Source of the DNA: Deltaproteobacteria bacterium
GTDB lineage: Bacteria; Desulfobacterota; Deferrimicrobia; Deferrimicrobiales; Deferrimicrobiaceae
Length of the DNA stretch: 46,721 nucleotides
NCBI GenBank assembly: GCA_016218975.1
Contig: JACRCO010000078.1
Coordinates: 1-46,721, forward strand
Direction of reading: 5' to 3'
Shown: in pieces, positions 1-46,721 of the stretch
Position numbering within the stretch: the first letter of the stretch is position 1
How the letters are laid out: the number at the start of each line of letters is the position of its first letter
Translations under genes and position numbers: made by a program
Notes under the pieces: model-generated
Told to the model about the DNA's origin: nothing
The model's database searches: none
What the model saw: only the letters and a program-made list of their open reading frames with translations

Positions 1-86
1 AGTTCCTCGGGGGTTCTCCCGGCGCGGACCAATTCGACCATCCGACGCTTGAATTCCGGGGGATACGGCGGGCGTGATTTCGGCAT
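1..86 (-). CDS. IS3-family transposase OrfA, N-terminal part only
   Basis: The reverse strand reads from an ATG at 86-84 off the left edge of the window and begins MPKSRPPYPPEFKRRMVELV, followed by RAGRTPEEL. This is the characteristic start of the OrfA helix-turn-helix subunit of IS3-family transposases, which binds the element ends; OrfB would carry the catalytic DDE domain and lies outside the window. A ribosome binding site (GAGGAGG) lies just upstream of the ATG and a TATAAT box sits further upstream inside the element end. Only 28 residues are visible, so whether the element is intact cannot be judged. Confidence 0.85.
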   Translation of the reverse strand, partial: MPKSRPPYPPEFKRRMVELVRAGRTPEE

Positions 87-143
87 GACGGACACCTCCT
101 CCTCAAAGGATTATAGTGTCCACGAAAGCGGGTCAACTCCACA
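1..143 (-). mobile_element. IS3-family insertion sequence, one end
   Basis: This is the end of the IS that carries the OrfA gene above. On the minus strand the terminus reads TGTGGAGTTGACCCGC at 143-128 and continues TTTCGTGGACAC. It starts with TG, as IS3 ends do, and resembles inverted repeats seen in this family. The rest of the element is outside the window, so neither the second inverted repeat nor the target duplication can be seen. The exact boundary (141 or 143) is uncertain. Confidence 0.7.
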
Positions 144-1233
144 GGATACCCAAGTCGGAGCATGTGCACAGGCATCGCTGTGGATGCTGGCGCGTTATAT
201 GAGCCAACAGTTCAACTGCCGCGAATTTCTCCCATCCGAAATTAACGCTCTCGCAAAGGCCAATATGGCTATGGGACGTCCCCTCCCAGCTGAAAGCGGA
301 CTAACGCCAATCCAAATTTTAGACGCGCTTCAAGGCATGGGTTTCCCTGCGGTAATGTATATGCGCGAGAACGTCGACCCTTGCTCACGCCATGTCGATC
401 CTGCCTTCCCTATCAATTCGGGTAGCGATGCAGAAGAAGTAGCTTCAAAGGACCTTCGGAGAACTGCCAAGCTTGCCGACATCGCGTACCGGTATATCGA
501 AAGCGGTCTTCCTGTAATTCTTGGTACTTCGAACCATGCCGTCGTCGCGATCGGGCACACATATGACCATACTGCGACCAGTGCTACTGTCGCTATTCAG
601 CGGATTCCATCTTTCTTTATCAACAACGACGCCAACGGTCCGTATCAGGAGATGCTGTTGTTCGCCAAGGACGTCGACAAATTGTCATTTTTCGACGTTC
701 GAACTGTCATCACCGTTGCCCCTCCGGAAGTGACGCTAAAAGGCGAAGAGGCGGAGCTGATGGCGACGGAATGCATAGACGGTGTCCTTAAGGAACCTGT
801 TACGAAGTCAGGTGAGACACTCGGTGATCTCCTTCCGCAAATGCGACCGGAATTCAGCCCTTGGCTTAAACAACGAGAATACCGTACATACCTGATGCGA
901 TCGGTGATGCTGCAACAAGAAATCCAATTGGGTATGAGGCTGGGACACATTCGGCGACAGGCTGGCGAGAAACTATTGGTCCTCGACTACCCGAAATACG
1001 TCTGGGTGAGTGAGATTAGCTCGCCGGATTTGCTCAACCAGGCAGACATGGCCAATCGCAAGTGCCTGGGATTCGTAGTCGTTGATAGTACAGCTCCGTC
1101 AAGAACAAACGGAGTCATTGCGATGCATTTTGCTGACCTCTTTCTGGATGTACCACGGGATGCTCCTCAGCGAGCGAATAGATACGTCTTCCGCGGGTCA
1201 ACACCAATCAGGCATCGCGTATCCCCGGATTGA
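85..1233 (+). pseudogene. C39-like (papain-fold) peptidase-like protein, 5' end replaced by IS3
   Basis: This open frame encodes a protein of about 380 residues. Near its start is GACAQASLWMLARY, with a likely catalytic Cys; about 130 residues later comes LPVILGTSNHAVVAIGH, with a likely catalytic His; then FINNDANGPY, resembling the Asp/Asn region of C39-like cysteine peptidases. No substrate can be named. The first 20 or so residues are translated from the IS3 terminus, so the native N-terminus has been lost and similarity begins around 144. The open frame upstream of the peptidase part is fortuitous; an ATG at 85 overlaps the divergent transposase start. It may still be expressed from the IS edge, but I treat it as a 5'-truncated gene. 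Confidence 0.6.
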
Positions 1234-1376
1234 TAAGGCGGCCGTGCCGATGGCTTATTGGCTTCCTTCGACATGGAGGAGTCGTGGATCTCGGTGGTCG
1301 TCAGCCTGTAGATCTGACTTAAAAACCCCGGAGAACCAATAATTGGTGGGAGAACAGACCTAAGCTATCTCCCCGG

Positions 1377-1910
1377 TTATCTGGGCGACCGATTCTGAGA
1401 ACAGGTTTTACCGGAGACATAGTCACTCTTTGGAATCGGGATCGTGTTCAGTTTCTCCACTTGATCCCGGATGTGGCTCTTTCCGAGTGACACGTAAATC
1501 ATAGTCGTCTTGATATCCGCGTGCCCCATCGCCTTCATGATGACAAAAGGGTCCGCTCCGGCCATGGCCATTTGTGACCCGAAGGTATGCCGAAGTCCGT
1601 GGACGCGGATGTGCGGGACGCCGGCGCGTTTGCAGGCACCGTTCAGGCTGTCCCGAATATCGGTCAACGGCCCCTCTTTCCTCCCAGGAAAGACGAGCGA
1701 GTTCTTCACTTTCTTCTTTTCTGCCCGCTCCCGCGCCATCTGCAACGCCTCCAATGCGGGGGCGCACAGCGGAATGGTCCTCGCGGAATTATCAGTCTTA
1801 GGGTTCCACGTTTCCTTCGAGCGGACGTGGAGCAGCCGGTTTTCGATGTCCACGTCGCTCCACTCGCCTGCCGAGCAACCCGATCGTCGGCCCTGTCCCT
1901 CATTCGACAT
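1377..1910 (-). pseudogene. tyrosine recombinase / integrase, catalytic domain only
   Basis: The encoded 177 residues cover the C-terminal catalytic domain of a phage-type integrase. A degenerate first box (GRRSGCSAGEWSDVD) holds the first Arg, NPKTDNSARTIPL is the beta-hairpin region, HGLRHTF is the HxxR box, and GHADIKTTMIYVS carries the second His and the nucleophile Tyr. Full-length integrases have 300-400 residues, so the arm-binding and core-binding domains are missing. The ATG at 1910 has a good ribosome binding site (AAGGAGG), so a short product could be made, but the usual Glu of the first box is Gly. It is most simply a 5'-decayed integrase of the element bounded by the tRNA fragment near 4272. 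Confidence 0.7.
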
Positions 1911-2374
1911 CGTTTCCTCCTTCGTCTGGCCTTGAGTCGATCCGTCTAAACGCGGGCAGGGTGTAAACCGTAGGTTAAGATCAAGCCAAGAGGGAAGGTA
2001 ACTATAAGTTAATCAGTTGGAAATTGCCGGAATTGCGGTGACTGGCGGCAAGGGGATATCGGCGTAACCTAGGTTGTCTGACGAGGACGGCAGCCCCTGG
2101 CGGGTGGGATCCTGGGGCCCGGGGCCTGCACTTCCAGTGCTGGGTTGGAAACTCAATCCTTCCCTTCGAGTACCTCCGAGAGATACCGGGCGATCCGATC
2201 CCGATTGGACACGAGGCTGGAGAACTGCTTCTCGCAGACGTCGCTGAATCGCGCGAGAACGCGGCGATCAAGAAGGATATGCCGATGGACAGGACTATGC
2301 CGGGAGATCAAGCGGAACTCGGCTGGGGCTGCGGCAGTACATCGGTGGAAGTTTATACGGACTCCCGTTCTACA
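1911..2374. other. intergenic stretch without an assignable gene
   Basis: About 460 bases separate the integrase remnant from the flavoprotein gene. No frame shows a recognisable domain. A short plus-strand stretch around 2290-2390 reads in one frame YIGGSLYGLPFYING, which could be gene debris, but it has no start and runs into the antisense of the next gene. I see no RNA gene or clear terminator here. Confidence 0.4.
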
Positions 2375-2929
2375 TCAATGGGTGCCGGCCAACGCCGCTC
2401 CGGCCGCACGGGCCCGCCCCATGGTTTCCGAATCCTTGGCGATGCCGCCCGCCTCGTTCGTCCCGCCTCCGACCACGGTGGCCACGACAGGGAAACCGAG
2501 AAGGGAGTACGCGTTGGAGACGTGGTCGAAGTACGGACGGAAGGCCTCCAGGCCCGGGTCGCCTTGCGCGAAGACAAGCACCGTCTCCTTGCGCACTCGC
2601 GACGTGAAATCGTTGTTCAGGTAGCGATAGAGGCGGTCCATGAACGCCTTCGTCTGCGACGACATTTGGAACATGTAGACGGGGGAGCCGATCACGACCT
2701 TGTCCGCCGCCTCGATGGCGCGATACACGTCCTGCATGCCGTCCCGAGTGGCGCACTCCTCATGGCTGCGGCAGTACATGCAGGCTTGGCATCCCTTGAT
2801 CGCGAGGTCGGTCAGCCGGATGGTTTCCGTATCCGCTCCGGCGGCGGCCGCACCGGCGAGCACCGCGCCGGCCAGCGTCTCCGTGTTTCCGCCCCGACGG
2901 GGACTCCCGACGATTCCGACGATTTTCAA
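2375..2929 (-). CDS. NADPH-dependent FMN reductase / iron-sulfur flavoprotein-like
   Basis: This 184-residue flavodoxin-fold protein probably uses FMN to reduce small molecules or pass electrons in the cytoplasm. The N-terminus LKIVGIVGSPRRGGNTETL is the phosphate-binding loop of the family; GCQACMYCRSHEECATRDGM carries the Cys cluster that ligates a 4Fe-4S centre in iron-sulfur flavoproteins; VIGSPVYMFQMSSQTKAFMD is the second flavin-binding segment. I chose the TTG at 2929 because GGGAGG lies 6-7 bases upstream and homology starts there; longer in-frame starts would run through the promoter region. The gene is divergent from an HxlR-type regulator, which probably controls it in response to electrophiles or oxidants. 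The substrate is unknown. Confidence 0.85.
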   Translation of the reverse strand: MKIVGIVGSPRRGGNTETLAGAVLAGAAAAGADTETIRLTDLAIKGCQACMYCRSHEECATRDGMQDVYRAIEAADKVVIGSPVYMFQMSSQTKAFMDRLYRYLNNDFTSRVRKETVLVFAQGDPGLEAFRPYFDHVSNAYSLLGFPVVATVVGGGTNEAGGIAKDSETMGRARAAGAALAGTH

Positions 2930-2990
2930 TTGGTACCTCCCTGGCTGGTATGAACCGCGAATTGGTGACCCGATACGAGGGTAATCGACG

Positions 2991-3012
2991 GTACGAAAAT
3001 GACAAGTACGAA
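2991..3012. promoter_or_regulatory. candidate HxlR operator between divergent genes
   Basis: The 7-base word GTACGAA occurs twice, at 2991-2997 and 3006-3012, spaced by 15 bases. The first copy with the first half of the second forms an imperfect GTAC...GTAC dyad. The position between the flavoprotein start and the regulator start fits an autoregulatory site, but no consensus is known to me that would confirm it. Confidence 0.35.
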
Positions 3013-3057
3013 TATAAATGTTATATACCAATAAAAACCATACCGTGGAGGAAGGAC

Positions 3058-3411
3058 GTGGCCCGCAATACCTCGAAACACATCCGCTGCCCCGTCGTCA
3101 CCACCCAGAACATGATCGGCGGCAAGTGGAAGATCCTCGTCCTCTATCACCTCGGCCAGGGGACGAAACGCTTCCACGAACTGCAACGCGCGCTGCCGCA
3201 TATCGCCCAGGCTACCCTCACCCAGCAGGTCCGCGAGCTGGAGCGCGACGGTCTGGTGCATCGTGAGGTCTACCCGGTCGTGCCTCCCAAGGTGGAGTAC
3301 TCGCTGACGCCGATCGGGATCCGCTTCCTTCCGGTGATGGACGCAATGTGCGCGTGGGGACTCGCCTATCTGGCGCAGGAGGAAAGCGCGGGTACACCTC
3401 TTCCACCATGA
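3058..3411 (+). CDS. HxlR-family winged-helix transcriptional regulator
   Basis: This 117-residue protein has the HxlR/MarR-like winged helix throughout: IRCPVVTTQNMIGGKWKILV, then RFHELQRALPHIAQATLTQQ as the recognition helix region, then LVHREVYPVVPPKVEYSLT as the wing. The Cys near residue 11 is the conserved redox/electrophile-sensing Cys of several family members such as HypR and YodB. The GTG at 3058 is preferred because GGAGG sits 6 bases upstream and the family starts there; an ATG at 2950 would extend into the intergenic region. It is divergent from the FMN reductase and most likely regulates it and itself. Confidence 0.85.
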   Translation: MARNTSKHIRCPVVTTQNMIGGKWKILVLYHLGQGTKRFHELQRALPHIAQATLTQQVRELERDGLVHREVYPVVPPKVEYSLTPIGIRFLPVMDAMCAWGLAYLAQEESAGTPLPP

Positions 3412-3485
3412 CGCAAGTCGTCAGCACCCGGATCACAGCCGGCAGCGGCTCGGGCCGGATCTCCGGCAGATCGGCCTCCAGATTG

Positions 3486-3611
3486 TCATTTTTTTAGAAA
3501 GGCCAGCCGCTCCAGCGGCGGATGGAATTGCGCATCCACCCCCGTCTTGTTGCCCCGCGGATCGATTCGGTACCAACAGTGACCGGGCAGCCAGACGGTC
3601 CGATTCGCGGA
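3486..3611 (-). pseudogene. C-terminal fragment, transglutaminase-like protein
   Basis: In one minus-strand frame the sequence reads GHCWYRIDPRGNKTGVDAQF, continues HPPLERLAFLKK and ends at a stop at 3486-3488. The GHxW...DPRGN(K)xGVDAQF pattern resembles the C-terminal part of small bacterial transglutaminase-like proteins. Upstream the frame loses similarity and no start is visible, so this is a remnant at best. The family assignment is from memory of the motif and is tentative. Confidence 0.35.
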
Positions 3612-3753
3612 AGCGGGCTATGTGTTGCACCGCTTCCAGAAGAAGTCTCCATCCGGGATTCGCGCGGCCCGAGTCGATCAAGACCGCATTCACAGTCGAC
3701 TTCGGGCGGCCGCGGAAGACTACGAGGTGAGGTATGCCGGGAAGAAAGCGTGA
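3583..3753 (+). pseudogene. HigB/RelE-superfamily (phage Gp49-like) toxin, C-terminal fragment
   Basis: The frame reads RFAEAGYVLHRFQKKSPSGI and ends YEVRYAGKKA before a stop at 3751-3753. The FAEAVYVLHxFQKKS block and the YEVRYGK tail are typical of the HigB-type mRNA-interferase toxins of type II systems. An in-frame TGA at 3580-3582 and the absence of a start remove the N-terminal half. The 3' end overlaps the ATG of the antitoxin remnant by 20 bases, as in intact toxin-first pairs. Confidence 0.7.
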
Positions 3754-4072
3754 AACGGTCGCGGCAGGCGCTGGGAACGTTTTTTAGGACCTCGGCTTTG
3801 CCGATTCTGAGGACCGGAAGCTACGTGTGCAGCTCGCGGTTCGCCTGAACGAATTGATCGACGAACATCCTCTTGGTCAGGCCGCGGTCGCGACGCGATT
3901 CGGCATTCCGCAGCCGCATGTCTCTGACCTGAGGAACTACAAGCTGAGTCGTTTTTCGTCCGAGCGGCTCGTTCGGTTTATCACCTTGCTCGACCGGGAT
4001 GTCGACATCGTCATTCGCTCGCGCGACTCCGCTCGCAAAATTGGACACGTGTCGGTACTGTTCGCGGTGTGA
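3734..4072 (+). pseudogene. HigA-type XRE antitoxin interrupted by a stop codon
   Basis: Starting from the ATG at 3734 (MPGRKRETVAAGAGNVF), the frame meets TAG at 3785-3787 and then continues with DLGFADSEDRKLRVQLAVRL and the helix-turn-helix segment FGIPQPHVSDLRNYKLSRFS. In intact relatives the sequence is NVFADLGF, so the TAG replaces the Ala codon after NVF. The remaining 81 codons keep the whole DNA-binding domain. Together with the decayed toxin this is a dead HigBA pair. A shorter product from an internal start at 3827-3829 cannot be excluded. Confidence 0.75.
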
Positions 4073-4214
4073 TCCCGCGCGACTCGAGTGGCTCATTTGT
4101 GCCCATTTTCCCGGGAAGCTTACGGACATCTCCCTGAATTTACCGAATGTGTAATTTTGGCACGGCTGTAACTATGCGATAAGCCAAGATATTTATGTTT
4201 ACCAAAGGATTAGG

Positions 4215-4272
4215 GCGGCTTGAGGGGTTGGTGGGGAAACCCGTGGGAGTTCAAGTCCCCCCTTCGGCACCA
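4215..4272 (+). other. 3' portion of a tRNA-Leu gene, probable attachment site
   Basis: The stretch ends GTGGGGAAACCCGTGGGAG, TTCAAGTCCCCC, CTTCGGCACCA. These are the long variable arm, the T arm with GTTCAAGTC, the acceptor 3' strand and the encoded CCA of a bacterial tRNA-Leu whose 5' strand would be GCCGAAG. The D arm and the matching 5' acceptor strand are absent at the right distance (86 bases upstream reads GCCAAGA with no D arm following), so it is not a functional tRNA. Tyrosine recombinases often integrate at tRNA 3' ends and leave such a copy, and an integrase remnant lies 2.3 kb to the left. Confidence 0.7.
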
Positions 4273-4281
4273 TCGCCGGCC

Positions 4282-4332
4282 GGGGACACTCCTCTCCCGC
4301 ATCCCGGAATAAGAAAGTGCAGGAATGTCCCC
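4282..4332. repeat. REP-like hairpin repeat, copy 1
   Basis: GGGGACACTCCT at 4282-4293 pairs with AGGAATGTCCCC at 4321-4332 with one mismatch, enclosing a 27-base loop. Positions 4289-4331 are identical to 5113-5155. It looks like a REP element of the kind that accompanies IS200-like (RAYT) transposases, though no such transposase is in the window. Confidence 0.6.
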
Positions 4333-4371
4333 GATGATGGCTTCGCGCCAGGTTCCCTTTATTAGTAATAT

Positions 4372-4411
4372 CGGCCCGACTGGCTCATTTATGGCTCGCG
4401 GAACTTTTTTC
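4372..4411 (+). repeat. dispersed repeat containing GACTGGCTCA, copy 1
   Basis: The core GACTGGCTCATTTATGGCTC followed by GCGGAA recurs with small changes at 9968-10006 (CAAATATGGCTCGCGAAAAG). Both copies lie next to toxin-antitoxin genes. Its nature is unknown. Confidence 0.5.
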
Positions 4412-4468
4412 CTCTCGCTATCCTACTCGGCCGTTGACTATGGTTAACATGTAGGTTAACCTCTCCCT

Positions 4469-4827
4469 ATAGGCAAGATCGTCCGGTTCTATCAAGCGGA
4501 AGACGGCAAGACGCCGGTCAAGGAATTCCTCGATTCCCTTCCCGGCAAGGTTGCCCAGAAAGTCTTGTGGGTCCTCATGCTGGTGGAAGAGCTGGCATCC
4601 TGCACGCGACCTACTTCAAGAAGCTGGTTGGTTCGGACGACATTTGGGAGTGCAGGATGCAGTTCGGTTCCAACGAGTACCGGATCATCTGTTTCCACGC
4701 CGCCGGCTCTGTCCTGGTGCTCACGCATGGGTTCGTGAAGAAGACCCGGAAGACACCCGCGAAGGAAATCGAGGAGGCGGAGACCTGCAAGCGGGATTAT
4801 TTCAGGAGGCACAAGCGCCATGAGTGA
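4469..4827 (+). pseudogene. RelE/HigB-family toxin, frameshifted
   Basis: The first reading frame gives KIVRFYQAEDGKTPVKEFLD and KVAQKVLWVLMLVEELA; the continuation ATYFKKLVGSDDIWECRMQF and LVLTHGFVKKTRKTPAKEIE is in another frame. Together they make one phage-derived Gp49/HigB-type RNase toxin of about 118 residues. The switch falls near 4596-4612 and is explained by one missing base. No ATG, GTG or TTG precedes the first segment in frame (a stop lies at about 4460), so the start is also lost. The 3' end overlaps the antitoxin start by 8 bases. It is probably inactive, unless a sequencing error caused the shift. Confidence 0.75.
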
Positions 4828-5095
4828 CCTGAAGAAATACGTCGCAGAGCGGAAGAAGCGTGACCGGGAGTTCGCCGAAGGATTCGATGAGGGATACGCG
4901 CGTTTTAAGATAGGCGGGACGCTGCGGGAGGCGCGCGAAGCGGCGGGGCTCAGTCAGGAGGAGCTGGCCACCCGCCTGAGAACCAAGAAGACGGCAATCT
5001 CCAGGATTGAAAATCACGCCGAGGATATCAAGCTCTCAACCCTTGAGAAGGTGGCCGCGGCATTGGGGAAACGTCTTCTGGTGAAGATTGCGTAG
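4820..5095 (+). CDS. XRE-family antitoxin (HigA-like), intact
   Basis: This 91-residue protein has an N-terminal charged helix (MSDLKKYVAERKKRDREFAE) and a C-terminal helix-turn-helix, LREAREAAGLSQEELATRLR followed by TKKTAISRIENH. It ends with LEKVAAALGKRLLVKIA, a typical tail of antitoxins paired with Gp49/HigB-like toxins. It would bind its own promoter and the cognate toxin. AGGAGG lies upstream of the ATG. The partner toxin gene directly upstream is frameshifted, which leaves an orphan antitoxin. Confidence 0.85.
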   Translation: MSDLKKYVAERKKRDREFAEGFDEGYARFKIGGTLREAREAAGLSQEELATRLRTKKTAISRIENHAEDIKLSTLEKVAAALGKRLLVKIA

Positions 5096-5112
5096 ATATG
5101 CAGGAAAGGAGG

Positions 5113-5155
5113 CTCCTCTCCCGCATCCCGGAATAAGAAAGTGCAGGAATGTCCC
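5113..5155. repeat. REP-like repeat, copy 2
   Basis: These 43 bases are identical to 4289-4331. Similarity continues weakly for about 30 bases on the right side (GGTTCCCTTT in both). The left arm of the hairpin is lost (GGAGG instead of GGGGACA). With copy 1 it brackets the toxin-antitoxin genes 4469-5095. Confidence 0.6.
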
Positions 5156-5221
5156 TGGTTATGTCCTCACGCCGGTTCCCTTTTTTCGTTGAACCGGTGG
5201 TTGCATGAATGTCTGGGACAA

Positions 5222-6577
5222 CTAATTATTTCCGGGAAAATGAACGGGTTCTTCTTCCAGGGATAGAGCCCTGGGGATCATATCGTTGAAATAGACCTTC
5301 TTTTTACCGTCGGGTTTAATCGTCCATGCCCGGCCTGGGCTGAACGAAGGTTTCATGGGCATGAATCGCTGTCCTTCATAATCCACCAGATAATTCGTTC
5401 GTTCCAGCACGACCGTCTCCCCGCGCATGGTGGGTTTTTTATCCGTGATGAAACAGAGCCAGATCCTTACCCAACCCGGATACGGTTGAACATAAAGTAA
5501 GGGGTAGCTGTCGGGAGGATCGCTGTAAACCCGCTGGTTCTCCTTCTCCTCCAGATATCCCACCAGCAGTTTTCCTATGGGAACCACGCGCCACGGATCA
5601 GGACAAACCAGGGATCCTCCCATCTTGGTTGAATTGATAACAATAAACCTGCCATCCGGGGTCCACCGGGGGGCGATTTCCGGTGCAAATTCCAAATGCC
5701 GGCGGAAGGCATTGTCATAATCGTCACTGAGATCTTTTATCCGGCCTTCTTTTGGATACAGCAGCATCGCTTTCTTGCTGCTTAAACAGAAAACGCAGGT
5801 TCCGTCCGGCTTCCATGAAACTGCTTGGCATTGGGACTTTTTCTCACTGAAAGTTTCCACCTTCCCGGTTTGTACGTTCAGGAGACAAAAAACCCCATTC
5901 GAATAGCCCTGAGACATGAAAACAACGTATTCACCGGTCGGTGATACATATTCATGATAATTCCCGCGATAGTCGAGTTGTTCATGGAGCAACAGACGTT
6001 TTCCCGGTGATTCTCCAACGGTATGACGCAAGATTTGTCGGGTACTGTCGACACCGTGTTTTTCGGTTCCGGTTTTTTTATGGATGACATATACCATTTC
6101 TTTGTTGCCGAGCCACCCCATGGACGTGACAAGCTCGTCGGGGCTTGTAAGGCGATGGCGTATTTGACTTTCAAGATCTACAACCTCCAGATAGCGCGGA
6201 CTTTTAACGGCGATGTGCCTGGAATCTGGAGAGAACAACAGCCCGAATTTATTTTGCACAAACGAACCAAACGATTTACCGTACGAATCGATTTTCATAG
6301 ACTGGCATAATTTTATCTGATCCGAAGGACACCATTGCAGATAAACAGTAGAATAGATGGTCGGCACTTCCGGTGGTAAAGGCAGGCCAATCCGGTCGGC
6401 GTACGTGTATGCTATGGTTGATCCGTCAGGGGAAAAATGAATCTCTGCCGAAGGACTACCTTCCTTACATGAGGAGAATCCCAGGCAAACAAATGCTACA
6501 AAAACAAATTGTAGATAAAATCCAAAAAGACCTGTTTTTTGCTGAATAAAAGCATCCTTTGTGCGTTTTATTCTCAT
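5222..6577 (-). CDS. predicted lipoprotein with TolB-like beta-propeller
   Basis: This 451-residue protein starts MRIKRTKDAF and has a hydrophobic segment ending in the lipobox LGFSSC at about residue 33, so it is probably an acylated, membrane-anchored periplasmic protein. The mature part contains repeated propeller-like blades: IHFSPDGSTIAYTY, LLFSPDSRHIAVKS, YVSPTGEYVVFMS, VSWKPDGTCVFCLS, PRWTPDGRFIVINS, SFSPGRAWTIKPDG. These resemble WD40-like/TolB repeats. The ATG at 6577 has AAGGAAG upstream; the frame stays open further upstream but those codons overlap the next gene. The function is unknown. It lies 28 bases after a large membrane protein on the same strand and may be co-transcribed with it. 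Confidence 0.75.
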   Translation of the reverse strand: MRIKRTKDAFIQQKTGLFGFYLQFVFVAFVCLGFSSCKEGSPSAEIHFSPDGSTIAYTYADRIGLPLPPEVPTIYSTVYLQWCPSDQIKLCQSMKIDSYGKSFGSFVQNKFGLLFSPDSRHIAVKSPRYLEVVDLESQIRHRLTSPDELVTSMGWLGNKEMVYVIHKKTGTEKHGVDSTRQILRHTVGESPGKRLLLHEQLDYRGNYHEYVSPTGEYVVFMSQGYSNGVFCLLNVQTGKVETFSEKKSQCQAVSWKPDGTCVFCLSSKKAMLLYPKEGRIKDLSDDYDNAFRRHLEFAPEIAPRWTPDGRFIVINSTKMGGSLVCPDPWRVVPIGKLLVGYLEEKENQRVYSDPPDSYPLLYVQPYPGWVRIWLCFITDKKPTMRGETVVLERTNYLVDYEGQRFMPMKPSFSPGRAWTIKPDGKKKVYFNDMIPRALSLEEEPVHFPGNN

Positions 6578-6605
6578 ATCCGCTTCCTTTCCCTCGACCA
6601 AGCCA

Positions 6606-8519
6606 TCAGCGCACTTCAAATCGGTAGCGGCGTCCCAGCAGCGACACGCCCCCTCCGGGGGGGACGTACTCGCTGGACGGATCGATCTTGCCGTCACGAT
6701 TAATATCCACATAGATACCGTCGTTACTGAAGTTGCCGTCGTGGCGGCCACGTTCGGCGACCACCACCAGGAACTCGCGCCCTCCGACGATCGGCCGGCC
6801 CACCAGCTGGGTGCGGTTGTAGAAAGTGAGCTGCCGCTCCTTCCAAAGCCGATCATTGGTATAGAGCCACAGCGACAACGGCTTCTCGATCGGCGCGACG
6901 GTTGCCTGCACCTCCGCGGCAAAGACGCTGGTGCCACGACTTTGAATCGGTGGCCCGTCATCGGAAAGATCTCCATTGCGGTTGCGATCCAGCCACAATC
7001 GCGCCGGTGCACCGGCGGCCAGCACAATGGGGAAGTGTTGCGGTTCCTCTCCCAAAGACAGCTTGCCATACCAAACCTCACCATGATCCTCCGGCAGATT
7101 GCGGAGCCCTGCCGTTGATGTGCTGGAGAGGGGCAGAGGGGCATTCTCGGAGCGGGTTGCGACCCGGTTCTGCTGCGGCTGGAGACTCTTCATCTCCAGC
7201 CGGATCGTCTCCGCGCCTTCGGGACTGCTCTCGGTGCTCACAGATCGGTCGCGTGGGGGCTTCACGCCAGCCACATCGGCGGCCCGGCGCGGTACTTGCT
7301 CCGTCGGGCGGTCATGAAAGGCCAGCCACATCAGTGGAACCATCGCTGCGAAGAAGGCAGCAATGGCGCCGATCAGGAGCACGGCCGAGTGCCGTTGGGT
7401 CTGCCGCAGGCCGGGCAGCACGATATCAGGCTGGAAGGCGCCTGCCCCCTTGCCGGTCACCTCGCCCAAGGCGGCGGCGATGCCGCGCATAAGCTCCAGT
7501 TTGACCCGGAAGGCCTTCCAGGAGGCAAGCCGTATCGAATCGCCCGTACCCTCGATGATCACTGCCGCCAGTGTGCCCCGGACCAGCGGGTCGGATTTGA
7601 CCGTAACCGACCGGATCTCCGCCGTCGGCAGGTACATTGTCGCCGACCTGTACCGGTCGTTGCGGCCGGACCACCGGCGGTATTCGACCCGGTCGCGGGT
7701 AACGGTCAGTTCCTCGTGGCCGCGTAGCAAGCTCAGCAGCGAGCCGAAGGAGATCAACACGAAACCGATCATCACCCAGGTCAATACCACCAGCAGGGTG
7801 TCGTTCGGATACTGCGGCTGCATCATCCGGGCGATAGCTGCGGTCCCGCCGGCGATCAGCATCCCCAGAGCGCCGCGCCAGGCGGTCCAGGCGTTGCTGA
7901 ACCGGAATCGGTAGCCGCCGTATTCGGGGCGCACCTCGATGCCGCGAGCATCCACCCGGACCATGCTCGCACCTTCCGGGGTAGAGGTCTTGCGCACGGG
8001 CGCTTTGCCCCCCACCTGGTAGATCCCCAGTTCGGACTCATCCAACAGAGGCAATCTCAGCAGGTCGGCAAAGCTGTGCCAGGCAGAATCCCAACCCGCC
8101 GAGGAAAGCGAGTTGAACAGCCGCACCTCTTTCTGCGGGTTGCTGTGCGCGAGCAGAAGCTGATATTCGGTGTAGTCCGGACCGTCATTGGACTGGTGGC
8201 GGACGGCGCGGCGGAGCACACCGGTGAAGGCTTTCAGCGGTTCCTTCCAGCAGCGTGAACGTCCCACTCCCTTGCGTAACACCTCCACGGTGTCGCTGCT
8301 CAAGGTGACCACGGTACGACCGAACAGCGAAGAGAGCCCCGCGTAAAGAAACACCAGTCCCGGCAGGGAGAAAACCAGCAGAAAGAGGGTCATGGGGGTA
8401 TTCACCCCCTTCTTGATGGCGCCCATGATGATGCTGGCGTAAAGTGCTCCGCACCAGGCAAGCGAGAACAACACGATAAATGCGCCGCCGATACGCGAGC
8501 CTCGTTGCACGCTGTGCAT
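6606..8519 (-). CDS. large membrane protein with C-terminal DxNxDG motifs
   Basis: The protein has 637 residues. Two hydrophobic helices near the start (GGAFIVLFSLAWCGALYASI and PMTLFLLVFSLPGLVFLYAG) precede a soluble DUF3592-like segment. Two more pairs follow near residues 210-280 and around 390 (SAVLLIGAIAAFFAAMVPLM). A C-terminal domain of about 200 residues contains DRNRNGDLSDDG and DINRDGKIDPSSE, which resemble Ca-binding DxDxDG loops of dockerin or EF-hand type. I do not recognise the family. The start at 8519 lacks a good ribosome binding site, so it is uncertain. Confidence 0.6.
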   Translation of the reverse strand: MHSVQRGSRIGGAFIVLFSLAWCGALYASIIMGAIKKGVNTPMTLFLLVFSLPGLVFLYAGLSSLFGRTVVTLSSDTVEVLRKGVGRSRCWKEPLKAFTGVLRRAVRHQSNDGPDYTEYQLLLAHSNPQKEVRLFNSLSSAGWDSAWHSFADLLRLPLLDESELGIYQVGGKAPVRKTSTPEGASMVRVDARGIEVRPEYGGYRFRFSNAWTAWRGALGMLIAGGTAAIARMMQPQYPNDTLLVVLTWVMIGFVLISFGSLLSLLRGHEELTVTRDRVEYRRWSGRNDRYRSATMYLPTAEIRSVTVKSDPLVRGTLAAVIIEGTGDSIRLASWKAFRVKLELMRGIAAALGEVTGKGAGAFQPDIVLPGLRQTQRHSAVLLIGAIAAFFAAMVPLMWLAFHDRPTEQVPRRAADVAGVKPPRDRSVSTESSPEGAETIRLEMKSLQPQQNRVATRSENAPLPLSSTSTAGLRNLPEDHGEVWYGKLSLGEEPQHFPIVLAAGAPARLWLDRNRNGDLSDDGPPIQSRGTSVFAAEVQATVAPIEKPLSLWLYTNDRLWKERQLTFYNRTQLVGRPIVGGREFLVVVAERGRHDGNFSNDGIYVDINRDGKIDPSSEYVPPGGGVSLLGRRYRFEVR

Positions 8520-8926
8520 CGGAAGGATGTGCTCGTCAGGTGTCCAGACAATCTTGTTACGGTCGCCGCTTTGCAGGAGACCTCCGGTTCAGCACGCTGC
8601 ACGTCAGTACGACTTCGCGCAACGCCGGTTTCGGCGGTCTTTCTCGGTCAGTATATACGCCGCGTGATGTGATGCAACCCGTAACCCATGCACACGTCGG
8701 GTGTTGAAACGGAAGGGGTGGTGGGGGATGTCCGGCCCCCGGTCGCCTTACTGCGGTCCTGGGTCCCTTTTTTATTTCGACCTCCAAATCTGCCGTAGCG
8801 TCGACATCCGACAACTGAACCTTCCGAATCACCTCTGGTCCCATGCGTCCACAACGGCGCGTGTTGCCTTTTCGCCTGGTTCATGTGAATATGGACCATG
8901 AATGTGTCCACAAGGGAGGGAACATT
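8520..8926. other. intergenic stretch without a recognisable gene
   Basis: About 400 bases separate the divergently transcribed membrane protein and Phd antitoxin genes. Small open frames exist on both strands, but none shows a domain, a plausible ribosome binding site or sensible composition. A run of G and C words around 8715-8755 could form secondary structure. I see no tRNA or identifiable regulatory RNA. Confidence 0.4.
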
Positions 8927-9178
8927 ATGCCGAGACCCGCAAGTTTGAAGTTCGTGGGGGTGAGGGAGTTCAAAGAGAAATTGACCGGCTTGCTCGGGAA
9001 GAAGGAAGAAGTCGTAGTTACCCGGCATGGCAAGCCGATCGCTCGGGTCGTGCCAGTGAGGAAGGGTTCCCCCGAGGATCTGCTCCTCGAGATCGGGATG
9101 GTACTGAAAGAGGCGGGTGTGTCGAAGGAGGAAGCGTTACGGGCGCTCCAGGCAGCCCAAAAAGCCGTCCATGGTTAG
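8927..9178 (+). CDS. Phd/YefM-family antitoxin
   Basis: This 83-residue protein has the Phd/YefM N-terminal fold: LKFVGVREFKEKLTGLLGKK, followed by EEVVVTRHGKPIARVVPV, the typical block that binds DNA. The C-terminal part (EIGMVLKEAGVSKEEALRAL) is the toxin-binding region. The ATG at 8927 is preceded by GGGAGGG at a proper distance. It overlaps the PIN toxin gene by 8 bases, the normal arrangement of such pairs, and would repress the operon together with the toxin. Confidence 0.85.
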   Translation: MPRPASLKFVGVREFKEKLTGLLGKKEEVVVTRHGKPIARVVPVRKGSPEDLLLEIGMVLKEAGVSKEEALRALQAAQKAVHG

Positions 9179-9602
9179 GATCGTCGTCGACGCCAACGTC
9201 CTTGTCTCAGCGGCCTTCGGCGGGACGCCTCTGACCGCCGTGGGCAAGGCGTTCTCGGTCGGGGAGGTCTATCTTTCCCCGCCCATTGTAGCGGAGATAG
9301 GGGGGACGATCGAGCGTTTGTCTTCGAAACTGGGGGTCGATAAGACGAAGACCTTGTCGGCTTTATGGAAGCGCTTCCAAACCCTCTGCCGAATGGCGGA
9401 GCCCGAAAGAAACGTGGCGATCTGCCGAGATCCCAAGGATGACGCCTATCTTTCGCTTTGCGTGGTTGTCGGAGCACACTTTCTGATCACCGGCGACAAG
9501 GACCTTCTCGCGGTCGTGCCGGCACGAGTGTCTGCGTTGCCAAAGGGCCTGAAAATCCTGACCCCCCGGGAGTTCATGGAGACCGTTGTCGGGGAGAGTT
9601 GA
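9171..9602 (+). CDS. PIN-domain toxin (VapC-like, PIN family COG1569 type)
   Basis: This 143-residue PIN-domain ribonuclease would cleave RNA when released from the upstream antitoxin. Visible acidic residues are the Asp in IVVDANVLVSAAFGG, Glu in PPIVAEIGG, and the pair in CRDPKDDAYLSLCV and LITGDKDLL, the usual Mg-binding quartet. The length fits the family. The frame is intact and the start overlaps the antitoxin, so unlike the two pairs further left this module looks functional. Confidence 0.85.
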   Translation: MVRIVVDANVLVSAAFGGTPLTAVGKAFSVGEVYLSPPIVAEIGGTIERLSSKLGVDKTKTLSALWKRFQTLCRMAEPERNVAICRDPKDDAYLSLCVVVGAHFLITGDKDLLAVVPARVSALPKGLKILTPREFMETVVGES

Positions 9603-9698
9603 CGTGCGCGACCGGGCGCGTCCGATGGGGGCTGCCTGGGGTTCAGGGTGCGTGGGAGCGGACGGGCGACTCCGCGCTGGGCAGGAAGGAGAGCCAGA

Positions 9699-10081
9699 TG
9701 GCCGACGAGATCCCGGAGAACGTGAACGGCTATGTTTTCCAGGATGGGCGTTGCGTCTCCATCGAAGATGCGGACACGATCTACCAGAAAATCGTCTCGA
9801 AAGTGGAAGATCCGGGGCAGATACGCGGCATACTGCGCGGCCTGGTCGACGAATGTCTGAATGCGGGATTGATGAAGGCCGCACTTGCTTACCTTGAGAA
9901 AGAGGCCTCTCTCACAGATGACCCGAAGGGATTGGCGAGGATCCACCTGACCACCGGGACGGTAATAACGGGCCGACTGGCTCAAATATGGCTCGCGAAA
10001 AGTTTTAAGACGGACAGGAAATGGAGCCCTCCCTATACGTCGCCGGAGCTCGAAGATCGCTTCGACCTATCCCGGCCATAA
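9699..10081 (+). CDS. small protein of unknown function, C-terminus probably altered
   Basis: The predicted 127-residue protein begins MADEIPENVNGYVFQDGRCV and has a helical middle (GILRGLVDECLNAGLMKAAL). An AGGAAGGAG-type site precedes the ATG. I do not recognise a domain. From about residue 90 the frame runs through the dispersed GACTGGCTCA repeat (9968-10006), so the last 35-40 residues are probably not native and the gene looks truncated by that repeat. It follows the PIN toxin by 96 bases on the same strand. Confidence 0.5.
9968..10006 (+). repeat. dispersed repeat containing GACTGGCTCA, copy 2
   Basis: The copy matches 4372-4411 in GGCC-GACTGGCTCA, two variable bases, TATGGCTCGCG and the following A/T-rich part. 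It lies inside the 3' end of the small gene above. Confidence 0.5.
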
Positions 10082-10090
10082 ATTATCGAT

Positions 10091-10720
10091 TTATGCCTTT
10101 GATCGACCGAATCCCGCGGAGCCGAAGAAACGCTCGAGAGCTTCGACGGTTTGTTCGGGGGCTTCTTCCGGGAAAAAATGACCGGCATCAATCGAGTGAC
10201 CCCGGACATTGTTGCCCCACGCGCTCCAAATCGCGACGGGGCCACCCTCCTCGGTGTACCAGTTGTCTATCGCTCCACGATCGCTCCAGATCGCCAGAAT
10301 AGGGCAAATAATGCGCCGGCCACTCACGCGCACTGCCCTGTCGTGCTCGCGGTCGATGGTCGCTGCGGCCCGATACCCCTCGCAAATTGCGTGTGCATGG
10401 TCCGGATCCTGAGGAAGTCTTACATAAGCCTCACGGACCTCTGGAGGGAATATGGACGAAGGAGTGCCCCATCCCCCGAGGGCGTCGTCGACGATGGCTT
10501 CGGGGACGGCCACCAGGATGCGTTCCGGAAGCGGTTCGGGCTGGGCTAGTAACGACCAGGGCCAGAAGTTCAGCGCGAGCCTGGCATCGGCGCGTTCCCA
10601 AACCTCCTCCGTCGGCAAGATGTCGAGAACGGCGAGTTGGTCCACGCGATCTGCATGATCGAGTGCCATGCGATATGCGACGCGGCCGACACGGTCGTGC
10701 CCGGCGAGCGCTGAGCCAAG
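10091..10720 (-). pseudogene. haloacetate dehalogenase / epoxide hydrolase-like alpha/beta hydrolase, 5'-truncated
   Basis: The minus strand reads AGHDRVGRVAYRMALDHADR, then VDQLAVLDILPT, and ends with GHSIDAGHFFPEEAPEQTVE. This is the C-terminal two thirds of a fluoroacetate-dehalogenase-like alpha/beta hydrolase, with the nucleophile elbow (HDR) and the final catalytic His in GHFFPEEAP. The first 90 or so residues, including the oxyanion-hole HGxP region, are missing, and homology stops next to the following gene. The usual Gly after HDR is Val. A shorter frame from an ATG at 10669 would lack the nucleophile, so I call it a remnant. Confidence 0.7.
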
Positions 10721-10732
10721 TCCCGAGGTCGA

Positions 10733-11293
10733 TCAGGCGGCCCCGGCTCGCGGAACCCGCGGCGAACCCGAAGCATCGATCCGCCGTCTGAACGCTTCGT
10801 GGATCTGCGCCCGCCGCCCGGCCAGCATCACGACGAACACGACGTAGTGGCTGACGAGGAGTGCCGGCACCCAGAACGCCGGTATCCAGTAGGCCGCGCC
10901 CATGAAAGCGGGCGCCCCGTAGATCGTGGCCAGGGTGATCGCAAGAAGCAGGTCGGTCGTTCCGACGATATTGAACAGCCAGACCAGAAACCGGCTGCCC
11001 TCGCGATTTCCCGCAACCGCGAATATGCCGACAAACGCCAGGACGGCGGTGAAAAGATCGCCGATCGCCGCGGGATATGCGAACTGCAGGGGCATACCCG
11101 GGTAGGTGGCGCCCCTGGCCAGGAACATCAGGCCGAGGTGCCGCAGGGAATGCAGTATAAGGATCGGGATCAGGATCGCCCGCGGACTCAATTCTCCGAC
11201 CTTCGGCAGAACATAGATCCGGGCGCCGATGTAAAAGACCGCGGTGCTGAAGATCAGGTTGATCGTGAGAATCCTTTCTGGAATTGCATCCAT
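10733..11293 (-). CDS. integral membrane protein of unknown function
   Basis: The protein has 186 residues with five or six hydrophobic segments, among them ILTINLIFSTAVFYIGARIY, AILIPILILHSLRHLGLMFL, AIGDLFTAVLAFVGIFAVAG and LVWLFNIVGTTDLLLAITLA. GGAGGG lies 4 bases before the ATG at 11293. I do not recognise the family. The last residues (SGSPRVPRAGAA) end at the junction with the truncated hydrolase, so the C-terminus may have been changed by the rearrangement. Confidence 0.65.
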   Translation of the reverse strand: MDAIPERILTINLIFSTAVFYIGARIYVLPKVGELSPRAILIPILILHSLRHLGLMFLARGATYPGMPLQFAYPAAIGDLFTAVLAFVGIFAVAGNREGSRFLVWLFNIVGTTDLLLAITLATIYGAPAFMGAAYWIPAFWVPALLVSHYVVFVVMLAGRRAQIHEAFRRRIDASGSPRVPRAGAA

Positions 11294-11522
11294 ATCGCCC
11301 TCCAGTAAGCGTTTGGATGGCGTCCCGCAACGACGAGATGCTCTTTGCCGGAGAAAGGAGGAAGCGGGAGAATCGGGTGCCGCAATCTCTTGAGATTTAC
11401 TGAATTCACCGCCTTGTCCACGCCATCTAAAGAAACAGGCAATAACCGACAGAACTCGGGGGTTCACTCGAATCGAGTTAACGGAATGCGCGTTTGCAGG
11501 CGACCTGAAAGGAGAATGAATC

Positions 11523-12329
11523 ATGGGGGATCCCGCAAGGAAGATAAAAGCGACGACACACATGACCGGGACACGTAAGGAGTGGCTCGTGGCGAGGCTG
11601 GAGCTGCTCACGGCGGAGAAGGAACTCACGCGCCGCAGCGACGAGCTGGCGCGGCGGCGGCAGGAGCTGCCGTGGGTTCGGGTCGACAAGGAGTATCGAT
11701 TCGAGACCGACGAGGGGAGCGCCTCGCTGGCGGACCTCTTCCGAGGGCGCTCGCAGCTCATCGTCTACCACTTCATGTTCGGGCCCGACTACACGGCGGG
11801 GTGTCCGTCCTGCTCGGCGGTCGCGGACGGCTTCAACGGGTTCGTCGTCCACCTTGCCAACCATGACGTTATGCTCTGGGCGGTGTCGCGTGCTCCGCTT
11901 GCGACGCTGCAGGCGTATAAGCGTCGGATGGGATGGGGCTTCCCATGGGCCTCCTCGGGAGGCAGCGATTTCAATTACGACTTCAGCGTCTCGTTCACGG
12001 AAGAGCAGCAGCGCGCGGGAAACATCGAATACAACTACCGCAAGGGCGGAGTCAGCTCACGCGAGATCGAGATCGAGACGAGCGAGACGGTGACTGATGA
12101 AGGAACGAAGCTCGCGGCGACAGTCGGCACGGACTGGGCAACGTACATCCGGGAGACTCCCGGCATGAGCGCGTTCGCGCTCGAGGACGGCGTCGTCTAT
12201 CACACCTATTCCGCGTATGCGCGCGGATTGGACGGCCTCTGGGGCATGTACCAGTGGCTCGACCGTGCTCCCAAGGGGCGCAACGAGACCGGCGGCCTCT
12301 GGTTCCGCCGCCACGACGAGTACGACTAG
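11523..12329 (+). CDS. DUF899-family thioredoxin-like protein
   Basis: This 268-residue protein matches the DUF899 family (AhpC/TSA-like fold). The N-terminal part has RKEWLVARLELLTAEKELTR and ELPWVRVDKEYRFETDEG; the middle has LIVYHFMFGPDYTAGCPSCS with a CxxC at the position of a peroxiredoxin-like active site; the end has EDGVVYHTYSAYARGLDGLW. The family is not biochemically defined and is often annotated as a dithiol-disulfide oxidoreductase. GAAAGGAG precedes the ATG. Downstream lies a copy of the 17-base dispersed repeat. Confidence 0.85.
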   Translation: MGDPARKIKATTHMTGTRKEWLVARLELLTAEKELTRRSDELARRRQELPWVRVDKEYRFETDEGSASLADLFRGRSQLIVYHFMFGPDYTAGCPSCSAVADGFNGFVVHLANHDVMLWAVSRAPLATLQAYKRRMGWGFPWASSGGSDFNYDFSVSFTEEQQRAGNIEYNYRKGGVSSREIEIETSETVTDEGTKLAATVGTDWATYIRETPGMSAFALEDGVVYHTYSAYARGLDGLWGMYQWLDRAPKGRNETGGLWFRRHDEYD

Positions 12330-12363
12330 CCCGCGTTTCTCACCACGGTTCGTCGCGAGGCGG
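12329..12363 (+). repeat. dispersed GGCCCGCATTTCTCACC repeat, copy 1
   Basis: GCCCGCGTTTCTCACC begins at the last base of the upstream stop codon and is followed by ACGGTTCGTCGCGAGGCGG. The same two-part unit recurs at 14378-14412 (GCACGCATTTTTCACC, then GGTTCGTAGCGAGGCGG). Shorter copies are at 20017-20032, and inverted at 40259-40275 and 44634-44647. Confidence 0.55.
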
Positions 12364-12536
12364 GAGCCATCACCGTCGAACGTCTCGCGCCGGCCGGTGA
12401 GCGTGTCGCGCGAGCCATCGGCGCCGTCGTCGCCAAGCGGCGGGATCCGGGTTTCCGCATGGCATGAATCGGCAATCGTTTATCGATCACCAACGCGAAG
12501 AACGCTGCGGCTTTCGCGGCATGAAAGGAGGCGAAA

Positions 12537-13034
12537 ATGCGTAGGTTCAGGATCTTTCGGCTCGGAATCCTCTTGTCGGCCATGTTGATGGTCACCCTGT
12601 TGAATCCGAAATCCACGCTTGCCGGGGAAAAAACCCAAAAATCCCTGTATGATCGGCTTGGCGGGGTTTATAACATAGCCCCGGTCGTCGACGAATTCCT
12701 GGAACTCCTGTACGTTGACGACGTGCTTAACGCCAATCCGAAGATCAAGGAAGCGAGGGACCGGGTTCCCAGGTCCTACCTCAAGTACCATGTAACTTCC
12801 CTTGTATGCCAGACGGCCGGCGGCCCCGAAAAGTACACGGGCCGGGGGATGAAGGAATCCCACCAGCATCTCAATATATCCGAGAAGGAATGGCAGTCGA
12901 TGCTGGTCGATTTCAAGGCGGTCCTGTACAAGTTCAAGGTGCCGGAGCAGGAGCAGAAGGAACTTTTCGCGATCGTGGATAGCACGAAAAAAGATATCGT
13001 CATGTCCCCGATGGGGATGGGGAAACATCAGTAA
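12537..13034 (+). CDS. exported group 1 truncated hemoglobin
   Basis: This 165-residue protein has an N-terminal signal peptide (FRIFRLGILLSAMLMVTLLN up to about STLAGE) followed by a 2-over-2 globin: SLYDRLGGVYNIAPVVDEFL, then NPKIKEARDRVPRSYLKYHV, then CQTAGGPEKYTGRGMKESHQ with the proximal His at the end of that block (SHQHLNIS). Family members bind oxygen or NO. Location outside the cytoplasm is less common; here it suggests NO or oxygen detoxification in the periplasm, possibly with c-type cytochromes. GAAAGGAGG precedes the ATG. Confidence 0.85.
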   Translation: MRRFRIFRLGILLSAMLMVTLLNPKSTLAGEKTQKSLYDRLGGVYNIAPVVDEFLELLYVDDVLNANPKIKEARDRVPRSYLKYHVTSLVCQTAGGPEKYTGRGMKESHQHLNISEKEWQSMLVDFKAVLYKFKVPEQEQKELFAIVDSTKKDIVMSPMGMGKHQ

Positions 13035-13044
13035 GTCGGACCCT

Positions 13045-13078
13045 TGAGTTTGGCGGGCAGACCGCCCGCCCAAACTCA
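13045..13078 (+). terminator. strong hairpin after truncated hemoglobin
   Basis: TGAGTTTGGCGGGC at 13045-13058 pairs with GCCCGCCCAAACTCA at 13064-13078 (14 pairs with one bulged base), loop AGACC. No T-run follows, so it is a factor-assisted terminator or an mRNA-stabilising hairpin. Confidence 0.6.
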
Positions 13079-13312
13079 GGGGGGTCAACAACCGGTAGCC
13101 CGGTCCGCCTCGGTGAACGCGCGCTCCAGAAAAGAATTCAAAGTATACAGCCAGCCGGCGCGCCCGCCGCTCTCCGCCGGCCCCGGACGCCGGTTCGAAG
13201 CCTGGTTCGCCTCGCCGTTGCTTCCCTCGCCGCCGAACCCCGCGGGCATTCCTCCATGAGCACCATGTACGCCCGGTTCGACTGATTTTAAAAACCATCC
13301 CATATGTACTTG

Positions 13313-13406
13313 TGATACAAATCCGCAGAAAACGGATTCAGGGCCGGAAGGGAACCCGGCCAACTGCCGGGGTTCATCTCGCCGTAATGCGCAACTTTGT
13401 GTATCA
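13313..13406 (+). ncRNA. structured leader upstream of cysteine synthase
   Basis: TGATACA (13313-13319) pairs perfectly with TGTATCA (13400-13406) to close a multibranch structure. Inside are a 6-bp hairpin AATCCG/CGGATT (13320-13338) and two mutually exclusive hairpins that share CCCGGC: GGCCGG (13342-13347) with CCGGCC (13356-13361), or GAACCCGGC (13352-13360) with GCCGGGGTTC (13666-type strand at 13366-13375). The element ends 33 bases before the cysteine synthase ATG. It matches no riboswitch consensus I know. The rest of the 13035-13439 gap shows no gene. Confidence 0.4.
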
Positions 13407-13439
13407 TTAGCTCACTTTCATGCTTTGGAGAGGCGGATA

Positions 13440-14378
13440 ATGCAGACGACCGTCAAGCAAATGAGCCGCCACGACCTTCGCTCCGCCGTTGGGTCGACGC
13501 CGCTGGTGGAATTGAAATCGATCAACCGGAACCCGCGGGTGCGCATACTGGCGAAGCTCGAGGGGAACAATCCGGGCGGATCGGTCAAAGATCGGCCGGC
13601 CCTGTACATGCTTACCGGGGCCGAGGCGCGCGGCGAGCTTACGCATGCGAAAACGATCCTGGAGCCCACTTCCGGGAACACGGGGATCGCCATCGCAATG
13701 TTCGGCGCGGCGAAGGGATACCGCGTCAAGCTCGCTATGCCAGCCTGCGTAAGCGTCGAACGACGGGCGGTGCTTTCGGCTTACGGGGCGGACCTTGTAC
13801 TGTCGCCGGCGGAAGAGGGGACCGACGGCGCCATCCGCCTTGCGCACCGTATCCTGCAGGATAACCCTGAGCGATATTACATGCCGAACCAGTACGCCAA
13901 CCCCGATAACGTGCGAGCCCACTACGAGACGACGGGTCCCGAGGTTCTTGCCCAAACCGATGGAGATGCCGATTGTTTCGTGGCAGGCATGGGAACCGGG
14001 GGGACGCTTATGGGCGTAGCCCGGTTCCTGAAAGAGAAAAAGCCGCAGGCCCTGGTGATCGGCGTCGAACCCCGCCTGGGCCACAAGATACAAGGTCTGA
14101 AAAACATGAAGGAAGCGATCGTCCCCCCCATCTATCGTGAGGAGAACCTGTCCGGCAAGATCGTCGTGGACGACGAACCGGCATTCGAGATGTCGCGCCG
14201 CCTTGCGGTCGAGGAGGGACTCTTCGTCGGCATGTCGAGCGGTGCAGCCGTGGCCGGGGCGATGGAAGCTGCGAAGAGTATCGGCGACGGCACGATAGTC
14301 GTCCTCATGCCTGATCGCGGAGACAGGTACCTGAGCACGTCCCTCTTCCGTTCCGTCTGCGCCAAGTGTCCCCCATAG
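13440..14378 (+). CDS. cysM: PLP-dependent cysteine synthase (CysM/CysK family)
   Basis: This 312-residue enzyme would form L-cysteine from an activated serine and sulfide or thiosulfate in the cytoplasm. Family motifs are GSTPLVELKSI, LEGNNPGGSVKDRPAL with the PLP-binding Lys, EPTSGNTGIAIAMFGAAKGY (substrate loop), GMGTGGTLMGVARFL (phosphate loop) and GMSSGAAVAGAMEAA. The GNTGIA and RPAL variants are closer to CysM-type than to classical CysK, but the substrate cannot be decided by sequence alone. I chose the ATG at 13440 with GGAGAGG upstream; a TTG 15 bases earlier is possible. A structured leader precedes it. Confidence 0.85.
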   Translation: MQTTVKQMSRHDLRSAVGSTPLVELKSINRNPRVRILAKLEGNNPGGSVKDRPALYMLTGAEARGELTHAKTILEPTSGNTGIAIAMFGAAKGYRVKLAMPACVSVERRAVLSAYGADLVLSPAEEGTDGAIRLAHRILQDNPERYYMPNQYANPDNVRAHYETTGPEVLAQTDGDADCFVAGMGTGGTLMGVARFLKEKKPQALVIGVEPRLGHKIQGLKNMKEAIVPPIYREENLSGKIVVDDEPAFEMSRRLAVEEGLFVGMSSGAAVAGAMEAAKSIGDGTIVVLMPDRGDRYLSTSLFRSVCAKCPP

Positions 14379-14412
14379 CACGCATTTTTCACCGGGGTTC
14401 GTAGCGAGGCGG
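14378..14412 (+). repeat. dispersed GGCCCGCATTTCTCACC repeat, copy 2
   Basis: GCACGCATTTTTCACC starts at the last base of the cysM stop codon and is followed by GGGGTTCGTAGCGAGGCGG, matching copy 1 at 12329-12363 in both halves. The rest of the gap to 14692 holds no gene that I can see. Confidence 0.55.
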
Positions 14413-14571
14413 TGGAGGCGGGTATGGCTGCAAATCGTCGCGACCGCCATAAGTTCTTCGGTTAAGAGCCAGGTGTGGTGCTTAGGTCCGTTTTGAACCT
14501 TCCCGGCGTATCCTTGCATCGAATAGCGTGGCGACGGCAGAGCTGTGGAACCGAGTGGAAGCCCCGGTCGC

Positions 14572-14600
14572 TTGACGACTCCTTTTTTATTAATAAATAC
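14572..14600 (+). promoter_or_regulatory. candidate promoter for rubrerythrin
   Basis: TTGACG at 14572-14577 is followed after 16 bases by an AT-rich TAAATA. The -35 box is good and the -10 box weak. It lies about 95 bases upstream of the rubrerythrin ATG. Confidence 0.35.
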
Positions 14601-14692
14601 GAATGTCTGAATTAAAAAGTTGAAAGTATAAGTTCGGCTTTGGGCTCGCGAAGGAGAAGGGCGAACTTACTTCCATCGAAAAGGAGAAGCGT

Positions 14693-15193
14693 ATGGCGAC
14701 CGAAAAAAATCTGAAAGATGCTTTTGCCGGCGAAAGTCAGGCCAACCGGATGTACCTGGCCTTCGCAAAGAAGGCGGATGCCGACGGATATCCCCAGATC
14801 GCAAGGTTGTTCCGCGCAGCGGCGGCAGCGGAAACGGTGCATGCCCACGCCCATTTTCGGGTCATGAACGGAGTTAAGGACACCGCGGAGAACCTTAAGG
14901 CCGCCATCAACGGCGAGGGGTATGAATTCAAGGAGATGTATCCCGCGTTCCTGAAAGAGGCGGAGGCGGAAAAGATCTCCGGAGCCGCGGCTTCCTTCCG
15001 GAACGCGCTGGCCGTGGAGAAGATTCATTACGACCTTTATTCGGAAGCGCTTGAGAGCCTTAAAAAAGGGAAGGACCTCGCCTCCACGGACATCTTCGTC
15101 TGCGATGTCTGCGGGAATACCGTGTACGGGCACGCGCCGGAAAATTGCCCCGTCTGCGGAGCCCCGAAGACGATGTTCGTGAAGGTGCAGTAG
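14693..15193 (+). CDS. rbr: rubrerythrin
   Basis: This 166-residue protein would reduce hydrogen peroxide in the cytoplasm, taking electrons through its own rubredoxin domain. The N-terminal ferritin-like four-helix part has LKDAFAGESQANRMYLAFAK and AAAAETVHAHAHFRVMNGVK with the diiron Glu and His ligands, then EKISGAAASFRNALAVEKIH. The C-terminal rubredoxin-like domain has CDVCGNTVYGHAPENCPVCG, the four Cys that bind iron. Length is usual. GAAAAGGAGAAG precedes the ATG. It supports an anaerobic lifestyle with oxidative-stress defence. Confidence 0.92.
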   Translation: MATEKNLKDAFAGESQANRMYLAFAKKADADGYPQIARLFRAAAAAETVHAHAHFRVMNGVKDTAENLKAAINGEGYEFKEMYPAFLKEAEAEKISGAAASFRNALAVEKIHYDLYSEALESLKKGKDLASTDIFVCDVCGNTVYGHAPENCPVCGAPKTMFVKVQ

Positions 15194-15228
15194 GCTCGTT
15201 CCCGGCCACCTCCGTCATCCGGCCCTGA

Positions 15229-15259
15229 AACGGCCCGGGGGGATTCCCCCCGGGCCGTT
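15229..15259. terminator. bidirectional terminator between rubrerythrin and cytochrome
   Basis: AACGGCCCGGGGGG (15229-15242) pairs perfectly with CCCCCCGGGCCGTT (15246-15259) around a 3-base loop. It sits between two convergent genes and can serve both. Confidence 0.8.
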
Positions 15260-15285
15260 CCGCCAACAGGTTTTGCCTATCGTCG

Positions 15286-16149
15286 TTACCTTTTCTTCTT
15301 TGCGGGCGCCTTCTTCGCAGGTTGCTTTTCCTTCACCGCCCCGGCCGACTCCGGCCAGTGGTTCAGGTCGTGGGCTACGGAATGGCAGGTCCCGCACTTG
15401 GGGAACTTCTTCATGATCGCGGCCGGATGCTTCTGCGGATGGCACTTGTCGCATGTCGGGACGTTCTTGTGCTTGTCCGAATGGCACCGCACGCAGGCGA
15501 CGTTCCTGTGCTTGGCCTGCGATGCCGCCAAAAGCCCGATCGCCTTCTTGTGGCATGCGCCGCAATCCTTGTTCGGGACTTCGACGCCGTACGTCACCGT
15601 CTTCGGGTTGTGCGCCTTGTGGCATTTCTTGCAATCGGCCTGCGCCATCTCGGCGGAGTGCGGCTTGTGGCACTTGACGCACTCGGGGACCTTGCGGTGG
15701 ACATCGTGGCATGTCGTGCAGAACAGCGATGTGTGCCTGCTCGGCGTCCCCTTGAGCTGCTTGATCTGGTCAGCGTGGCAGGTCAGGCACGGCTCGGTGA
15801 CCTTCGACCCGAGCGAGATATTCAAGGGGCGGTGAGGGTTCTTGTGGCACTCAAGGCACGCCTTCAACTGGTAGTGTGGTTTCCCCTCGTGGCATTGGCT
15901 GCACCTGGGGATGTTGTTTCTGCTTGCAGGGCGGTGGCCTGCGTGGCAATCGAGGCAGCTTACGTCCGTTTTGTGCTTTTCGCCTGCGGCCGCGACGTCC
16001 GCGGGCGGACCGGAATGGCACTTTATGCAATCCTCCTGTGTCAACCCCGCCGGCTTGTCGGCGGCGGTCGCTTCCCACGGGTTCACCGCGATGCCGGCGG
16101 CAAGCGCCAGCACTGCAGCCAAAATCCACACGATCCTGGTGCCTTTCAT
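15286..16149 (-). CDS. dodecaheme c-type cytochrome
   Basis: This 287-residue exported protein has a signal peptide (IVWILAAVLALAAGIAVNPW, cleaved after about ATA) and 12 CxxCH haem motifs: CIKCH, CLDCH, CSQCH, CLECH, CLTCH, CTTCH, CVKCH, CKKCH, CGACH, CVRCH, CDKCH, CGTCH. The spacing between motifs is short and regular, as in wire-like periplasmic cytochromes of metal- or sulfur-reducing bacteria. The Lys-rich tail (PAKKAPAKKKR) may contact an acidic partner or the envelope. AAGGAGG precedes the ATG. No membrane anchor or partner oxidoreductase is adjacent. The electron donor and acceptor are unknown. Confidence 0.88.
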   Translation of the reverse strand: MKGTRIVWILAAVLALAAGIAVNPWEATAADKPAGLTQEDCIKCHSGPPADVAAAGEKHKTDVSCLDCHAGHRPASRNNIPRCSQCHEGKPHYQLKACLECHKNPHRPLNISLGSKVTEPCLTCHADQIKQLKGTPSRHTSLFCTTCHDVHRKVPECVKCHKPHSAEMAQADCKKCHKAHNPKTVTYGVEVPNKDCGACHKKAIGLLAASQAKHRNVACVRCHSDKHKNVPTCDKCHPQKHPAAIMKKFPKCGTCHSVAHDLNHWPESAGAVKEKQPAKKAPAKKKR

Positions 16150-16242
16150 GGTTCCTCCTTATCGTTGTGACTTCCGGGATGCCGCTGCTTTTACTGCGAA
16201 TTCGTATCGACAGGAACTGAGGCAAGAAGGCGAAACTCGCTT

Positions 16243-16271
16243 TATATATCCATTGAGAAGCCGCTTGTCAA
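16243..16271 (-). promoter_or_regulatory. sigma-70 type promoter of the dodecaheme cytochrome
   Basis: On the minus strand, TTGACA (16271-16266) is followed after exactly 17 bases by TATATA (16248-16243), close to consensus in both boxes, 94 bases before the cytochrome ATG. This is one of the strongest promoter matches in the window. Confidence 0.7.
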
Positions 16272-16284
16272 CGAGTCACAAGCG
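16262..16284. promoter_or_regulatory. inverted repeat overlapping the cytochrome -35 box
   Basis: CGCTTGT (16262-16268) and ACAAGCG (16278-16284) form a perfect 7-bp inverted repeat with a 9-base spacer. The left half overlaps the -35 hexamer, which fits a repressor site or an activator site. The bound regulator is unknown. Confidence 0.5.
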
Positions 16285-16504
16285 ATTACCACGCGGGGAA
16301 GCCCGACCGGGCGTGACGGAGTGGGAAATGCCGTATCCGCCGCGGCGGAACCTGGCGGCAGGCTGATGCCTGCAAGCGTTGCAAAATAACGCATGGGTGC
16401 GGATTTCCCGTTTCATTCATAATGCCGTGCGGGTATACTCAAGCCATTCCAATGGTGGGCGAAAAAAGTGCCCGTTAAGCCCTCCAGCCGGGAGGTGCCC
16501 GTTG

Positions 16505-17122
16505 ATGTCTCCAGCGAAAAAAAGGGATTCCGGAATTTCCGTGGTCGGAGATCTGCCGTGGGGCAGCCATTTCTGCCAGTTCTACAGCACAAGGAAGGAT
16601 TTCACGGACGTTCTTGTCCCGTATTTCAGGGCGGGACTTGAAAACAACGAGTTCTGCGTCTGGGTGACGTCGGAGTTTTTCACCACCGATGACGTATTGA
16701 GAGCTTTGAAGAAAAACGTGCCCGACTTCGGAAAATACCTTGCCAGGCGCCAGATAGAAGTCTTTCCCTATACTGATTGGTATTTGAAGGGGGGCAGCTT
16801 CGACCTCAAGCGGACGCTCCGCATGTGGATGGAGAAACATGACGAGGCGTTGGCGGCGGGTTTTTCCGGAATGAGGGTGAGCGGCAACCCCTACTGGCTC
16901 GACAACAAGAAAGACTGGGACGACTTCGCAACCTACGAGGCGGAGATCAACAACGTAATAGGCGGCACGAAACTGCTGGTTCTTTGCACTTACTCCCTTA
17001 AAAAATGCGGGCCGGCCGAGATCATCGACGTCGTCAAAAACCACGAGTTCGCGCTGGCCATCAACGAAGGCAGGTGGCAGGTCGTCAACCGGCCGGCGTT
17101 CGGACAGATCCCCCGGGCCTGA
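16505..17122 (+). CDS. stand-alone MEDS-domain protein
   Basis: This 205-residue protein is a single MEDS (methanogen/methylotroph DcmR sensory) domain, a RecA-like fold related to KaiC-type sensors. The hallmark SVVGDLPWGSHFCQFYSTRK is near the start, followed by LVPYFRAGLENNEFCVWVTS and at the end VVKNHEFALAINEGRWQVVN. No output domain is present. GGGAGGTG lies 8 bases before the ATG at 16505. It is followed 20 bases later by a histidine kinase that begins with a second MEDS domain, so the two were probably formed by duplication and may sense the same signal. The ligand is unknown. Confidence 0.8.
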   Translation: MSPAKKRDSGISVVGDLPWGSHFCQFYSTRKDFTDVLVPYFRAGLENNEFCVWVTSEFFTTDDVLRALKKNVPDFGKYLARRQIEVFPYTDWYLKGGSFDLKRTLRMWMEKHDEALAAGFSGMRVSGNPYWLDNKKDWDDFATYEAEINNVIGGTKLLVLCTYSLKKCGPAEIIDVVKNHEFALAINEGRWQVVNRPAFGQIPRA

Positions 17123-17142
17123 CCCGACGACGGAAATAACCC

Positions 17143-19653
17143 GTGCATTCCCCCAATCCGGACCGCCGGAAAACAGGGATTCCGTCCGCAGGCTACCTGC
17201 CCTGGGGGAGCCACTTCTGCCAGTTCTATCGTACAAAGAAGGATCTTCTGGACGTCCTCGTCCCTTACTTCAGTGCGGGCCTGGAAAACAACGAGTCATG
17301 CGTCTGGGTCGCCTCCGGGGCGCTGCGCGAATCGGATATGAGAAAAGCGCTGGCGAAAGCCGTTCCCGATTTCGGCGCTCGTGAAGCCGCGGGGCAGATG
17401 GCGATCGTTCCGTTCCGCCGGTGGCAGGCGAGGGGAGGAAAGTCCGGCAAAGTCGTCATTTCCGGGCTCGACAAGGCGATCGCCGCGGGGTTCGAGGGCC
17501 TCCGGCTCGCGTGCGATTTCCTTCCCCGCAAGGATGGCGGCAAATTTTTCAATCCTTGCGGTACGGATGTCATTTCCGGGAACAACGTGATCGCGGTGTT
17601 TGCGTATCCCAGGGGTTCGTTCGACGCGCTGGGTCTCATGGAGGCGGTCAAGAACCACAGGTTCGCGTTGGTCAGGGACGCAGGAAGATGGGAGGTCATC
17701 GAGAGCTCGGAAGCCCGGACCGCGAAGGATGATCTGAAACGGAGCGAGGAAAAGCTCGCATCACTTTTCAGCAACATGTCAGAAGGATTCGCCTATTGCC
17801 GGATCGTCCTTGATTCCCGTGGGAAGCCGGCGGATTGCGTGATTCTCCAGGTCAACGACAACTTCGAAAAGATGACCGGCCTCGATGCGGAAGACGTCCT
17901 CGGCAAACGTGCCACGGAAGTAATCCCGGGCATCGAAAAGGAGCCTGTCGGCTGGATCGAAAAATTCGGAAATGTCGCCATGACCGGCGATCCGGTCCGG
18001 TTCGAAAGCTATTCGGAAGCGCTGAAGCGGTGGTACGACGTCTCCGCCTTCAGCCCGCACAAGGGGTATTTCGCAGTAACGTTCAGCGACGTAACCGGTC
18101 GAAAACTTGTCGAGAGCGCCATCGGGCTCCGGAACCGGGCCCTTAACGGGATCAATAGGATCTTCCACGAAACCATGGTCCCGTCGACGGAGGAGGAGTT
18201 CGGGCGCAAGTGCCTGTCCGTCGCGGAAGATGTGACCGGGAGCAGGTTCGGTTTCATCGGCGAGATCGGCCCGGACGGACTTCTGCACGACCTCGCCATA
18301 AGCGACCCGGGATGGGAAGTATGCAGGATGCGGGATAAAACCGGGCACCGCATGCCACCTTGGGACTTCAAGGTCCACGGCCTGTACGGAAGGGTGATTA
18401 TCCACGGAAAAAGCTTTTTCACGAACGAGCCGGCGTCTCACCCGGACAGCATCGGCATCCCGGAGGGGCATCCCGGTCTGACGGCCTTCCTCGGTGTGCC
18501 ATTGATCCACGGCGGAAGCACCGTCGGGATGGTGTGTGTGGGGAACCGCGAAGGGGGTTATAACACGGAGCATATGGAAGCGCTGGAAGCCCTCGCCGCG
18601 GCGATCTCCCAGTCCCTTATGCACAAGCGGGCTGAGGAGGCGCTGCGCCGTGCGACGGAAGACTGGGAACAGACTTTCAACACGGTTCCCGATCTTATTG
18701 CGCTCCTTGATTGCCGGCACAGGATAGTCCGCGTGAATAAAGCCATGGCGGACAGGCTCGGGTTGAGGCCGGAACAATGCGTCGGAAAGAATTGCTACGA
18801 GGCCGTCCACGGCGTCGGCGAGCCGCCCACCGTATGTCCTCATATAATGACCTGCCAGGATGGTCGGGAGCACGTCGCCGAAGTGCATGAACCCCGTCTC
18901 GGGGGAGACTTCGTTGTCAGCACTACGCCGGTGATCGACAGGCAGGGACATGTCGTCGGCGCGGTGCACGTCGCCCGCGAAATAACCGAGCGCAAGAGGA
19001 TGGAGGAGGCGCTTCGGTCGTCGCTGGAGGAAAAGGAAATCCTTCTGAAGGAACTCGCGCACCGGACGAAGAACAACATGCAGGTCGTCGCGAGCCTCAT
19101 CAGCCTCCAGGCCGCGGCGTCGTCGGACAAGATATTGCTTGCCGCGCTGGCGGACACGCAGGACAGGATCCGGGCCATGGCCCTCGTGCACGAAAAGCTC
19201 TACCGGTCCGGGAACGTCTCCTCGCTTAACATGAAAGATTACGTGCGGGACCTTGCCGGCTCCCTGCTGCTTGCCCACCAGGGGAGCGGCGGGCCCGTGA
19301 AGACCGAACTGGACCTCGACGATCTCAGGTTTGCCCTCGACCACGCCCTGCCTTGCGGACTGGTCATCAACGAACTGGTTTCCAATTCGCTGAAACATGC
19401 CTTTCCGCATGGTGAACCGGGAACCATTTTCCTGTCCTTTAAACGGGGCCGCGGGGGCGTGGAGTTGATTTACAGGGACGACGGGCCGGGTTTGCCGCCC
19501 GGCCTCGACCCGGCCCGGGTCGATTCGCTCGGATTGAAGCTGGTGTACAACCTTGCGGTGCGGCAACTTCGGGGGAAGATGGAGCTCCGGCGGGAACCCG
19601 TAACGGAATTCGTCTTCCTTTTCGGCGGATTCGAACAACAGGAAAGGAAATGA
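17143..19653 (+). CDS. MEDS-PAS-GAF-PAS sensor histidine kinase (HisKA_2)
   Basis: This 836-residue cytoplasmic kinase starts with a MEDS domain (residues 15-190, YLPWGSHFCQFYRTKKDLLD). Next come a PAS domain (about 195-330, ending VTFSDVTGRKLVES), a GAF domain (about 340-500), a second PAS (about 510-630, DLIALLDCRHRIVRVNKAMA) and a HisKA_2 dimerisation region with the phosphoacceptor in ELAHRTKNNMQVVASLISLQ (about 640). The ATPase domain has LVINELVSNSLKHAFPHGEP and DDGPGLPPG. No transmembrane segment is seen. The start is GTG at 17143 with only a weak ribosome binding site, 20 bases after the previous stop. The single-domain response regulator next door is the likely phosphate acceptor. 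Confidence 0.88.
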   Translation: MHSPNPDRRKTGIPSAGYLPWGSHFCQFYRTKKDLLDVLVPYFSAGLENNESCVWVASGALRESDMRKALAKAVPDFGAREAAGQMAIVPFRRWQARGGKSGKVVISGLDKAIAAGFEGLRLACDFLPRKDGGKFFNPCGTDVISGNNVIAVFAYPRGSFDALGLMEAVKNHRFALVRDAGRWEVIESSEARTAKDDLKRSEEKLASLFSNMSEGFAYCRIVLDSRGKPADCVILQVNDNFEKMTGLDAEDVLGKRATEVIPGIEKEPVGWIEKFGNVAMTGDPVRFESYSEALKRWYDVSAFSPHKGYFAVTFSDVTGRKLVESAIGLRNRALNGINRIFHETMVPSTEEEFGRKCLSVAEDVTGSRFGFIGEIGPDGLLHDLAISDPGWEVCRMRDKTGHRMPPWDFKVHGLYGRVIIHGKSFFTNEPASHPDSIGIPEGHPGLTAFLGVPLIHGGSTVGMVCVGNREGGYNTEHMEALEALAAAISQSLMHKRAEEALRRATEDWEQTFNTVPDLIALLDCRHRIVRVNKAMADRLGLRPEQCVGKNCYEAVHGVGEPPTVCPHIMTCQDGREHVAEVHEPRLGGDFVVSTTPVIDRQGHVVGAVHVAREITERKRMEEALRSSLEEKEILLKELAHRTKNNMQVVASLISLQAAASSDKILLAALADTQDRIRAMALVHEKLYRSGNVSSLNMKDYVRDLAGSLLLAHQGSGGPVKTELDLDDLRFALDHALPCGLVINELVSNSLKHAFPHGEPGTIFLSFKRGRGGVELIYRDDGPGLPPGLDPARVDSLGLKLVYNLAVRQLRGKMELRREPVTEFVFLFGGFEQQERK

Positions 19654-19656
19654 ATC

Positions 19657-20013
19657 TTGGCCAAGAGCATCCTTATCGTCGAGGACGAGATCATAAACGC
19701 GATGGCTCTCTCCGAAACGCTTCCGCGATGGGGCTTCCGGGTGACGGACATGGTGACGAGCGGGGAAGACGCCATACGCGCGGCGGAAGCCCATAGGCCC
19801 GACGTCATCCTGATGGATATCAGCATCCACGGCTCCATCGACGGGCTCGGGGCGGCGAAGGAGATCATCGGCCGCCTCGGCATCCCCGTGATTTTCATGA
19901 CAGGCTACAACGACGAGGAAACGGTGAATGCGGCGAAGGAATTGAAGCCGCTTGCCTTCCTCGTGAAACCGCTGGACGTCTCCCGCCTGATGGAACTGCT
20001 CGAAGGCATATAG
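19657..20013 (+). CDS. single-domain response regulator
   Basis: This 118-residue receiver domain has no output. ILIVEDEIINAMAL carries the acidic pocket, DVILMDISIHG the phosphorylatable Asp, FMTGYND the conserved Thr, and FLVKPLD the Lys. It starts with TTG at 19657, 3 bases after the kinase stop, with GGAAAGG upstream. HisKA_2 kinases are commonly paired with such receivers, so it probably takes phosphate from the upstream MEDS kinase and signals by protein contact. Confidence 0.88.
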   Translation: MAKSILIVEDEIINAMALSETLPRWGFRVTDMVTSGEDAIRAAEAHRPDVILMDISIHGSIDGLGAAKEIIGRLGIPVIFMTGYNDEETVNAAKELKPLAFLVKPLDVSRLMELLEGI

Positions 20014-20016
20014 ACT

Positions 20017-20032
20017 GGCCCGCATTTCCACC
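20017..20032 (+). repeat. dispersed GGCCCGCATTTCTCACC repeat, copy 3
   Basis: GGCCCGCATTTCCACC starts four bases after the response-regulator stop codon. One base is missing relative to the 17-base form, and the second half (GGTTCGT...) is absent. Confidence 0.45.
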
Positions 20033-20160
20033 CTTGTTGTATTCCGGTAGGTTCAGGACGGATTTTTTCCATGCGGAACCGCACGGGGATCGATCCGCAT
20101 CACAAGAAAACGTGCGGGCAGTGTTCAACGCCTGCGGAAAACGACGGCCGGAGAAACGAT

Positions 20161-20346
20161 ATGTTCATATCGATAAATTGCAGGGAGATCGGGATGGATT
20201 GCGATTTCGTCGTCCACGGAGATACGGAAGACTCGGTTATGGAGATGATTATGCGGCACGTGAACGACGTGCACGCCGAAGATTGGTACGAAACCGAGGA
20301 ACTCTACAGGGTAGCAATGATGAAAATCCGGGAGAAAGCCGCATAA
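20161..20346 (+). CDS. DUF1059-family small protein
   Basis: This 61-residue protein starts MFISINCREIGMDCDFVVHG and continues DTEDSVMEMIMRHVNDVHAE, the typical DUF1059 pattern with two Cys in a CREIGMDC block and a conserved His near the end. The function of the family is unknown; the two Cys might bind metal. The ATG at 20161 has GGAG 8 bases upstream. A longer in-frame start at 20071 adds 30 residues that do not match the family. Confidence 0.8.
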   Translation: MFISINCREIGMDCDFVVHGDTEDSVMEMIMRHVNDVHAEDWYETEELYRVAMMKIREKAA

Positions 20347-20471
20347 AACAGTAGGCAGCCGCGGGCCTGTTCATCTGAAAGCGATTGCATATTAAACCAG
20401 GTGGGGAATTGCGGCTCCAAAAGTATGTATTGCGAATTCAACTTGCTCACCCCCCCCCGTTAAATAATATT

Positions 20472-20499
20472 TTGTTTCGGCAGTATGATGTAAAATAAT
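20472..20499 (+). promoter_or_regulatory. candidate promoter for the aldolase gene
   Basis: TTGTTT (20472-20477) and AATAAT (20494-20499) are separated by 16 bases, about 80 bases before the aldolase ATG. The -10 box matches five of six consensus bases. The surrounding sequence is clearly more AT-rich than the genes. Confidence 0.4.
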
Positions 20500-20581
20500 G
20501 CAATTAGCTGTCCATGAGGTGAAACATAATTCGATCTTGCGGAATCTAAAAACGAATTCAATTGCCGGGAGGTGCGTAACG

Positions 20582-21604
20582 ATGCCGGACAGAGAACTGG
20601 AAAACGTCGCACGATCCCTCGTCGCCCCAGGCAAGGGAATCCTGGCCGCGGACGAAAGCGCTCCGACCATCGAGAAACGGTTTAAAAGCGTGGGAGTCGC
20701 ATCCACGGAGGAAAATCGGAGGGCATACCGGGAACTCCTTTTTACGACTCCGGCGATCGAGGAATTCATCAGCGGCGTGATCCTTTTCGACGAAACGATC
20801 CGGCAAAAGACCCGGCACGGGTTGCCCTTCCCGAAACTGCTTGAACGAAGGGGGATTATTCCCGGGATCAAGGTAGACCTGGGGGCGAAGCCGCTTGCCG
20901 GTTTTCCAGGAGAGAAAATTACGGAAGGGCTGGACGGCTTGCGGGAACGGCTCGCGGAATACCGTTCCCTCGGCGCCCGCTTCGCCAAATGGCGCGCCGT
21001 AATTTCCATAGGCGACGGCATCCCGACCATGGCCTGCCTGAAGGCGAACGCGCATGCGCTTGCGCGTTACGCCGCATTGTGCCAGGGGGGCGGTCTCATT
21101 CCGATCGTCGAGCCCGAAGTGCTCATGGACGGTCCTCACACCATAGAGCGGTGCGGTGAGGCGACCGCCGCGACGCTTGCCATGTTGTTCATCGAACTGG
21201 CCGAGCACCACGTCAGCCTGGAAGCGATCCTCCTCAAGCCGAACATGGTCCTGTCGGGCAAGGAGTGCCCGGTGCAGGCCGGCGCGAAGGAGGTCGCCCT
21301 CGCCACCGCGAGCTGGCTGCGGCCCCACGTTCCGCCTCCCGTTCCGGGCATCGTCTTCCTGTCGGGCGGACAGAGCCCGGAAGCTGCAACGGAACACTTG
21401 AGCCTGATGAACACCCTCGGAAACCACCCCTGGGAGCTCAGCTTCTCCTTCGGCAGGGCGCTTCAGGACCCGGTCCTCAGTGCATGGAAGGGGGACCCCG
21501 CAAACGCCGCCAAAGCGCAGCGAGCCTTCCTGCACCGTGCGCGTTGCAACGGTGAGGCGCGTTACGGAAGATACACCCGGGATATGGAGAAATCCGCCGC
21601 CTGA
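20582..21604 (+). CDS. class I fructose-bisphosphate aldolase
   Basis: This 340-residue enzyme of glycolysis and gluconeogenesis splits fructose 1,6-bisphosphate into two triose phosphates by Schiff-base chemistry. Family motifs are VAPGKGILAADESAPTIEKR at the start, GIIPGIKVDLGAKPLAGFPG, and LLKPNMVLSGKECPVQAG with the Schiff-base Lys, then FLSGGQSPEAATEHLSLMN. It is of the eukaryote-like class I type. The ATG at 20582 has GGGAGG at a good distance. The C-terminal end lacks the long eukaryotic tail. It is flanked by a hairpin at 21609. Confidence 0.92.
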   Translation: MPDRELENVARSLVAPGKGILAADESAPTIEKRFKSVGVASTEENRRAYRELLFTTPAIEEFISGVILFDETIRQKTRHGLPFPKLLERRGIIPGIKVDLGAKPLAGFPGEKITEGLDGLRERLAEYRSLGARFAKWRAVISIGDGIPTMACLKANAHALARYAALCQGGGLIPIVEPEVLMDGPHTIERCGEATAATLAMLFIELAEHHVSLEAILLKPNMVLSGKECPVQAGAKEVALATASWLRPHVPPPVPGIVFLSGGQSPEAATEHLSLMNTLGNHPWELSFSFGRALQDPVLSAWKGDPANAAKAQRAFLHRARCNGEARYGRYTRDMEKSAA

Positions 21605-21608
21605 ACGA

Positions 21609-21630
21609 TATTCGGAGCGATATCCGAATA
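21609..21630 (+). terminator. hairpin after the aldolase gene
   Basis: TATTCGGA (21609-21616) pairs perfectly with TCCGAATA (21623-21630), loop of 6, five bases after the stop codon. No T-run follows. Confidence 0.5.
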
Positions 21631-21726
21631 ATCGTCATTCGGAATGCGTATCCCTTTGAGGGGATTTCGCATCGAAGGGGGCAGGTTTCGCATTAATAAA
21701 GGAAGATGCAGCGAGGAGGCATGAGA

Positions 21727-22197
21727 ATGAAAATAGCCGTTATCGCACCGATCATATTGGCCTTGGCGCTTGGGGGATGCGCAAACACCATGGGGCCCAA
21801 GGAAACGGGAGGAACCCTCATCGGCGGCGCCACGGGAGCGCTGGTGGGCTCGCAGATCGGCAGCGGGAGGGGAAGGCTTCTCGGGGTCGCCGTCGGCACG
21901 ATGGCAGGCGCGCTGATCGGCCGGGAAATCGGCAGTTCCCTCGACAGGGCGGACCGCGTCGAGATGGAGAGGACCGCGCAGTACAGCCTTGAGCATAACA
22001 GGACCGACGAGCCCGGCTCGTGGAGAAATCCGGACAGCGGGCATTCAGGCTCGATCACTCCGAAGAAGACGTACAGGACGGCCGAAGGGCGGTATTGCAG
22101 GGAGTATCAGCAGACGGTCATCATCGGAGGCGAGGAGCACCAGGCATACGGAACGGCGTGCAGGCAGCCGGACGGAACATGGAAGATCGTCAAGTGA
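21727..22197 (+). CDS. glycine-zipper lipoprotein (17 kDa antigen-like)
   Basis: This 156-residue protein has a lipoprotein signal peptide ending in the lipobox LALGGC at about residue 18. It is followed by a Gly-zipper segment, GGTLIGGATGALVGSQIGSG and LLGVAVGTMAGALIGREIGS, as in the Rickettsia 17 kDa surface antigen and OsmB/SlyB-type outer-membrane lipoproteins. The C-terminal part, TYRTAEGRYCREYQQTVIIG and AYGTACRQPDGTWKIV, is the family's second domain with two Cys. The ATG at 21727 is preferred over 21721 because GAGGAGG is 7 bases away. Probable role: outer-membrane integrity. Confidence 0.85.
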   Translation: MKIAVIAPIILALALGGCANTMGPKETGGTLIGGATGALVGSQIGSGRGRLLGVAVGTMAGALIGREIGSSLDRADRVEMERTAQYSLEHNRTDEPGSWRNPDSGHSGSITPKKTYRTAEGRYCREYQQTVIIGGEEHQAYGTACRQPDGTWKIVK

Positions 22198-22324
22198 GGG
22201 TGTAAAGGGGAGGCCTGCTTCGTTGCGCTCCTTCACCATACTCAACGGTATGCCTCAGTCGCGCGCCTTGCCGGCGCGGCGCATCGACGCTCTCTGTGCG
22301 TTACCGTATTTATGAAGTGAAGCA

Positions 22325-23335
22325 CTAAGGAATCAGGACTGCCCTAAGGCGCACTTTCCCCACGCGCAGTTTTTGCAGGACCTCGTTGGCATTATCGAGA
22401 GGATGGCGCTCCACCATGGGGGCGATTCCGTGATCGGCGGCGAATCGCAGCATGGCATCCATGTCGTCCCGCGTGCCGATGACGGAGCCGCAGATATTTT
22501 TTTGCCCCGTAATGAGCCCGGCGGGGATCAGCGACGCTTTTTCCGCGATGGCTGCCAGAACCACCAGCGTTCCGTTTGGCCCGATGCCCGGGATGCATTG
22601 CTCGAACAGCTTTGCGGATATTCCCGTCAGCAGGATAAGGTCCGCTCCTCCCATTGCGGAGAGGCGTTTCCCGATTTTTTCCTTTTCGGTGTCGACAATC
22701 TCCCGGGCGCCCATCTTGCGCGCGAGGCCGTATTTCTCCTCACCCCGCAGAATCGCCACGACCGTCGCTCCCATGGCCGACGCCATCCGTATGCCCAGGT
22801 GTCCCAGGCCGCCGATCCCCGCGACCGCGACGGTTTTCCCCGCAAGGTTGCCCGCCCGGCGCAACGGCGCGAAAACCGTGATGCCTGCGCAAAGAAGCGG
22901 CGCCGCGTCCACGAGGTCGAGCCCTTCGGGTATCATGTGCGTGAAAGCCGCCGGCGCCGTGACGTATTCGGCATAGCCGCCGTTCACGGTGACGCCGGTG
23001 CTTCTCTGGACCGCGCAGAGCATTTCCGCTCCGGCGCGGCACGGGGGACAATCGCCGCAGGCGTACTGCATCCACGGCACACCCACCCTGTCGCCCGGCG
23101 AGAGGCCTTTCACGCCTGCGCCCGTCCTCTCCACGATTCCCGTCACCTCGTGGCCGGGCACGATTGGCAGGGGCGTCCCCCAGTCCTTCCAGTCTCCATC
23201 GACGAGATGGAGATCGCTGTGGCATACCCCGCAGGCGGCCACCCGGATCAGCGCTTCGTCCGGGCCCGGATCCGGAACGGGCAGCTCCGACATGACCAGC
23301 GGTTTTCCGAACGATTCGCATACTGCGGCTTTCAT
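22325..23335 (-). CDS. zinc-dependent alcohol dehydrogenase (MDR family)
   Basis: This 336-residue medium-chain dehydrogenase would oxidise alcohols or reduce aldehydes with NAD(P). The catalytic zinc site is visible in ACGVCHSDLHL and PGHEVTG, with a third ligand in APLLCAG. The structural zinc ligands are in CGDCPPCRAGAEMLC. The Rossmann motif is VAVAGIGGLGHLGIRMASAM. The gene has AAGGAG before the ATG at 23335 and lies upstream of the OsmC gene in transcription order, after a 54-base gap. The substrate is not known. Confidence 0.9.
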   Translation of the reverse strand: MKAAVCESFGKPLVMSELPVPDPGPDEALIRVAACGVCHSDLHLVDGDWKDWGTPLPIVPGHEVTGIVERTGAGVKGLSPGDRVGVPWMQYACGDCPPCRAGAEMLCAVQRSTGVTVNGGYAEYVTAPAAFTHMIPEGLDLVDAAPLLCAGITVFAPLRRAGNLAGKTVAVAGIGGLGHLGIRMASAMGATVVAILRGEEKYGLARKMGAREIVDTEKEKIGKRLSAMGGADLILLTGISAKLFEQCIPGIGPNGTLVVLAAIAEKASLIPAGLITGQKNICGSVIGTRDDMDAMLRFAADHGIAPMVERHPLDNANEVLQKLRVGKVRLRAVLIP

Positions 23336-23389
23336 ACGATTGTTCTCCTTATCGGCGCCGGCTCTATGCGGGGCTCCGCGACGAGCCGC

Positions 23390-23860
23390 TTATTCCGGAA
23401 GTTCGGCGATTTCCGCGGTGTCGCTCAGCTCGATGGCGCCCTTTACGCTCATGGCGCCCGGACAGGCCGTAATATATGTCGCCAGCGCATCGCGGGCTTC
23501 CCCGGTTTTTCCCTTGGGGACCATCATGGTGTACTTTACCCGGATTTTAGTTATCCTCAGGACGCCGTCGACGTCCTCGATGTCTCCCTCGACGTCCGCA
23601 CGGTACCGGTCGCCGAATGTGGGGATCTTTTTACCGGCCAGCACCGTGGCCAGCGTGCCCATCATTCAGCCGCCGACGGCGCCGACGATGTGATCCAGCG
23701 TGGCAGCGTGCTCCTTTTCCGGCTCGACCTTGTAGAAATGCTTGATGCCTCCGTGTACGCCGTAGTACACAGGCTCCGCGAAGCCTTCGATCACGGCCTT
23801 CCGGGTCGGGCCCTTTTCGCGCGTGATCGAGATGCGGGAAGTATGAACAAGTCGTCCCAT
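23390..23860 (-). CDS. OsmC-family protein with probable selenocysteine (UGA at 23668-23666)
   Basis: Two frame-matched halves, MGRLVHTSRISITREKGPTR...TLDHIVGAVGG and MMGTLATVLAGKKIPTFGDR...ITACPGAMSV, are joined by a single in-frame UGA. In OsmC relatives this position (GGC before the long helix) is the peroxidatic Cys, so the product is read as a 156-residue protein with Sec65 and resolving Cys133, a spacing near the family norm. Directly after the UGA comes a hairpin fitting the bacterial SECIS rules. OsmC/Ohr proteins reduce hydroperoxides. The start at 23860 has GGAGG 5 bases upstream. No sequence change other than the UGA is needed, which argues against a pseudogene. SelB, SelA and tRNA-Sec are not in the window. 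Confidence 0.8.
23633..23654 (-). promoter_or_regulatory. putative bacterial SECIS element
   Basis: On the minus strand, 11 bases after the UGA, GCTGGCCA (23654-23647) pairs with TGGCCGGT (23640-23633) as an 8-bp stem with two G-U pairs, closing the loop CGGTGC. The loop begins 19 bases after the UGA and has G in its second position, within the ranges described for bSECIS elements. Confidence 0.65.
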
Positions 23861-24148
23861 CGTTTCCTCCATTGCGCCGTTTCATCCTAAGAATACCCGA
23901 CTCCGCGATTCGGTTCATCCGAATATACCAACCGGAAATAATTCCCGTTTTTCGATAATTCCGGATCGCACCCGATTCGACCGCATATCCATCTACGTGT
24001 TTTGCCTGCAAAAAAACCGATTGTTTTGCATATATTTACTGGCCGCCGGGGAATACGGAAAGGCAATTAATTGTCGCGGGCGTCAATTAAATAGTGGAAT
24101 AATAGCGATCAAGTATTGGGAAGCCGGGGGTGGCTTCCCGGAGGTTTT

Positions 24149-26890
24149 TTGGCCGCCATTCTTGCCATTTCCGCCGCGCTTCAGTTCCTTGCGGCGTTCC
24201 TCTCCGTCCGGTTCGTTTACCATCGGCGGCTGGGCCGCCCCTGGCTGCTGGTTTCCGTTGCATTGATCATCCTCGGCGGACTTCGGCTTTCCACGCTGTT
24301 CGCGGGATATTACGACCCGGACCAGGCCATTCTCGATTCGGGAATCGAAACCATCTCCCTTCTCGTAGCCCTCCTGCTGGTCTGCGGATTCGCGCTGACG
24401 GAACGGTGGTTCCTCCTTAAGGAGCGGCTTGAAGGAAGATTCATGCTGCTTTCCGAAGTCGACCGTTCCCTGGTAGGAATTCTCGACGAGAACCGGATCA
24501 TGTCCGTCGTGTGCGAGGTGTTGTGCCGGCAGAAAGGGTATCGTCTCGCCTGGATCGGCTCCGGAGAGCCCGACGGCAGCGTGCGGATAGTGAAATCCGC
24601 CGGAAAGGGCGAGGCCTTCCTTTTCGAAGCGGGGATCCGCTGGGACGACACCCCAAAGGGTCAAGGCGTCACCGGAACGGCGCTGCGGACCGGCAAGCCA
24701 TGCGTCGTCAACCGGGTTGATGCCGATCCGGGGATGGCCGAGTGGAAAAGCGCTCTGTCGGAAGGCGGCATACACAGGGCCGTTTCCGTCCGCATCGAAT
24801 CCGGCGGGCAGCCGGCTCTGGCTCTGACCGTTTATGCGGACTCGCGGTCCGCGTTCTCCGGCCTGGAAATCGAAGGGTTCCTCGCGCTTGCGTACCGCGT
24901 CGGCCAGGCGATCCAGAGCGCGAGGAGGCACGAATTCTTCGTAGCTGCGAAAAGCGCCTACGACGATCTATTGAGGACGCAAAGGGACGGGGTGATCCTT
25001 GTGAGGGGGGGGCGGATCGTGCGGGTTAATCCTTCCGCGTCGTCCATGCTTGCCTATCCGGATGGGGAGGAACTGGTCGGGGCGGATCCGGCTATCATCC
25101 TGAAGGAGCCGGAGGCTTGCCCGGAACATTCCGGCGTCCTGCGATGCGGCACCGGGGAGGGAGGAAGGTTCAAGGGGGAAGCGGAGATAGCCAGGAAGGA
25201 CGGTTCCGTATTCTTCGGCGAACTCGCCGTTACGTGGCTGGCAAGGACCAACAGGAAATCGAACTTCTTTCCGAAGTACGACGGTCCGCTCGGCATGATA
25301 ATCCTGAGGGACATCACCGGCAGGAAATTGGTCCTGGAGGACCTGCGAAGGCAGCGTGACTTCTCCGAGAAGATGCTCGACATCGCCGGGGTCCTCATCG
25401 CCCAGATGAATCCCCGGGGCGAAATCGTCCTGATAAATCGTCAGTTCGAAGAGATGACGGGCTACGCGTGGAGCCAGGTCTCCGGCCAGGAGATGGCGGG
25501 CCTCCTGATTTCCGGCTCGTGCCGGGCGGCCTACCGAAGGAACTTCGACCGGATCGTCGAAGGCGAGGTTTCGCAGAACGTGGAATTTCCTCTCGTGACC
25601 ACCGCCGGGGAGGAGCGGCTGGTCGTCTGGAATCATGCCCTCTTGAGGAACCCGGAGGGAAACGCGATTTCGGTCGTCGCCACGGGCACCGACGTCACGG
25701 AAAGCCGCCGCCTCGAACGGCAGATCATACAGATGCAGAAGATGGAGGCGGTGGGGACGCTCGCGGGAGGCATCGCGCACGACTTCAACAATATCCTCAC
25801 GGGAATCATGGGCAACCTCGATCTTGCCGCGAAAGTCGTGCCGCCGGAGTCGCTCGCGGCGATTCCGGTGCAGGAATCGATCAAGGCGTCGGAGCGGGCG
25901 GCGAATATGGTCCGGCAGCTTCTCGACTTTTCACGGCGGTCCCCCTCGGAAAGGAGGGCGATCGATCTCGGGAAGGTGGGCCGTGAGGTTGCGGATCTCG
26001 TCGCACAGACGATCGACCGGCGAATAGAAATGGATATCTGCGCCGCGGATGGCTTATGGCTCGCGATGGCCGACCCCAACCAGGCGCACCAGGTCCTGAT
26101 GAACCTCTGCGTGAACGCCAGGGACGCGATCATGGAGCGGGCGGAAGGGAAGCAGTCCGGGGAACCGCCCGACGGCGGATACAGGATCCGGATAGTCACG
26201 AGTAACTTCACGGTGGGCGACGAGTATTGCCGCCAGTACCCTTACGCGCGCAAGGGCGACTACGTCGTCGTGTCTATTTCGGACAACGGGGCGGGAATGG
26301 ACGAGGCGACGCAGCGCCGGGTGTTCGAGCCGTTCTTCACGACCAAAAAGCTGGGGAGGGGCACCGGACTCGGTCTTTCCACCGTGTACGGAATCGTCAA
26401 GCAGCACGAGGGTTGGGTAAACCTCGAAAGCCGGCCGGGCAAGGGGACCACGTTCCACGCGTACCTGCCGCGGGCGGAAGCAGGGGCGGAGGAGGAAAAA
26501 TCCCGGGCGGGGGAAGTCGCCAGGGAAAAAATGGGCAAGGAGACGATCCTTCTCGTGGACGACGAGGAGATGATTCGCACGCTCGGCCGGCAGGTTCTCG
26601 AGGTGCACGGTTATTCGGTGCTGGTCGCGGCGGACGGCCAGGAGGCCGCCGACCTGTATTCCGCGCACCGCGACCGGATCGACCTCACGATCCTGGACCT
26701 TTCGATGCCGTACCTGTCGGGGAGCGAGGTCCTGGAGCGGATCCGCGGGATGAACCCGGGAGCCAAGGTCATAATGTCCAGCGGGCACCCGTCAAGGGAG
26801 ACGTCACGCGCGTCCGCTTTCCTGCCGAAACCGTACCGCGCCGACAAGCTGACCCGCATCGTGCGGGACGTCCTCGACCGTTCGTCCTAG
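24149..26890 (+). CDS. membrane-bound hybrid histidine kinase (GAF-PAS-PAS-HisKA-HATPase-REC)
   Basis: This protein of about 913 residues has three hydrophobic N-terminal segments (AILAISAALQFLAAFLSVRF, LLVSVALIILGGLRLSTLFA, ETISLLVALLLVCGFALTER). They are followed by a GAF domain (about 100-250), two PAS domains (about 285-420 and 425-545), a HisKA domain with the phosphoacceptor in LAGGIAHDFNNILTGIMGNL (about 550), an ATPase domain (SISDNGAGMDEATQRRVFEP, GTGLGLSTVYGIVKQHEG) and a C-terminal receiver (TILLVDDEEMIRTLG, LTILDLSMPYLSG). The TTG at 24149 has GGAGG 4 bases upstream; another TTG at 24116 is possible. The phosphorelay partner is not visible. It is convergent with the acs operon, 17 bases away. 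Confidence 0.88.
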   Translation: MAAILAISAALQFLAAFLSVRFVYHRRLGRPWLLVSVALIILGGLRLSTLFAGYYDPDQAILDSGIETISLLVALLLVCGFALTERWFLLKERLEGRFMLLSEVDRSLVGILDENRIMSVVCEVLCRQKGYRLAWIGSGEPDGSVRIVKSAGKGEAFLFEAGIRWDDTPKGQGVTGTALRTGKPCVVNRVDADPGMAEWKSALSEGGIHRAVSVRIESGGQPALALTVYADSRSAFSGLEIEGFLALAYRVGQAIQSARRHEFFVAAKSAYDDLLRTQRDGVILVRGGRIVRVNPSASSMLAYPDGEELVGADPAIILKEPEACPEHSGVLRCGTGEGGRFKGEAEIARKDGSVFFGELAVTWLARTNRKSNFFPKYDGPLGMIILRDITGRKLVLEDLRRQRDFSEKMLDIAGVLIAQMNPRGEIVLINRQFEEMTGYAWSQVSGQEMAGLLISGSCRAAYRRNFDRIVEGEVSQNVEFPLVTTAGEERLVVWNHALLRNPEGNAISVVATGTDVTESRRLERQIIQMQKMEAVGTLAGGIAHDFNNILTGIMGNLDLAAKVVPPESLAAIPVQESIKASERAANMVRQLLDFSRRSPSERRAIDLGKVGREVADLVAQTIDRRIEMDICAADGLWLAMADPNQAHQVLMNLCVNARDAIMERAEGKQSGEPPDGGYRIRIVTSNFTVGDEYCRQYPYARKGDYVVVSISDNGAGMDEATQRRVFEPFFTTKKLGRGTGLGLSTVYGIVKQHEGWVNLESRPGKGTTFHAYLPRAEAGAEEEKSRAGEVAREKMGKETILLVDDEEMIRTLGRQVLEVHGYSVLVAADGQEAADLYSAHRDRIDLTILDLSMPYLSGSEVLERIRGMNPGAKVIMSSGHPSRETSRASAFLPKPYRADKLTRIVRDVLDRSS

Positions 26891-26907
26891 GCTAATTTTT
26901 CCTTCCG

Positions 26908-27585
26908 CTACTCTTTCAACGCCGACTTGATCGCGGCGCGGACGATGTATCCCGACAGGTGCATGATCGTGTCCTGGAGGTCGGGGTCGATCTCCATCGA
27001 CGCAAGGCAGGGATGATGGTGGTGGCGCAGCGCACCTGTATCGGGCGCCTCCGCGACACGCGTGCCGCCGAGGATGGAGGCGACGAACTTCGCGGAGCCG
27101 CAGGGAGCGTCCCGCAGCACCTCGACGGACCCGACGCGTTCGCCGTCCCTCAGGATACGGAACTTCGGCCGCCCGAACTTCGCGGAGAATTCCCGCAGCA
27201 GCGGATCCGGTCCGCCGTCGAACCCGCAGAGGGGACGCGGAAAGGCGGCGGCGACGCCCATGGCGGAGAGCCGCTTCCGTACCTGGTTTTCCAGCCCCGC
27301 CGGGCATGACGACCGGTCGTCCACCGCGGCAAGGACAGCCTTGGCGCCGCACCGCCCGGCGATGTCCGGTATGAGCTCCGCCGCGCCCGGCTTTTCGTGG
27401 AGGGAAACAAGCAGGTCCGCCGCCGGCAGGGTTGCCGGAAGGAACTCTTCCGGATCGTCGATCACGATCGGAAGCCTCGCGGGAAGCGTGAGCACGCGGA
27501 TCTCCCAATTCGCCGGACCGTATGCGCGGACATTTTCCGCAATTCGCTCGCCGTACCGGCCTTGCACCGAGAACAGGATCTTCAA
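26908..27585 (-). CDS. DUF166-family protein of the acs operon
   Basis: This 225-residue protein begins MKILFSVQGRYGERIAENVR and matches the DUF166 (COG1810) family, found mainly in methanogens and in bacteria with acetyl-CoA synthase genes. Other landmarks are ADLLVSLHEKPGAAELIPDI, VDDRSSCPAGLENQVRKRL and VASILGGTRVAEAPDTGALR. A few family members have been labelled thymidylate synthase, but I would not transfer that name. Its ATG overlaps the stop of the CooC-like gene by 4 bases, so it is the last gene of the coupled operon and may assist maturation or metal supply for the complex. Confidence 0.75.
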   Translation of the reverse strand: MKILFSVQGRYGERIAENVRAYGPANWEIRVLTLPARLPIVIDDPEEFLPATLPAADLLVSLHEKPGAAELIPDIAGRCGAKAVLAAVDDRSSCPAGLENQVRKRLSAMGVAAAFPRPLCGFDGGPDPLLREFSAKFGRPKFRILRDGERVGSVEVLRDAPCGSAKFVASILGGTRVAEAPDTGALRHHHHPCLASMEIDPDLQDTIMHLSGYIVRAAIKSALKE

Positions 27586-28331
27586 TTCGTCCTGCCGGCG
27601 AGCAGACCGCGGATCGCGCCGGCTACGGCGGCTGCGGCGGGCGAGGAGTCCGGGAGGTCGAGGAAGGAACGGCCTGCGTCCTCCCAGCCGGGAAGCGACG
27701 GATCATGCGGGATCTCGGCGAGCAGCGGCGCGGGAAAGGCCGATGGTTTCCCGGATGCGCCTGCGGCATACGGCCGGTTGAGAAGCAGCCAGGCTTTCCC
27801 GACGGGAAGGGAGAGATCGGAAGCCAATTCCAGGACCGCGCACGCAGCGGCCAATCCCCGCGGAGAAGGGTCGGCGACCAGGACGAGGTGGTCGATGCTC
27901 CGGAGGTTGCGCCGGGAGAGATGTTCCATCCCCGCCTCGTTGTCCACGACCACAGCGGCGTATCCGCCCGCAAGGCGCGCAAGCGACCTGCGAAGCAGGT
28001 TGTTCACGAAGCAGTAACAGCCCGGTCCCTCTCCCCGTCCCATCGATATGAGGTCGACGTCCTTTCCCTCCGAGACCCTTTGCTGGACCATCGCCTCGAG
28101 CCGTTCCTCCTTGGAAGTCGCGCCGCCGGGGGAATCCAGCAGTTCTTCCCTGATGGAGCCGAGCCCTTTAGGCGGCGGGATTCCGAGTAGGAGGTGAAGA
28201 TTGGCGTTGGGGTCGGCGTCCACCGCCAGCAGCGGGCGGACTCCCGATGCGAGCAGCGCGCGCAGAAGAAGGGCGGAGCAGGTGGTCTTCCCCGTTCCTC
28301 CCTTTCCCGCGACGGCGATCAGGAGGCTCAT
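27582..28331 (-). CDS. cooC: CooC/AcsF-like nickel-insertion ATPase
   Basis: This 249-residue ParA/MinD-type ATPase probably loads Ni into CO dehydrogenase or acetyl-CoA synthase. The deviant Walker A is VAGKGGTGKTTCSALLLRAL, the switch region is VDADPNANLHLLLG, GPGCYCFVNNLLR contains the CxC metal-binding pair typical of CooC, and VVVDNEAGMEHLSRR is the Walker B region. Start and stop both overlap neighbouring genes by 4 bases (ATGA). Its presence indicates that the complex made here is Ni-dependent, even though the CODH catalytic subunit is not in this window. Confidence 0.85.
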   Translation of the reverse strand: MSLLIAVAGKGGTGKTTCSALLLRALLASGVRPLLAVDADPNANLHLLLGIPPPKGLGSIREELLDSPGGATSKEERLEAMVQQRVSEGKDVDLISMGRGEGPGCYCFVNNLLRRSLARLAGGYAAVVVDNEAGMEHLSRRNLRSIDHLVLVADPSPRGLAAACAVLELASDLSLPVGKAWLLLNRPYAAGASGKPSAFPAPLLAEIPHDPSLPGWEDAGRSFLDLPDSSPAAAAVAGAIRGLLAGRTN

Positions 28332-29368
28332 TCCGTTATTCCCGCGAAACGCCGCCGAAGCAGGCGGGATAGTTCGCAGGTCAGCATGACCGCCCTTTCG
28401 GCATCCTCTTCCGGCAGAGTGCCCAGCCCGCAGGCGGGAGTGATGACCGCTGCGCGGACGACATCACCGCGGCCGATCCCCCGCGCCTCGAAATTGCCGA
28501 AAATCGCATCCATCCTGTCCGCCAGCGTGACGGGAGTTTCCGAGCGTATCCCTTCCGGGGAAGTGGGGACGATCCCGAAGGCGAGCTTACCCCCACGGTC
28601 GAGGAATGCCTTCACCTCTTTCGGGTACAGCAGCAGCGAGTCCGCGAACCCGTACGCATCGAAAGACAGGTATTGCGTCCGGGACGAGAGGACGAGCCCC
28701 CAGTCGGTGTTCGCGCAACAGTGTATCCCGCACCGCGTTCCGGGCAGGCCGTCGAAGATCTCGTTCAGGCATCCGACCACTTCTTCCCTCCCGAGGGAAA
28801 GGAGGGAAGATCCCACCGAGGCGAGATACGGTTCGTCGAGCACCATGATGACTTCGGAAGAGAGGCGCGAGAGCGCAGAAACCTGCCACTGGGCGACGCG
28901 CAGAAGATGCTTCACGAGGATATCGCGGCCGACGGGATCGTAGAAAAGGGGCTTCTTGTCCCGGTCCGTGACCATCAAACCGAAGGAGAGGGGGCCCGTT
29001 ACCTGTCCTTTGACGGCGGAATACCGTCCTGCTCCGGATGCAAGGAGCGCATGGAGACCTGCCGCCCGTTCCGCCGGGATTGCGAAGGATGAGGCGTCTT
29101 CGCCGAGGAACCGCTCGTAAAAGGACTCGGCTTCGGCAAGGACCTTCTCCCCGACCTCCACGAAAAGCTTGTCCCCGTCGATGACCGCCCCGGGCAGGCC
29201 GGCCGCATATTGGATGTACATGGATTCGAGGAATGTCCGGCGGGGAAGCTGCGGCCAGCAGGGGACGTCGCGGAATGCCGAAAGGACCAGCCGCACGGCG
29301 GTTTCCGGGTCGGCGTGCGGCAGGCTGCCGACGCCCGTGGGAAGAAAAGGCGAAAGGCCGCCGCTCAC
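28328..29368 (-). CDS. MetE-like (cobalamin-independent methionine synthase family) methyltransferase
   Basis: This 346-residue protein has the UROD/MetE TIM-barrel pattern: PTGVGSLPHADPETAVRLVL at the start, SAVKGQVTGPLSFGL, VIMVLDEPYLASVG, GIHCCANTDWGLVLSS with likely zinc ligands His and Cys, and VITPACGLGTLPEEDAERAV with the third Cys. It is half the length of full MetE, corresponding to its catalytic C-terminal half. It starts at a GTG at 29368 that overlaps the stop of the activator gene (GTGA). In this position most acetogens encode AcsE, the methyl-tetrahydrofolate methyltransferase, so it may act in methyl transfer to or from the corrinoid protein; that role is inference. Confidence 0.75.
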   Translation of the reverse strand: MSGGLSPFLPTGVGSLPHADPETAVRLVLSAFRDVPCWPQLPRRTFLESMYIQYAAGLPGAVIDGDKLFVEVGEKVLAEAESFYERFLGEDASSFAIPAERAAGLHALLASGAGRYSAVKGQVTGPLSFGLMVTDRDKKPLFYDPVGRDILVKHLLRVAQWQVSALSRLSSEVIMVLDEPYLASVGSSLLSLGREEVVGCLNEIFDGLPGTRCGIHCCANTDWGLVLSSRTQYLSFDAYGFADSLLLYPKEVKAFLDRGGKLAFGIVPTSPEGIRSETPVTLADRMDAIFGNFEARGIGRGDVVRAAVITPACGLGTLPEEDAERAVMLTCELSRLLRRRFAGITE

Positions 29369-31041
29369 GAGCCGGTCTCCGGGGGAAGTGTCGCGCGGTA
29401 GCTTTCGGCGTCCGTATGCGGAATGAACAGGGCTCGCTGATAGAGATCCATGAAGGCGTGGTCGGCGGAAAGGTCGTGGTAGTCGGTCGAGGAGCAGACC
29501 GCCAATGCTTCCTCCCACCGCTTCCGGTTGCGAATGGCGCCGATCGCGCCTGCCAGCGACGCGTTCCCGAGAAGGACGAACTTGCCGAGCGGGAATGGCG
29601 GAAAGACGCCGAGCGTGAGCGCCGAACGAAGATCGAGGAAATTGCCGAACCCTCCCGCGATGAATACCCTCTCGACCTTGTCTCTCGAAAGGCCCACCGC
29701 CCGGCAGAGCGCGTCTGCGGCGGCGCACAGGGCGGCCTTGGTGCGGACGACGCTTTTCAGGTCGGACGCGGTGAAGGCGATCTCGGAGGCGGTGGCGCTC
29801 TCGTCCGGTCCCGCTACGACGAACGCTTTCCCGCGTTCCGTTTCGCGGAAGGGTGCGCCCTCGCGGTGCACGAATCGGCCGGCGCGGTCGACGAGCCCGG
29901 TCCTGAACAACTCGGCGCACAGGTCGAGGACCCCGGAACCGCAGATGCCCGCGGGTTTCCTGCCGCCGATCACCGTACATTCCACCTCGAACGTCGCGGG
30001 ATCGATGCGGACGGAATCGATCGCTCCCGGATACGCCCTCATCCCGCAGGCGACTTCTCCCCCTTCGAATGCAGGCCCGGCGGAAGAGGAGCAGGATATC
30101 CGGAATTCCCTGTTCCCGAGCGCCACCTCGCCGTTCGTCCCAACGTCGTAGAAGAGCGACATCGCATCCTCACGGTGCATCCCCGACGCGAGGATCCCCG
30201 CTACTATGTCCCCGCCGACGAATCCGCCTATCGAGGGAAAGAGCCGGAAGCGTGCGGAGGGGGCCGATTCGAATCCCAGCTCCAGGCCCGTCTTCGACGG
30301 GTACTCCTTTAGCACCGGGCGGTGGGGCGGCCGTCGGACGGGGGAGGGGGACAGGCCGTAGAGAAAGTGGGATATGACCGTGTTACCGGCGGAGACCACC
30401 TCCATGATCTCCCCATCTACGGGGGAAGAGCGCAGGAGGCCGGAAATCAACCGGTCGACCCCTGCGATGAGGAGCCTGCGGAGAATGGAAAACCCTTCGG
30501 CCTTCTCCTCTTCGAATACGATCCGTGAAATCAGGTCCTCTCCGCAGGCCATCTGCGGGTTGTCGGCCGCGCCCCTGGAGAGCACTGCGCCGTTGCGCAG
30601 GTCGATCAGCGCGCCCGCAAGCGTGCTGGTCCCGGCGTCCAGCGCCACGCCGAGCGGATTGCCTTTCCGCGGGACGACGTGCAGGGGCAGGAACGGGCCG
30701 TCGCCCGCCGTGTCCTTCCCCTCGATGTACGCGGTCAGCCGGGCGGGGCGGCTTTCCGGCAATACGGTGACGTCCACATCGCCTTCGAGCGGCACGCAAC
30801 GGCAGGCGAGGCGTATCCCTGCGCGCAGGTCATCATGGGAAAGGACGCCGGGATCGTCGCCGCCGCTTGCGCTTCCCGAAACTGCGACGCGGCACTTTCC
30901 ACAGCGCCCCTCTCCGCCGCACGGCGAAAGGATCGGCACGCCGGTGCGCATTGCGTGGGAAAGGACGGTGTCTCCCGGGGACAGCGATGCGGTTGCTCCT
31001 TCCGGGAGAAACCGTATCGTTCCTTTCCCGGTGTCACCCAT
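29365..31041 (-). CDS. acsV: corrinoid activation protein, AcsV/RACo-like (2Fe-2S + ASKHA)
   Basis: This 558-residue ATPase would reductively reactivate the cobalamin of the corrinoid iron-sulfur protein. Its N-terminal ferredoxin domain binds a 2Fe-2S cluster (SPCGGEGRCGKCRVAVSG and a later LACRC). The C-terminal part has the ASKHA ATPase motifs VALDAGTSTLAGALIDLRNG, VSAGNTVISHFLYGL, LFYDVGTNGEVALGN and ICGSGVLDLCAELF. The ATG at 31041 overlaps the acsC stop by 8 bases. Length is slightly below the 600-650 of known RACo proteins. Confidence 0.88.
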   Translation of the reverse strand: MGDTGKGTIRFLPEGATASLSPGDTVLSHAMRTGVPILSPCGGEGRCGKCRVAVSGSASGGDDPGVLSHDDLRAGIRLACRCVPLEGDVDVTVLPESRPARLTAYIEGKDTAGDGPFLPLHVVPRKGNPLGVALDAGTSTLAGALIDLRNGAVLSRGAADNPQMACGEDLISRIVFEEEKAEGFSILRRLLIAGVDRLISGLLRSSPVDGEIMEVVSAGNTVISHFLYGLSPSPVRRPPHRPVLKEYPSKTGLELGFESAPSARFRLFPSIGGFVGGDIVAGILASGMHREDAMSLFYDVGTNGEVALGNREFRISCSSSAGPAFEGGEVACGMRAYPGAIDSVRIDPATFEVECTVIGGRKPAGICGSGVLDLCAELFRTGLVDRAGRFVHREGAPFRETERGKAFVVAGPDESATASEIAFTASDLKSVVRTKAALCAAADALCRAVGLSRDKVERVFIAGGFGNFLDLRSALTLGVFPPFPLGKFVLLGNASLAGAIGAIRNRKRWEEALAVCSSTDYHDLSADHAFMDLYQRALFIPHTDAESYRATLPPETGS

Positions 31042-32386
31042 TGGACGGAGCGAACGCCGCCGGGGGAAGCCGCCGGAGGTATGAGGATAACGAGGAGGAC
31101 TCCTGTGGTCCGACGAGGACGCGCCATTTCGAAAGTTCCTCGAGCTTTCCGGAGAGACGGGCCACCATCCCGGGAAGGATGAGAGTGCGGTGTTCCACCT
31201 TCGCCGCGATGCCGCTGTCGGCAAGCAGTCCCGCGATGCTCTCGGAGGTGAATTTCCCCGCGGCCCAGGCCGTTAGCACCGACATCCCGTCGCACTCGGC
31301 TATCAAGAGGTACGCCGGCGTCTTCGACGCCTCCACGTCGCTGCGGACCGTGAAATACGTCAGGGAAAAGTTGGTGGTGACGAGCACGGGAGAGGCAGGG
31401 GAAGCCTTCCCGATGGGATAGATCCCCGGTTCCACCTGGATCGGCCTCTGCGGGTCCGTGTACAGGTTCTGGCGCAGCGTCAGGAGCGGGAAGATGTCGG
31501 ACGGGTCCGCGGTATCGAGCACGAGGAGCGAGCCGTATTTCGCGATGAGAAGGCAGGCGGCCTCGAACGGCCGGGGAAAACCACGTCCGAGGTCGAACGC
31601 CGTGGGATAGGCGATCTCCCGCGCGCGGTGAGCGATGGCCAGCCTTCGAATGAAAACCGAGTCTGCGACGGCGCTTGCGACGTCCCCGGGCATGGGATCC
31701 GCGACGAGTTCCATCACACCGGCCGCGCGCGCCGCGGCGAGGGCGCCCTCGAGCCCATCGATCCCCCGGGCGCTCACGGCGAGGGGGAGCTTCGCCGAGA
31801 CGGCGAGCGCTGCGCCTTCGGCCGCGTCCCCGGCGGGCGGCCTCAGAAGCGGGCGAGACTCGCCGACCTCGCGGACCGCGGCCGAAAGCGCCGCGCACGT
31901 CCCCGAAAGAACGAGCGGCTTTCCGCATCGCGACAACGCCGTCGCGGCGGTCTTCGCGAACTTTTCCGGGTCTCCGGAGTCGAAGCGCACGGCGACCATG
32001 TCTACCGCGAGTACCTGGCCCACGCGCTCGAAAGTGAGAGCTGAAACCGCGCGAAGCCTTTCCTCGAGCGCTTCGCCGCCGAGCGCGTCGGAGACGGATA
32101 CTGCGATCGCGGTCGGGTGGTAGAAGGTCTTTTCGTGCCGGAACAGCACCACCTCGTCTCCCAGCGTGACCGCGCGATCCTCCGTCCCGACGACCACGCG
32201 CGGCAGGGGCGGCGCGGTGGCCGCGCCGAGCGCCGCTTTCGCCTCGCCGGACGCGGGAGGGCACTTGTCGATCCCCGCCTTTCCCGCCGCCATCTGCATG
32301 GCGAACGCGAGGCAGGTGGGGAAGCCGCATTCCTTGCAGTTGGTCTTCGGGAGCAGCTTGTAGATGTCAAGCGCGGTCAGCGCCAT
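31034..32386 (-). CDS. acsC: corrinoid iron-sulfur protein large subunit
   Basis: This 450-residue subunit carries the cobamide and a 4Fe-4S cluster and passes the methyl group to acetyl-CoA synthase. The N-terminal cluster motif is KTNCKECGFPTCLAFAMQMA followed by a Cys about 16 residues on (DKCPPAS). The TIM barrel runs from residue 95 on, and the C-terminal half (SFSLTYFTVRSDVEASKT, AECDGMSVLTAWAAGKFTSE) is the cobamide-binding domain. The ATG at 32386 has GGGAGG 4 bases upstream and overlaps the acsD stop. Length and motif order are as expected. Confidence 0.9.
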   Translation of the reverse strand: MALTALDIYKLLPKTNCKECGFPTCLAFAMQMAAGKAGIDKCPPASGEAKAALGAATAPPLPRVVVGTEDRAVTLGDEVVLFRHEKTFYHPTAIAVSVSDALGGEALEERLRAVSALTFERVGQVLAVDMVAVRFDSGDPEKFAKTAATALSRCGKPLVLSGTCAALSAAVREVGESRPLLRPPAGDAAEGAALAVSAKLPLAVSARGIDGLEGALAAARAAGVMELVADPMPGDVASAVADSVFIRRLAIAHRAREIAYPTAFDLGRGFPRPFEAACLLIAKYGSLLVLDTADPSDIFPLLTLRQNLYTDPQRPIQVEPGIYPIGKASPASPVLVTTNFSLTYFTVRSDVEASKTPAYLLIAECDGMSVLTAWAAGKFTSESIAGLLADSGIAAKVEHRTLILPGMVARLSGKLEELSKWRVLVGPQESSSLSSYLRRLPPAAFAPSNG

Positions 32387-33297
32387 GCCGCCTCCCGGAA
32401 TGCCTGGACGTTGTCGGGATGCCGGAATACCAGGAGGTCCGCCCCCGCGGCGAGGCATGCCCACCCCGTCGCTTCTTCCCACCTGCGTCCGCGCACGACC
32501 GCATCGCCCCATGTGACCTCGGACGCATCGACCGCCTCCCTCGCCTTCCAGGCGTCTCCAAGGTGGCACAGAACGGGCCGGGCCAGCATGGCGTCGCCGG
32601 AAAGCCCCGCGAGCCGGATCCGTTCCACGATCGAGTATGTGTATTCCAGTCCGTATCCGAGTCCGCCCGTAAGCGGGTCGATCAGGATCCTTTCAGGAGG
32701 GACGCCGATATCCGACAGGAGAAGATTAGCCTGTTTCGCCATGTTGATGTCGATCGGGGACCAGGCGACGACCCCGTGGCCGTACGCAAGGGCGGCGCCG
32801 CCCACCAGCCGGTAATTCTTTTCGTCGGCGTAAGAAAGGAAGACGGGGCGTGTCGCGGCTTCGGCGATTGCGGGGAAGAGCGCGGCGTCGGTTCCCTCTT
32901 CGCCGCAGCCTCCCACTATTACGGGGCAGGAGACGGCGGAAAGGACTTCGCGTACGATCCGCGCCCCTTCTTCCGCCGGTTGTCCGCCGCAGTCGGGATG
33001 GCAGCCGTCCAGCGCGAGGAATATGAACTGCGCCTTCCAGTCTTCCGCGCAGCGCTTCGCGAATGCGGCGGGGTCCGTGATCCCGCCCTCGTATGCCTTG
33101 GCGAGGGAGGAAGGCAGATCGCCCCCGCCGGTACGCACCTCCATCCCGAAGGCGGCCCCGTTGGGTTTCTCCCCTTCGGGCGCGAGGTGGAGCGCGTTCT
33201 GTCCGCCCACGGTCACGGGCGTTCCGCCTTCGCCGGCGGGCAGCGTCACGGGGAGGATCCGACCCGGAAAGGACTGCCTGGGCGACGGTACGGTCAT
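32377..33297 (-). CDS. acsD: corrinoid iron-sulfur protein small subunit
   Basis: This 306-residue TIM-barrel subunit pairs with AcsC. Typical stretches are TVGGQNALHLAPEGEKPNGA, FIFLALDGCHPDCG, PIDINMAKQANLLLSDIGVP and ILIDPLTGGLGYGLEYTYSI. The ATG at 33297 overlaps the acsB stop by 4 bases (ATGA), and the stop overlaps the acsC start by 10 bases. Gene order acsB-acsD-acsC with coupling fits stoichiometric expression of the complex. Confidence 0.9.
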   Translation of the reverse strand: MTVPSPRQSFPGRILPVTLPAGEGGTPVTVGGQNALHLAPEGEKPNGAAFGMEVRTGGGDLPSSLAKAYEGGITDPAAFAKRCAEDWKAQFIFLALDGCHPDCGGQPAEEGARIVREVLSAVSCPVIVGGCGEEGTDAALFPAIAEAATRPVFLSYADEKNYRLVGGAALAYGHGVVAWSPIDINMAKQANLLLSDIGVPPERILIDPLTGGLGYGLEYTYSIVERIRLAGLSGDAMLARPVLCHLGDAWKAREAVDASEVTWGDAVVRGRRWEEATGWACLAAGADLLVFRHPDNVQAFREAAWR

Positions 33298-35414
33298 AGC
33301 AGCGGCGGCATGGAGAGAGCCGGGTGCCCCACTTTCTTGAGGTGCTTCACAAGTTCTTCCGGTGTGACTGCGACCGTCTCGTCGGCGATCCTGTCGACCA
33401 GGTCCGGCATGCCGATCTCGGCCGCCCGGGCCGCAAGATCGGCCCCCAGGTATTCCTTCATCTCCTTCGTCATCCATACGACGCGTGCGAGGCCTCCCTC
33501 CGCGGCAAGGAACCGCCTGCTGAGAAGATAATGCTTTCCCACCCCCATGAAGCCGGGGGTCTGGGCGCCCCCTCCGACCGATCCCGCCAGCGTCGAAAAC
33601 CCCATCCCGCACGGTGTCTCCGCCCCTTCGAACTCCCGGTTGACCGCCATCACTCCGTTCGCTTCGGGGATCACAGCAAGGATGCACTCGAAGCAGCCGC
33701 AGGAAGTCATGGGGGCGTCCATGATCGAGTAGAGGTTGAAGCCCGGAACGGTGTTGCGCGAGTGCTCCCTTACGAATGCGTTCACCCCGTCCCACGCGCC
33801 TTTCACGGGATCGAGGACCGCTCCTTTCTTCACGGGCTGGTTAGGCCCCGTCGGTGTGATTTCGTATCCCGCTTTCCCGTCGAGCCAGTTTATCGCTCCG
33901 CACAGCCCCAGCCGCTCGGGGGCGACGATGCAGACGTGGTTCGGAGCGAACGACTGGCAAAGGGTGCAGGAGTAGAACTCCTCGACGGCGTCGTCGGTCA
34001 GCGTCTTCGCACGCGCGTCGCGCTCCGCGTAAACGGTCCTGGCGAACGCCATTCCATTCCTAACGTCCTCATCGAGGGTGTGGATCGCCACTGACACCCG
34101 GTCGACGATGTTCTCGAAGTCGGCGTGCATCTTCGCGTAGAGCATCATCCCAAGGTCCGCGAGGCTGAATCCCTTGTCCTTCGCTTCGCAGGAGATCCGG
34201 ATCCACGTGGTGTCCCGTTGGGCCACGTGCATCGTGCCTTCACCGTAATTGACGATCCGGTGTATGCGTCGCTCCAGCACGGATTCGAAGTCCTTCTGCA
34301 TGCGGTTTCCGGCGACAGTGACGACGATCCCGAGAGGGAGCGTCCCGCCCTTCGGAAGATCGGAGATGTCGGGGCCGACGACGGATATCTCCTTGTCGCG
34401 AACTTCCGACATCGGGGCGGAGACGACCAACTCGTAGGCGGGGCCGCGACCCCCGCCGAATTCCGCATACGTGTCGCTTTTGCGGATTCGTTCCCCCTCG
34501 TACGCGGGGCCGAACGCGATGGGGATAGGGATCTTCACGATCTTCGCCTTTATCCCGCGGACCTCCATGCCGACCCGGACCATCTCTTCCCCTGCGGGGC
34601 GCCGCAGCAGGGCGCCGGGAAACTCCGGGAGATTCGTGTCGGTGATGACGGGAAATCCGGCCTTCATCGCCCCGGCGATAACGGCGAGCCCGATATCGTC
34701 CATGGGACCCAGCGCGCAGACGAACGCCTTTACCCGCTGGGAGAGGTAGTTGTACATCGCCGAGGACTGGCCGCGCCCGATGCCGCCGAAGGTCAGTCCC
34801 GCCCGGACGGCGAAGTTGACGGCGTGAATGACGGCGGGGAGCGGACCGAGCGGAAACGTCTTGAAGTCGTCACCGAGCTTCACGCCCGCCTTGTTCATCT
34901 GTTGCGCCACATCTCCCGCCAGGAAGACGAGGAGCCCGATTTCCTGGAACTGCCGGACCATGGCGGCGGCCGCCGCCGGCTCCGAAGCCCTGCCGATGAC
35001 CACCGCGACTCCCGGCACCGTGCCGTCGACCATGAAGATGCCGAGTTTGCGCAGGATCGAGTCGGGGACGAAGCCGACCGAAGGCGGCGCGAACGGGTTC
35101 CCGTCCTTGTGCGAAAGCGCCCCAAGCACGTCGGCGGCCAGCAGTGTGGCGGCCCCGGCCTCCAGGGCGTTCTCGAGCGTCGGGGAATTCCGAAGGAGCC
35201 CTTCCGCACGATCGAGGACCTTCCCGCCGTCCGCAAGCGTGGTCGTCTTCAAATCCGTCAGGCCGAACGCGACGGGAAGTTCGTACGCGGTGTCCGGATA
35301 ACCGAGGGAGGCGTTTCCTCCCCGCCGTGCGGTCTGATGGGACAGGGATTCCCTCGTCAGAGAAATGACGCTTCTCGCGCCCCGTATGCAGGACGAGCAG
35401 AACGATTCGGTCAT
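33294..35414 (-). CDS. acsB: acetyl-CoA synthase subunit (CODH/ACS beta or alpha, bacterial type)
   Basis: This 706-residue enzyme condenses a methyl group, CO and CoA to acetyl-CoA. The A-cluster ligands are all present: FYSCTLCQSFAPNHVCIV and LGLCGAINW give the four Fe4S4 Cys (spacings 2, 8, 9), and SCGCFEC gives the CGC pair for nickel. The N-terminal domain that in bacterial enzymes docks to CODH is also present (FCSSCIRGARSVISL to about residue 300), unlike archaeal CdhC. I chose the ATG at 35414 with AAGGAG 5 bases upstream. It is the first gene of the operon. The partner CODH subunit is not adjacent. Confidence 0.92.
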   Translation of the reverse strand: MTESFCSSCIRGARSVISLTRESLSHQTARRGGNASLGYPDTAYELPVAFGLTDLKTTTLADGGKVLDRAEGLLRNSPTLENALEAGAATLLAADVLGALSHKDGNPFAPPSVGFVPDSILRKLGIFMVDGTVPGVAVVIGRASEPAAAAAMVRQFQEIGLLVFLAGDVAQQMNKAGVKLGDDFKTFPLGPLPAVIHAVNFAVRAGLTFGGIGRGQSSAMYNYLSQRVKAFVCALGPMDDIGLAVIAGAMKAGFPVITDTNLPEFPGALLRRPAGEEMVRVGMEVRGIKAKIVKIPIPIAFGPAYEGERIRKSDTYAEFGGGRGPAYELVVSAPMSEVRDKEISVVGPDISDLPKGGTLPLGIVVTVAGNRMQKDFESVLERRIHRIVNYGEGTMHVAQRDTTWIRISCEAKDKGFSLADLGMMLYAKMHADFENIVDRVSVAIHTLDEDVRNGMAFARTVYAERDARAKTLTDDAVEEFYSCTLCQSFAPNHVCIVAPERLGLCGAINWLDGKAGYEITPTGPNQPVKKGAVLDPVKGAWDGVNAFVREHSRNTVPGFNLYSIMDAPMTSCGCFECILAVIPEANGVMAVNREFEGAETPCGMGFSTLAGSVGGGAQTPGFMGVGKHYLLSRRFLAAEGGLARVVWMTKEMKEYLGADLAARAAEIGMPDLVDRIADETVAVTPEELVKHLKKVGHPALSMPPLL

Positions 35415-35750
35415 CTCGACTCCTTGTGGGGAGAAACGGCAGTCATAGGTCGTTCTGAAATTGTAATGCATGGGAAACTCCCGAACCAAGGAAAATCGGG
35501 CGCGGGCCGCACCCTTCCCGCACGGAATCAGCCGCGAAACACGGCATGCGTCCTTGCCATCCCATCGGGGGAAGGCGGCCCTTCGGTAAGTTCATCGGGA
35601 GACGATAATGTCAGTATAGCGACAAATGTGTGCGTACGTTTTCGGCGCTTTCGGGAAAACATATTGAATAACACGGGATCGCGGTTGGCACGGCGGTTGC
35701 CGTTTCGTCGTTCCGTCGGCAACATCACCTGTCACCAGGGAGGTAACCAA
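35415..35750. other. divergent control region between acsB and amt
   Basis: This gap of 336 bases separates the acs operon from the first ammonium transporter. On the plus side it holds a near-perfect sigma-54 promoter (listed separately). For acsB a weak pair TTGGTT / TTACAA with 17-base spacing lies on the minus strand at about 35491-35463. No gene is seen. Confidence 0.5.
35685..35701 (+). promoter_or_regulatory. sigma-54 promoter of the first amt gene
   Basis: TTGGCACGGCGGTTGCC matches the -24/-12 consensus, with GG (35687-35688) and GC (35699-35700) exactly 10 bases apart. It is 50 bases upstream of the ATG, as expected for a nitrogen-regulated (NtrC-type) ammonium transporter gene. Confidence 0.8.
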
Positions 35751-36971
35751 ATGAATACCGGCGACACGGCGTGGCTGCTCGTATCGGCGGCGCTCGTGAT
35801 GCTCATGACGCCCGGGTTGGCGCTCTTCTACGGCGGAATGGTCCGCAGGAAGAACATCCTCGGTACGATCATGCAGTCCTTCATCATCCTCGGGGTGATA
35901 AGCGTCGAGTGGATCCTCGTCGGCTACAGCTTCTCCTTCGGGCCGGACCACGGCGGCGTCATCGGCGACCTTTCCTGGTTCGCCCTGAACGGCGTCGGGC
36001 TCACCCCGTTCAAGGATTACGCCGCCACGGTTCCACACCAGGCGTTCATGATCTACCAGATGATGTTCGCGGTCATCACCCCCGCGCTGATCACCGGGGC
36101 TTTCGCGGAGCGTTTCAAGTTTTCCACCTTTCTCGTGTTCACGCTTCTCTGGGCGCTGCTCGTCTACAATCCGGTGGCGCACTGGGTGTGGGGAATCGGC
36201 GGATGGATCCGCAACCTGGGCGCTCTTGATTTCGCCGGAGGGACCGTCGTCCACATCACCTCAGGCGTCAGCGCTCTCGCGGCGGCTCTCGTCATCGGGA
36301 AGCGGAAGGGGTTCGGCGTCGACAACATGGCGCCGCACAACCTGCCGATGACGGTGCTCGGCGCCGCGATCCTCTGGTTCGGCTGGTTCGGGTTCAACGC
36401 GGGGAGCGCTCTCGCGGCGGGCGACCTTTCCACCAGCGCCTTCGTCAACACCCATACGGCTGCGGCGACGGCGACGCTTTCCTGGGTATTTGCCGAGTGG
36501 ATGCACCGCGGGAAGCCGACGGTGCTCGGCGCCGCATCCGGTTGCGTCGCCGGTCTGGTCGGGATCACTCCTGCCGCGGGGTTCGTGCAGCCGATGGGCG
36601 CTCTCGCCATCGGGCTCCTGGCGGGCGCCGTCTGTTACGGGGCCGTGATGATGAAGGGAAAGTTGGGATATGACGATTCCCTGGACGTAGTCGGCGTGCA
36701 CTGCGTTGGAGGCACGCTCGGAGCGCTGTGCACCGGACTGTTCGCCACGACCGCCGTCAACGCGGCGGGGGCGAACGGGCTTCTGTACGGAAACCCGAAG
36801 TTGCTCGCCATCCAGGCGTTGGCGGTCGCCGTGACATTGGTGTACTCCTTCGCGGTAAGTTTCGGGCTTCTGAAATTGCTCGACATGACCATGGGGCTCC
36901 GGGTTTCCAAGGAGGACGAGATACAGGGCCTCGACGTGTCCATGCACGGGGAATCGGGATACAACTGGTGA
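35751..36971 (+). CDS. amt: ammonium transporter (Amt/MEP/Rh family), copy 1
   Basis: This 406-residue protein of 11 membrane helices carries ammonium or ammonia across the inner membrane. It starts NTGDTAWLLVSAALVMLMTP without a separate signal peptide, like archaeal-type Amt1. The pore residues are visible in LDFAGGTVVHITSGVSALAA (Asp and first pore His) and DSLDVVGVHCVGGTLGALCT (second His). AHWVWG and GWFGFNAGSA are other family hallmarks. GGGAGG precedes the ATG. It is about 85% identical to the next transporter, and no glnK gene lies between or after them. Confidence 0.92.
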   Translation: MNTGDTAWLLVSAALVMLMTPGLALFYGGMVRRKNILGTIMQSFIILGVISVEWILVGYSFSFGPDHGGVIGDLSWFALNGVGLTPFKDYAATVPHQAFMIYQMMFAVITPALITGAFAERFKFSTFLVFTLLWALLVYNPVAHWVWGIGGWIRNLGALDFAGGTVVHITSGVSALAAALVIGKRKGFGVDNMAPHNLPMTVLGAAILWFGWFGFNAGSALAAGDLSTSAFVNTHTAAATATLSWVFAEWMHRGKPTVLGAASGCVAGLVGITPAAGFVQPMGALAIGLLAGAVCYGAVMMKGKLGYDDSLDVVGVHCVGGTLGALCTGLFATTAVNAAGANGLLYGNPKLLAIQALAVAVTLVYSFAVSFGLLKLLDMTMGLRVSKEDEIQGLDVSMHGESGYNW

Positions 36972-37076
36972 GAAATAAGGTTTAAGTTCCCGTATCCGCC
37001 GGCGCGGCGACCGTCCGGAGGGAAATGCGGGGCAAGGTCCTCCGTGGAGGTGATGGGGCCGACCATTCCTTATCGG

Positions 37077-37108
37077 AGGGGGGACGCCGGGTTTTTCCCG
37101 GCGCCCCC
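37077..37108 (+). terminator. terminator between the two amt genes
   Basis: The hairpin GGGG-A-CGCCGGG, loop TTTTT, CCCGGCG-CCCCC has a strong GC stem with one bulged A. It ends copy 1 transcription before the second promoter. Confidence 0.6.
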
Positions 37109-37126
37109 ATTATGTAGTTATTACTT

Positions 37127-37154
37127 CATAAACGTTTCACGATCGACGTTTATG
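37127..37154. promoter_or_regulatory. inverted repeat upstream of the second amt gene
   Basis: CATAAACGT (37127-37135) and ACGTTTATG (37146-37154) form a perfect 9-bp inverted repeat with a 10-base spacer, about 60-85 bases upstream of the sigma-54 box. The distance suits an enhancer-binding protein. The sequence does not resemble the NtrC site (GCAC...GTGC). Confidence 0.5.
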
Positions 37155-37210
37155 TAGCTCATCTTGTCTCGTCCTTCCGCGAATGTCCTTCATTATCGAA
37201 GATTTCGTAC

Positions 37211-37228
37211 CCGGCATGGGGATTGCCA
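37211..37228 (+). promoter_or_regulatory. sigma-54 promoter of the second amt gene
   Basis: CCGGCATGGGGATTGCCA has GG (37213-37214) and GC (37225-37226) exactly 10 bases apart with GGCA and TTGC intact. The match is somewhat weaker than that of copy 1. It is about 51 bases before the ATG. Confidence 0.65.
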
Positions 37229-37278
37229 ATTCTCCTCGAATCGGCCCCACTTCACCTCGCCCGGAGGAGGATTAAGGT

Positions 37279-38499
37279 ATGAACACCGGCGACACCGCCT
37301 GGCTGCTCGTCTCCGCAGCGCTCGTCATGCTCATGACCCCCGGATTGGCGCTCTTTTACGGCGGAATGGTCCGGCAGAAGAACATCCTGGCCACCGTCAT
37401 GCAATCGTTCATCGTTCTCGGGCTGATCAGTATCGAGTGGATGCTCGTCGGCTACAGCTTTTCCTTCGGGCCTGACCGCGGAGGCGTCATAGGAGACCTT
37501 TCGTGGTTCGCGCTGAACGGCGTCGGGCTCGACCCGTTCAAGGACTACGCGGCAACGGTCCCCCACCAGGCGTTCATGATCTACCAGATGATGTTCGCGG
37601 TCATCACCCCCGCCCTGATCACGGGAGCGTTCGCGGAACGGTTCAAGTTCTCCACGTATTTAGTGTTCGCCCTCCTGTGGTCGCTTCTTGTGTACAACCC
37701 GGTGGCCCACTGGGTGTGGGGGACCGGCGGATGGCTGCGCAACCTCGGGGTGCTCGATTTCGCCGGCGGGACCGTCGTCCACATCACCGCGGGTGTCAGC
37801 GCTCTCGCGGCGGCGCTCGCGGTCGGAAAGCGCCGCGGATACGGACTCGAAATCCTTGCCCCGCACAACCTGCCGATGACGGTGCTCGGCGCCGCGATCC
37901 TCTGGTTCGGCTGGTTCGGATTCAACGCGGGGAGCGCCCTTGCGGCGGGGAACCTCTCCACGAGCGCGTTCGTGAATACCCATATGGCCGCCGCGGCCGC
38001 GACCCTGACCTGGGTTTTCGCCGAGTGGATCCACCGTGGCAAGCCGACCGTACTCGGCGCGGCCTCCGGATGCATCGCGGGCCTCGGCACGATTACCCCT
38101 GCCTCCGGTTTCGTAGTGCCGGCCTCCGCCGTCGCCATCGGCGCCGTGGCGGGAGTCGTGTGCTACTGGGCGGTGATGATGAAGGGGAAACTTGGCTACG
38201 ACGATTCGCTGGACGTGGTCGGCGTCCATTGCGTCGGCGGGACACTCGGGACCCTGGCCACCGGAGTGTTCGCCACTACCGCGGTCAACTCCGCAGGGGC
38301 CAACGGGCTTCTGTACGGAAATCCCAGGCAATTGGCCGTGCAGGCGTTGGCCGCAGGCGTGATCCTCGTCTACTCGTTTGCGGTGAGTTACGGCCTGTTC
38401 AAGGTTCTCGACAAGACCATGGGGCTTCGCGTGGCGGATGAACACGAAATCATGGGCCTGGACCTGTCGCAGCACGGGGAGGCGGGGTACAACTCGTAA
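37279..38499 (+). CDS. amt: ammonium transporter (Amt/MEP/Rh family), copy 2
   Basis: Of the same length (406) and topology as copy 1, it is about 85% identical, with the same pore Asp and twin His (LDFAGGTVVHITAGVSALAA, DSLDVVGVHCVGGTLGTLAT). Differences are spread along the protein and concentrated in loops and helix ends, which suggests an old tandem duplication rather than an assembly repeat. GGAGG lies upstream of the ATG. It has its own terminator-separated sigma-54 promoter, so expression may differ from copy 1. Confidence 0.92.
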   Translation: MNTGDTAWLLVSAALVMLMTPGLALFYGGMVRQKNILATVMQSFIVLGLISIEWMLVGYSFSFGPDRGGVIGDLSWFALNGVGLDPFKDYAATVPHQAFMIYQMMFAVITPALITGAFAERFKFSTYLVFALLWSLLVYNPVAHWVWGTGGWLRNLGVLDFAGGTVVHITAGVSALAAALAVGKRRGYGLEILAPHNLPMTVLGAAILWFGWFGFNAGSALAAGNLSTSAFVNTHMAAAAATLTWVFAEWIHRGKPTVLGAASGCIAGLGTITPASGFVVPASAVAIGAVAGVVCYWAVMMKGKLGYDDSLDVVGVHCVGGTLGTLATGVFATTAVNSAGANGLLYGNPRQLAVQALAAGVILVYSFAVSYGLFKVLDKTMGLRVADEHEIMGLDLSQHGEAGYNS

Positions 38500-38529
38500 A
38501 TACCGGCCGCGGAGGGAAAAGGCGGCGGC

Positions 38530-39387
38530 TCACTGCGCCAGCGCGGCATTCCGGTTAGACAGCTCGACAGTGGTGGTTCCCCCGCGAACCGCCACCGGAA
38601 GGTCCCACACGATCTGCACGTTCCCGTGCAGCATGCGGGCGTACAGGAAGTACATGCCGTTTCCCAGCTTCACTTCCGCCGACCCGTCCTCCCGGACGGG
38701 GACGTTTTCTATCTTTATTCCCTTGAGTGAGTCGTCGAGCCCGACGGCGCTGCGGACGGCCTGTTCCTTGCCGATGACGAGGTTGGTGATCAGGTCGTAA
38801 TAGAGTGTCCTGTACATCTGCTCGTAACGGTCCACGGTGGCCGCCAGCTCGATGACCTCCTCCCTGGGCATCATGGAAACGAACGTCCATCCCTTGGGTG
38901 CGAACCGATCGGTCGGAGAGAGCCGGAGATAGTCCCGCACGGGGCGTGACGAGATCCCGATGCGGTCGACCGTCGCTTCGTGCGCCCGCTCTCCCGGCGT
39001 TTTTCCATCCGCGAAGGTGAATTCCTTTGGGTCTACGTTCAGCAGGTACAGGCGGGTATCCTTGCCGCGGACGTATCCTTCCGGTTTCAGGTAGACCCCG
39101 ATCCTGAGGAGGATTATTCCTTCCTGCCGGGGGATGGCTTCTCCCTGCGGCGCGGTCAGGATTTCGAGCACGTTGCCGCCCCGCGTCCACTTGACCTTCG
39201 TATGGGCGTAGTTTTCCAGGATCCAGGCCGGTATGAACACCTCGTCCTTGACGGCGAGCCCCTTGGCGTCGAGCGGGAGGCCGTCGACGAGGATGGCGAT
39301 GTCCGGATTCGCGAGGGCGGCGGAGCACAGCAGGAGGAGGATGAGGACTGCGGCCGGCAATCCGGCGCAGCGGGGTATCGGCTTCAT
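38530..39387 (-). CDS. secreted protein with copper-amine-oxidase-like stalk domain
   Basis: This 285-residue protein has a signal peptide (AGLPAAVLILLLLCSAALAN). Next comes a stalk-like domain (IAILVDGLPLDAKGLAVKDE, VFIPAWILENYAHTKVKWTR), which resembles the copper amine oxidase N-terminal domain used as a non-catalytic repeat in surface proteins. The rest (RLYLLNVDPKEFTFADGKTP, LYYDLITNLVIGKEQAVRSA) has no recognised domain. Function unknown; probably periplasmic. It is convergent with the second amt gene, 30 bases apart. Confidence 0.7.
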   Translation of the reverse strand: MKPIPRCAGLPAAVLILLLLCSAALANPDIAILVDGLPLDAKGLAVKDEVFIPAWILENYAHTKVKWTRGGNVLEILTAPQGEAIPRQEGIILLRIGVYLKPEGYVRGKDTRLYLLNVDPKEFTFADGKTPGERAHEATVDRIGISSRPVRDYLRLSPTDRFAPKGWTFVSMMPREEVIELAATVDRYEQMYRTLYYDLITNLVIGKEQAVRSAVGLDDSLKGIKIENVPVREDGSAEVKLGNGMYFLYARMLHGNVQIVWDLPVAVRGGTTTVELSNRNAALAQ

Positions 39388-39489
39388 GGGGACCTCCAGG
39401 CGTTCGCCCCAATGATACTTCCGTTCGGTTCCTTTGTGTTATGTTTAAAATTTACGATCGTGAATAATCGCTTCAGAGGCGTCCGGAAA

Positions 39490-40263
39490 TTGAAACGAAA
39501 GATGCTCTTCCTGCTGGCCCATCCCGACGATGAAACATTCGGGCCGGGAGGCACCATCGCGAAATATTCGGCCGAGGGGGTTGCCGTATATCTTGCGGTG
39601 GCCACGAAGGGGCAGGCGGGAATGGCGGGGGATCCTCCTCTCACCGACAGGGAGCACCTGGGAGAAGTACGCGCCGCGGAGCTGATGTGCGCAGCAGGGG
39701 TTCTCGGAATACGGAAAGTCGCTTTCCTGGGCTTCGAGGATGGGCGGCTCGTCCAAACACCACTGGACTGCCTCGTGGAGAAATGCGTCGAGCAGATACG
39801 CCGGGTGCGGCCCCATGTGGTCGTCGGTTTCGGTCCGGAAGGCGTGTCCCGCCATCCCGACCACATGGCGATGTCGCGGGCGGCGGCGGAGGCGTTCGAT
39901 GCGGCGGCGGACCCTTCGCGGTTTCCCGGACAGCTCGTGAACGGAGTTACTGCGTGGGCGTCCGCGAAGTTGTACCGGATCGAGGTCGAAAGGGAGATAT
40001 TGGAACATTGGAACGTACCGTTCGCGGGCGTTCCGCGGAAAGAGATCACCACCGTCGTCGACACTTCGTCCTATGTAGATACGAAAATCGAAGCGTTCGG
40101 ATGCCACCGAACCCAGTCGAAGGATTCCGCGAGGATTCTTGCCCGGGAGGGATACCGCGAGTTCGCGCGCAGGGAAACATTCGTGCTCGCGAAGTCCCGT
40201 CTTCCTCGCGTGAACCTGCCGGAAATCGACATGTTCGACGGGATACCGGACGAGCCCCGGTGA
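39490..40263 (+). CDS. LmbE/PIG-L-family N-acetylglucosamine-type deacetylase
   Basis: This protein of about 257 residues has the zinc-deacetylase motif LLAHPDDETFGPGGTIAKYS (AHPDDE) at its start and the second metal His in SRHPDHMAMSRAAAEAFDAA. It resembles BshB and MshB, enzymes of low-molecular-weight thiol synthesis, and other LmbE enzymes that act on GlcNAc-type substrates. The start is uncertain: TTG at 39490, GTG at 39460 or ATG at 39502 are all in frame, and none has a strong ribosome binding site. It lies 29 bases before a YchF-like GTPase gene. Confidence 0.8.
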   Translation: MKRKMLFLLAHPDDETFGPGGTIAKYSAEGVAVYLAVATKGQAGMAGDPPLTDREHLGEVRAAELMCAAGVLGIRKVAFLGFEDGRLVQTPLDCLVEKCVEQIRRVRPHVVVGFGPEGVSRHPDHMAMSRAAAEAFDAAADPSRFPGQLVNGVTAWASAKLYRIEVEREILEHWNVPFAGVPRKEITTVVDTSSYVDTKIEAFGCHRTQSKDSARILAREGYREFARRETFVLAKSRLPRVNLPEIDMFDGIPDEPR

Positions 40264-40275
40264 GAAATGCGGGCC
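40259..40275 (-). repeat. dispersed GGCCCGCATTTCTCACC repeat, copy 4 (inverted)
   Basis: GGTGAGAAATGCGGGCC is the exact reverse complement of the 17-base form and contains the LmbE-family gene's stop codon. Confidence 0.5.
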
Positions 40276-40292
40276 AGGAGGTGTAACCGGCG

Positions 40293-41333
40293 ATGAAAGT
40301 GGGAATCTTCGGGCGGGACGGGTCGGGCAAAAGCACTCTTTTCCGGGCGCTGGCCAGCGGAGGGGAGGCCCCTTCCCGGGGGCAGTCGGCGGGGCTTTGC
40401 ACGATACGGGTTCCCGACGACCGTGTGGACCGGCTCGCGGGGGTTTTTCATCCCAGGAAAGTGACGCATATTACGATAACATTCGAGGACATCGATACGA
40501 AAGAAGGGGAACTGCTCCCGCCTGACACCCTTGCGAATATCAAGGGATCGGACGTTCTGGCAGTGGTCGTACGGGGGTTTTCCGACGACTTCCACCCCGC
40601 GCCTCCGGCGGGGCTCGATCCTGTCAGGGAATTCCGGGCGATCGACTCCGAACTTGCGCTGTCGGACTACCTGATCGCCCAGAAGCGGATAGAGCGGATG
40701 GCGAAGGAAGCCAGGCGCGATATCGAATGGACGACGCTCCACAAGGCGATAGCGGTTCTCGAGAAGGAGGTCCCCCTTCGGCAAGTTGCCTTTTCCGCGG
40801 AGGAAAAACGGGTGCTTTCGGGATTCCGGTTAGCGAGCATGCTTCCCGTCATCCTCGTTTTGAACGTCGGGGAGAATGAGCTGTCCGTCGAAGCATACCC
40901 GGAACTCGACGGGGTCGCAGGGGAACGCGGCATCCCGCTCCTGCGCCTTTCGGCGAAGATCGAGGAGGAAATTGCCCAGCTTTCCCCGGCGGAACAGGCG
41001 GACTTCCTGAAGGAAATGGGGATTGCGGAAAGCGCTAGGGACCGGCTGGTGCGCGGCGCGTTCGAGGCCATGAATTACATAAGTTTTCTGACGGTGGGCG
41101 AAGACGAGGTCCGGGCGTGGAACATCCCGAAGGGATCGACGGCCCTGATGGCCGCGGGGAGGATACACTCGGACCTCGAAAAGGGATTCATCCGCGCGGA
41201 AGTCATAGCCAGTGAGGACTTCCTGCGGTGCGGATCGATGGCGAAAGCGAAAGCCGAAGGAAAATGGAGACTTGAGGGGAAAGAGTACATCTTAAGGGAC
41301 GGGGAGATATTTCACGTCCGGTTCAATGTATGA
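40293..41333 (+). CDS. degenerate YchF/OLA1-like GTPase
   Basis: This 346-residue protein is colinear with YchF over its full length. It has a P-loop MKVGIFGRDGSGKSTLFRAL, a G4-like NVGENELS block as in YchF, the long coiled-coil insertion (about residues 110-165), and a C-terminal TGS-like domain (DEVRAWNIPKGSTALMAAGR, IHSDLEKGFIRAEVIASEDF). The switch II / G3 element (DIAGL in YchF) is missing: the region reads FEDIDTKEGELLPPDTLANI. YchF binds ribosomes and hydrolyses ATP; this divergent paralogue may bind a nucleotide without the usual hydrolysis. AGGAGG precedes the ATG. Confidence 0.75.
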   Translation: MKVGIFGRDGSGKSTLFRALASGGEAPSRGQSAGLCTIRVPDDRVDRLAGVFHPRKVTHITITFEDIDTKEGELLPPDTLANIKGSDVLAVVVRGFSDDFHPAPPAGLDPVREFRAIDSELALSDYLIAQKRIERMAKEARRDIEWTTLHKAIAVLEKEVPLRQVAFSAEEKRVLSGFRLASMLPVILVLNVGENELSVEAYPELDGVAGERGIPLLRLSAKIEEEIAQLSPAEQADFLKEMGIAESARDRLVRGAFEAMNYISFLTVGEDEVRAWNIPKGSTALMAAGRIHSDLEKGFIRAEVIASEDFLRCGSMAKAKAEGKWRLEGKEYILRDGEIFHVRFNV

Positions 41334-41395
41334 TCCGGTGAATAGTTGAAAAAAAAGATTAAATATTTGATCGGCGGTTTCCGAACAGGTTCTTG

Positions 41396-42511
41396 ATGAG
41401 TACACTTGCGCACATGGGAAGTCCTTCGCTCGGCCACGATCCGGAAGGGGTTACCGTCCTCGTCGTTGACGACGAGGAATTCATCCGCACGCTGGTTCGC
41501 GAACGGCTTGAAATAGCAGGGTATTCCGTGGACGAGGCATGCAACGGAAGGGAAGCGCTGTCACGGTTGGCCGCGAGCGATTACACGGTTCTCCTGACCG
41601 ATATCCGCATGCCGGAAATGGACGGGATCTCACTCCTCAGGGAAGCCACCACGAGATTCCCCGAGGTGGCCGGAATTGTCATGTCGGCGCATGCCGAGCT
41701 CGATACCGCAGTTTCCGCCTTGAAGATAGGCGCCTGCGACTACATAACCAAGCCCTTCAACTTCGATGTTCTTCTTATCACTATCGAGAACTCCATCCGC
41801 AAGAAAGCCCTCGAGAGGGAGCTCCAGGACTACCAGGTTAACCTGGAAAAGAAGGTAAAGGAGCAGACCGACCTCATCAACCAGATGTACATCAGGTCGA
41901 TCGATTCCCTCATCAAGGCGCTGGAAGCCAAGGATTTCTATACGCGAGGCCATTCCCAGCGTGTGACGATGTACTCCGTCGCGATCGGAAAGGAGATGCG
42001 GCTGGCGTCCGGGCAGATCGACGTGCTCCACCAGGCCGCCATCCTCCACGACCTGGGTAAGATCGGTGTCCGCGAGGCCGTGCTCAACAAGCCCGGCAAG
42101 CTGACGGAAGAGGAATTCAAGGAGATCATCCTTCATCCCGAAGTGGCTACGAAGATTCTCGAGCCGATCCCTAATTTCCGCCCGCTTCTTCCCGCGATCC
42201 TGCATCACCACGAGCGGTACGACGGCAAAGGGTATCCTGGACATCTCAAGGGAAAGGATATTCCTCTCGAATCCCGCATCATGGCGATTGCCGACACCTT
42301 CGACTCCATGACCTCGACCCGTGCCTACCGTAAGGCTCTCTCCCTGGAAACGGCGAACGCCGAAATCCTGAGGTGCTCTGGAAGCCAGTTCGATCCCGAT
42401 ATCGTCCCGGTTTTCCTCGGAGTTCAGGGAAAGATAGAGATTCTTGGCGACCTGAACGACCTGATCCTGCCCGACGGCCACGTGGACGCCATCTTCGCCC
42501 GATCGGGCTGA
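41396..42511 (+). CDS. response regulator with HD-GYP phosphodiesterase domain
   Basis: This 371-residue protein has a receiver domain (VLVVDDEEFIRTLVRE, LLTDIRMPEMDG with the phosphoryl Asp, TKPF), a coiled-coil linker (about residues 140-170) and an HD-GYP domain. The latter shows HD in AAILHDLGKIG, the GYP in HHERYDGKGYPG, and DTFDSMTSTRAYRKALS. It would hydrolyse cyclic di-GMP in response to phosphorylation. The cognate kinase is not adjacent. The ATG at 41396 is preceded by only a weak ribosome binding site. Its stop overlaps the next start by one base (TGATG). Confidence 0.9.
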   Translation: MSTLAHMGSPSLGHDPEGVTVLVVDDEEFIRTLVRERLEIAGYSVDEACNGREALSRLAASDYTVLLTDIRMPEMDGISLLREATTRFPEVAGIVMSAHAELDTAVSALKIGACDYITKPFNFDVLLITIENSIRKKALERELQDYQVNLEKKVKEQTDLINQMYIRSIDSLIKALEAKDFYTRGHSQRVTMYSVAIGKEMRLASGQIDVLHQAAILHDLGKIGVREAVLNKPGKLTEEEFKEIILHPEVATKILEPIPNFRPLLPAILHHHERYDGKGYPGHLKGKDIPLESRIMAIADTFDSMTSTRAYRKALSLETANAEILRCSGSQFDPDIVPVFLGVQGKIEILGDLNDLILPDGHVDAIFARSG

Positions 42512-43053
42512 TGGCTCCCTATCTGACGAAAGAGGAACGCCTGGAACTGCTGGCGATCGCCCGCCGTGCGGCGGCTTCGTACGTCAAGGAGGGGAAAGTC
42601 CCGAAGGAACGCCCCGAATCGCAGAAGCTTGCGGAGCCCGGGGCGGCCTTCGTCACCCTGACGCGCGAAGGGCGGCTGCGCGGGTGCATCGGCTACACCG
42701 AGGCGACAGGCCCGCTTTACAGGACGGTTCAGGAGTGCGCGGTGGCGGCCGCCACCGAGGACCCGAGGTTCTCGCCGGTCCGGCCGGGAGAGGTGGAAGA
42801 CATAAGGATCGAGATATCCGTGCTGACGCCGCTCATCCCCGTGCGTGCGGAAGAAGTGGCGGTCGGCGTCCACGGGCTTTTGGTCCGAAAGGGAGCGAGG
42901 CGCGGGTTGCTGTTGCCGCAGGTGGCTTCGGAATACGGATGGGACAGGAAGGAGTTCCTTTCCCACACCTGTCGGAAAGCGGGGCTTCCTGCCGACGAAT
43001 GGGAAAAAGGGGCCGAACTGTTCTCGTTCACCGCGGAGGTATTCGGCGAGTAG
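42511..43053 (+). CDS. amrA: AMMECR1-domain protein (AmmeMemoRadiSam system protein A)
   Basis: This 180-residue protein has the AMMECR1 fold with the signature LRGCIGYTEATGPLYRTVQE and later RIEISVLTPLIPV and GLLLPQVASEYGWDRKEFL. In many bacteria and archaea it occurs with MEMO1 and a radical-SAM protein; those partners are not here. The exact function is unknown. Its ATG at 42511 overlaps the HD-GYP stop, so it is translationally coupled to that gene. The 3' end overlaps the convergent ligase gene by 26 bases. Confidence 0.85.
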   Translation: MAPYLTKEERLELLAIARRAAASYVKEGKVPKERPESQKLAEPGAAFVTLTREGRLRGCIGYTEATGPLYRTVQECAVAAATEDPRFSPVRPGEVEDIRIEISVLTPLIPVRAEEVAVGVHGLLVRKGARRGLLLPQVASEYGWDRKEFLSHTCRKAGLPADEWEKGAELFSFTAEVFGE

Positions 43054-44593
43054 GTCCGGAAACTTCGGTCTTGTCCTTCAGCTTCATTTTCAATACCTTT
43101 CCCTGGCTGTTCCTGGGCAGCGAAGCCATGAAATCGACCGAATGGGGAACCTTGAATGCTGCCATGTTTTCCCTGCAATGGGAAAGGATGGCGTCGGCGT
43201 TCGCCCTTGCCCCTTCCTTCAGGGCGACGACGGCCACGGGAACTTCTCCCAGGAGATAATCCGGACGCCCGATGACCGCTGCCTCTTTCACATCGGGATG
43301 CTCCGATAGGATATCCTCGATTTCCCGCGGATAGACCCAGATTCCTCCTACGGAAAGCGCGTCGCGCTTCCGGTCGACGATGTAGATGTATCCATCCTCG
43401 TCCACGGAGGCCATGTCGCCGGTGTAAAGCCATCCGGCCCGCAATGCGAAGACGGTGTACCCCGGATCGCGGAAATATCCCTCGAAGACGTTGGGGCCTC
43501 GCGCGGTGATTTCGCCGATCCGATGGGGGCCGACCGGCTTCCCGGATTCGTCGACGACACGGACCTCGACCCCAATGGCCTCCTTGCCCACCGACATAAG
43601 CGTCCGCATGTACGGCGAGCCTTCTTCGAGCGAATGGTCTTCGGCATGGAGGAACGTCAGGACGCCGGCCGATTCCACCAGCCCGTAGGACTGCACCAGC
43701 CTGCAACGGAAGAACCGGATGGCGCGCTTCTGGAGATCAATGGGGATCCACGTTCCTCCGTAGAGGACCATGCGAAGGGTCGCGAGATTGAATTCCGGCG
43801 CGGCGGGAAAGTCCAGTATGCGCGCCATCATGGAAGGAGTGAGCAGAAGGTGTGTGATCTTGCGGTGCTCGATCGTCCGAAGCACCTCCCCGGGGTCGAA
43901 ATCCCGCAGGATGACGATCGTCCCTCCCATGTACTGGAACCGCAGCAGCCGCCCTGTTCCCGTCATGAACGGAAGCGGCGTGCAGGACAGGTAAACGTCG
44001 TTCCGGGAAAGGCCGAGCTCCAGCGCCGCGGATGCGGATGCCGCCATCAGGTTCCGGTGTGTAAGCATCGCTCCTCGCGGAGTCCCGGAGATGCCGCCGG
44101 TATATATGACCATTGCGATGTCGAATTCCGAAAGGGGCGGTTCGTCTGCCGTTCGCGGGTCCGGCGGCTGTTCCGTTTCCGCCGGGACTGAACCCCGTGG
44201 CTGCGTTCCCACCGGGACGAACCAGGTCAGGGACGGCGAGACTTCCCTTATCCGGTCCGCCACGGCCTTGAATTCCTCGGAATACAGAAGGGCCTTGACG
44301 TCGGCGTGCAGAAGGATCGCCGAGAGTTCCCGGGCGATCATCTGCTCGTTGAGCGGAAGCATCGCCGCGCCGGTACGGGGGATAGCGTAGAGAAGTTCGA
44401 CATAGAGGGGTGAATTGCGCATCAGGACGGCTACCCGGTCACCTTTTCCGATCCCCATGGCCTTCAGATCCGCGGAGCGCCGGCCCACCCGCGCCGCAAG
44501 CTCCCGGTAAGTGACGTTTTCCTCTTCCGCGGCGAGGGCGACCCTTTCCGGATGGATGCGGGCGTTCCGGGCGAGAATGTCGTGGATGAGCAA
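43028..44593 (-). CDS. AMP-forming acyl-CoA synthetase / ligase
   Basis: This 521-residue adenylate-forming enzyme activates a carboxylic acid with ATP and CoA. Motifs are VIYTGGISGTPRGAMLTH (P-loop, with Gly-Ile in place of the usual Gly-Thr), VLYGGTWIPIDL, SYGLVESAG, WLYTGDMASVDEDGYIYIVD with RKRD, and PRNSQGKVLKMKL with the late catalytic Lys. The substrate cannot be told; the length and A-motifs fit medium- or long-chain acids. The ATG at 44593 is in a region containing copy 5 of the dispersed repeat. Confidence 0.85.
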   Translation of the reverse strand: MLIHDILARNARIHPERVALAAEEENVTYRELAARVGRRSADLKAMGIGKGDRVAVLMRNSPLYVELLYAIPRTGAAMLPLNEQMIARELSAILLHADVKALLYSEEFKAVADRIREVSPSLTWFVPVGTQPRGSVPAETEQPPDPRTADEPPLSEFDIAMVIYTGGISGTPRGAMLTHRNLMAASASAALELGLSRNDVYLSCTPLPFMTGTGRLLRFQYMGGTIVILRDFDPGEVLRTIEHRKITHLLLTPSMMARILDFPAAPEFNLATLRMVLYGGTWIPIDLQKRAIRFFRCRLVQSYGLVESAGVLTFLHAEDHSLEEGSPYMRTLMSVGKEAIGVEVRVVDESGKPVGPHRIGEITARGPNVFEGYFRDPGYTVFALRAGWLYTGDMASVDEDGYIYIVDRKRDALSVGGIWVYPREIEDILSEHPDVKEAAVIGRPDYLLGEVPVAVVALKEGARANADAILSHCRENMAAFKVPHSVDFMASLPRNSQGKVLKMKLKDKTEVSGPTRRIPPR

Positions 44594-44633
44594 GACGAAA
44601 AAACCTCCGGCGTCGCCGTTTCGCGGCGCGCCT

Positions 44634-44647
44634 GGTGAGAGATGCGG
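44634..44647 (-). repeat. dispersed GGCCCGCATTTCTCACC repeat, copy 5 (inverted, partial)
   Basis: GGTGAGAGATGCGG differs from the inverted 17-base form by one base and lacks its last bases. It is the only copy located before a gene rather than at a gene end. Confidence 0.4.
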
Positions 44648-44709
44648 ATTAACAGCGTATACTAAACCGACCGGCGCCGTAAAGCGCTAATGCCCCGAAG
44701 GGGTTCCCC

Positions 44710-44964
44710 ATGGATGCGGAAGATTTCGACGTTTACCCCATTGTCCACGAAGGAAAAGTTTACAACATCATCACCCCGTTCGACATGACGTTTCCGGAGG
44801 TGCATGCCATGCTTTCCTGGCTGGACGGAGAGGGGGCGTTCGCGATCACCCCCGGCGATGATGAAATGGGTACCGAAAAATTGTTCTCGTGCACCGTTCT
44901 CGGCGTTACGTTCGAGGTGGATGTCCAGGGATACGAGGTGATCGTCTTCAGAAGGAGCGTTTGA
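44710..44964 (+). CDS. small conserved protein of unknown function
   Basis: This 84-residue acidic protein starts MDAEDFDVYPIVHEGKVYNI and ends VEVDVQGYEVIVFRRSV-like (EVDVQGYEVIVFRRSV). It has one Cys and a central charged stretch (GDDEMGTEKL). I know no family for it. The stop is followed after one base by the TTG of the endonuclease III gene, so the two are co-transcribed. No ribosome binding site of note precedes it (GAAGGGG is close). Confidence 0.6.
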   Translation: MDAEDFDVYPIVHEGKVYNIITPFDMTFPEVHAMLSWLDGEGAFAITPGDDEMGTEKLFSCTVLGVTFEVDVQGYEVIVFRRSV

Positions 44965-44965
44965 G

Positions 44966-45655
44966 TTGCCGACGCGCAGTCCTCCCGCTCCGGTTCATTT
45001 CGTGCTCGATTTTCTTGCGCGCGCGTATCCCGATGCCGCGATCGTGCTCGACTTCAGTGGGCCGTTCCGGCTTCTCGTCGCCACGGTGCTCGCAGCCCAA
45101 TGCACCGACGAGCGCGTAAACCGGGTGAGCCCCGGACTGTTCCGCAGGTACCCGGATCCGCGCGCACTCGCGGCCGCTCCGCAGGATGAGGTGGAGGAAG
45201 CCGTCCGCCCGACGGGGTTCTACCGGAACAAGGCAAAGGCGATCCGCGGGATCGCCGCCGCCATCGTCGAGCGGCACGGGGGGGAAGTTCCGGGGACGAT
45301 GGAGGCCCTGACCGCCCTGCCGGGCGTGGGCCGCAAGACGGCGTCGATCATTCTCGGCGCCTGTTTCGGAGTTCCTGCGCTGCCGGTGGATACGCATGTC
45401 GCAAGGGTTTCGTTCCGCCTCGGCCTGACGGCGTCGAAGGATCCGGTGAAGATCGAACAGGATCTTTCCGGAAAAGTGCCCGAGAGAAACCGGTGGGAAT
45501 TTGCGACACGCCTCGGATGGCACGGACGGCGTATCTGCGTTGCACGAAAACCGAAATGTGCGGAATGCGGTCTGGAGGCGGTCTGCCCCAAAAACGGAGT
45601 GAAACAGGGGCGTGCCGCGTGCCCTCCCGCCGGGTTCAGGAGGCCGTCACGATAA
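44966..45655 (+). CDS. nth: endonuclease III (DNA glycosylase / AP lyase)
   Basis: This 229-residue base-excision repair enzyme removes oxidised pyrimidines. Its helix-hairpin-helix is LTALPGVGRKTASIILG, with the catalytic Lys in GRKTA and the Asp in LPVDTHVARVS. The 4Fe-4S loop has ICVARKPKCAECGLEAVC with the normal spacing (6, 2, 5). It starts at TTG 44966, one base after the upstream stop. The tail past the cluster (about 25 residues) is longer than in E. coli Nth. It overlaps the convergent regulator gene by 20 bases. Confidence 0.92.
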   Translation: MPTRSPPAPVHFVLDFLARAYPDAAIVLDFSGPFRLLVATVLAAQCTDERVNRVSPGLFRRYPDPRALAAAPQDEVEEAVRPTGFYRNKAKAIRGIAAAIVERHGGEVPGTMEALTALPGVGRKTASIILGACFGVPALPVDTHVARVSFRLGLTASKDPVKIEQDLSGKVPERNRWEFATRLGWHGRRICVARKPKCAECGLEAVCPKNGVKQGRAACPPAGFRRPSR

Positions 45656-46178
45656 GTATCTGCGTTTCCTTGTCCGCGGCATTGTGCCACCGGTACGGCG
45701 TGTTTCCGCGGAAGTAAAGGCTGTCGCCCTCCTCGAGCCGCACCATTTCCCCGTTCAATTCGACGTCCAGCGCACCCTTCACGACGAGGAAGAATTCCTC
45801 TCCTCGATGCGTGATGTAGTCCTCTCCGCTGGACGAGCCGGTCTTCAGGACGCTCAGCATCGGCAGGAATCGCTGGCCGGGGAGACCCGAAGCCAGGCTG
45901 AGGAAATCCGCGTTTCTAACTTCGGACGCAAGCCGCACCCTCTTGTCCGCGCGAGTCACGATGTACGAAAGCTCGCTTTCGCCAAGGAGAGTGGATAGCG
46001 ACTCCCCAAGAGCCTGGCCGATGGAAGCCAGCGTGTTGACCGTCGGCGACGAGACGTTCCGCTCGATGGCGCTGATGGCCGTTGCGGAGATGCCGCTTTT
46101 CTCGGCTAACTCCTGAAGGGTCAGCCCCTTCTTTTTGCGCATGCTCTTGATGTTTTTCCCGACGTTCATCGAATCCAC
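45636..46178 (-). CDS. XRE-cupin transcriptional regulator
   Basis: This 180-residue protein has an N-terminal helix-turn-helix (KNIKSMRKKKGLTLQELAEK, SGISATAISAIERNVSSPTV) and a C-terminal cupin (EDYITHRGEEFFLVVKGALD, VRLEEGDSLYFRGNTPYRWH). This is the PuuR-like architecture, in which the cupin binds a small ligand. The GTG at 46178 has GGAGGAGAG upstream; an ATG at 46169 is the alternative. It is divergent from the malic enzyme gene, so it may control that gene and itself. Confidence 0.88.
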   Translation of the reverse strand: MDSMNVGKNIKSMRKKKGLTLQELAEKSGISATAISAIERNVSSPTVNTLASIGQALGESLSTLLGESELSYIVTRADKRVRLASEVRNADFLSLASGLPGQRFLPMLSVLKTGSSSGEDYITHRGEEFFLVVKGALDVELNGEMVRLEEGDSLYFRGNTPYRWHNAADKETQILIVTAS

Positions 46179-46280
46179 GATGTTCTCTCCTCCACGGAAG
46201 TGAGGTTATGCATGAAGTTCCCCGTATCTCGATGAAAGCATTATCATGGTTGCATGCTCTTACTAACTATAACAGATTAT

Positions 46281-46310
46281 TGGAATCAATTGCATATAGC
46301 CAGGATTCCA
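46281..46310. promoter_or_regulatory. inverted repeat between the cupin regulator and malic enzyme genes
   Basis: TGGAATC (46281-46287) and GATTCCA (46304-46310) form a perfect 7-bp inverted repeat with a 16-base spacer. It lies within the AT-rich 46179-46445 gap and is a candidate operator for the cupin regulator. Confidence 0.45.
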
Positions 46311-46445
46311 TTAAACCGGCGAAATGTTCTTCCCGCAAGGCAGGGTTTCGACGCCGGGGGAATTTCCTTGTGTTGAGAACGAGGGATTCACTAAAATATC
46401 CGCTTACATCAGGTCCCCGCTCTTCCAGGGCAAAGGGAGGATATC

Positions 46446-46721
46446 ATGGCAACCATTCTGTCGCCCAGTGAAAGCTACAGCATCACGATCCGCGTTGAGA
46501 TCCAGAACAAGCCGGGAATGTTGGGAAAGGTGACGACCGCCATCGGCGAAGTAGGCGGCGACATCGGCGCGGTGGACCTATCCGGTCACGGGAAAGGCAC
46601 GGTGACGCGGGACATCACGGTGCGGGCGCGTGGGATCGATCATGCGCAGGAGATCATCACGGCGGTTCGTCAGGTGCAGGGGATCAGGATCGTCAACGTC
46701 TCGGACCGTACGTTCCTGAAG
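46446..46721 (+). CDS. NAD-dependent malic enzyme with N-terminal ACT domain, start only
   Basis: The visible 92 residues are an ACT domain (ITIRVEIQNKPGMLGKVTTA, IGEVGGDIGAVDLSGHGKGT, ITVRARGIDHAQEIITAVRQ) followed by RIVNVSDRTFLK. This combination is the typical start of malic enzymes of Geobacter-like bacteria, in which the malate-binding domain follows. GGGAGG precedes the ATG at 46446. The gene runs off the right edge of the window. The assignment rests on this motif only. Confidence 0.75.
   Translation, partial: MATILSPSESYSITIRVEIQNKPGMLGKVTTAIGEVGGDIGAVDLSGHGKGTVTRDITVRARGIDHAQEIITAVRQVQGIRIVNVSDRTFLK

Follow-up and report, generated by a model that had tools for sequence, protein, structure and literature searches.

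The window analysed here, a stretch of 46,721 nucleotides from a Deltaproteobacteria bacterium (Desulfobacterota; Deferrimicrobiaceae), contains on its minus strand a frame that reads through an entire OsmC-family protein except for one TGA triplet. Does this UGA encode selenocysteine (Sec), and what would the resulting protein do? The reading that we favour, to which we assign a probability of about 0.96, is that of a single OsmC/Ohr-fold selenoprotein, in which SelB and a bSECIS hairpin would direct Sec to the peroxidatic position, and which would act by a selenol peroxidase mechanism.

The interrupted frame and its surroundings

A first-pass annotation of this DNA had described two halves of an OsmC protein in the same frame, split by UGA alone, at positions 23390-23860. 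The coordinates proved correct; the coding strand, which that annotation did not mention, is the minus strand. From the ATG at 23860 to the stop at 23390, the TGA at 23668-23666 is the sole interruption, and the frame is otherwise open. The protein joined across this codon matches the Pfam OsmC family (PF02566) with 34.2 bits, above the curated cut-off of 27.5, while no NCBIfam model matches it. A second in-frame ATG is found upstream, at 23872. Since this codon overlaps the Shine-Dalgarno region and the conservation of the homologues in a 20-row alignment begins only at the MG, the ATG at 23860 is the likelier start, in agreement with the earlier placement of Sec at residue 65. No promoter or terminator signal above chance was found in the vicinity of the gene. 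The features of the locus are collected in Table 1.

Table 1. Features of the selenoprotein locus and its flanks (window coordinates)
Feature	Position	Strand	Remarks
Zinc-binding alcohol/aldehyde dehydrogenase	22325..23335	-	54 bases downstream of the selenoprotein gene; Pfam and NCBIfam
OsmC-family selenoprotein CDS (predicted)	23390..23860	-	156 residues, Sec at residue 65; Pfam OsmC match
Putative resolving (second) Cys codon, CP motif	23462..23464	-	Invariant in the 20-row alignment
Predicted bSECIS hairpin	23633..23654	-	GCTGGCCA 23654-23647, loop CGGTGC 23646-23641, TGGCCGGT 23640-23633
UGA codon, predicted to be read as Sec	23666..23668	-	UGA kept in all window-clade relatives; Cys in Actinomycetota homologues
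Shine-Dalgarno GGAGG	23866..23870	-	5 bases before ATG 23860; sequence reading
Hybrid histidine kinase	24116-26890	+	Divergent from the selenoprotein gene; kept in several dehydrogenase-adjoined loci

Beyond the histidine kinase gene, a MinD/ParA-like ATPase gene (27582-28331, minus strand) precedes a DUF166 gene (26908-27585, minus strand; PF02593, 166 bits), their ends overlapping. At the other side of the window, positions 2047-2135 of the plus strand match the Rfam DUF3800-VII RNA (RF02967) with 37.7 bits against a gathering threshold of 36.2.

Fold, redox residues and proposed mechanism

An AlphaFold2 model built from the 20-row alignment (pLDDT 89, pTM 0.80) finds its best PDB matches in OsmC/Ohr structures, namely 2onf (Z 14.2), 1nye (Z 12.6) and 6eb4 (Z 12.5); indeed, the top 31 PDB rows are all OsmC/Ohr entries with Z above 10. 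E. coli OsmC (1nye, 1qwi) and the Ohr proteins (e.g., 6eb4 and 4xx2) share the fold of the window protein (Z 11-13); as in that protein, their first redox position lies on the central helix and their second Cys in a CP motif. For 1nye the relationship is also seen by profile comparison (E 0.004, profile positions 61-151), with Cys at the Sec column. On the other hand, these proteins carry Cys where the window protein has Sec, and the identity in the structural alignments is about 7-19%. The two redox residues of the window protein, Sec65 in the first long helix and Cys133 in the CP motif (69 and 137 in P0002 numbering), are invariant in the 20-row alignment. In Ohr proteins, which are peroxidases that use Cys, the active site holds a conserved Arg and Glu (PMC5962072). 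In our alignment Arg24 is invariant and Glu54 nearly invariant (P0002 numbering), and these residues could be the counterparts of the Ohr pair.

The likely function is that of a selenol-based peroxidase in which the CP cysteine resolves the intermediate, a mechanism proposed from the OsmC/Ohr fold and from the conservation of both redox residues. The pathway that we infer, from Sec insertion itself to the peroxidase activity, its substrate and its reductant, would be as follows. During translation, SelB with Sec-tRNA(UCA) would bind the hairpin directly behind the UGA, and selenocysteine would be inserted at the peroxidatic Cys position. Reaction of the selenol with an (organic) hydroperoxide would give a selenenic acid, and the conserved second Cys (CPxxxSV) would convert this into a selenylsulfide; finally, a dithiol donor would reduce the selenylsulfide.

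Alternatively, the protein could be a selenoprotein but not a peroxidase, its selenol serving in another thiol-exchange role that is perhaps tied to the neighbouring alcohol dehydrogenase. FTN_1133, a 14.7-kDa hydroperoxide-resistance protein, is reported to lack thiol-dependent peroxidase activity (PMC4069020); therefore, such resistance proteins need not be peroxidases. Furthermore, the dehydrogenase gene follows on the same strand, is a probable operon partner of the selenoprotein gene and may be functionally linked to it. The two genes adjoin each other in about 10 other loci (75-86% identity). However, all such loci with known placement belong to the same taxonomic family, the adjacency was not seen in the more distant loci, where the flanks are short, and both the fold and the two redox positions match those of Ohr/OsmC. 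We regard this alternative as rather unlikely and retain the selenol peroxidase as the preferred function.

Evidence for a selenocysteine codon

The UGA could also be a stop placed in an ordinary Cys-type OsmC gene by decay or by a sequencing or assembly error, and a fragmented metagenome assembly can indeed yield a UGA within an intact gene. The homologues speak strongly on this point. They were searched with a query carrying Cys at the Sec column, so that the search was unbiased towards TGA. Among 84,980 species genomes, an independent collection, 19 relatives with 44-87% identity were found, and all 19 have TGA at the Sec column. The UGA is therefore kept in every close relative, far more than expected by chance. 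Of the 395 host-phylum genomes, 36 contain a match of at least 115 bits, each with one TGA. Among the Acidobacteriota (the phylum of the Acidobacteria record L034, 297 genomes), one TGA is present in 26 of the 26 matches covering the site, one further match being a fragment without it. The Planctomycetota, to which the Planctomycetaceae record L037 belongs, contributed two matches, both with TGA, and the Actinomycetota (the phylum of the Thermoleophilia record L027) contributed 50 matches in 45 genomes, 42 of them with one TGA. Thus, UGA and never another stop occupies this site in about 100 independent genes of several phyla. The first-pass annotation had named random substitutions on both sides of the UGA in close relatives as evidence against its reading; instead, both flanks are conserved together with the UGA column. 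Decay or error would also leave unexplained a hairpin kept beyond the needs of the protein sequence (see below), and we consider this explanation ruled out by the conservation of the UGA across assemblies.

As a separate observation, L078 (G192:C20:12237-12371) matches the gene only in part (profile positions 3-47) and contains an in-frame TAA; it probably represents a decayed copy. No relative was found among viral contigs, and plasmids gave no match.

Eight of the Actinomycetota matches have no stop, and seven of them show Cys at the Sec column, for instance in SVAGCLIGTF. These Cys-type homologues (L112, L118-L122 and L124) match the same subfamily profile with 86-121 bits. Their Cys is located exactly at the Sec column, in most cases within CxxGT (CLTST in L121), and their C-terminal motif is CPNARSV or CGVARS. 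The resulting pair, GCLIGT in Actinomycetota versus GULLGT, is a Cys/Sec pair, the usual basis of selenoprotein calls, and confirms the expectation that homologues would have Cys at the UGA column. The Cys-type proteins differ from the window protein in having Cys and no UGA and in falling outside its clade. A maximum-likelihood tree was built from 98 sequences and rooted at the midpoint only. In it the window protein belongs to an all-Sec clade of 60 (support 99/92), and the Cys forms sit on the other side. In the eighth Actinomycetota match without a stop, L123 (G1418:C43:5569-6003), the reactive Cys is lost (IGVDHLGAL) and HSPCARS replaces CPNARS; this protein is possibly a non-catalytic derivative of the subfamily.

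The hairpin behind the UGA starts 11 bases past it and has an 8-bp stem and a 6-nt loop, with G at loop position 2 and the loop onset after 19 bases, precisely the geometry that had been annotated. Its energy as an isolated hairpin is -12.4 kcal/mol. The published bSECIS model requires a loop of 3-9 nt, a stem of 4-16 bp, G in the first two loop positions, a distance of 16-37 nt from the UGA and an energy of -7.5 or lower (PMC13188914); the window hairpin lies within all these limits, which bears out its claimed fit to bacterial SECIS ranges. Since the hairpin stretch is also coding, we used a control in which each gene was randomly recoded with synonymous codons at matched third-position GC. 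A hairpin that conforms to the model is present in 80 of the 84 distinct genes, and the recodings predict 11.6; the four exceptions in this simple scan include L032. For the window protein, an equally stable qualifying hairpin arises in only 0.5-1.3% of the synonymous recodings. Three genes of the window clade have T-A instead of C-G at pair 13/32 of the hairpin. In most Sec-OsmC genes of the more distant clades (the majority of L084-L136), the best hairpin is another one, about 7 bases further downstream, with the loop onset at 26 and a GGN loop, as in GGCGCGCT-GGA-AGCGCGCC. The protein has stayed conserved through this shift of the RNA element, a pattern that suggests selection for the presence of a bSECIS rather than an accident of codon choice.

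The draft genome of the host (2.95 Mb, 97.6% complete) encodes the whole Sec machinery on which the first-pass annotation had made its reading depend, SelB and tRNA-Sec above all. The tRNA-Sec scores 74 bits (gathering threshold 47), and ARAGORN likewise calls the anticodon TCA. SelA is found with 569 bits, SelB with 304 bits in a frame that runs off the contig end, and SelD with 322 bits and one in-frame TGA. SelD thereby provides a second in-frame UGA in a conserved protein of the host genome. This SelD (L038, G000:C3:20088-20882) is itself a predicted Sec protein, with the TGA within LSSCAGUASKLG. The host genome also encodes a separate OsmC protein of the Cys type (L001). SelA is present in 35 of the 36 host-phylum genomes that have the OsmC selenoprotein gene and was not detected in the remaining one (G355, 82% complete). 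As the base rate of SelA in this phylum is 355 of 395 genomes (90%), its co-occurrence with the gene is consistent with a selenoprotein rather than decisive.

A genome-wide reassignment of UGA (e.g., to Trp) or a Sec-free readthrough would require nothing beyond the in-frame UGA, but no positive support for it was found, several relatives of the gene terminate at UGA, the homologues show Cys and not Trp at the UGA column, and tRNA-Sec, SelA, SelB and SelD are all present; this leaves such readings with hardly any probability, and code reassignment is rejected on the conservation of the UGA and the presence of the Sec machinery. As far as sequence data allow, we consider the in-frame UGA confirmed as a genuine selenocysteine codon.

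Relation to published OsmC-like selenoproteins

OsmC-like selenoproteins were first reported in 2005 from the Sargasso Sea by Zhang et al., with three sequences and the motif UxxT (PMC1088965). The GOS survey listed five sequences, again UxxT (PMC2398784), and the same motif is given in reviews of 2022 and 2026, the latter of which treats different Sec motifs within one domain as distinct subfamilies (PMC13188914). The window protein resembles these proteins in its OsmC domain (PF02566), in Sec at the first redox position and in a bSECIS behind the UGA. However, its branch has U-[ML]-x-G-T with CPxxxSV instead of UxxT: in the window protein itself Sec is followed by MMGT (UxxG, with the T one position later). 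The claim that the family is already known thus holds in that OsmC-like selenoproteins have been published, but the window protein probably does not belong to the listed UxxT subfamily.

A Pfam OsmC search across the host phylum revealed, in addition to genes of the window type, two OsmC genes with TGA at the same site, both in genome G035. L143 (G035:C247:490-798), with AFULLTHVSLY, fits the published UxxT, and L142 (G035:C73:12451-12759), with GFUMFSQLTRY, is of a UxxS type. No pairwise BLASTP similarity between L143 and the window protein was detected, only a trivial profile match. Most likely, the published UxxT entry corresponds to the type of L143, and the lack of BLASTP similarity of this UxxT-type protein to the window protein argues for UxxGT as a separate subfamily. 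The separation from the published representatives MBR72571.1 and MCS5647933.1 is one that we infer from the published motif and from L143. On these grounds, we find it reasonably probable that the window protein represents an uncatalogued OsmC selenoprotein subfamily (U-[ML]-x-G-T, CPxxxSV), present in several phyla, with a main clade that is all-Sec as sampled, and distinct from UxxT. The protein is of a known kind, the OsmC selenoproteins, and its subfamily is widespread and apparently undescribed in published selenoprotein lists.

The first-pass annotation had anticipated that gene callers would split this gene in two, and this agrees with a frame interrupted only by a UGA that is read as a stop. 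Gene callers that treat UGA in this way split or truncate these genes, and a conserved predicted peroxidase is easily missed. In this sampling, the carriers of the selenoprotein are mostly uncultured, metagenome-assembled bacteria. Finally, the main clade, for which no Cys version occurs among the sampled genomes, offers a natural test of why lineages keep Sec over Cys in a peroxidase, and the Cys relatives of the Actinomycetota provide a matched comparison for the Sec clade.
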